Made by a program: the position numbers and the translations under genes
Notes under the pieces: generated by a model
The model's database searches: none
What the model was told of the DNA's origin: nothing
Seen by the model: the letters and a program-made list of their open reading frames with translations, nothing else
Source of the DNA: Bacteroidia bacterium
GTDB lineage: Bacteria > Bacteroidota > Bacteroidia > UKL13-3
Direction: 5' to 3'
NCBI GenBank assembly: GCA_020049855.1
Contig: JAGVLJ010000029.1
Location: 1-35,367 of the forward strand
DNA length: 35,367 nt
Shown: piece after piece, positions 1 to 35,367 of the stretch
How the letters are laid out: every line of letters begins with the position of its first letter
Position numbering within the stretch: position 1 is the stretch's first letter

Positions 1-1
1 A

Positions 2-97
2 CCCTTACCCGATGGAACCTATGGGTACTATATTGAACTACGCAATTACAAAGGCCGCGGGTATATGTACAAAGGAAGTGTTACGTTGCTTAGGTAG
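2..97 (+). CDS. C-terminal tail of a T9SS cargo protein (CHU_C / gliding-motility-associated domain), partial
   Basis: Only the last 31 codons lie in the window; the frame is open to the left edge and ends at TAG 95-97. The peptide has the typical end of the CHU_C domain: a P-D-G-T-Y-x-Y-x-I-E-L turn and strand, then K-G-x-V-T-L-L-R just before the stop. In Bacteroidota this domain routes large extracellular proteins through the type IX secretion system. The call rests on this short motif alone, and nothing can be said about the rest of the protein. A hairpin follows at 120-147. Confidence 0.7.
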   Translation, partial: PLPDGTYGYYIELRNYKGRGYMYKGSVTLLR

Positions 98-119
98 TCT
101 TGCAAAATAAATTAAAAAC

Positions 120-147
120 AAAAGGTTGACCAAAAAGCCAACCTTTT
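120..147. terminator. Bidirectional intrinsic terminator
   Basis: A perfect 9-bp stem (AAAAGGTTG at 120-128, CAACCTTTT at 139-147) encloses a 10-nt loop. It lies between two convergent genes, the T9SS cargo tail ending at 97 and the PhaJ-like gene ending at 176. Because the stem ends in A/T runs it can serve both strands. Confidence 0.75.
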
Positions 148-175
148 CCTTATAGGGTATTTTAAAAAGTATTGT

Positions 176-586
176 CTACCAAATGTAAACTTTTTTATTC
201 ATCAGCAACGCTTCACCAGTAATGGTATCAGATCCTGTGGCTACATCAATCACTTTAGTTTCGTAAAGCACACGGTTTTTTTCAGGAAATATTTCTTTCA
301 CAGTAATCACCGCACGGTAAGGCGTATCCACAAACATGGGTTTTAAGAAGGTGGTATTTTGTTTCATGTAGATATGCCCGTCAGCATGAAGTAGGGTGCC
401 GAATATTTTGGTGAATACACTTGCGCTGTAGTGGCCATGAATAATGCAACGGCCAAACATGCTCGCTTTTCCAATTTCCTGATTTACGTGAAGCGGGTTG
501 GTATCTCCCGAAATTTGTGCATAAAGGTCAACCTGAGTTTGGGTGTAGGAAAAATCATGTGTAAAAATATCTCCGACTTTAATCAT
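176..586 (-). CDS. phaJ: MaoC-like (R)-specific enoyl-CoA hydratase, PhaJ type
   Basis: The 136-residue single hot-dog-fold protein has the length of Aeromonas caviae PhaJ. The hydratase motif is present: S-G-D-T-N-P-L-H at residues 26-33 gives Asp28 and His33, spaced like the catalytic Asp31/His36 of PhaJ, followed by a G-R-C-I-I-H-G segment. PhaJ enzymes hydrate trans-2-enoyl-CoA from beta-oxidation to (R)-3-hydroxyacyl-CoA, the monomer for PHA synthase. The gene is divergent from phaE, with 316 bp between them, which supports this role. Cytoplasmic; no signal peptide. It could be another MaoC-family dehydratase, so the symbol rests on context plus motif. Confidence 0.78.
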   Translation of the reverse strand: MIKVGDIFTHDFSYTQTQVDLYAQISGDTNPLHVNQEIGKASMFGRCIIHGHYSASVFTKIFGTLLHADGHIYMKQNTTFLKPMFVDTPYRAVITVKEIFPEKNRVLYETKVIDVATGSDTITGEALLMNKKVYIW

Positions 587-902
587 AACGATAGTGCTTT
601 GGGTTATTAAATGGTTTAAAAAATGAATTTTGAACGTATGCGAAGGTAATTTATTTTGGATGGGTTAATTCAATTTTACGCAGAATTTTAATTCAGGTTA
701 CAAATAAAAAACGGACCAATGACGAAGATCATAGATAAATAATAGGAGATAATTAACTGGTATTATGCGACATATATACTATACAGTTAAATACCTCGTA
801 CATATGATGTAAATATATAAAATGTGTTTACCTTTGCGCCCGAATTCAGGTGCTGTTTTAATGTAAAATAAAAAAACCGTAATTCATCAAAAACGCAAAA
901 AA
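587..902. other. Divergent intergenic region between phaJ-like gene and phaE
   Basis: These 316 bp hold no convincing gene. I see a promoter element for phaE (829-836) and a weaker one for the PhaJ-like gene on the reverse strand (TACCTTCG reading 648 to 641, one mismatch to TAnnTTTG). The rest is AT-rich, without clear repeats or RNA structure. Confidence 0.6.
807..836 (+). promoter_or_regulatory. Bacteroidota-type promoter for phaE
   Basis: TACCTTTG at 829-836 matches the -7 consensus TAnnTTTG exactly. Nineteen nt upstream is ATG (807-809), one mismatch from the -33 TTG core. Transcription would start near 841, giving a leader of about 60 nt before the ATG at 903, which follows an A-rich stretch. 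Confidence 0.55.
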
Positions 903-2252
903 ATGGAAACAACAACAGGGAACACTGTAAAAAACGTGTTCGAAACCTGGGCCGAGGCTCAGAAAAAAGCAATGGATTCTTTTACTGAAAGTACTGAAAA
1001 GTTTCAAAAAGAAATCCTGAACAACAACAAAACCGGTGAAGCAGCCGATTACTTTAAGAAATGGTATGATTCTCAAATGTCGTTTTTCTACAACAACGAA
1101 AACAAAAATTCATCAAATCAGATGGATTGGTTTAATCACTGGATGAATAATCAAGCTGAAATGGGTAAAAAAATGAATGAAATGACTCAGGAGTGGATGA
1201 AAAGCCTGAATAACCCTGCAACCATGATTAACTCGATTCCGGGAATGCCGGACGAAACCAGAAGAAATATGGAGCAGGCAATGAATACCTATACGACTTG
1301 GATAAATTCAATGACTTCGGCCTACAATGATATGACCAAGAACTTTGGCAACCCGAATACAAAAGACTACTTCAGCAGTATGTTTAACAATACCGACAGT
1401 TACATGAAAATGTTCCAGCTTTGGATGCCGGTTATGAAAGCACTAAGCGATAAGACATACACTCCTGAACAGTTCGGACAATTATTCAACACGGTACTTT
1501 ATAAGGACATGATGGATAAAATGTTTGGCTTTGCTCCTGACTATATGAAAAGCATGTTCTCCAATCTTAATACTTCGTATCAGGAGAATATGAATAAAAT
1601 GATGGATATGAACAAAGGGTACTATGATACAATGAAAAATAACCTGCATAGCAGCCTACCTTCATTTATTCAGGATCCGTTTAATTCATACCTCAATGCT
1701 TACCAGAATATGTTTAATCATCTGCAAAATGCGTCAAACCCTTTTGCTAAGATGATGACTCATGGCTTTGGGAAGGAGCAATTAGAGAAGATTTCAGAAC
1801 TTAGTAAGCAGTTTAATATTTTTCAGGTACGTAATTCACAAATGCAATATCTGGTGTACACGACCGGAATGAAGGCCATGGAAACGCTTTCGCAGAACCT
1901 TTACAATAAAATGAAGAATGGCGAAGAAACCAAAAGTTTCATGCAGTTGTATTCAGAAATGCTGAACACAATGGATAAAGCATACGTAGAGCTGTTTGAA
2001 ACAGAAGAATATTCCAAAATGCAGGCAGAACTGAGTTCGGTTGGCCTTCGAATGAAGAAAGATATCGAAGATCAAATGGAAAAAATGTTTGCCAATGTTC
2101 CATTGGTACCCCGTTCCGAGATGGATGAATTGTACAAAACAATTCACGACCTGAAATCACGTATTCGTTTGCTGGAAAAACAAATTGACGGTGATTTTGA
2201 AGTTGAGGTTAAAGAACCAAAAGCTGCATCAAAAAAATCAAAGAACGTATAA
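903..2252 (+). CDS. phaE: Class III poly(R)-hydroxyalkanoic acid synthase, subunit PhaE
   Basis: The protein has 449 residues, is rich in Met, Asn, Lys and aromatic residues, mostly helical in appearance, and has no signal peptide. It ends with the PhaE signature: a V-P-R-S-E-M-D-E-L segment at about 401-409 running into a coiled coil (about 403-429, with K-S-R-I-R-L-L-E-K), then a Lys-rich tail. PhaE is non-catalytic and forms the active synthase with PhaC at the surface of PHA granules. It is longer than the roughly 360-residue PhaE of Allochromatium; the N-terminal helical part resembles phasins. phaC follows 105 bp downstream with a terminator-like hairpin in the gap. Confidence 0.85.
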   Translation: METTTGNTVKNVFETWAEAQKKAMDSFTESTEKFQKEILNNNKTGEAADYFKKWYDSQMSFFYNNENKNSSNQMDWFNHWMNNQAEMGKKMNEMTQEWMKSLNNPATMINSIPGMPDETRRNMEQAMNTYTTWINSMTSAYNDMTKNFGNPNTKDYFSSMFNNTDSYMKMFQLWMPVMKALSDKTYTPEQFGQLFNTVLYKDMMDKMFGFAPDYMKSMFSNLNTSYQENMNKMMDMNKGYYDTMKNNLHSSLPSFIQDPFNSYLNAYQNMFNHLQNASNPFAKMMTHGFGKEQLEKISELSKQFNIFQVRNSQMQYLVYTTGMKAMETLSQNLYNKMKNGEETKSFMQLYSEMLNTMDKAYVELFETEEYSKMQAELSSVGLRMKKDIEDQMEKMFANVPLVPRSEMDELYKTIHDLKSRIRLLEKQIDGDFEVEVKEPKAASKKSKNV

Positions 2253-2277
2253 GTTGAATTAATAGGTTAATAGTGAG

Positions 2278-2316
2278 CAGCCGCAGATTCCTTTTGAGTT
2301 TGTGGCTGTTTTTTTT
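2278..2316 (+). terminator. Terminator/attenuator-like hairpin between phaE and phaC
   Basis: CAGCCGCA (2278-2285) pairs with TGTGGCTG (2301-2308, one G-U pair) and is followed at once by eight T residues (2309-2316). This is the form of an intrinsic terminator, but it sits inside the phaE-phaC unit, 41 nt before phaC. It probably reduces rather than stops readthrough. Confidence 0.65.
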
Positions 2317-2357
2317 CAAACTTCATTAAATTCGTTTCAATTAATCAAACTTAAAGT

Positions 2358-3410
2358 ATGAATGTAAATGTAAAAGAAGTAATGACTGAGTTTACCAAAG
2401 CCAGCGAAAAACTGATAAAAGGGTATGAAACATTACAACGTATAAAAGATATTGAAGTGGCTACAACCCCAAAAACTTTGGTATGGCAGCGCGACCATGT
2501 GAAAGTGTATCATTACAACCGCGAAACACCGGCTAAGTGCAAAATTCCGTGTTTGGTTTCATTTGCCATGATTAATCGTCAGGATGTACTGGATATTCAA
2601 CCTGACCGTAGTTTAATGAAAAAGCTGCTTGATGAGGGATTAGATGTGTATATTATTGACTGGGGGTATCCGGGTAAACAAGATCGTTACCTTACCATGG
2701 AAGATTATATTTTGGGGTATTTAGACGATGCGGTGGATTATGTCCGTAAAGCGAATAAAGCACCAAAAATTAATATGCTTGCCATTTGTCAGGGTGGTAC
2801 ATTCAGTATGATTTATGCCTCACTTAAACCTGAAAAATTCAATACACTTACTACTTTCGTTGCTCCATTTGATTTTAAAGGGAACGAATGCATGTTGTAT
2901 CGCTGGACAAAAGACATTGATGTAGATACTATGGTTGATAGTATTGGTACAATTCCCGGAACAATGCTGGATCAGGGTTTCGGTTTCCTTAAGCCAAGTA
3001 TGAATATCTCTAAATACCTTGGGATAATGGATTCATTGGAAGATGAAGAAAAATTACTTTCTTTTTTGCGAATGGAAAAATGGAAAGCCGATCTTCCAAA
3101 TATTGCCGGTGAAATGTTTCGTAAATACATCAAAGATCTGTTTAGAGACAATAAACTTATAAAAGGCGAAATGGAACTGGGAGGTCAAAAGGTTGATTTA
3201 ACTAATATGACTGTACCTTACCTCAACGTGTACGCTACCGAGGACAATATAATTCCTAATACGTCTACTTTACCCATAATGGATAAAATTGGGTCAAAAG
3301 ACAAAACAGCATATCCGTTTAAGGGAGGGCATATAGGCGTGTTTGTAGGGTCTAAATCACAAAAGGAATTAGGCCCTGCAGTTGCCAAATGGATAACTGA
3401 GAGATCATAA
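2358..3410 (+). CDS. phaC: Class III PHA synthase, catalytic subunit PhaC
   Basis: This 350-residue alpha/beta-hydrolase-fold protein has the length of class III PhaC (about 355). It polymerises (R)-3-hydroxyacyl-CoA into PHA with release of CoA. The catalytic triad can be placed at Cys144 (in L-A-I-C-Q-G-G), Asp296 (Y-A-T-E-D-N-I-I-P) and His325 (K-G-G-H-I-G). The spacings of 152 and 29 residues nearly match Cys149/Asp302/His331 of the Allochromatium enzyme. The D-W-G-Y-P segment near 101-105 is also typical. One oddity: the first glycine of the G-x-C-x-G-G box is Ala142. It needs PhaE, encoded upstream. No phaA, phaB or phaR lies nearby. Confidence 0.92.
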   Translation: MNVNVKEVMTEFTKASEKLIKGYETLQRIKDIEVATTPKTLVWQRDHVKVYHYNRETPAKCKIPCLVSFAMINRQDVLDIQPDRSLMKKLLDEGLDVYIIDWGYPGKQDRYLTMEDYILGYLDDAVDYVRKANKAPKINMLAICQGGTFSMIYASLKPEKFNTLTTFVAPFDFKGNECMLYRWTKDIDVDTMVDSIGTIPGTMLDQGFGFLKPSMNISKYLGIMDSLEDEEKLLSFLRMEKWKADLPNIAGEMFRKYIKDLFRDNKLIKGEMELGGQKVDLTNMTVPYLNVYATEDNIIPNTSTLPIMDKIGSKDKTAYPFKGGHIGVFVGSKSQKELGPAVAKWITERS

Positions 3411-3833
3411 CCTTTTAATTATCCCAAGCTAATTTGTAAGAACTTTTTATTTTTAGGAAGTCCAATTTGGTTCTTACCTTTAAACATTAGCCAATCTAAA
3501 TTATCCCTGCGCTGGCCAGCTTTAAAATCTTGAATTATTGTATTGTTATTTTAGTTGGGAGGTGCATTATCATCCCTACTTAAATTCTTATTTTTGAAAG
3601 AACAAAAAGTTAAGGCCTATTCGCCTGGTTTTATAAAAGAGGTAATAATAAAGAAGAATCGTTGTAAGTAATTAGGATACAAGTTGTATAATCAGGAACT
3701 TGACAAAGTAATTACTACCTTGTTGTTAGTACCCAAGTAAAGGCAACTAAAAAAAGATTAAAATATTACAACCTCTGCCATATGCAATAATCGGTGGACT
3801 AAGCTTGACTGAACTGCCGCTTGCCTCCATAAT
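3411..3833. other. Intergenic region after phaC; possible decayed fragments
   Basis: These 423 bp have no intact gene. A long-looped inverted repeat (GTAAGAAC 3436-3443 and GTTCTTAC 3470-3477) follows phaC and could be a weak terminator. On the reverse strand 3419-3550 reads as 43 codons of protein-like composition ending in TAA but without an ATG start. A TAnnTTTG match (TATTTTTG, 3589-3596) lies 238 nt before the hydrolase gene at 3834 and may be its promoter. Nothing else is recognisable. Confidence 0.4.
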
Positions 3834-4682
3834 ATGAATCAAAACTGCGTAATGAAACACTTAAAAATTAATGACCGGATAGAAATTGCCTATACGGACA
3901 CAGGTAAAGGAGTCCCCCTTGTTTTTATTCACGGGTTGGCTAGTTATGGAGGTATTTGGAGGAAAAATACAAATAAGTTGGATAGTGATTTTAGATGCAT
4001 CAGCATTGATCTTCCTGGTAACGGAAAATCAACTAAGGGGGATTTTCCCTTTAGCATGTTTTTTTATGCCGAGACTGTGGTGCAGTTTATTCATCAACTT
4101 GGATTGAACGAAGTAGCCATGTGCGGACATTCAATGGGCGGACAAATTGCTCAAATTATTGCCCTGCGATATCCACAATTAGTAAAGAAACTGATATTAG
4201 CCGCTCCGGCCGGCTTTGAGTTTTTTACAGCACACGATAAATTACTCTTTAATCAGATGATGATGCTGGGTAATTTTATTTATGCCGATGAATACCATTT
4301 GGCTTCTACCATACGCGATGGTTTTTCGGTAATTCCTGATGAAGTGGAAGAAGTGATAAACGACCTTAACGAACAGTTATTTTCAGGTAAATTAAGTTAC
4401 TACCGCTCCATGGTAACAGGCTCTATTAATGGAATGATGAATGAGCAGGTGTACGATTTTCTGCCTCAAATCCATTGCCCGGTACTGGTCATATTTGGGG
4501 AGAATGATAAACTTATCCCAAATAAACTTATTCATCACACTACTACTGAAAAAGTAGCCAGACTGGGAACTGCACAGCTTAAACAGGGTACACTACACCT
4601 CATGCCCAACTGCGGGCATTTTATTCAGTGGGAAAAAGCTGCCGAATTCAACAAACTCATAAAAACATTTTTACGCGGGTGA
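3834..4682 (+). CDS. Alpha/beta hydrolase
   Basis: A 282-residue cytoplasmic alpha/beta-hydrolase-fold protein without signal peptide. The HG oxyanion motif is F-I-H-G-L-A at about 31-36, the nucleophile elbow is G-H-S-M-G with Ser100, the acid is probably Asp225 (F-G-E-N-D-K-L-I-P) and the base His262 (C-G-H-F-I-Q-W-E). The order and spacing are those of the lipase/esterase/haloperoxidase-like family; the substrate cannot be read from the sequence. ATG 3852 (residue 7) is an alternative start. Its TGA overlaps the GTG of the following membrane-protein gene, so the two are probably translated together. It lies downstream of phaC but is not an obvious PHA depolymerase. Confidence 0.82.
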   Translation: MNQNCVMKHLKINDRIEIAYTDTGKGVPLVFIHGLASYGGIWRKNTNKLDSDFRCISIDLPGNGKSTKGDFPFSMFFYAETVVQFIHQLGLNEVAMCGHSMGGQIAQIIALRYPQLVKKLILAAPAGFEFFTAHDKLLFNQMMMLGNFIYADEYHLASTIRDGFSVIPDEVEEVINDLNEQLFSGKLSYYRSMVTGSINGMMNEQVYDFLPQIHCPVLVIFGENDKLIPNKLIHHTTTEKVARLGTAQLKQGTLHLMPNCGHFIQWEKAAEFNKLIKTFLRG

Positions 4683-5671
4683 GCGGGCAAAAAAAATATG
4701 GTTGGCTCCAAACTGTTCTATTTCTGGCAACGGGAGTGGGTTTCTTTTATTTTGTTGCTCAAAAATTTGACCTAATCGCAAGTATCCAAATAATTAAACG
4801 AGGGATATATTATAATGCTATCCCTGTTGCTCTCATCTCCTTTATGAGCTATTGGTTCAGGGTGCAACGCTGGCGCTTGCTGATGAAAGCAGGCGGATAT
4901 CCGGCCTCTTTTGGTAATGGGTTACTTGCCCTCAGTATTGGATATACGGTTAATTACGCCCTGCCCAGATTTGGCGAAGTAACCCGAAGTTTTATTGTAA
5001 AACGCAGCGAAGGCACTCCGTTTGAACTAACCTTAGGGGCCGTGGTTATGGAAAGGCTGGTAGATATTATGGCCTTGTTTGTTGTTTGTGTGGTGGTTTT
5101 GCTGCTGCAATTCCAGTTGCTTTTGGGTTTCATACAACTGGAAATACTTTCTCCGCTGTCGGCAAAATTGAGTGAATACCCTTCTACTTGGGGTTTATGG
5201 ATTGTGGTGTTCATTGTAATGGTTGGGCTTTTCTTCAGTTTTCGCAAGGCACGCCAAGCAGCTAAATTGAACCATGTGTTCCATTCATTTATTAAGGGTT
5301 TGTTGAGTATAAAAAAAATAGAACAAGGCTGGCTCTTTGTATTGTACACCACAGGTATCTGGGCCTGCTATTTTTCAATGACCTACCTCTGGACGTTCTC
5401 TTTTCCTGAAAGTGCCTGCATAGGGCCACTTGCTGCTTTTGTGGTGATGGTATTGGGTACAATTGGCCGCTCCTTGCCGGTGCAGGGTGGGGGAATGGGG
5501 GTGTATCATTCCATTGTTACTCCGGCCTTCATGTTGTATGGAGTAAATGAGCAGGTGGCCTTTGCACTAGCTATCATTATTCATGGGGCACAGGCTGTTT
5601 TTTCATGTATAATGGGGCTTATCAGTTATATGTGGATGACCATAGTAGCGGTAAATCAAAAATTGGGATAA
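4679..5671 (+). CDS. Flippase-like integral membrane protein (LPG_synthase_TM / UPF0104 family)
   Basis: The start chosen is GTG 4679, which overlaps the upstream TGA as GTGA. An ATG at 4628 in the same frame would add 17 residues inside the hydrolase gene. The 330-residue product has about eight hydrophobic segments, with family features: an R-x-Q-R-W-R-L-L-M segment after the second membrane helix, a Y-x-x-N-Y-A-L-P-R-F-G-E-V-x-R loop, V-V-M-E-R-L-V-D, and a G-R-S-L-P-V-Q-G-G-G-x-G segment near the C-terminus. Relatives include the membrane part of MprF and AglD, which handle lipid-linked substrates; no soluble aminoacyl-transferase domain is present. The coupled hydrolase suggests a shared lipid-related substrate, but this is inference. 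Confidence 0.82.
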   Translation: MSGQKKYGWLQTVLFLATGVGFFYFVAQKFDLIASIQIIKRGIYYNAIPVALISFMSYWFRVQRWRLLMKAGGYPASFGNGLLALSIGYTVNYALPRFGEVTRSFIVKRSEGTPFELTLGAVVMERLVDIMALFVVCVVVLLLQFQLLLGFIQLEILSPLSAKLSEYPSTWGLWIVVFIVMVGLFFSFRKARQAAKLNHVFHSFIKGLLSIKKIEQGWLFVLYTTGIWACYFSMTYLWTFSFPESACIGPLAAFVVMVLGTIGRSLPVQGGGMGVYHSIVTPAFMLYGVNEQVAFALAIIIHGAQAVFSCIMGLISYMWMTIVAVNQKLG

Positions 5672-5716
5672 AAAACCGCCATTCGCGGACTTCTGTTTAC
5701 ATCCAATACATCTTGG

Positions 5717-6127
5717 TCAAAAATCATCTTCACCAGAAGCAGTCTTATGCCGTTTACCTCCCTTTTGCCTGCTTTGTTGCATTTTATATCTAAGGGCTTC
5801 TTTAATTTTTCCTTTTACTTCTATATATCCTTTTTGTTGCTCAGAAGTGAGCAAAGGCATAAGTTGCTGGTCGGTTTCAATACCTAATTGTTTTAAGGCA
5901 GTTCGTTTCACATCAGTGCTGTCTGTTGACTGACGAATGGCCTTCATCTTTTGTCCCTGTGCCCGATAAACTTCCTTAACTCTCAGGGTTTGATCTTCAC
6001 TTAAACTAAGGTAATTTTTGAGACGATAAGCCATTCTTTCGGCAGGCATACTGTCACGTTGTGCCTGCACACTTAACATACTCATGTTCATCAAAGCAAT
6101 CAGCAATTTTTTTATTATCTTATTCAT
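5717..6127 (-). CDS. Small periplasmic Spy/CpxP-like protein
   Basis: The 136-residue protein begins with M-N-K-I-I-K-K and a hydrophobic stretch ending in S-V-Q-A-Q, a likely signal peptide cleaved near residue 22. The mature part is helical and charged, with L-S-L-S-E-D-Q-T at about 40-47 and L-L-T-S-E-Q-Q-K-G-Y at about 92-101. This double L-T/S-x-x-Q pattern is typical of the Spy/CpxP (LTXXQ) superfamily of periplasmic chaperones and stress sensors. The tail is basic. It stands alone, convergent to the flippase-like gene and divergent from mnmA. The precise role is unknown. Confidence 0.6.
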   Translation of the reverse strand: MNKIIKKLLIALMNMSMLSVQAQRDSMPAERMAYRLKNYLSLSEDQTLRVKEVYRAQGQKMKAIRQSTDSTDVKRTALKQLGIETDQQLMPLLTSEQQKGYIEVKGKIKEALRYKMQQSRQKGGKRHKTASGEDDF

Positions 6128-6233
6128 ATATTTTTTAACTTAAAGAGGGTTTGATAACTGAAATGTACAAAAGTTTAATATCCGCTTACGTTCTATATTT
6201 GTAAAACGATTCTACACTATCGGCAATTCGGAT

Positions 6234-6241
6234 TATCTTTG
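6234..6241 (+). promoter_or_regulatory. -7 promoter element for mnmA
   Basis: TATCTTTG matches TAnnTTTG exactly. Only 12 nt separate it from ATG 6254, so the leader would be about 7-8 nt. No good -33 TTG is seen at the usual spacing. The element also shows that the TTG at 6239, in frame with mnmA, cannot be the start codon. Confidence 0.55.
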
Positions 6242-6253
6242 CATCCTTATAAT

Positions 6254-7354
6254 ATGAGCAAACACGGCAAAATATTGGTAGCCATGAGTGGAGGGATTGA
6301 CAGTACTGTTACTGCGGTAATGCTGGCCGAAGAAGGGTATGAGGTGGTTGGCATTACCATGAAAACATGGGACTATGAGACTTCGGGAGGAGGTAAAAAA
6401 GAAACCGGTTGTTGTAGTCTTGATTCAATTAATGATGCCCGTACTATTGCGGTAAAGTATGGTATTCATCACATGATTCTTGATATCCGCGAAGAGTTTG
6501 GCGATTTTGTTATCAATAATTTTGTAGAAGAATACATGGCCGGACGTACACCAAATCCCTGTGTGTTGTGCAATACGCATATTAAATGGGAGGCACTGTT
6601 GAAACGAGCCAACATGTTGGAGTGCGAATTTATTGCCACAGGGCATTACGCGAATGTGCGACTGGAAAATGGTCGTTATGTAATTTCAAAAGGAAAAGAC
6701 GAAAACAAAGATCAGAGTTATGTATTGTGGGGATTAAGCCAGCAAAGCCTGGCCAAAACCCGTTTCCCTATGGGGCAATACCGTAAAACTGAGATTAAGC
6801 AAATGGCCATTAACCGAGGGTTTACCGAACTGGCCACAAAAAGCGAGAGCTACGAAATTTGTTTTGTACCCGATAACGATTACAGGGGCTTTTTAAAGCG
6901 CAGAGACCCCGGACTGGAAGCAAGGGTGGACGGTGGTAATTTTGTTCTTACAGATGGCCGCGTAATAGGTAAACACCGCGGATATCCGTTTTACACGGTA
7001 GGCCAGCGCAAAGGGTTGGAAATTGCCATAGGCGAACCCTTATTTGTAGTGGAAATACAACCGGAAACCAATACGGTAGTGCTGGGTAATCTGGATGATT
7101 TAAATAGAAACGGTATGTGGGTGCGCGGACTTAACATGGTAAAATATGCTTCATTAACTGAACCAGTTGAGGCCCTAACCAAAGTGCGCTACAAAGATCC
7201 CGGCAACCTCAGCACCATCAGCCAGCATGATAACCGAATGAAAGTGGAGTTTCATGGAGAAGTAAAAGCCATTGCTCCGGGGCAGAGTGCTGTTTTTTAC
7301 GAGGAGAATGATTTAATTGGTGGTGGATGGATTGAATCGGGTTTTCAGCTATAA
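6254..7354 (+). CDS. mnmA: tRNA-uridine 2-sulfurtransferase MnmA
   Basis: MnmA thiolates U34 of tRNA-Lys, -Glu and -Gln using ATP and a persulfide relay. The 366-residue product from ATG 6254 has the ATP pyrophosphatase P-loop S-G-G-I-D-S (12-17), the catalytic cysteines Cys103 (R-T-P-N-P-C-V-L-C-N) and Cys203 (S-Y-E-I-C-F-V-P-D), the tRNA-binding G-H-Y-A loop at 130-133, and a C-terminal beta-barrel with Y-T-V-G-Q-R-K-G. The length is normal. A TTG 15 nt upstream is in frame but lies in the promoter -7 box. It is the first gene of a probable three-gene operon with spacings of 8 and 6 nt. Confidence 0.95.
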   Translation: MSKHGKILVAMSGGIDSTVTAVMLAEEGYEVVGITMKTWDYETSGGGKKETGCCSLDSINDARTIAVKYGIHHMILDIREEFGDFVINNFVEEYMAGRTPNPCVLCNTHIKWEALLKRANMLECEFIATGHYANVRLENGRYVISKGKDENKDQSYVLWGLSQQSLAKTRFPMGQYRKTEIKQMAINRGFTELATKSESYEICFVPDNDYRGFLKRRDPGLEARVDGGNFVLTDGRVIGKHRGYPFYTVGQRKGLEIAIGEPLFVVEIQPETNTVVLGNLDDLNRNGMWVRGLNMVKYASLTEPVEALTKVRYKDPGNLSTISQHDNRMKVEFHGEVKAIAPGQSAVFYEENDLIGGGWIESGFQL

Positions 7355-7362
7355 ACCAATTT

Positions 7363-8046
7363 ATGAAAAAAATAAATTGCCTTATTTGTGTACTTCTTCT
7401 TTTTTCGGCCTGTAAAAAAACAGAGACTGATCAAGGGTTTTATTCGGCCGGGTATGAATATTTCCCCGTAAATATTGGTCACCAATTAATTTATCAGGTA
7501 GATTCTATTGTGTATGATGATTTCAATGGCTCTGTTGATACGTTTACCTACCAATGCAAAGAACTAATTACAGATACATTTAGGGGAATAAACGGTAATC
7601 TGAATCAGCGCTTAGAATGGTATTATCGGCAGCATGATACTGACGAATGGGAGTTCTACCATGCCGGATTTTCTACTTTGACTGTTTATACCGCTGAGGT
7701 AACACAACAAAATGAAAAAATTATCCGGTTAATTTTTCCGGTAAATAACTCCTCCAGTTGGAATGGGTATGCCTATACCACATTTACCGATAAACCCCAA
7801 TTTTATTATGACGATATCGGAGATTCTTATCCGGGGGTGAATGAACTTTTTATAAACACAATTACTGTTGTAGAACAAAACGATTCGAACCTTATTGAAC
7901 TAATGAAAAGGGATCGAATTTATGCACCATATATCGGGATGGTGTATAGCCGTAACGATTCGTTGAATACGCAATTTGATAGCGGTGGACAACCAAAAAT
8001 AAACGGATTGAGGTTGCGGTACAAACTAAGCTCTTACGTTAAATAA
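7363..8046 (+). CDS. Lipoprotein of unknown function
   Basis: The 227-residue protein has a lipoprotein signal: M-K-K-I-N, a hydrophobic core and the lipobox L-F-S-A-C with Cys17 as the lipidated residue. The mature part is rich in aromatic residues and Asp, with a Y-F-P-V-N-I-G-H-Q-L-I-Y-Q-V-D-S segment near residue 34. This resembles small lipoproteins often seen in Bacteroidota, but I do not recognise a named family. It lies 8 nt after mnmA and 6 nt before the S8 protease gene. An outer-membrane or periplasmic location is expected. Confidence 0.7.
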   Translation: MKKINCLICVLLLFSACKKTETDQGFYSAGYEYFPVNIGHQLIYQVDSIVYDDFNGSVDTFTYQCKELITDTFRGINGNLNQRLEWYYRQHDTDEWEFYHAGFSTLTVYTAEVTQQNEKIIRLIFPVNNSSSWNGYAYTTFTDKPQFYYDDIGDSYPGVNELFINTITVVEQNDSNLIELMKRDRIYAPYIGMVYSRNDSLNTQFDSGGQPKINGLRLRYKLSSYVK

Positions 8047-8052
8047 TTTCTG

Positions 8053-9747
8053 ATGACAAAAAAAATCGTACTGTTTCTAGTTTGTTTGGCACTTTTTGAA
8101 GGTGTTCATGGGCAGGTAATTTCGGAATATAAATATTGGGTAGGATTCAGTGATAAAAAAGATTCTCCCTATAGTGCAGACCGTGCTAAAGAATTTTTGT
8201 CCTTACGAGCTCTTGACAGAAGAACGCGATTCCATATTAAAATTGACTCAACCGATCTTCCCGTTAATAGCAGCTATATTAATAAACTGCTCGAAATTGA
8301 TGGGGTAGAAGTTCGTAATACCAGCAAATGGCTAAATGGAGTAACAGTTCATTTAAAAGACACTGCAGCTATTGCTGAAATTAAAAAAATGCCATTTGTT
8401 AGGGAAGTAAAATTGGTAGGGTATGATAAACTACAAGCCATTTTTACTTTATTAAATGAAAACCATGATTCGGCTTCACCGCCTGCTCAGGTATCTAAAT
8501 ATGAGCCTAAGCCCATTGAAGTAGAAAACCAGTTTGGTAAAAGTTATTATGCAAGCGCGTTTAACCAGATTGCTATGTGCAATGGCGATAAATTGCATAA
8601 AGCGGGATTTAATGGGTCGGATGTTAGAATTGCCTGTATTGATGCCGGATTCTATAATTTAAATGTGTTGCCAGCCATGCAGGGTGTAATGAATAATTTG
8701 ATTGCAACATATGATTTTGTAACTGGTAATGCAGCGGTTTTTGACGATGATGGTCATGGACTCGAAGTAATTTCGTGCATTGCTGCATATGAACCCGGTA
8801 AAATGGTTGGAACCGCGCCCTTTGCCTCATACCTGCTACTTCGGTCGGAAGACGCTGCCACTGAATTTCCAATTGAGGAAATAAACTGGGTATGTGCCGC
8901 TGAATTTGCTGATAGTGCAGGTGCAGAAATAATTACCTCCTCGGTTGGATACACTCAGTTTGATGACAAAAGCATGGGGCATATTTATATCGAATTAAAT
9001 GGCAAAACAACTTTTATAACCCGGGGAGCTGACTTGGCGGCAGCCAAAGGTATTGTAGTGTGCAATAGTGCCGGAAATGAAGGAGATAATAAATGGAAAT
9101 TTATTGGAGCCCCTGCCGATGCAAATAATATTATTACTATCGGATCGGTAGATGCAAAAGGTGAAAAATCTGATTTCAGTTCTATTGGCCCCACAGCCGA
9201 TAAACGAATAAAACCTACTTTGGCTGCTATGGGTGAGCTGGCAACTGTTTACACTCCTTATGGGCAGTATATGAAAGCAAGTGGAACATCTTTTTCAACT
9301 CCTATTTTTTCCGGCATGTTGGCCTGTTTAATTCAGGCAAATAGGGGGAAAACACCTGCTCAAGTGATGGATGCTCTTAAAATGAGCGGTAGCAATTATC
9401 CTGTTCCCAATAACCAATTAGGTTACGGAATACCTGATATGGTACTTGCCAATAAAATTTTGGGGGGAGACACCGCTATCAGGTTAAGTCAGGATCAGTT
9501 GGTGGATATTTCGGTACCGATAAATTCACCGTTTATCACCGTTACTTTCCATGCCGAGTCGGATAATGATCTTAAATTGATTATTGCAGGTTCAAATGCC
9601 AAGAAAAAACTAAGTGTGAAACATACAATGCACAAAGGACAAACTGAGCGATACGTGATTAAAGGGTATAAAAAATTAAAACATGGACATTATACTTTGT
9701 ATGTGTTGTTCGGTAAACATGCATTCAAAGCGGAATTTACGAAGTGA
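8053..9747 (+). CDS. Secreted subtilisin-like serine protease (peptidase family S8)
   Basis: The product has 564 residues with a signal peptide ending near G20. A propeptide-like region (about 25-165) precedes the S8 domain. Catalytic residues fit the D-H-N-S order: Asp197 (C-I-D-A-G-F), His235 (D-D-D-G-H-G), oxyanion Asn342 (S-A-G-N-E-G) and Ser413 (G-T-S-F-S-T-P). The last 75 residues form a beta-rich C-terminal domain ending G-H-Y-T-L-Y-V then F-K-A-E-F-T-K; it only faintly resembles a T9SS type A domain and lacks the N-P motif. Subtilases of this kind cleave extracellular proteins. It is third in the mnmA unit, 6 nt after the lipoprotein gene. Confidence 0.88.
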   Translation: MTKKIVLFLVCLALFEGVHGQVISEYKYWVGFSDKKDSPYSADRAKEFLSLRALDRRTRFHIKIDSTDLPVNSSYINKLLEIDGVEVRNTSKWLNGVTVHLKDTAAIAEIKKMPFVREVKLVGYDKLQAIFTLLNENHDSASPPAQVSKYEPKPIEVENQFGKSYYASAFNQIAMCNGDKLHKAGFNGSDVRIACIDAGFYNLNVLPAMQGVMNNLIATYDFVTGNAAVFDDDGHGLEVISCIAAYEPGKMVGTAPFASYLLLRSEDAATEFPIEEINWVCAAEFADSAGAEIITSSVGYTQFDDKSMGHIYIELNGKTTFITRGADLAAAKGIVVCNSAGNEGDNKWKFIGAPADANNIITIGSVDAKGEKSDFSSIGPTADKRIKPTLAAMGELATVYTPYGQYMKASGTSFSTPIFSGMLACLIQANRGKTPAQVMDALKMSGSNYPVPNNQLGYGIPDMVLANKILGGDTAIRLSQDQLVDISVPINSPFITVTFHAESDNDLKLIIAGSNAKKKLSVKHTMHKGQTERYVIKGYKKLKHGHYTLYVLFGKHAFKAEFTK

Positions 9748-9753
9748 TTTCTT

Positions 9754-10554
9754 CTAAAATTTCAGGCAAAAATGTTCTTTTGCCTGCTCTTGTCTAAAGA
9801 ATACCAGTCCCAGATAATACAGGTCAATGGTAACGGTAACTCTCGCATCGTTTTTAATAAACTCCCACGCTTTTTCCATTTCGGGCGACCAATGGATATC
9901 ATCAAAAATCAATATAGTTTCGTTGGTGCTTTTTTGAGCCAGTAACTCAAAATAAGCTATCGTTGAATGGTAGTGATGATTACCATCAATAAATGCAAAA
10001 TCTACCTGATTCATTTGTGCAAGGCAGGAGGGGAGAACTTGATCAAATAATCCCCTTCTAAATTGAATTTGATCGGTAAACTGGAATTGGCCAAATGTTT
10101 CAAACGCAAGATTAGCTATGGTCTCAATTCCTTCAATGGTGGTCAGCCTAAAACCCGGGATATGCTTTCCTCCATGTGCCAGATATGCGGTGGTTATTCC
10201 AAAACTGGTGCCTAATTCCAATACTTCCCGGGGGTTAAAATACTGTACAAATCGGCCAAGCAATCTAGCCTGACGGGAAGGTTTAAGACTGTTCCGTGCA
10301 ATGGATCTTATTGTTTTATTGGTAGCTGATGAAGAGCCTGCTCCTGCATCTGTATAGGCAAGACAAGTAGTAATGTTGAGCAATTGCGATCTTCTTTTTT
10401 CAATAAGTGCAAATTCGGGTAACTCGCTATCCTGAACTATACATTGAGTATATAATTTATACACAAAAGGTGAGTGCAACACCTGCACATTGGTTCGAAA
10501 AAAAAGGTATTTACAAAAGGAAATGGCCTGAAAAATTTTTTGCCCGATTTTCAT
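9754..10554 (-). CDS. Class I SAM-dependent methyltransferase
   Basis: The 266-residue cytoplasmic protein has a Rossmann-type SAM motif I (V-L-E-L-G-T-S-F-G, 111-119), an acidic post-I strand (T-T-I-E-G-I), D-F-A-F-I-D-G-N-H-H-Y with its following helix, and I-L-I-F-D-D-I-H-W. This pattern is that of Methyltransf_24/O-methyltransferase-like proteins. The substrate is unknown. Its ATG overlaps the TGA of the DUF349 gene by one base (TGATG), so translation is probably coupled. The gene ends 6 bp from the convergent S8 protease gene. Confidence 0.8.
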   Translation of the reverse strand: MKIGQKIFQAISFCKYLFFRTNVQVLHSPFVYKLYTQCIVQDSELPEFALIEKRRSQLLNITTCLAYTDAGAGSSSATNKTIRSIARNSLKPSRQARLLGRFVQYFNPREVLELGTSFGITTAYLAHGGKHIPGFRLTTIEGIETIANLAFETFGQFQFTDQIQFRRGLFDQVLPSCLAQMNQVDFAFIDGNHHYHSTIAYFELLAQKSTNETILIFDDIHWSPEMEKAWEFIKNDARVTVTIDLYYLGLVFFRQEQAKEHFCLKF

Positions 10555-12443
10555 CAGGAATTATTTCCGCCAGCCATGGCTTTACGAATCAGTTTTATCT
10601 TCTCGTCAAGTCGGGTTATTTCCTGTTTGGCATTCTTCAGGTTTTCTTCAATCTGCTTTATAAACGGAGAGGCGTTTTTGCTGTTGGCAAAGAAACCCAT
10701 ATTGTTTTGTTCCGTATCAATCTGGGCTTTAATTTTTCTGATCTTATCCAGCAGATAACGTTCTTCTTTCTTCAAACGATCGCGTCCGTCAGGAGCACTA
10801 TTCATCAGTTCATAGTGTGTGGCTTGCTCCTTTGCACGCATAACTTGTTTTTCCTCTCGGAAAGTACTATAAATATTATTCAACGCATCATTGTACTGTT
10901 TTTGAATATCCTCTTTACTGGCCATTGGCACAAATCCTATTTTGTTCCATTCTGCTTGAATCAGTTTCACTTCAGTTAATACTTCTTCGGCATTCTCTTT
11001 TCCAATCAAGGTGTTTAATCGGTTTAGCAGCGATGTTTTGGCCGAAAGGTTTTCATTTTGTTGTTTATGAGTATGTTCAAAATACCCGGATTTTCGACTG
11101 AAAAACGTATCGCAGGCTGACCGGAATCGTTTCCAAATTTTTTCGGATTGTTTATCATGAACAGACCCGATGGTTTTCCACTTAGCCTGTAAATCAAGAA
11201 TAGCTTTGGTAGTTTTATTCCACTCAGTTTGATTGGCCAGTTCCTCGGCTTTTTCGCACAACTCGGTTTTAAGTTTCAAGTTGTGGTTACGTTCATTATT
11301 CAGCTTTTTAAAGTAGGTGTTCTTGTTAATGTAAAACTGGTTGTATGCTTGCTTAAATCTTTCCCAAATAGATTGGTTGAATTTCTGTGGTACTGCACCA
11401 ACTTTTCTCCACTCGTCAAACAGAGCCTCAAGTTCTTTAGTCTTGGCAATCCATTCTTTGGCCTTTCCCGACTCGTAGCCTATGTAAGTTTCTGCTTTTT
11501 CGCAAAGTGCTTTTTTGGTTTGAAGGTTCTGCTCTCGTTTAGCATCCAACTCGGCTCGGTAGGTGTTGATCTTTTCATAGACCTTGTCGGAGGCCTCTTT
11601 AAACCGTTGCCAAATATCTTCGCGCGATTCATTTGGAACAGGACCAATATTTTTCCATTCTTCGTGGTATTTATTTAGCGTAATTTGTGCTTTTTTCAGA
11701 GACGATTCAGCAAGTAACTCATGCGCTTTTTTTATTAGCTCAATCTTTAAATCTAAGTTTTTCTCTCGGTCTAATTGTTTTAGTTCATTATAAATGGAAA
11801 GTTTGTCGTAAAACTTATCCAATAATACATGGTACGAATTCCATAAGTCATCCTTACTTTCGTGTGGAACATTGCGAATACGTTTCCATTCATTCTGCAA
11901 ATCTTTTAACTGCTTCAGGCTATGTTCGCTTTCATTTCCTTCAATCAATTCTTTGATTTTATTCAGGATCCCTTTTTTTTCTTCGAGATTTTTCAGTTTT
12001 TCAGCATCTTGAGCGGCCTTTAATTCGGCTCGTTTTTGTTGCACTACTTTGTAGGCTTCATAAAAATTTTTGCGGAAATGGTCGTCCTTAAAAGCAAAAT
12101 CTTCTTTAATATTTCCCTCCTCAATAAACTGATGGAGGTTTTCATTATATTCTTTGCTATAAAGGTTGTCGAAAAACTGACGCATGGCCTTTAACTGCAG
12201 GTGGGCACTGCGTATGTCTTCTGATTTGGAATACTTTACTGCATACTCAGCGAGTTGAGCCAGTGTGTAGTGGCTGTAATCAGCCAGATTTTCTTCATCA
12301 TCTTCATGATTAGACTCGTTTTCAATATCGTGTTGATAGAGCTTGGTTTCCAGTTCCGCGTCAATATCCTCGGCTGGTGGAGTCGAAGTAGTTAAAGGCC
12401 CCGTTTCAGTAGCCTCATTCATATTATCTGAAAGTGTTGTCAT
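10554..12443 (-). CDS. DUF349 repeat protein
   Basis: The start is set at ATG 12443 because a perfect -7 box lies at 12477-12470; a longer frame back to 12578 would run across that promoter and into the divergent HMG-CoA lyase gene. The 629-residue product has an acidic, Glu/Asp-rich N-terminus, then five DUF349 repeats. Each contains a core of the type E-W-x-x-I-G-x-V-P followed by W-x-R-F and a long helix (for example E-E-W-K-N-I-G-P-V-P, D-E-W-R-K-V-G-A-V-P, A-K-W-K-T-I-G-S-V, A-E-W-N-K-I-G-F-V-P). The C-terminus is a charged coiled coil. Function is not established; the protein is probably cytoplasmic and elongated. Confidence 0.85.
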   Translation of the reverse strand: MTTLSDNMNEATETGPLTTSTPPAEDIDAELETKLYQHDIENESNHEDDEENLADYSHYTLAQLAEYAVKYSKSEDIRSAHLQLKAMRQFFDNLYSKEYNENLHQFIEEGNIKEDFAFKDDHFRKNFYEAYKVVQQKRAELKAAQDAEKLKNLEEKKGILNKIKELIEGNESEHSLKQLKDLQNEWKRIRNVPHESKDDLWNSYHVLLDKFYDKLSIYNELKQLDREKNLDLKIELIKKAHELLAESSLKKAQITLNKYHEEWKNIGPVPNESREDIWQRFKEASDKVYEKINTYRAELDAKREQNLQTKKALCEKAETYIGYESGKAKEWIAKTKELEALFDEWRKVGAVPQKFNQSIWERFKQAYNQFYINKNTYFKKLNNERNHNLKLKTELCEKAEELANQTEWNKTTKAILDLQAKWKTIGSVHDKQSEKIWKRFRSACDTFFSRKSGYFEHTHKQQNENLSAKTSLLNRLNTLIGKENAEEVLTEVKLIQAEWNKIGFVPMASKEDIQKQYNDALNNIYSTFREEKQVMRAKEQATHYELMNSAPDGRDRLKKEERYLLDKIRKIKAQIDTEQNNMGFFANSKNASPFIKQIEENLKNAKQEITRLDEKIKLIRKAMAGGNNS

Positions 12444-12469
12444 AAAAGCACAATTCCCTATTGGGACGC

Positions 12470-12477
12470 CAAAGGTA
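12470..12477 (-). promoter_or_regulatory. -7 promoter element for the DUF349 gene
   Basis: On the reverse strand 12477 to 12470 reads TACCTTTG, an exact TAnnTTTG match. The start codon at 12443 is 26 nt downstream, so the leader would be about 20 nt. It lies back-to-back with the forward element at 12501-12508. Confidence 0.55.
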
Positions 12478-12500
12478 CTAAAAAACTCAGGCAATATTCC

Positions 12501-12508
12501 TACTTTTG
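12501..12508 (+). promoter_or_regulatory. -7 promoter element for the HMG-CoA lyase gene
   Basis: TACTTTTG is an exact TAnnTTTG match ending 18 nt before ATG 12527, giving a leader of about 13 nt. Only 23 nt separate it from the reverse element of the DUF349 gene, so the two promoters share upstream DNA. Confidence 0.5.
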
Positions 12509-12526
12509 AATGTTTGTTAGTATGAT

Positions 12527-13378
12527 ATGACAGTGAAAATAATTGAGTGCCCGAGAGATGCCATGCAGGGTTTCGCACATTTTATTCCTACCGAAACCAA
12601 AATATCCTATATCAATCAATTGCTGAGAGTGGGGTTTGATACCATTGATTTTGGCAGCTTTGTATCGTCTAAAGTTATTCCTCAAATGCAGGACACAACC
12701 GAAGTGCTTAATGGACTTGATTTAACCGATACTCATTCTAAACTTCTGGCAATTATTGCTAATCGAAAAGGAGCGGAACTGGCAGCACAGTTTCCGCAAA
12801 TTTCTTACCTGGGTTTTCCGTTTTCGGTATCTGAAACATTTCAACTAAGAAACACTAATAGTACCATTCATGCATCCCTCGAATTAGCAGAACAAATTCA
12901 GGAATTGTGTGCAAGGCATAACAAAAAGCTTGTACTTTATCTCTCCATGGCTTTTGGCAACCCGTACGGTGATGTTTGGAATGTGGAGATTGTAGAGCAT
13001 TGGACTACCGAAATGGATAAACTTGGGGTGAAAATTATTTCCCTGTCGGATACCATTGGAGTGGCCGACCCAAGTTCTATTTCGTATTTATTTAATGGGT
13101 TAATTCAGGCTTTCCCGCATATTGAATTCGGGGCGCATTTGCATACCCAACCGCACAATTGGAAAGAAAAAATACATACCGCTTTCAGCAGCGGGTGCAG
13201 GCGATTTGACGGAGCCATTAAAGGTTTTGGCGGATGCCCGATGGCTGCTGATGAATTAACCGGAAATATGCCCACAGAACATATCATTAACTACTTTCAG
13301 GAGCATGAGGTAAACACCAATATTGATATGGAAGCATTTAATTTGTCGGTAAACCGGTCGCTTCGGGTTTTTGTATAA
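12527..13378 (+). CDS. Hydroxymethylglutaryl-CoA lyase
   Basis: The 283-residue TIM-barrel enzyme cleaves HMG-CoA to acetyl-CoA and acetoacetate, the last step of leucine breakdown. It has the N-terminal E-C-P-R-D-A-M-Q segment (Arg10, Asp11; the family norm is P-R-D-G-L-Q), F-G-S-F-V-S-S with V-I-P-Q-M-Q-D, S-L-S-D-T-I-G-V-A, the metal-binding H-L-H, and the catalytic loop G-F-G-G-C-P-M-A with its cysteine. Length and motif order fit a complete bacterial lyase. Acetyl-CoA units from this route could feed PHA precursors, but no other leucine genes are nearby. Homocitrate-synthase-like enzymes share the fold; the Cys loop favours lyase. Confidence 0.88.
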   Translation: MTVKIIECPRDAMQGFAHFIPTETKISYINQLLRVGFDTIDFGSFVSSKVIPQMQDTTEVLNGLDLTDTHSKLLAIIANRKGAELAAQFPQISYLGFPFSVSETFQLRNTNSTIHASLELAEQIQELCARHNKKLVLYLSMAFGNPYGDVWNVEIVEHWTTEMDKLGVKIISLSDTIGVADPSSISYLFNGLIQAFPHIEFGAHLHTQPHNWKEKIHTAFSSGCRRFDGAIKGFGGCPMAADELTGNMPTEHIINYFQEHEVNTNIDMEAFNLSVNRSLRVFV

Positions 13379-13396
13379 ACAGATTTAATCCAAATT

Positions 13397-13430
13397 AAAA
13401 ATCCCGGTTGTTTACGCAATCGGGATTTTT
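13397..13430. terminator. Bidirectional intrinsic terminator
   Basis: A 14-bp near-perfect stem (13397-13410 with 13417-13430, one G-T pair) with a 6-nt loop starts with AAAAA and ends with TTTTT. It serves the convergent HMG-CoA lyase gene (end 13378) and the NHL-repeat gene (end 13450). Confidence 0.85.
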
Positions 13431-13449
13431 AATGCAGGTAATTCGGCAA

Positions 13450-14853
13450 TTACCTTATTACAATTTTTTGAGTGGAGTTAATTCCGTTGCTAAGTACGCG
13501 TACAACATATACACCCGGATTTAATGACATGGTATTAAACGAAAAACTATTAGCAAATGCATTTTGCTGTTCAATAATACGCCCGTTTAAATCAATCAGC
13601 TGAACATTTATCGGTTGGTTAATAGATGGCACTGATACCACAAACTGAGTGTTGGCCGGGTTAGGATATAAATTTATTTGTTGATTGCCATATATCGAGG
13701 CAACTGAATTAGGCCCATCGGATGTTTCGATGGTACGAATAAGTCCGTTCCCAACATCGCCCACATAAAGTTTATTATTTCCAATATTGAAGTAAATAGA
13801 ACGTGGGTCTTTAAAACGTGCGGTTGTCCCTACGCCATCAGTTGAGCCTACCTGCCCATCGGCACCTGCAAAAGTGGTAACCTGTCCATTCGAAATTTTA
13901 CGGATTAGGCCTCCGGCATTTTTTCCTTCTACCACATATACATTTCCCGAAAAATCAACAGCTACATCTTCGGGATATTTGAATTGAGCCGTTAAAGAAG
14001 CTCCGTCAGTTATACCAAAAATTCCAGATCCTGCAAAAGTTGAAACTAAACCTGTTGCAATATCTATTACTCGAATCATATAACTTCCCTCATCTGCTAT
14101 ATAGAGTTTGTTGCCGTAATAACACAAACCTGAAGGGTAGAAGAAAGAGGCCGATAAACGCGTCCCGTTTGTACTTCCCGAAATCCCGGTTCCGGCAAAA
14201 GTTATGACAGATCCTGTGGCAATATCAATACGTTTTATTTTGTGATTGTCAGTATCTGCAACATATAGGTATTGGTCGCCATCATAAACAATATCCTGTG
14301 GGTGATTAAAGCGTGCAGCCGTTCCTGTTGCATCCACATCACCAGGAGTGGATGTGGTGGTAGCGCCTGCAAATGTGCTTACATCTTGCGAATTGGAAAG
14401 GGTAGTAAATTTACCTACTTTACGGATGCAGTTATTCCCGTAATCAGCTATATATAAGTTTTCATTTACGTCAAAAGCAAATCCCATTGGGGTATTAAGC
14501 ATGGAAATAGCTGAGCCGGGGAAATTTTGATACCCGGGATCACGAGCTGGGCTTCCGGCTCTTTTATACACTTTACCATCAGAATTTAAAAGAACCCGAA
14601 GGCGGTTTCCTTTTATGGCCGGGTCGAAGCCATTATCAAATGTAGCCTCGGTGAACCAAAGGTTTCCTATATTATCAAATGCCATTCCCCAGGGAGCAAA
14701 CAATACGGCCTGTGATTGGATGACATCTCCCGGATCGGTGGTAACTCCAGCCTGTCCCATTAGGGTGGCAACAGTACCCTTCACCTGGGCCTGCGCTGAA
14801 AAAGTAAGAAATACTGCAGCAGCCGCTGCCAAATCGGTAAATTTTAACTTCAT
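13450..14853 (-). CDS. Secreted NHL-repeat beta-propeller protein with T9SS type A sorting domain
   Basis: The 467-residue protein has a signal peptide ending in F-S-A-Q-A-Q near residue 23. Six NHL-type blades follow, each with a P-x-G/D-I/V-x-x-D start and a L-Y-I-A-D-x-x-N-x-x-I-R-K-I-like end. The last 80 residues are a type A sorting domain: N-L-Y-P-N-P-A-N-T near residue 395, then L-I-D-L-N-G-R-I and L-N-P-G-V-Y-V-V-R-V, ending T-Q-K-I-V-I-R. Such proteins are exported by T9SS and fixed on or released from the cell surface. NHL propellers bind proteins or carbohydrates; the partner here is unknown. The T9SS machinery itself is not in the window. Confidence 0.88.
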   Translation of the reverse strand: MKLKFTDLAAAAAVFLTFSAQAQVKGTVATLMGQAGVTTDPGDVIQSQAVLFAPWGMAFDNIGNLWFTEATFDNGFDPAIKGNRLRVLLNSDGKVYKRAGSPARDPGYQNFPGSAISMLNTPMGFAFDVNENLYIADYGNNCIRKVGKFTTLSNSQDVSTFAGATTTSTPGDVDATGTAARFNHPQDIVYDGDQYLYVADTDNHKIKRIDIATGSVITFAGTGISGSTNGTRLSASFFYPSGLCYYGNKLYIADEGSYMIRVIDIATGLVSTFAGSGIFGITDGASLTAQFKYPEDVAVDFSGNVYVVEGKNAGGLIRKISNGQVTTFAGADGQVGSTDGVGTTARFKDPRSIYFNIGNNKLYVGDVGNGLIRTIETSDGPNSVASIYGNQQINLYPNPANTQFVVSVPSINQPINVQLIDLNGRIIEQQNAFANSFSFNTMSLNPGVYVVRVLSNGINSTQKIVIR

Positions 14854-14881
14854 ATGTTGTTTGTTAATTGATTTAAAGAAT

Positions 14882-14911
14882 CAAAAATAAACTAAAATGG
14901 AAATTTTCCAA
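14882..14911 (-). promoter_or_regulatory. Promoter of the NHL-repeat gene
   Basis: On the reverse strand there is TTG (14911-14909), 19 nt, then TATTTTTG (14889-14882). Both elements and their spacing fit the Bacteroidota -33/-7 promoter. The start codon at 14853 is 28 nt further on. This is the best-formed promoter in the window. Confidence 0.65.
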
Positions 14912-14912
14912 G

Positions 14913-15869
14913 TTAATTCAACGGAGGAGTAGCAAGCCAGTTGTTGATATTATCTTCAATCCGCTGCATAATACCGGCATAATCTCCCTTAACAAATTGC
15001 TCTCCTGTGAGTTGCTCGTAAAGTTCAACATAACGGTTGGTAACCATTTGTACAAACTCATCCGTCATTTCTGGAATTAACTGCCCCTTTTTTCCCTGAA
15101 ATCCGTGCTCAATAAGCCATTGTCGAACAAACTCTTTGGATAGTTGTTTTTGCTGCTCTCCTTTAGCCTGACGCCCGGCGTACCCATCAGCATAAAAGTA
15201 CCGGGACGAATCGGGAGTATGTACTTCATCAATCAGGTATATTTTTTCATTAAGTTTGCCGAATTCATATTTAGTATCTACCAAAATAAGATTTTGTTTG
15301 GCGGCAAACGTACTACCTATTTCAAAAAGTTTATAGGTATATGCCTCAAGTTGTTTGTAGTCTATTTCGCTAACAATTCCCTTGGCAATTATATCTTCTC
15401 TCGAAATATCTTCATCATGACCCTCGCTTGCTTTGGTGGTAGGTGTAATGATAGGTGCTGGAAGTTTGTCGTTCTCCTTTAGTCCCTCTGGCAAGGCCAC
15501 CCCGCAAACGCTGCGTTTCCCCTCCTTATATTCGCGCCATGCGTGCCCTGATAAATATCCACGTATCACCATTTCAACTTTAAAAGGTTTACACAATAAA
15601 CCAACAGTTACATTAGGATCGGGTGTAGCCATCTTCCAGTTAGGCACCTCGCTCGAAGTCATATCTAAAAACCGAGCTGCAATTTGGTTAAGCACCTGAC
15701 CTTTATAGGGAATCGCTCTGGGTAATACTACATCAAAAGCCGATATGCGATCGCAGGCTATCAAAATTAGCTTTTCGTCATTAATATTATAGTAGTCGCG
15801 TACTTTACCACGATAGAAGTGCTTTTGTTTATTGAAAAAATAATTGGTTGCTATTAGAGAACTATCCAT
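14913..15869 (-). CDS. purC: Phosphoribosylaminoimidazole-succinocarboxamide synthase (SAICAR synthetase)
   Basis: PurC joins CAIR and aspartate with ATP in purine synthesis. The 318-residue product is the longer form (short bacterial PurC is about 240). Family motifs are visible: [10 protein letters not shown] near residue 19, [13 protein letters not shown] (ATP/CAIR site), [38 protein letters not shown] and [11 protein letters not shown]. It lies 28 nt after phoH on the same strand, so the two are probably co-transcribed. Confidence 0.95.
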
Positions 15870-15897
15870 ATAAATTCATATTAATTGGGAATTATTA

Positions 15898-16863
15898 TCA
15901 ATCCTGGTTCGGGTGATCTTTTTCAAGTTTGTCGTATGCTTTAATAATATCTTTCACAAGTCGATGCCTTACCACATCCTCAAAGCTAAGGTAAGCAATT
16001 TTAATTCCTGTCACATGTTCTAAAATTTTAATGGCTTTTGTTAATCCTGACTGTCCTTTTCTGGGCAAATCAATTTGGGTTAAATCACCTGTAATAATAA
16101 ACTTGGCATTTGGCCCCATACGAGTAAGAAACATCTTCAGTTGTAAATCGGTAGCATTTTGTGCCTCATCTAAAATAACAAATGCATTATCCAAAGTACG
16201 GCCGCGCATAAAAGCCATCGGAGCAATTTCAATTATACGGTTTTCCATATAATACTTCAGCTTTTCAGCCGGAATCATATCCTCCAATGCATCATAAAGT
16301 GGTCGGAGGTAAGGGTCTATTTTTTCTTTTAAATCGCCAGGAAGAAATCCGAGGTTTTCACCTGCTTCTACAGCTGGTCTTGCTAAAATAATGCGTTTAA
16401 TTTCTTTGTCTTTTAGTGCCCTAACTGCTAAAGCAACTGCTGTGTAGGTTTTACCTGTTCCAGCCGGACCAATGGCAAAAACAATATCATTCCCTTCCAC
16501 ATAGTCTCGCATCTTGCGCTGATTTGGTGTACGGGCTTTCACTATTTTCCCATTGGGGCCAAACACCAATACATCATTATCAGCAGTAAGTTCATTCCCA
16601 TTGAGAATATCCTCTCCCTTTACCAGTTCTTCAAGATAATTGGCGTGTAGTTTTCCGAATTTACGGATATGGTCAATCATCTGGTCGAGTTTGTGCTCAA
16701 AATGATTTATTTCCTGATCATCACCTAAAATAGTGAGTTCCTGCCCGCGTGAAACAATTTTCAATTTGGAAAATTGAGTTTGCAGAAGTTTCAGGTTCTG
16801 GTTGTTGACGCCAAGTAACTCCATCGGATCAACATCTTCTATTAAATAGCTTTTTTCGCTCAA
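15898..16863 (-). CDS. PhoH family ATPase
   Basis: The 321-residue protein has an N-terminal region typical of the PhoH/YbeZ branch and a RecA-like ATPase core with Walker A G-P-A-G-T-G-K-T at 132-139 and Walker B F-V-I-L-D-E-A-Q-N-A around 228-237, followed by T-R-M-G and I-T-G-D-L-T-Q-I-D-L-P. YbeZ-type proteins act in ribosome and rRNA maturation, usually with the endonuclease YbeY; no ybeY is adjacent here. Its transcript would start at the reverse element 16905-16898 and run on into purC. Confidence 0.9.
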   Translation of the reverse strand: MSEKSYLIEDVDPMELLGVNNQNLKLLQTQFSKLKIVSRGQELTILGDDQEINHFEHKLDQMIDHIRKFGKLHANYLEELVKGEDILNGNELTADNDVLVFGPNGKIVKARTPNQRKMRDYVEGNDIVFAIGPAGTGKTYTAVALAVRALKDKEIKRIILARPAVEAGENLGFLPGDLKEKIDPYLRPLYDALEDMIPAEKLKYYMENRIIEIAPMAFMRGRTLDNAFVILDEAQNATDLQLKMFLTRMGPNAKFIITGDLTQIDLPRKGQSGLTKAIKILEHVTGIKIAYLSFEDVVRHRLVKDIIKAYDKLEKDHPNQD

Positions 16864-16883
16864 AATTGTGTGTGTTATTCTTC

Positions 16884-16891
16884 TATTTTTG
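16884..16891 (+). promoter_or_regulatory. -7 promoter element for the SAM hydroxide adenosyltransferase gene
   Basis: TATTTTTG matches TAnnTTTG exactly and lies 30 nt before GTG 16922. It is only 6 nt from the opposing element for phoH, so polymerase cannot occupy both at once. Confidence 0.5.
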
Positions 16892-16897
16892 TGTCGT

Positions 16898-16905
16898 CAA
16901 AGTTA
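16898..16905 (-). promoter_or_regulatory. -7 promoter element for phoH
   Basis: On the reverse strand 16905 to 16898 reads TAACTTTG, an exact TAnnTTTG match, 34 nt before the phoH start at 16863. It faces and overlaps the forward promoter at 16884-16891; its -33 region would lie in the first codons of the neighbouring gene. Confidence 0.5.
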
Positions 16906-16921
16906 GTAAAAAAATATATCC

Positions 16922-17698
16922 GTGCCCGTAATAACGCTTACCACCGATTTTGGAAGTGAAAGTTTCTATGTAGCAGCTATTAAAGGCAGTTTGCATCGGT
17001 TGATTCCGAATGTGCATATTGTTGACTTAAGCAATCAAATTGCCCCTTTTGACGTAGCACAGGCTGCATTTCTTATTCGAAATTCTTATCCCAGTTTTCC
17101 GGCCAAAACTATTCACCTTATTGGAATTGATATGGACGTGAATATTTACGGACAATATCTGGCTGTTGAAAAAGATGGTCAGTTTTTTATTGGAGCAGAT
17201 AATGGCATTTTCGCGCTTGTTTTTGATCAGGAACCTGAGAAGGTGTACCGGATAACGCATTTTTTTGAGAGCAAAACAGATGCATTTTCGGGTAAAAATG
17301 TATTTGCCAATGCAGCGGCCATGCTTAGTCAAAACTGGGATATTAATGCAATAGGAGAGCCTGCACGAATTAAAAATTTTAAAGAAAATTTTCAACCCAT
17401 GGTAGATGCCAACAGCATCAGAGGGCATGTGGTACATATTGATCATTTCAAAAATGTTTTAACCAATATTAGCGAGCAACTCTTTACTAAAATTGCACGC
17501 GGGCGTAGATTTAGCATTCGGTTCAGGCGCACCGAAGAACTTGATCGCATTAGCTCTGATTACAGTGATGTGGAACCCGGTGAGCGGTTATGTATTTTTG
17601 GTGAAACTGGCTTTTTGGAGATTGCAATCAACAGAGGTGAGGCGGCTCAATTACTTGGGTTAAGAACCGGTTCTGTTATAATCATTGAATTTTTATGA
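16922..17698 (+). CDS. SAM hydroxide adenosyltransferase (DUF62 family)
   Basis: The 258-residue protein starts at GTG 16922 and opens with I-T-L-T-T-D-F-G-S, the family hallmark. It also has G-I-D-M-D-V, F-I-G-A-D-N-G-I-F and a conserved Asp/His set (V-V-H-I-D-H-F-K-N-V-L-T-N-I). The family (related to fluorinase) cleaves S-adenosylmethionine with hydroxide to adenosine and methionine; the cellular purpose is unclear. It overlaps the next gene by ATGA (17695-17698), implying coupled translation. Confidence 0.88.
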   Translation: MPVITLTTDFGSESFYVAAIKGSLHRLIPNVHIVDLSNQIAPFDVAQAAFLIRNSYPSFPAKTIHLIGIDMDVNIYGQYLAVEKDGQFFIGADNGIFALVFDQEPEKVYRITHFFESKTDAFSGKNVFANAAAMLSQNWDINAIGEPARIKNFKENFQPMVDANSIRGHVVHIDHFKNVLTNISEQLFTKIARGRRFSIRFRRTEELDRISSDYSDVEPGERLCIFGETGFLEIAINRGEAAQLLGLRTGSVIIIEFL

Positions 17699-17988
17699 TC
17701 ATTCGAATTGTACGCATGACTTTTATTCCCAGTGAGGTAGATCCTTTTTTGCAACTTTTTCATACAACCAAACAGCAAATTCGCCATTTCGAAGGTTGCA
17801 AACGTTTGGAATTATTGAAAGATGTAAACCAACCAACTGTTTTTTTTACCTATAGTTGGTGGGATAGCGAAGAACACTTGAATAAGTATCGATTTTCTGA
17901 TTTATTTAAAAATATCTGGAGTCAAACAAAAATAAAATTTAGCGACAAACCACAGGCTTGGAGTTTAGTAAATGAAACTATTGTCTGA
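17695..17988 (+). CDS. Small ABM-fold (antibiotic biosynthesis monooxygenase-like) protein
   Basis: The 97-residue protein has the dimeric ferredoxin-like ABM pattern: an N-terminal strand I-I-R-I-V-R-M-T-F, a helix, F-E-G-C-K-R-L-E-L-L as second strand, then F-F-T-Y-S-W-W-D-S-E-E-H-L-N-K-Y-R and a C-terminal W-S-L-V. The W-x-S/D-x-E-x-L-x-x-Y segment is typical of ABM proteins, many of which are quinol monooxygenases or have no known activity. It starts inside the stop of the SAM hydroxide adenosyltransferase gene (ATGA). Confidence 0.75.
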   Translation: MIIRIVRMTFIPSEVDPFLQLFHTTKQQIRHFEGCKRLELLKDVNQPTVFFTYSWWDSEEHLNKYRFSDLFKNIWSQTKIKFSDKPQAWSLVNETIV

Positions 17989-18064
17989 TTTTGCCTGTTC
18001 ACTTATCTGAACAAAGCCACCTTATTGTTGATGAATAGGTAGCTTACCGAACGACCCATTGCGG

Positions 18065-18072
18065 TAACTTTG
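18065..18072 (+). promoter_or_regulatory. -7 promoter element for the LysM/RlpA-like gene
   Basis: TAACTTTG is an exact TAnnTTTG match ending 4 nt before ATG 18077. If transcription starts at the usual 5 or so nt downstream, the mRNA would begin at the start codon itself. Confidence 0.5.
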
Positions 18073-18076
18073 AGCT

Positions 18077-18985
18077 ATGAAAAAGTGTATTCACATAATG
18101 TTTTTACTAATAACACCTATGACGTTTAGCGCACAATTGGTGTGTGCACAAGATTCTGTAGGCACAAAAAAGATAAACGGACAGGTTCTTATTCAATATA
18201 AAGTTGGGAAAGGGGAAGGATTAAATGCCATTTGCCGAAAATACAATGTAAAAAAAGAAGAGGTGCTTACTGCCAATCCGGGAATGAAAGAAACACTAAA
18301 TATAGGGCAAATTATTTTGATACCAACACGTGCTTCCTTACAGCCGCCCCCTCAGAAAGTCCATTCAACCCCCACTTTGGTCAACGAAACACATGCTGAA
18401 GCCAATGCAGATAAACATACTGAACAACCTCCCACTGATACTAGAAAAAGACCCGACTCATACACAGTAAAAGCAGGAGAAACTTTGTATAAAATATGTA
18501 CGTTGTTTGATTTAGATGAAGCTGAAGTGAAGAAATGGAACAATATGACTGATGACAACCTTAAGGAAGGGCAGGTTCTTCGGCTTAAACAAGTTAATAC
18601 CCCATCGCTTCCACCACCGGTTTTACCTGCTAAAAAAGACTCAGTGAAAAATCCTGTAGCTAATCAATCATCAGCCGAACCACACCCTATGGCCACCTCA
18701 ATAAATATAACGGAACGTGAAGAAAACGGAATGGCTCGCTGGTTTCTTGACGATGAAATGAGTGGAGGAAAATTACTGGCCATTCATAAAACCGCTCCGA
18801 TAGGAACTATTATTAAAATTACGAATAAACTAAATGGGAAGTCGGTTTTTGTGCGTGTGGTGGGTACCCTGCCTGACACAGATGTGAATAAAAATATTCT
18901 GATAAAGATAAGCCGTACTACAGCCGAAAAAATAGGAATGCGCGATGAGTTGACTCAGGTAAAATTAAATTATTCACTCGAATAA
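18077..18985 (+). CDS. Secreted protein with two LysM domains and an RlpA-like double-psi beta-barrel
   Basis: The 302-residue protein has a signal peptide (M-K-K-C, hydrophobic core, cleavage near A-Q at 24-25), LysM 1 at about 40-84 (Y-K-V-G-K-G-E-G-L-N to I-P-T), a Pro/Thr-rich linker, LysM 2 at about 128-171 (Y-T-V-K-A-G-E-T-L-Y-K-I), another Pro-rich linker, and a C-terminal domain (about 210-300) with G-M-A-R-W-F-L-D-D, A-P-I-G-T-I-I-K-I-T-N and S-V-F-V-R-V-V-G-T-L-P-D-T-D. The last part matches RlpA-like barrels that bind or cleave peptidoglycan. Periplasmic cell-wall role. A downstream ATG at 18098 is a possible start but would lose the basic n-region. Confidence 0.85.
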   Translation: MKKCIHIMFLLITPMTFSAQLVCAQDSVGTKKINGQVLIQYKVGKGEGLNAICRKYNVKKEEVLTANPGMKETLNIGQIILIPTRASLQPPPQKVHSTPTLVNETHAEANADKHTEQPPTDTRKRPDSYTVKAGETLYKICTLFDLDEAEVKKWNNMTDDNLKEGQVLRLKQVNTPSLPPPVLPAKKDSVKNPVANQSSAEPHPMATSINITEREENGMARWFLDDEMSGGKLLAIHKTAPIGTIIKITNKLNGKSVFVRVVGTLPDTDVNKNILIKISRTTAEKIGMRDELTQVKLNYSLE

Positions 18986-19036
18986 AAATCCGTTCCCATT
19001 AAGTTTATATTCGCATACATACTGTTTTTTTTGTTT

Positions 19037-19522
19037 ATGCGATTTAGTTACCTCTTAATTATCTTCAACTTTGTTTTTATGTCCTGCTCATCAGATCAGC
19101 CTAAAACTTGGGAGCAAATTAAATTGGCCGGCTTTGCTTATCCGTCCGATTCCATAGTGAGCGATAGTTTAACCGCTTCTGTAAAAGAAAAAAGATTGAT
19201 AAATGCGGCCTATAAAAATTATGCTTATCGCAAGCATTGTCCGAACCTTATTATCGCAGAGGTAAACCTGAATGATTCGTTTGTAGCTTCCATTTATCAG
19301 GAAGACCAACTGCTTCTATCCAAATTGCTCACTTACCATTTAAAACAATACGGGATAACTCATTTCACCGGGCAATCGCTTTCGGACACTTCACTTTTTT
19401 TATTTTTTTATACTGAAAAACTGAATAACCCAAATGGCATCATGCAGTCATTTTACATACCGTGTAAAAGTACTTTTAAACAAGATCCAGACTGGGTTTT
19501 TTACCAAAAACAAAACAGGTAA
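19037..19522 (+). CDS. Small lipoprotein of unknown function
   Basis: From ATG 19037 the product has 161 residues; a TTG at 19031 in the same frame is less likely. A hydrophobic leader ends in V-F-M-S-C, giving Cys17 as lipidation site, followed by S-S-D-Q-P-K. The mature domain is mixed alpha/beta with no motif I can name. It lies 51 nt after the LysM/RlpA-like gene on the same strand and may share its transcript. The dnaE remnant begins about 10 nt after its stop. Confidence 0.62.
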   Translation: MRFSYLLIIFNFVFMSCSSDQPKTWEQIKLAGFAYPSDSIVSDSLTASVKEKRLINAAYKNYAYRKHCPNLIIAEVNLNDSFVASIYQEDQLLLSKLLTYHLKQYGITHFTGQSLSDTSLFLFFYTEKLNNPNGIMQSFYIPCKSTFKQDPDWVFYQKQNR

Positions 19523-19531
19523 AAGCGGTAG

Positions 19532-20262
19532 TTTAGGCTACTAAATTGCCATAGCCTACTATATTTAAGATATGGCATCATTGTTCCTGAAAACTTATTG
19601 AAAATGGCCAAAGAAAATGGATATGATAAGCGATATCAATAATACTTCTGCTTGCTTAAACACGCTGCGTATTGCCGAAAAATTAGGCATAAAAGTAGTG
19701 CCGGTTATTGACTTTAGAAATGGGGTTAAACAGCAGTATATTGGTAGTATATGGTAGCTACATTGAGTAATGGCTGAGGTTTTTATCGCACCTAAGTATA
19801 TTCGTATATGGAGCCGTTATTAAACCCCCTTGTGTAAACCACAGCACACCTAAATTTGAACTTAATGGAAAACAAATTTTCATTAACCTCAACTTAACAT
19901 CCGGATTGGAGCACAACATTGTTTACGAAATATTGAACGTCAGCAATCGTGACGGGGTATTTAAAAGTCTCCCTGATTTTATGGAGTGCGTTCCCATTTC
20001 ATTAGATCAACTCCGGCCTCTTGTTGTTTTTAATTATTTTGATGATTCACGCTCTGAAGGTTATCGGGTAGGTTGGGAAGTGTTGGCTGTAGCAGCGTGG
20101 ATGATTACCTGATGGGTGCTTGAAACCATTGCCACCACAGCTACGGTTTTATGATGCCCATCTCAACACCACCCAATGCCATTGTGTATTCAACGGGTTA
20201 TATTTGCATGAGGGATATGGTTAAAGTCGGTTTTTGGCTTGATCTATCTGGATTAGTTTTAG
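19532..20262 (+). pseudogene. Remnant of a DNA polymerase III alpha subunit gene (dnaE type)
   Basis: Pieces of a dnaE-type protein can be read in order. From about 19538 comes L-L-N-C-H-S-L-L-Y-L-R-Y-G, then M-A-K-E-N-G-Y-D (from 19604), and after a frameshift D-I-N-N-T-S-A-C-L-N with V-I-D-F-R-N-G-V-K-Q-Q-Y-I-G (19632-19757), which is the start of the PHP domain. Directly afterwards comes G-F-Y-R-T-stop-V-Y (19778-19801), then after another frameshift G-A-V-I-K-P-P-C-V-N-H-S (from 19810) and the helix-hairpin-helix region F-K-S-L-P-D-F-M-E-C-V-P-I-S-L-D-Q-L (up to 20112). The polymerase core is missing. Weaker traces may reach about 20262. It cannot make a working enzyme. Confidence 0.78.
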
Positions 20263-20339
20263 TAAGCTTGTTTACGCTAACATTGTTTGAATAGGTTTTT
20301 TAGAAAAGAATTGTTTAAGATTGTGCCTCTGAATAAATA

Positions 20340-21104
20340 ATGAAAATTACGTTTTTAGGAACCGGAACTTCACAGGGTGTGCCATTAATAGCTTGTCCCT
20401 GCAGGGTATGTCAGTCAACCGACCCACGGGATAAACGCCTGCGCAGTTCTGTTATGATTACTGAAAACGAAAAAAAATTTGTAATTGATACCGGGCCTGA
20501 TTTCAGGCAACAAATGTTGCGCGAAAAGGTTTTGGGCATTGAAGCGGTTTTATTTACCCATGCACATAAAGATCACATCGCTGGTTTTGATGATATCAGA
20601 GCTTTCAATTTTATACAGCGGAAAAAAATTGATGTTTATGCCGATGAGTGGGTACAAAAACAAATGAAGCGCGAGTTCTACTATATTTTTGAGGAAACCA
20701 AATACCCTGGAATTCCTGAAATTGATTTGCACACCATACATCATCAGGCTAATTTTGAGATAAGCGGGGTTAAGTTTATTCCCATTTTGGTTTACCATTA
20801 TAAATTGCCAGTACTGGGCTTTAGGGTAGGTGATTTTACTTATATCACTGATGCAAATTTTATTGCTGACGAAGAGAGAGAAAAAATTAAGGGTTCAAAG
20901 GTATTGGTGCTAAATGCACTCAGACGGGAGCATCATATTTCTCATTTTACCTTAGACGAGGCTATTAAACTGGCAGAAGAACTTGATTGCGGACAAACCT
21001 ATTTCACTCATATAAGTCACCAAATGGGTCTGCACAGCGAGGTTGAGAATGAACTGAAAAATGGCATTCATTTAGCCTACGATGGCCTTCAGTTGAATAG
21101 TTGA
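20340..21104 (+). CDS. PhnP-like metallo-beta-lactamase-fold hydrolase
   Basis: The 254-residue protein begins K-I-T-F-L-G-T-G-T-S-Q-G-V-P, the usual start of this family. A Cys cluster C-P-C-R-V-C (19-24) matches the structural zinc site of PhnP, and the metal motif H-A-H-K-D-H (74-79) builds the two-metal active site, helped by Y-I-T-D-A and a C-terminal S-H. PhnP is a cyclic-phosphate phosphodiesterase; the substrate here is unknown and no phosphonate genes are near. The next gene starts 4 nt after its stop, so the two are co-transcribed. Confidence 0.85.
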   Translation: MKITFLGTGTSQGVPLIACPCRVCQSTDPRDKRLRSSVMITENEKKFVIDTGPDFRQQMLREKVLGIEAVLFTHAHKDHIAGFDDIRAFNFIQRKKIDVYADEWVQKQMKREFYYIFEETKYPGIPEIDLHTIHHQANFEISGVKFIPILVYHYKLPVLGFRVGDFTYITDANFIADEEREKIKGSKVLVLNALRREHHISHFTLDEAIKLAEELDCGQTYFTHISHQMGLHSEVENELKNGIHLAYDGLQLNS

Positions 21105-21108
21105 GGGC

Positions 21109-22443
21109 ATGAAATTTACTGCAGGATTAGTAACCAAATTGATAGCTGCTCTGCAGCAAAAACTGAATAATTTTAGTTTTTATGAAGCCTTTAGTACCGG
21201 AAATGATGAATTATATTTGGTGTTCACTTCCCTTCAAAAAGCAAAAACTTTTTTTTCCATACGAATGTTGTGGAAAGCCAACCGATGTTTTCTTTTTTTT
21301 AGTGACGAAATAGTTCAAAAACCAACCCCGCATTACCATTTTTTTCATGAACTAAACGGAATGAGCATAATCCGTATTTTTCAGCATCCTGGTAACCGCT
21401 CGTTTCAAGTGGATTTCGACAGTAATTTTCAATTGGTATATAAACTTTATGACGGATTAACCAATGTGCTGCTTTTGCAGAATGCTAAATTATTATATCA
21501 TTTTCGAAAAAAAATCTCAAGCGATTATAACTTTTCCATGACTCAATTGGTAAATGAAAAGCAACCTGATACAACTGATGTCTTTAAAGAAATACCAGCT
21601 ATTTTTAGTTGGATTAACGAGAGCAACCGTGCTTTTCTAAGTAATTTTACATTTGAAGAACAAAAACGAAAACTGCTGGCCTATTATCAGTCAGAACAAA
21701 AAAAGGCAGTCGGCTATTTGCTTAAAAAAGAGCAGGCCTTAATTCACTTAAAAAGTGCTATGTCATGGGAAGAGATTGGTCATTTACTCATGGCTAATAT
21801 GCATCTCATTCCTTCGGGGGTTTCAGAGTTTGAGTTAATTGATTTTTACCGAAACCAGCCAATTACAATAAAGTTGAAAAAAGATCTTAGTGCACGGCAA
21901 AATGCTGAAGTGTATTACCGGAAAGCAAAGAATAAAAAAAACGAAGAACATTTGTTACATGAGCAAATAAGCAAGGTGCAAAGTAAAATGGAACAGGTAG
22001 TTCATAACCTCCGGCTGACAGAACAAGCCCAAACGCTTAGGGAACTGAATTCGCTTCGACCTGCTGATTCGGGTAAAATAAGTGATAAATCCGAACGGTT
22101 CAAACAATTTCAATATAAAGGGTTCTCCATTTTGGTGGGAAAAAATGCGGTTAATAATGACGAGCTTACTTTTAGATACAGTCATAAAAACGATATGTGG
22201 CTTCATGCGCGCGATGTTAGTGGTTCACATGTAATTATTCGTTTCAGGAAAGGAATAACTTTCCCAATGCCTGTTATTGAATTCGCTGCTTCATTGGCAG
22301 CCTATTATTCAAAAGCTAAAGGAAGCAGTTTGGTGCCTGTGGTATATTGCGAGCGTAAATTTGTACGTAAACCTAAAGGATCTGCACCAGGTGAAGTTTT
22401 GCACCAACATGCTGAGATTATTTTGGCGAAGCCGATAAAATAG
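21109..22443 (+). CDS. NFACT (RqcH/Rqc2-like) ribosome quality-control protein
   Basis: The 444-residue protein has an NFACT-N-like start (F-T-A-G-L-V-T-K-L-I), a helical middle with a coiled coil (about 170-310) and a C-terminal NFACT-R domain (about 320-440) carrying D-M-W-L-H-A-R-D-V-S-G-S-H-V-I-I, the family's clearest motif. RqcH binds obstructed 50S subunits and, with tRNA-Ala, adds alanine tails to stalled chains. This copy is shorter than Bacillus RqcH (about 570), and the Asp-Arg pair needed for tail synthesis there appears as Asn96-Arg97 here (G-N-R-S-F). It ends 4 bp from the convergent gene at 22448. Confidence 0.82.
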   Translation: MKFTAGLVTKLIAALQQKLNNFSFYEAFSTGNDELYLVFTSLQKAKTFFSIRMLWKANRCFLFFSDEIVQKPTPHYHFFHELNGMSIIRIFQHPGNRSFQVDFDSNFQLVYKLYDGLTNVLLLQNAKLLYHFRKKISSDYNFSMTQLVNEKQPDTTDVFKEIPAIFSWINESNRAFLSNFTFEEQKRKLLAYYQSEQKKAVGYLLKKEQALIHLKSAMSWEEIGHLLMANMHLIPSGVSEFELIDFYRNQPITIKLKKDLSARQNAEVYYRKAKNKKNEEHLLHEQISKVQSKMEQVVHNLRLTEQAQTLRELNSLRPADSGKISDKSERFKQFQYKGFSILVGKNAVNNDELTFRYSHKNDMWLHARDVSGSHVIIRFRKGITFPMPVIEFAASLAAYYSKAKGSSLVPVVYCERKFVRKPKGSAPGEVLHQHAEIILAKPIK

Positions 22444-22447
22444 AAAA

Positions 22448-22876
22448 TTAATTTTGGTGTACGTAGAACAACTGAGGTGAGGCTGACGAATAACTGAAGG
22501 GAGTAGTTCTTAATATAAGGCGTCCTGCTTCAAGACTAAGATAGGTTACGGTTTTTTCGCGCACGTTCAGGTAGATGCCTTCGGTTATTTTTTGATGATG
22601 AATTAGCAACAGACGGCAAGATTCAAAATAGTCAATAGGTTTAAGCATCAAAAGGTATTCAATGCAGGTGTTAGTGCTGTCAAATTTCCAAATAGCTGTA
22701 TCTGTTGGTTCATCGGCTATTATCAGTATTCCTTCCTCCGAAATATTGATATTGTATGCGACATGCTCTGATTTAAGTTGATGTTCCACTACTGCCATCG
22801 CCTTGCCAATAAAACTTTGAGCTGGTAAGTGGTAGGAGAGCAACAGAAGGAAAAATAAATAAATTAACTTTTTCAT
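22448..22876 (-). CDS. Secreted protein of unknown family, tandem paralog A
   Basis: The 142-residue protein has a signal peptide (M-K-K-L-I-Y, hydrophobic core, cleavage near P-A-Q at 18-20). The mature part is clearly related to the product of the next gene upstream (22983-23426). Shared features in order are V-E-x-x-L-K-S-E-x-x-x-Y-N, a T-D-T-x-x-W-K-F-D-x-x-N-x-C-x-E-Y-x-L block, a Y-F motif, N-x-R-x-x-x-x-T-Y-L-S, and P-F-x-x-S-S-A-x-P near the end. I do not recognise the family. Periplasmic or surface location is expected. Confidence 0.72.
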   Translation of the reverse strand: MKKLIYLFFLLLLSYHLPAQSFIGKAMAVVEHQLKSEHVAYNINISEEGILIIADEPTDTAIWKFDSTNTCIEYLLMLKPIDYFESCRLLLIHHQKITEGIYLNVREKTVTYLSLEAGRLILRTTPFSYSSASPQLFYVHQN

Positions 22877-22934
22877 TGCACCGCAGACTTAAGTTACAAG
22901 ATGTTATTTATTGGCAAATGGTTGTATGTGGATG

Positions 22935-22957
22935 AAAAAAAGGGGCACGCGGCCCCT
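22935..22957 (-). terminator. Intrinsic terminator after paralog B
   Basis: The stem AGGGGC (22941-22946) with GCCCCT (22952-22957) and a 5-nt loop is followed, on the reverse strand, by seven U residues (complement of the A run 22935-22941). It ends transcription of the gene at 22983-23426 and separates it from the paralog downstream. Confidence 0.8.
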
Positions 22958-22982
22958 ATTTTTATTATACGCAAACCCAAAA

Positions 22983-23426
22983 CTATTCTGCTGAAGTCAT
23001 CAATACGGGTGGTGCTGATGAGGAGGCATCAAACGGTTTGGTATTTACTACCAGTGCATTGTCCTGAAAACTAAGGTAGGTAATGGTATTATCCCGCCTG
23101 TTTACATAGGCATTTTTCATTACCATTTGTCCCACCGATTCCAAGTGTTTCTTCAACTGAAAGTAAGATGCTTTGTCAATGGTAAGCGAGTACTCATAAC
23201 AAATATTGTTTGCATCAAATTTCCATACCGAGGTATCTGTTCCTTCTACCAGAACAATGCTACTTCCCTCGGTTAATAAGGTTAAGTTGTACTTGGCTTT
23301 TTCCGATTTCAATTCCCGTTCAACAGTAGCCAATGACTGTCGAAGGAAATCCTGTGCTTTGGCTTTTTCCAGAAAGCCGGTTACCCACATTAATATAAGG
23401 CAGGTAACATGTTTCAATTTTATCAT
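22983..23426 (-). CDS. Secreted protein of unknown family, tandem paralog B
   Basis: The 147-residue protein has a signal peptide of about 24 residues ending in K-A-K-A-Q. Its mature part aligns end to end with the protein at 22448-22876: V-E-R-E-L-K-S-E-K-A-K-Y-N, T-D-T-S-V-W-K-F-D-A-N-N-I-C-Y-E-Y-S-L, N-R-R-D-N-T-I-T-Y-L-S and P-F-D-A-S-S-S-A-P-P. The W-K-F-D-x-x-N-x-C block is the best preserved part. The pair comes from a local duplication, and each gene appears to be its own transcript because a strong terminator lies between them. No known domain recognised. Confidence 0.72.
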   Translation of the reverse strand: MIKLKHVTCLILMWVTGFLEKAKAQDFLRQSLATVERELKSEKAKYNLTLLTEGSSIVLVEGTDTSVWKFDANNICYEYSLTIDKASYFQLKKHLESVGQMVMKNAYVNRRDNTITYLSFQDNALVVNTKPFDASSSAPPVLMTSAE

Positions 23427-23510
23427 ATGTTTTTGGGTTGATGTTTCATACTGCTAAATAACCGTAGCACACAAGGGTAAAAACTGCGGCATTAAACAAT
23501 CGTATTGTGT

Positions 23511-23532
23511 ATAGTCTTTTTTTGTAGACTAT
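23511..23532. repeat. Inverted repeat with T-rich loop
   Basis: ATAGTCT (23511-23517) and AGACTAT (23526-23532) form a 7-bp stem around a T-rich 8-nt loop. GACTATA occurs again at 23542-23548. It lies in the 214-bp gap between paralog B and the SRPBCC gene and may be a regulatory hairpin or protein-binding site. Confidence 0.4.
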
Positions 23533-23603
23533 CTTTTAGGTGACTATATTTTATTGAAATACAATAAGGTATATATAAGGAGGTGATTTTATTACGGCTA
23601 TTT

Positions 23604-23624
23604 TAAAGCTAAATGTTAGCTTTA
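23604..23624. repeat. Perfect 9-bp inverted repeat just upstream of the SRPBCC/GyrI-like gene
   Basis: TAAAGCTAA (23604-23612) and TTAGCTTTA (23616-23624) are perfect inverted copies around ATG. The repeat ends 16 nt before the start codon at 23641. It could be an operator or an mRNA hairpin near the ribosome-binding region. Confidence 0.5.
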
Positions 23625-23640
23625 TCTAAAAAAAGCACTT

Positions 23641-24663
23641 ATGAGAATTTTAAAATATTTAAGCATCGGACTTTTAGTCATCCTTATCATTGTATTAATT
23701 ATAGGTTTAATAGCCCCAAAAGAAATTCGTTTTGAACGCTCTACTTTAATCAAGGCTCCGGCAACAGTTATTCTGGGTCAGATAAAGAGTTTGAAAAATA
23801 TGCAGAAGTGGAGTCCTTGGGTGGAATTGGATCCAAATATGAAAAATACATTTGAAGGTGTTGATGGCGAAGTGGGCTCTAAAAACTCGTGGTCTGGAAA
23901 TGATGATGTGGGCGAGGGATCACAAACTATTACTTCGATAAGCGAAAATAAGGTAGAAGCCGATTTGCATTTAATCAGGCCATTTGAATCTAAGGCCAAG
24001 TTTGATTACGTAGTAACTTCTGAGGAAGGAAGCACAGGGGTAACCTGGGGATTTACTACGACCAAATCGTTTCCAATGAACGGATTATTATGGCTGATGA
24101 TAAAAATGGGTGGCATGAACAAAGATTTTGACAAAGGGCTGGGCAAACTAAAGGCTTTGTGCGAGTCAATGCCTGCCAAGCCCGTTGTTGCCACTGGTAC
24201 GTATAAAATTACGGAAGAAGACAGACCGGAAATGTATTATGCCGGTATTAGGCGGGTAGTAGGTTTTGCCGATATGCAAAATTTCTTCGGTCAGTCGTAT
24301 GCACAAATAGGAGCTGCTTTTGGTATGGCGGCCGTTAAGCCTGCAGGTTATGCTTCGGCTCTGTATTTTGACTGGGATGAAAAAAATATGAGAGCAGATG
24401 TGGCCGCAGTAATGGGTCTTGACAATGGTAACACCCAATTAAAAGGATTGAACGCTTTTACAGTTCCGGCAGGCAAAGCTGTGATGGTAACTTTTGGCGG
24501 GAGCTACGACCAGATGAAGGCCGTACACGAAGCCATTAATAAATACATACAGGAAAAAGGACTTGAAATGGCCGGGAATGTAATTGAAGAATATGTAACC
24601 GACCCGATTATGGAAAAAGATATGACCAAGTGGCAAACCAACGTGATATACATGGTGAAATAA
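23641..24663 (+). CDS. Membrane-anchored SRPBCC domain fused to a GyrI-like effector-binding domain
   Basis: The 340-residue protein has an N-terminal membrane helix (about 5-26). Next is an SRPBCC/polyketide-cyclase-like domain (about 30-175) with F-E-R-S-T-L-I-K-A-P-A at the start and W-S-P-W-V-E-L-D-P. A GyrI-like/AraC effector-binding domain follows (about 187-340), ending D-M-T-K-W-Q-T-N-V-I-Y-M-V. Both domains bind small hydrophobic ligands. The protein has no DNA-binding domain, so it is not itself a regulator of the AraC type. A perfect inverted repeat precedes the gene and a terminator follows. Confidence 0.78.
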   Translation: MRILKYLSIGLLVILIIVLIIGLIAPKEIRFERSTLIKAPATVILGQIKSLKNMQKWSPWVELDPNMKNTFEGVDGEVGSKNSWSGNDDVGEGSQTITSISENKVEADLHLIRPFESKAKFDYVVTSEEGSTGVTWGFTTTKSFPMNGLLWLMIKMGGMNKDFDKGLGKLKALCESMPAKPVVATGTYKITEEDRPEMYYAGIRRVVGFADMQNFFGQSYAQIGAAFGMAAVKPAGYASALYFDWDEKNMRADVAAVMGLDNGNTQLKGLNAFTVPAGKAVMVTFGGSYDQMKAVHEAINKYIQEKGLEMAGNVIEEYVTDPIMEKDMTKWQTNVIYMVK

Positions 24664-24689
24664 CAAATACAACAACCTTACTTGCAAAC

Positions 24690-24714
24690 GGCCGGATTTC
24701 CGGCCTTTTCTTTT
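24690..24714 (+). terminator. Intrinsic terminator after the SRPBCC/GyrI-like gene
   Basis: GGCCGG (24690-24695) and CCGGCC (24700-24705) around ATTT, followed by TTTTCTTTT. The hairpin lies upstream of the true moeA start and argues against a moeA start at 24682. Confidence 0.85.
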
Positions 24715-24722
24715 ATAAATCT

Positions 24723-24730
24723 TACCTTCG
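24723..24730 (+). promoter_or_regulatory. Probable -7 element for moeA
   Basis: TACCTTCG differs from TAnnTTTG at one position and ends 14 nt before ATG 24745. The same octamer is found upstream of the PhaJ-like gene (648 to 641, reverse strand). Confidence 0.4.
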
Positions 24731-24744
24731 CAAAAATACTTCGC

Positions 24745-25932
24745 ATGATTTCTACTTCCGAAGCCAAACAATTGATTTTAGACAAGTGCAAACCGCTATC
24801 GGTAACCGAACTTCCATTATCTAAACTCAGTAATGAGGTATTAGCTGCCGATGTAAAAAATAAAACCGATTCACCACCATTTCATCAATCGGCTATGGAC
24901 GGATATGCCATTCGTTTTGATGATACAAAAAGTTTTACTCATTTTAAACTTACAGGAGAGGTAATAGCAGGGAAAGCCAATACTCAAAAGCTAATGAAAG
25001 GAACTGCTATGCGTATTTTTACAGGGGCTGAGGTGCCTGTGGGAGCCGATACTGTGGTGATGCAGGAGCATACTATTCCGGAGAAAAAAGGCCTTCTACT
25101 TACACAATTGTCTATGCTTAAAATGGGAGCTAATATTAGGGTAAAAGGTTCGCAGATTAAACGTGGCCAGATTGCTTTGCCTACTGGCCATTTATTAAAT
25201 GCGGCAAGCATTGGGTATTTAGCCATGCTGGGTATTGATAAGGCTAAGATTTATAAACGGCCATCGGTAGGTATTATTGCCACCGGAAACGAATTGCAGT
25301 TGCCCGGTAAGCCATTAAGCGGTTCACAAATTTATGAATCGAATACAATTACACTTCAGGCATTACTTGCCGAAATGCATTTTGCAAAAGTTGCGGCCAA
25401 AAGAGTAAGAGATAATGAAGCTTTTATTGTAACAACCTTAAAAAAGGCTCTTAACTCTTATGATGTGTTATTGATTACCGGTGGTATTTCGGTTGGTGAT
25501 TATGATTTGGTGGCACCTGTATTAAAAAAGATAGGAGTTAAAACTATATTTCATAAAGTAGCTCAAAAACCGGGTAAGCCGTTTTTATTTGGAACAAAAG
25601 GTAAAAAACTCATTTTTGCTCTACCTGGCAATCCGGCTGCGGTAATTACATGTTTTTTACAATATGTAAAACCAGCTCTTCAAAAAATGATGGGCTATCC
25701 TTCCATTGATATTTCTTCTTTTATGGCTGTGAGCCAAAATGATTTTAGCAAAAAAACAGGACTCACCCATTTTTTGAAAGCATTTGTAACAACCAAAGAC
25801 GAGGTAGAGGTGTTATCTGGTCAGGAATCTTATTTGCTTAGTACCTATGCTATGGCCAATTGTTTAATTGAAGTTCCGGCAGAATCCAACGGATTTTTAA
25901 AGGGCGAACTGGTTTTGGTACATCGGTTTTAA
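24745..25932 (+). CDS. moeA: Molybdopterin molybdenumtransferase MoeA
   Basis: MoeA inserts molybdate into adenylylated molybdopterin. The start is ATG 24745; an in-frame ATG at 24682 would run through the upstream terminator and add a non-family leader. The 395-residue product has the standard MoeA motifs: Q-S-A-M-D-G-Y-A-I-R, F-T-G-A-E-V-P-V-G-A-D-T-V-V, I-A-T-G-N-E-L, T-G-G-I-S-V-G-D-Y-D and L-P-G-N-P-A-A. The length is normal. No other molybdenum-cofactor gene or molybdoenzyme is in the window. Its TAA overlaps the stop of the convergent small membrane-protein gene (TTAA, 25929-25932). Confidence 0.93.
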   Translation: MISTSEAKQLILDKCKPLSVTELPLSKLSNEVLAADVKNKTDSPPFHQSAMDGYAIRFDDTKSFTHFKLTGEVIAGKANTQKLMKGTAMRIFTGAEVPVGADTVVMQEHTIPEKKGLLLTQLSMLKMGANIRVKGSQIKRGQIALPTGHLLNAASIGYLAMLGIDKAKIYKRPSVGIIATGNELQLPGKPLSGSQIYESNTITLQALLAEMHFAKVAAKRVRDNEAFIVTTLKKALNSYDVLLITGGISVGDYDLVAPVLKKIGVKTIFHKVAQKPGKPFLFGTKGKKLIFALPGNPAAVITCFLQYVKPALQKMMGYPSIDISSFMAVSQNDFSKKTGLTHFLKAFVTTKDEVEVLSGQESYLLSTYAMANCLIEVPAESNGFLKGELVLVHRF

Positions 25933-26177
25933 TTTTCCTTTTTTACGGCAGCCAACACTTTTGAAAACACCTTTGAAATAAGCCAAACAAGTAGTTGAAT
26001 AAAAGTAAGTATGAGTACATAAATTACAAATAAAATCCAATTCCAAAAGTAGTGCATCCAATTATAATTGAAAGCACTTTCATCAATGAAAAACAAAAAG
26101 AGGGTGATAACCGAGGAAATAATCAGCATATTGATCACGCTTTTATCACTAAGATAAAAATGAGATGTTGTTTTCAT
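25929..26177 (-). CDS. Small membrane protein of unknown function
   Basis: From ATG 26177 the product has 82 residues; an upstream ATG at 26198 would add 7. Two long hydrophobic segments (about 16-31 and 44-68) are joined by a loop with Asp/Glu and Trp residues, and the C-terminus is basic (K-V-L-A-A-V-K-K-E-N). No family recognised. It is the last of three co-directional genes (hrpB, 26222-26635, this one) with gaps of 25 and 44 nt, and its stop codon overlaps the moeA stop. Confidence 0.6.
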   Translation of the reverse strand: MKTTSHFYLSDKSVINMLIISSVITLFLFFIDESAFNYNWMHYFWNWILFVIYVLILTFIQLLVWLISKVFSKVLAAVKKEN

Positions 26178-26221
26178 GTCATATATATTTAAAATCAAAC
26201 GAAAAAAGAAATGGAATAGTG

Positions 26222-26635
26222 TTATTCCTCTTCTTCATTTTCATCAGGTAGTTTTTTAAACTCTACCAGCACTAAGGCCAGAAACGAAGCAGCTAAGAGC
26301 AATAACTGAAATATTCCATTGATTGTAAATGATAATGGAAGATCAGTATAAAATGTCCGTATAAATTGTACTGAAGAAAAGCCTGCCAGCAAAGATGCTG
26401 CTCCTGTTTCGTATAGAATAAACTTACCTGACTGATTGATGGCATGGTATTTAATTTCCTGTCTAATGTAAAAGCAAACGATTAAGATAGGCAGGGTAAA
26501 CAGAATGGAATAGTAAAAAACAATTTCGTGTTTGGTGTAATGAATCAGTTTGGATTGGGTTAAAAGCAACTCAACCAAAAAGCTCAAAAAAAGAATAAGT
26601 ACAAATCTTTGCTGAAACGAAAGCAATAATTTCAC
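26222..26635 (-). CDS. Four-helix membrane protein of unknown function
   Basis: The 137-residue protein has about four membrane helices (near 10-27, 38-57, 77-95 and 103-124) and an acidic tail ending E-N-E-E-E-E. No signal peptide beyond the first helix and no catalytic motif is visible. It starts 25 nt after the hrpB stop, so it is probably transcribed with hrpB, and it is followed by another small membrane protein. I do not recognise the family. Confidence 0.62.
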   Translation of the reverse strand: MKLLLSFQQRFVLILFLSFLVELLLTQSKLIHYTKHEIVFYYSILFTLPILIVCFYIRQEIKYHAINQSGKFILYETGAASLLAGFSSVQFIRTFYTDLPLSFTINGIFQLLLLAASFLALVLVEFKKLPDENEEEE

Positions 26636-26660
26636 CTCACGAAATTATTAAAATTCCAGA

Positions 26661-29147
26661 CTATTTTTTGGTGCTTCGTCCTTTGGCTACTGGCGGGGCT
26701 GTCCACGGGTCATCGGGCCAGGCATGTTTTGGGTATCTGCGTTTTAATTCCTTTTTTACTTCAAAATACGTATTATCCCAAAAACTGCGCAAATCTGAGG
26801 TTACCTGCACCGGTTTGAATCCGGGCGAAAGCAAGTGCATCACTACGCTTGTTTTGCCGTTATTGATTGTTGGAGTATCCCTTAATCCAAATACTTCCTG
26901 CAAGCGCACTGATAATATAGGTGTGGCTCCGTTTGGCTGATATGCAACAGGAATAGCAGACCCGCTGGGTACCTCTATTTTTTGCGGAGCTAATTTGTTT
27001 AACTCTTGTTGCTTTTTCCAATCGAGAGATTGAAAGAGTATATTGGCCAGATTGATTTTTTTAAGGTCTTCAGGCTTTTTTACCTGAGTTAAACTTGCAC
27101 CCAGCCATTCACTATTAGTGAGCAGGAGGGTAGCAGTACTTACATCGGGCCATCCTTCCTGCGGGTTCCATTTTCGAAGAGACGAAATTCTGTTTTGCAA
27201 CTGAATCATCGGCTCATCAAACGACAGCAGCGTTTCTCCTTCTGATTTGATGGCGTTGCAAATGGCTTGTTGTAAATGCGCCTCATCGGGGTCGGGAAGT
27301 GGTTTTGATTGTAGCACAATGCTTCCAATACGTAAATCTTTCGTGGCAATTAATCCTCCTTTGCGCGTATCCCAGGTTATTACTTCCTGTTCCTTCACCA
27401 TTTGACGAAGGTCTTTCGGATTAAGCGGGGCAGCCATAAATATCTTTCCTAATCCGTCACGGGTGTCCATATGTGCTATAGCCAGCCAAGGTTCATGAGC
27501 CAAATCATCCTTATGTCCTGCGGTTGCATATTTCCCGTTGGCTAATTGAAATTGGGCATTGTTTCCGGGTCTCGCAAAAGCAATTCGTTCGGGGTAGGCA
27601 TAGGCAAGTAGTAAACCGGTTTCAAATGGATCAAATGGCTCGTTTGAAGTTTTGGCATTTAACATTCTTCTATACGTTTCGGCTACTTTTTCTATTCGTC
27701 CTAAGCGTCCGCCAGCGTTTCCGTTTTTGCGTGCCCTACGCAGTGCTTCAATCCGTAAATTAATATCTATACCTGCTTCTTTAGGTAAAGGATCGCGTTC
27801 TTCAAGAATAGCGGCTATATCAGCACCCAATGCTACAGCATCATCTTCCTGTGCTTTAATGAGCATATGTGCTAAACGCGGGTGACACGCCAATTGATAA
27901 ATTTGTTTTCCATGTTCGGTTATGCGTCCATTTTCCAATGCATTTAACTGATGAAGCAATTCAGTGGCCTGAGCTACTGATGCTTTAGGTGGCGGAGTGA
28001 GCCAGGTAAGTGATTGTACATCGGTTACGCCCCATTGTGCCATATCCAATACTAAATTGGCTAAGTCGGCTTCCATTATTTCCGGAATACGGTGTTCGGC
28101 CATTCGTTCGTGTGTGGCTTTGGTCCACATGCGGTAACACACACCTGCACTCAATCGTCCTGCACGTCCGGAACGCTGATCGGCCGAATCTTTTGAAATT
28201 TGTACTGTTTCTAATTTTGAAAGTCCTGATTTTGGATCGAACCGGGAAATGCGTCCCAGTCCGGTATCCACCACAATTTTTACCCCTTCAATGGTTAAAC
28301 TTGTTTCGGCAATGGAGGTAGCCAACACTACTTTTCGCTTGCCATATTTGTTCGGTACAATTGCCATAAATTGTTCCTGGGGCGGTAATTGTCCGTATAG
28401 CGGGTGGATGGCAAAATCGGTAAGTTCTTTTTTGAGCAGGTCGGCACACTTTTTTATCTCGCCTTCACCGGGTAAAAAAACAAGGGCATCACCTTCGTTT
28501 TCTTTTACGGCAGTAAGCACCGTGCGGGCGGTGAGTTCTGGTAATAGGAGTTGGTCTTGTCCGCTACTGTATTTTATTTCGACAGGAAATTGCTTGCCCT
28601 CGCTTTGCGCTACCGGAGCCTGCAACATTGCTGTAAGCTGGGGCATATTGAGCGTAGCCGACATTACCATAATCCGCAACTCGGGTCGTAATATATGCTG
28701 TGCTTCACGACATAGCGCCATGGCCACATCGGCAAATAAACTACGCTCATGAAACTCATCAAAAATAACGAGCCCAACACCTTCCAGCGAATTATCTTGC
28801 TGCAACATGCGGGTGAGAATTCCTTCTGTTACTACTTCAATGCGTGTTTGTGCGCTTATCCTGTTTTCAAATCGTATTCGGTAGCCAATAGTTTGTCCCA
28901 AGGTGTCACCCCATAAATCCGCCATTCGCGCTGCAATGGTTTTGGCGGCCAGCCTGCGGGGTTCCAGCATCAAAATTTTTTTTCCTTGCAGCCACGGCTC
29001 CTCTGTAAATACCAGTGGCAGTAATGTGCTTTTCCCTGCACCGGGAGGAGCTTGTACTATTACTGTATTTTGTTGTCTCAGGTAAGTTTTTACCAGCGGA
29101 ATAATTTCGGTAACAGGTAAACTGATTTTATACGGATCGAAAGACAA
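26661..29147 (-). CDS. hrpB: ATP-dependent helicase HrpB
   Basis: The 828-residue product has the length of HrpB and the DEAH/RHA helicase motifs: Walker A A-P-P-G-A-G-K-S-T (33-41), E-P-R-R-L-A-A-K, D-E-F-H-E-R (motif II with the HrpB-type D-E-F-H), S-A-T-L-N, Q-R-S-G-R-A-G-R (motif VI), then the HA2/OB region and the HrpB C-terminal domain ending P-K-H-A-W-P-D-D-P. The cellular role of bacterial HrpB is poorly known. The start codon is probably TTG 29147; no in-frame ATG lies close enough to give a full N-terminus. Confidence 0.93.
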   Translation of the reverse strand: MSFDPYKISLPVTEIIPLVKTYLRQQNTVIVQAPPGAGKSTLLPLVFTEEPWLQGKKILMLEPRRLAAKTIAARMADLWGDTLGQTIGYRIRFENRISAQTRIEVVTEGILTRMLQQDNSLEGVGLVIFDEFHERSLFADVAMALCREAQHILRPELRIMVMSATLNMPQLTAMLQAPVAQSEGKQFPVEIKYSSGQDQLLLPELTARTVLTAVKENEGDALVFLPGEGEIKKCADLLKKELTDFAIHPLYGQLPPQEQFMAIVPNKYGKRKVVLATSIAETSLTIEGVKIVVDTGLGRISRFDPKSGLSKLETVQISKDSADQRSGRAGRLSAGVCYRMWTKATHERMAEHRIPEIMEADLANLVLDMAQWGVTDVQSLTWLTPPPKASVAQATELLHQLNALENGRITEHGKQIYQLACHPRLAHMLIKAQEDDAVALGADIAAILEERDPLPKEAGIDINLRIEALRRARKNGNAGGRLGRIEKVAETYRRMLNAKTSNEPFDPFETGLLLAYAYPERIAFARPGNNAQFQLANGKYATAGHKDDLAHEPWLAIAHMDTRDGLGKIFMAAPLNPKDLRQMVKEQEVITWDTRKGGLIATKDLRIGSIVLQSKPLPDPDEAHLQQAICNAIKSEGETLLSFDEPMIQLQNRISSLRKWNPQEGWPDVSTATLLLTNSEWLGASLTQVKKPEDLKKINLANILFQSLDWKKQQELNKLAPQKIEVPSGSAIPVAYQPNGATPILSVRLQEVFGLRDTPTINNGKTSVVMHLLSPGFKPVQVTSDLRSFWDNTYFEVKKELKRRYPKHAWPDDPWTAPPVAKGRSTKK

Positions 29148-29294
29148 AATGTAAAATGAAAGTGTAAGTGTAAGGCAAAGGTAGCTAATAGTGTAGGATT
29201 GACAACTACGAATTCTTTAGCAGTGACAATAACCCCCAATTACGATATAGCCTTCTACGTACCATTCCATAATGCGTAATTTGGGTTAAAGCAG

Positions 29295-29328
29295 ATTGCC
29301 ACATCCCCCCGAGTTTCGGATTCGCAAT
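29295..29328. repeat. Possible short interspersed palindromic element
   Basis: In the 251-bp gap between lon and hrpB, ATTGC (29295-29299) is matched by GCAAT (29324-29328) around a C-rich centre. The arrangement GATTGCCAC ... TTCGCAATGA resembles a short intergenic repeat I have seen in other Bacteroidota genomes. The rest of the gap shows no gene. With one copy in the window its repeat nature cannot be shown. Confidence 0.3.
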
Positions 29329-29348
29329 GAAATAGAACGAGTATTAAA

Positions 29349-29372
29349 ACAAAAAAGCTACTAACCGGCTTC
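29349..29372 (-). terminator. Weak terminator after lon
   Basis: On the reverse strand AAGC (29372-29369) and GCTT (29357-29354) can pair around a 9-nt loop, followed by a run of T. The short stem makes this uncertain. Confidence 0.35.
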
Positions 29373-29398
29373 CTTTTATATTTAGAGGGTGAAATAAG

Positions 29399-31888
29399 TT
29401 ATGTCATCGTTACCACAGTGGCTTCTTTTTCTTTTTTGGTAACAATCAATTTCATGGGCATGGCTACTTTTTCATCCAAGAGAGAGCGGTCGAGCACCTG
29501 TAGCATATTTTTTACAAAGTGGAATTGCAGGTCGCTTACATAATCCGGATTAATGTCCTCAATATCCTTTCGGTTCTGCTCACACAAAATAATCTCTTTA
29601 ATGCCTGCACGCTTTGCAGCCAGAATTTTTTCTTTGATACCACCCACAGGCAATACTTTTCCGCGCAGGGTAATTTCACCTGTCATGGCCAGGTAAGGCT
29701 TCACTTTTCGCTGCGTAAAAAGAGAGGCAAGCGAAGTAAGCATTGTAACTCCGGCCGATGGGCCATCCTTAGGTACGGCACCTGCTGGTACGTGAATATG
29801 GATATCGTAGCTATCAAATATTTCGGGGTCTATTTCGAGGTAATTACAATGAGATTTAAGAAAGGTTAGGGCCGTAATGGCTGATTCTTTCATTACATCA
29901 CCCAATTTGCCGGTAAGGGTTAATTTTCCGGATCCTTTAGTAATAGAACTTTCTACAAATAAAATTTCACCGCCAACGGGTGTCCAAGCCAGTCCGGTTA
30001 CTACTCCGGCCACATCATTATCCTGATATGTTTCTTTTTCCATCCGCTCTGAACCTAATATGCGAATGACATCTTCTTCATTTAGTACTTTGTTGGCGGT
30101 TTCTTTCATCACAATGGTTTTGGCTACATTGCGGGCAAGTGCCGAGAATTTTTTTTCCATGCCGCGTACTCCTGATTCGCGGGTATAGTCTTCAATTACT
30201 TTTACAATTGCCTTATCGGTAAGGTTAAAATCTTTTGCCTTTAATCCATGAAAAGTACGCTGTTTAGGAATCAGGTATTTTTTGGCAATTTCCACTTTCT
30301 CTTCCAAGGTATAGCCGCTTATTTCAATAATTTCCATGCGGTCTAATAAGGCAGGTTGTATGGTATCTAAACTATTAGCCGTTGCTATAAACATGACGTT
30401 GGAGAGGTCGTACTCCAGCTCCAGGTAATTATCGTAAAAATTGCTATTTTGTTCAGGGTCTAACACTTCAAGTAAGGCCGATGAAGGATCGCCCCTGAAA
30501 TCATTTCCAACTTTATCAATTTCATCAAGTACAAAAACGGGGTTATCTGATTTTCCTTTTTTAATATTTTGAATAATACGTCCCGGCATGGCTCCGATAT
30601 AGGTTTTGCGATGGCCGCGTATTTCTGCTTCATCATGTAAGCCTCCTAACGATACCCGAACGTATTTGCGGCCTAATGCTTTTGCAATGGATTTTCCCAA
30701 GGAAGTTTTACCTACTCCTGGAGGCCCATACAAACAAAGAATAGGACTTTTTAAATCTCCTTTTAATTTCAAAACGGCCAGGTATTCCAAAATCCGCTCT
30801 TTCACTTTCTCCATTCCAAAATGGTCTTTGTCCAATATTTTTTGAGCTCGTTTTAAATCAAAATTATCTTTGGTGCTTTCGCCCCAGGGAAGGTCAATGA
30901 GTGTTTGCACGTAATTAAGCGAAACGGAATAATCGGGCGACATAGGATTCATACGCTGCAATTTGTCAAGTTCTTTGTTAAATGCTTCGTGAATATTTTT
31001 GGCCCATTTTTTTTTGCCACCTCGTTCGCGCAGGTTTTCAAGTTCTTTATCCGGACTTTCACCACCCAGTTCCTCCTGAATGGCTCTTATTTGTTGCTGT
31101 AAAAAGAAATCGCGTTGTTGTTTATCTAAATCGGTGCGCACCTTGGTTTGAATTTCATTTTTAAGTTGCAGGTATTGCAGTTCTTTGGTTAAGAATTCAA
31201 GTACTTTTCCGGCACGCTCTTTAAAATCCATTACCTCCAAAATACTCTGTTTATCCTTTAAGTCAACATTCAGGTTTGAAGAAATAAAGTTTACTAAGAA
31301 AGTTGGGCTGTCAATATTTTTAAGGGCAAATGCAGCTTCGGATGGAATATTTGGGGATAATTCAACTATTTGAAAAGACAAGTCTTTAATAGATGAAATA
31401 AGTGCAGTTACCTCTTCATCTTTTTTCACCTTTGCCTCAGGAAGTGAAGTGATTTGCGCTTTGATATACGGCTCAATGGCCTGACATTCGCCCAATACAA
31501 AACGTTTTTTTCCCTGTATAATTACCGTGGTATTTCCATCGGGCATTCTAAACATTTTAAGGATTTGAGCAACAGTGCCTATTGAATTAAGATCATGAAA
31601 GTTAGGATCTTCAATGGTAGAATCTTTTTGAGACACTACGCCAATTATTTTACTTCCCTTGTTGGCATCTTTAATTAGTCTTATAGACTTATCTCGGCCT
31701 ACTGTGATTGGAATCACAACTCCTGGAAATAGAACAGTGTTACGTAAAGGTAAAATTGGCAGGGTGTCAGGCATTTTCTCACGGTTCATTTCATCCTCTT
31801 CTTCTTGCGAAAGCAACTGAATAAAATCGTTATTCTCCTTATCATCCTGCACTAATCCGCGTATAAAAAAGTCGTTCTTTTCTTGCAT
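29399..31888 (-). CDS. lon: ATP-dependent protease La (Lon)
   Basis: The 829-residue protein has the Lon layout: an N-terminal substrate-binding domain (about 40-240, [14 protein letters not shown]), a coiled-coil linker, an AAA+ module with Walker A G-P-P-G-V-G-K-T and Walker B F-V-L-D-E-I-D-K, and a C-terminal protease domain with the catalytic Ser in [11 protein letters not shown] and Lys in [12 protein letters not shown]. It degrades damaged and regulatory proteins in the cytoplasm. The tail after the protease domain is Lys/Thr rich. It is downstream of, and probably independent from, the large T9SS cargo gene. Confidence 0.96.
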
Positions 31889-31979
31889 AATTTAAAGTTT
31901 AATATTGGCCAAAATGGCATATCCGAAAATACTTTTTTTCTCGGAGCCTCTTAAGTTCAATAGCTATGCCATAAAAAAC

Positions 31980-34900
31980 TTAGTGAAGGGCGTGAAAAGT
32001 TCCGTTAAGTTCATAGGGTTTATCACTCCAGTCGGTAAAGCGTATTATGTAGGCAAAAATTTCGTCACGTGGCATATTATCTCCAAAGGTTCCGTTAAAT
32101 AAAAATTTTTTATCGGATGATTGAAAAATTTGCTCCCCCCAACGGTTATAAATGTGTATATTAAATTCTTTAACAAACGAAGATATTACCATCCAGGAAT
32201 CATTTAGGGCATCGCCATTTGGAGTAAATGCGGTAGGCGTAAATACTAATGGCTGTTGAACCAGTGCAATGGTGTTAGATGAACTTTCAAAAGGTTTGCT
32301 TTTGCTGTTTTCAATGGCAATTACCCGGTAAAAGTATAAGCCACAATCGTCATACAATTGAGCATCCGTAAGTTTTAGCATGTTGCCCGGCTTTTGGCTA
32401 ATTTTTGTTTCTGGTAGAAATGGGTCGGTGCGCAGTATCTGGTAGTTTCTTACTCCGGCTTTCCAGGCTGTATATGCATTCCAATAAATTTCGTTTTCAA
32501 ACCCGTTGGCTTCACCCCGCAATACAATGGTACAAGCTTCATCTAATCTTTTTGATTCGAGTCCGCACTCATTGTATTGAGTAATGCCATAGCAATATGA
32601 CATATTACTTACATCCACCAACGGATCCAATAAAAAGGTGTCGTTTTTAGTAATGGTTTTAAACGTTTCAAACGGAGCACTCGATAAATTCAACCTTCGG
32701 TAGATCTGGTATTTCTCCCAAATAGGGTCGGTCGATTTTACCCAGCTTACTTCAATAGCCGCGTTGTTTACTACACTCACGTAATTTAAGGATAATGGCG
32801 AAGGAATAAACGTACTATCAATGATCGAACAGGCCCGTAGCGATGAAAGTCCCGCGTTTCCGCAGTTGTTATACCCGATAATGAAGTAACAATAGTTATT
32901 GGTTAGCCAGTTTATGGCTTTTTTATCTATGTACGAAAAGGTGTCGGTACGATAAAACTGATGAAGGGTATTGGTGCTTCCATCAGGATTTTGGCGGTAC
33001 AGAATAAAGTGGCTGAAATATTTATTGGTGCTGTCAAAGTTCCATCGCACATTAAGTGTATTGGCATCAACCCGTTTTACGCAATATACTATGGGAGGTT
33101 TAGGTGTAGGGGGTGGTATCACCACAATATGAATGCGGTTGGTGCGAGAATTGGGTACGGGGCAGGCATTATCCCATATTAGCATGCTTATAGAGAACGT
33201 ATCTTTCCCACTATCGGAGCAATCGGCCTTCCAAGCAAGATGTCCTTTGGCTATATCAATTCCGTAAGTTGCGTTTAGCGTACCCAAATTTGTTGACTTG
33301 AGGTTATCGGCCAATATTTCTCCGCGATATTCATATTGAATTGTAACCTTTTTAGGTGTTTTGCTTTTGATAGAAAAATCATAATAAAAACTATCGGCAG
33401 CAATTGCATACAGTATGGTATCCATTGCCATATCAAACGGATTGTAGTTGGCAGTATCGGGGTACAGTTTTGTACAGGAGTAACGAGTAGTATCCGAATG
33501 ATTATTGCATATGTTTACCCCGTACATATAGTAGCAATAATCATTTTGTTTATGGTACTTGGCATATGAGTCAACCAAACTGTCATCGGTATTTGTAAAA
33601 TAGGTTTGATATGGTGCTATTACCTTTAAATCGGGCAGCACCTTATCTATTACTAATTCTTTAAAGAATTTAAGCGGATTGCTTTTATCAGCTACCCAAA
33701 TTACTTTTACCGTGTTTGAGTCTATACTTTTTACACAGGTAAGTTCGGGGGGTATTATATCCGGCACCGGCTTAACAAGAATTCGGATATATCCTGTTTT
33801 AGATTTTTCATCGGGACATCCATTATCATGAATATCTACTCTAATCCAAAAGGTATCTTTTCCTCCATTGGTGCAATTTGTTTTCCAGGTTAACGTATTA
33901 GATAGTGACCTGAGTCCTGTAACAGATCCGGTAATGATAGCAGGATTAAGATGGGTAAGTGCAGACCCGGAGTAGGTTACATACAATGAATCATCTTTAT
34001 CCGGGTCAGTAATTTTAAAATTATAAAATAAGGTTTCAGTAGCATAAACTGTTAAGAAAGTATCATTAAACTGAGGAGCAAATAAAGAACTGTTTAAATT
34101 AATTTTAAACGCGGCATTATTGCAGTTAAAACTATTATTTTTTCGCGACCATGCTCCCGATGTGGTAGGGAAATCAGAATTTCCACCACAGCCAGCACAT
34201 ACCGACTGGTAAACGATACCCGTTTGATCAAAACGACTGGTACCTCCATCCACGTGCTCATCGCTTACAGGTCCTCCAAAAAAACTTCCATAAACTATTT
34301 TATCTAGGTTAGCGGTTATAACTGTCAGATAAAAGTCAGACCCATCAGTAGTTTGCTGGTATCCGTTTGAAGTCACAGTAAGTCCGATGGTTTTTCCTGT
34401 TTCCGAGTTAAAATTATTATTAACCCTACCTCCCCAGCCAGATAGACAAATATTTCCACAACGGTCAACTAAAAAAGCTGATGGAGATATTTCGATTCTT
34501 CCCAGCCCGTTGCCTATTACAGTTGAAGTAATCAAGGTGCTTAAATCATTATTTAAAACTGTAAAGAAAATTCGTCCTTTGGGCTTGGCAATAGTACCTG
34601 CTGTTACCGGAAATCCATTACTTAGGGTTTGCCCCGTAACGTAAACACGTCCTGTGGCATCGGTTTGCACAAAATAGGTTTGATCGTATTGCGCTCCACC
34701 CAAGTAAGTAAATTCTTTGAAAGTGCCATTAGGCAGGGTGTTTAGCCGAGCTACATATCCATCAACTCCTCCGCCTGAGGTATTTTGATATCCAGACGTA
34801 ATTCCGGGAAAAATATCGGATGCTGTTGTTCCTCCGCATAAGTATACAAATTGTTCTGTCTTATCAAATGCGAGGGAAAAGCCTGATACTTGCCCGGTTC

Positions 34901-35367
34901 CTCCTACAAATTGTATTTTGATTAGTTGGGTGATATTGGCGGCAAATTTGGCATAAACGGCAAACTGCGACCCTTTCCGTGAGTAGGTAATTAATCCATC
35001 CGAAGTTGACAAAGCAGTAAACGTAAGAGAACGGCAAGAAATGTATAAGTGTATGTTATCAGACTTGTCAACAATTACTTCTCCTCGATAATTATCCCCG
35101 TAATTATAAAATAATGGGGAGGATACTGAATTGTAACTACCACTAGCAGGTCCGTTCATTCCATCCGATCCATCTGATCCAAAATAGGTAGAGCCTAAAA
35201 GCGAAGCCCCATTTTCAGATAGCAGCCCGACCACAATATCGTACGAGCCATTGTGGGTTGGGTCGTAAGAGCCCGCTGTAACCGGAAAATCATACGATTG
35301 GGAAGTACCTAAGATGACTAATTGATTTTTACTGTTAACAATAAGGCTGTGGGGTTGCTCTGATGAC
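31980..35367 (-). CDS. Large T9SS cargo protein with beta-propeller repeats, repeated Ig/Fn3-like modules and CHU_C domain; partial
   Basis: At least 1128 residues; the frame is open to the right edge, so the N-terminus and signal peptide are missing. A GTG at 35234 is not the real start because coding continues upstream (S-Y-D-F-P-V-T-A-G-S-Y-D). The first part has SBBP-type propeller blades (G-S-T-Y-F-G-S-D-G, Y-L-G-G-A-Q-Y-D, G-S-F-F-G-G). Next come two copies of a module with G-K-D-T-F, D-N-G/A-C-P and C-V-K, then Fn3-like domains. The end is CHU_C: P-T-A-F-T-P-N-G-D-A-L-N-D, I-Y-N-R-W-G-E-Q-I-F-Q-S, F-N-G-T-F, and finally G-T-F-H-A-L-H. It is exported by T9SS to the cell surface; the function is unknown. 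Confidence 0.88.
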   Translation of the reverse strand, partial: SSEQPHSLIVNSKNQLVILGTSQSYDFPVTAGSYDPTHNGSYDIVVGLLSENGASLLGSTYFGSDGSDGMNGPASGSYNSVSSPLFYNYGDNYRGEVIVDKSDNIHLYISCRSLTFTALSTSDGLITYSRKGSQFAVYAKFAANITQLIKIQFVGGTGQVSGFSLAFDKTEQFVYLCGGTTASDIFPGITSGYQNTSGGGVDGYVARLNTLPNGTFKEFTYLGGAQYDQTYFVQTDATGRVYVTGQTLSNGFPVTAGTIAKPKGRIFFTVLNNDLSTLITSTVIGNGLGRIEISPSAFLVDRCGNICLSGWGGRVNNNFNSETGKTIGLTVTSNGYQQTTDGSDFYLTVITANLDKIVYGSFFGGPVSDEHVDGGTSRFDQTGIVYQSVCAGCGGNSDFPTTSGAWSRKNNSFNCNNAAFKINLNSSLFAPQFNDTFLTVYATETLFYNFKITDPDKDDSLYVTYSGSALTHLNPAIITGSVTGLRSLSNTLTWKTNCTNGGKDTFWIRVDIHDNGCPDEKSKTGYIRILVKPVPDIIPPELTCVKSIDSNTVKVIWVADKSNPLKFFKELVIDKVLPDLKVIAPYQTYFTNTDDSLVDSYAKYHKQNDYCYYMYGVNICNNHSDTTRYSCTKLYPDTANYNPFDMAMDTILYAIAADSFYYDFSIKSKTPKKVTIQYEYRGEILADNLKSTNLGTLNATYGIDIAKGHLAWKADCSDSGKDTFSISMLIWDNACPVPNSRTNRIHIVVIPPPTPKPPIVYCVKRVDANTLNVRWNFDSTNKYFSHFILYRQNPDGSTNTLHQFYRTDTFSYIDKKAINWLTNNYCYFIIGYNNCGNAGLSSLRACSIIDSTFIPSPLSLNYVSVVNNAAIEVSWVKSTDPIWEKYQIYRRLNLSSAPFETFKTITKNDTFLLDPLVDVSNMSYCYGITQYNECGLESKRLDEACTIVLRGEANGFENEIYWNAYTAWKAGVRNYQILRTDPFLPETKISQKPGNMLKLTDAQLYDDCGLYFYRVIAIENSKSKPFESSSNTIALVQQPLVFTPTAFTPNGDALNDSWMVISSFVKEFNIHIYNRWGEQIFQSSDKKFLFNGTFGDNMPRDEIFAYIIRFTDWSDKPYELNGTFHALH

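Follow-up and report, generated by a model that had tools for sequence, protein, structure and literature searches.

A dnaE2B-type polymerase gene and a transporter gene survive as fused remnants in a Bacteroidia genome

What occupies the interval 19523-20339 of this Bacteroidia genome, in which the ORF list holds no open reading frame of at least 90 amino acids with a start codon? The window, i.e. the whole stretch of 35,367 nucleotides analysed here, is contig C24 of genome G000, and we compared it with congeners G001 and G002 and with further relatives; the genomes compared are draft assemblies, that of G000 consisting of 84 contigs. An original prediction made from the sequence alone took the interval for a decayed dnaE-type gene that had lost its catalytic core. 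We find that the gap very probably consists of two pseudogenes, a DnaE2B polymerase gene and a DASS transporter gene, joined at a rearrangement breakpoint. The features of the locus are as follows:

19031..19522, plus strand: lipoprotein-like gene, intact, left anchor (ORF; its syntenic orthologue precedes the intact dnaE in G002)
19535..19745, plus strand: dnaE remnant, codons ~1-75, start of the PHP domain (frame-aware alignment, tblastn)
19745..19751, plus strand: breakpoint left by the internal loss of dnaE codons ~76-706
19748..20060, plus strand: dnaE remnant, codons ~707-813, end of the polymerase region and HHH motif region
20068..20136, plus strand: DASS-transporter remnant, codons ~30-52, with one stop and joined directly to dnaE
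20137..20303, plus strand: DASS-transporter remnant, codons ~420-474, with one stop, after the loss of ~367 internal codons
20340..21104, plus strand: PhnP-like MBL-fold hydrolase gene, intact, right anchor (ORF)

Elsewhere in the window, genes at 176-3410 look by eye like those of a MaoC-type hydratase, a PhaE-like protein and a class III PHA synthase, and two adjacent paralogous small secreted proteins are encoded on the minus strand at 22448-23426, of which G002 conserves both and G001 one.

Exploring the three-frame translation of the window, we found every peptide word that had been quoted from 19532-20262: LNCHS, DINNTSA, DFRNGVKQQYIG, GFYRT followed by TAA, PPCVNHS and FKSLPDF. The translated search proposed at the time bore out the assignment, as tblastn of the intact G002 DnaE against the window returned N-terminal pieces at 19538-19745 (two frames, E=7.9e-23) and C-terminal pieces at 19748-20097 (two frames, E=3.3e-28). 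Frame-aware alignment of the 990-aa G002 protein scored 458, compared with at most 70 (mean 47) in 15 shuffles and with 42 for the reverse complement; 117 of 188 residues are identical, with codons 2-75 aligning at 19538-19745 and the second block, codons 707 to ~813, starting at 19748, and the alignment requires three frameshifts and two stops. The damage begins with the start codon, lost by a change of ATG to AGG at 19535-19537, and continues with a deletion of ~11 nt and a frameshift near 19623 in the N-terminal remnant; the C-terminal remnant carries the stop after GFYRT, a second stop in place of the last residue of NGG and a 13-nt deletion near 19801, and its 3’ limit lies somewhere in 20016-20067. 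About 632 codons (~76-706) are gone, all catalytic aspartates among them, as both motifs, PDFDID (347-352) and KFDIL (481-485), fall inside the deleted stretch, and a search for direct repeats at this deletion found only GG common to both sides. That the core was deleted internally and the rest decayed was thus correctly predicted. Identities at the three codon positions are 0.73/0.87/0.49 for the remnant versus 0.94/0.96/0.63 for PhnP, indicating relaxed constraint on the former. Relocation of the core within G000 was ruled out, since no other match was found in this assembly. We also rejected a decayed second copy of the replicative DnaE1, as the remnant is 62% identical to the short DnaE of G002, to which DnaE1 is only ~33% identical over part of its length. 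In G000 the replicative DnaE1 is encoded by an open frame of 1201 codons on contig C73, in agreement with the prediction of a second, non-replicative dnaE.

The intact counterpart lies in G002, whose contig C41 matches window 15915-19744 at 81%, breaks off and resumes at window 19805-20015, so that ~1970 bases between the matching blocks are missing from the window. This stretch is an intact gene for a 990-aa C-family polymerase located directly after the lipoprotein gene. Its product (P0001) has PHP, alpha NTPase, finger and HHH domains (Pfam PF02811, PF07733, PF17657, PF14579) and keeps the polymerase aspartates of PDFDID and KFDIL, while the PHP metal site, judged from its first motif, is disrupted, reading LNCH where DnaE1 has HLHVH. 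The open frame measures 994 aa versus 1201-1242 for DnaE1 of G000 and G002. The gene is the short second C-family polymerase of Bacteroidota that has been reported as ‘DnaE2B’. An intact copy between the lipoprotein and PhnP-like genes of a close relative was what the prediction proposed to look for; the copy does follow the lipoprotein gene, but phnP adjoins a transporter gene instead.

The same transporter accounts for about 30% of the interval, which had been assigned to dnaE in its entirety. A 474-aa DASS (Na+/anion) symporter can be aligned to window 20068-20303 through its codons ~30-52 and ~420-474, with tblastn E values of 4.6e-20 and 1.4e-6. An intact transporter gene is located directly upstream of the PhnP-like gene in both G001 and G002, and no copy was found elsewhere in G000. 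The congener protein reaches 312.9 bits (TIGR00785 cut-off 198.6). Hence this DASS/SLC13-type sodium-coupled anion symporter is intact in the congeners and is a pseudogene, of which two fragments are left, in the window.

How the two genes came to be fused is suggested by gene order. On G002 contig C41, a DUF3078-like gene (named by eye) is followed by the transporter, phnP and the right-hand genes of the window, while the left-hand genes, the lipoprotein gene, dnaE and its downstream DNA lie much further along, from ~67 kb. G001 also carries the DUF3078-like gene, transporter and phnP in that order, which is therefore probably ancestral. In G000, contig C24 joins the 5’ part of dnaE to the 3’ part of the transporter gene, and on contig C68 the DUF3078-like gene is linked to DNA found downstream of dnaE in G002. 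Between these parts of C68 we detected a transporter-like start (MNKKVLYL) and then 23 codons matching dnaE 963-985 with 61% identity, followed by a 24/24-nt match to post-dnaE DNA and by the G002 dnaE-downstream DNA itself. Each of these pieces is weak singly, and the putative dnaE tail, short as it is (23 codons, E=0.005 alone), becomes convincing only together with order and synteny. Both remnants and both junctions are directly seen in G000, as are the intact genes in the congeners, and the C24 and C68 junctions are the two products expected from one reciprocal exchange. Window ~29.1 kb is another point at which colinearity with G002 is lost, and the congeners are much rearranged in general. 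An IS1595-like transposase gene is located just downstream of the intact G002 dnaE (L023:7317-8231, C41 ~92.3 kb) and has a relative in G001; none was seen at the C68 junction in G000.

We infer from these arrangements that the rearrangement was the inactivating event. As in G002, the ancestor would have had two separate loci, lipoprotein-dnaE and DUF3078 gene-transporter-phnP; a reciprocal rearrangement would then have cut both genes, dnaE close to the 3’ end and the transporter gene close to the 5’ end, and swapped the halves, yielding dnaE-5’/transporter-3’ in the window and transporter-5’/dnaE-3’ on C68, after which internal deletions, frameshifts and stops would have eroded both gene halves. 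A single event breaking both genes is the simplest account of the two deaths; prior decay is possible, and either order of core deletion and rearrangement fits.

A single dnaE pseudogene, produced in place by internal deletion alone and filling the whole interval, is very improbable: the internal deletion is real, but 20068-20303 matches a DASS transporter and the 3’ tail of dnaE sits on C68 beside the transporter start, so that the transporter match already excludes this explanation, short of errors in both C68 and the transporter alignment. The proposed sequence of internal deletion and subsequent decay accordingly stands for the core of the gene and fails for its 3’ end, which was split off by rearrangement. 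An assembly artefact, in which collapsed or chimeric contigs mimic the deletion and fusion of intact genes, draws on the draft state of G000 with its 84 contigs; we consider it slightly less probable still, since misassembly creates no stops, frameshifts, lost start codon or pieces with 62% residue identity, the flanking genes are intact and 66-92% identical, and the two junctions agree with one reciprocal event. Equally implausible is a remnant still in use as a small HHH-domain protein or as a phnP leader RNA, for although a 113-codon open frame spans the HHH part and codon positions are partly coding-like, that frame passes from dnaE into transporter sequence, the interval is devoid of a listed ORF of the above size with a start codon, and the coding-like signal is what the history of the sequence and constraint on the G002 branch would leave.

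Two pseudogenes joined by rearrangement thus remain the preferred reading, and the family of the dead polymerase bears on what was lost. Short DnaE is carried by 34 of 58 genomes, and a Y-family polymerase, PolY2 (P0003), is found in 33 of these carriers and in none of the 24 non-carriers (33/1/0/24; Fisher p=2e-15, ignoring relatedness); in the sole exception, G004, dnaE is at a contig edge. The two genes are neighbours in many genomes, and PolY2 retains the catalytic motifs HIDLD and SIDE. In a tree with DnaE1 and ImuC-type sequences, 14 short DnaE formed one clade (100/100) apart from both, the tree being unrooted with a long stem and compatible with more than one position relative to DnaE2 proper. 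DnaE1 open frames of 1451-1461 codons in G038, G043, G044, G047 and G052 and of 1595 codons in G054 were seen along the way and fit the DnaE1-exonuclease fusions published for Bacteroidetes (PMC3919608).

Bacteroidetes PolY2 with DnaE2 has been described (PMC6511836), a shorter PHP and thumb have been reported for Bacteroidetes DnaE2B (PMC3919608), and a putative DnaE2B-PolY-RecA mutasome has been named in genomes without ImuA/ImuB (PMC12926913), Cellulophaga algicola being the published example (PMC6511836, PMC12926913). The G002 DnaE is likewise short (~990 aa), its PHP motif degraded and its catalytic aspartates intact; short dnaE and PolY2 are unlinked in G002 and neighbours in many relatives, whereas in the window genome the dnaE gene is dead. 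The ImuA-ImuB-DnaE2 cassette similarly connects an accessory C-family polymerase with the SOS response and a Y-family polymerase, but its Y-family partner, ImuB, is catalytically dead while the catalytic residues of PolY2 are intact, and the short Bacteroidota DnaE forms a clade separate from ImuC-type polymerases, which places it outside this cassette. The earlier suggestion of an imuA/dinB association was right in that the partner is of dinB type (PolY2) and probably wrong as to imuA, the DnaE2B-PolY system having been reported without imuA/imuB (PMC12926913). On plasmid pEMTOL01 of Emticicia oligotrophica (NC_018742.1), a 47% identical DnaE adjoins DNA polymerase IV, and an SOS-response peptidase and a divergently oriented HTH+S24 regulator lie close by; unlike the window gene, this dnaE is intact and on a conjugative plasmid.

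CTAA-N5-TTAG is the SOS motif of the non-canonical Bacteroidetes LexA (PMC8565304), and an exact box is present in 8 of 11 family PolY2 upstreams, 0.05 being expected. No box was found with confidence before dnaE itself or in G002, where PolY2 and an HTH+S24 protein of the non-canonical LexA type are divergently oriented. In most promoters the exact box is followed 23 bp later by another SOS-like box with one mismatch (PolY2 upstreams L152, L154, L155, L156, L157, L159 and L160), which suggests tandem operators. Judging by family and regulation, DnaE2B, active PolY2 and the LexA-like S24 repressor most likely form a damage-inducible translesion polymerase, and by analogy with its family and the literature the short DnaE would be error-prone.

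The short DnaE is absent from 9 of 30 family genomes that are at least 90% complete, and its presence varies inside several genera. These nine genomes are smaller than the others (2.65 vs 3.31 Mb, p=0.0013, relatedness ignored), and G005 has a C-terminal DnaE remnant only, beside half an S24 gene. PolY2 and the S24 regulator were not found in the G000 assembly, an absence that may be an assembly gap: contig C5 (C5:1-700) ends where the G002 PolY2-regulator-MFS-trxB block should follow, and the neighbouring trxB and MFS DNA is likewise unmatched in G000, so that several kilobases may be missing and loss of these two genes is uncertain. G000 does carry a UmuD-like and UmuC-like pair on C46, recognized by eye and with weak Y-family similarity. 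That one rearrangement killed the polymerase and the transporter, and that the whole SOS mutasome (PolY2, LexA-like repressor) was then shed with only the UmuDC-like pair kept, is conceivable but doubtful.

The window lineage has lost DnaE2B and keeps the replicative DnaE1 together with the UmuDC-like pair, and its dead dnaE represents ordinary gene decay of an already known system. The DnaE2B-PolY unit was proposed from gene neighbourhoods and modelling, and our literature search found no experimental test of DnaE2B-PolY2 as one unit; the near-perfect joint presence and absence over 58 genomes and the SOS box, evidence that comes from the related genomes, add support for one unit. For the window itself, the two pseudogenes account for 800 bases that would be left empty or misinterpreted in an annotation, and they provide a two-junction example of a Bacteroidota lineage losing its second polymerase, a gene loss that is unusually well documented.
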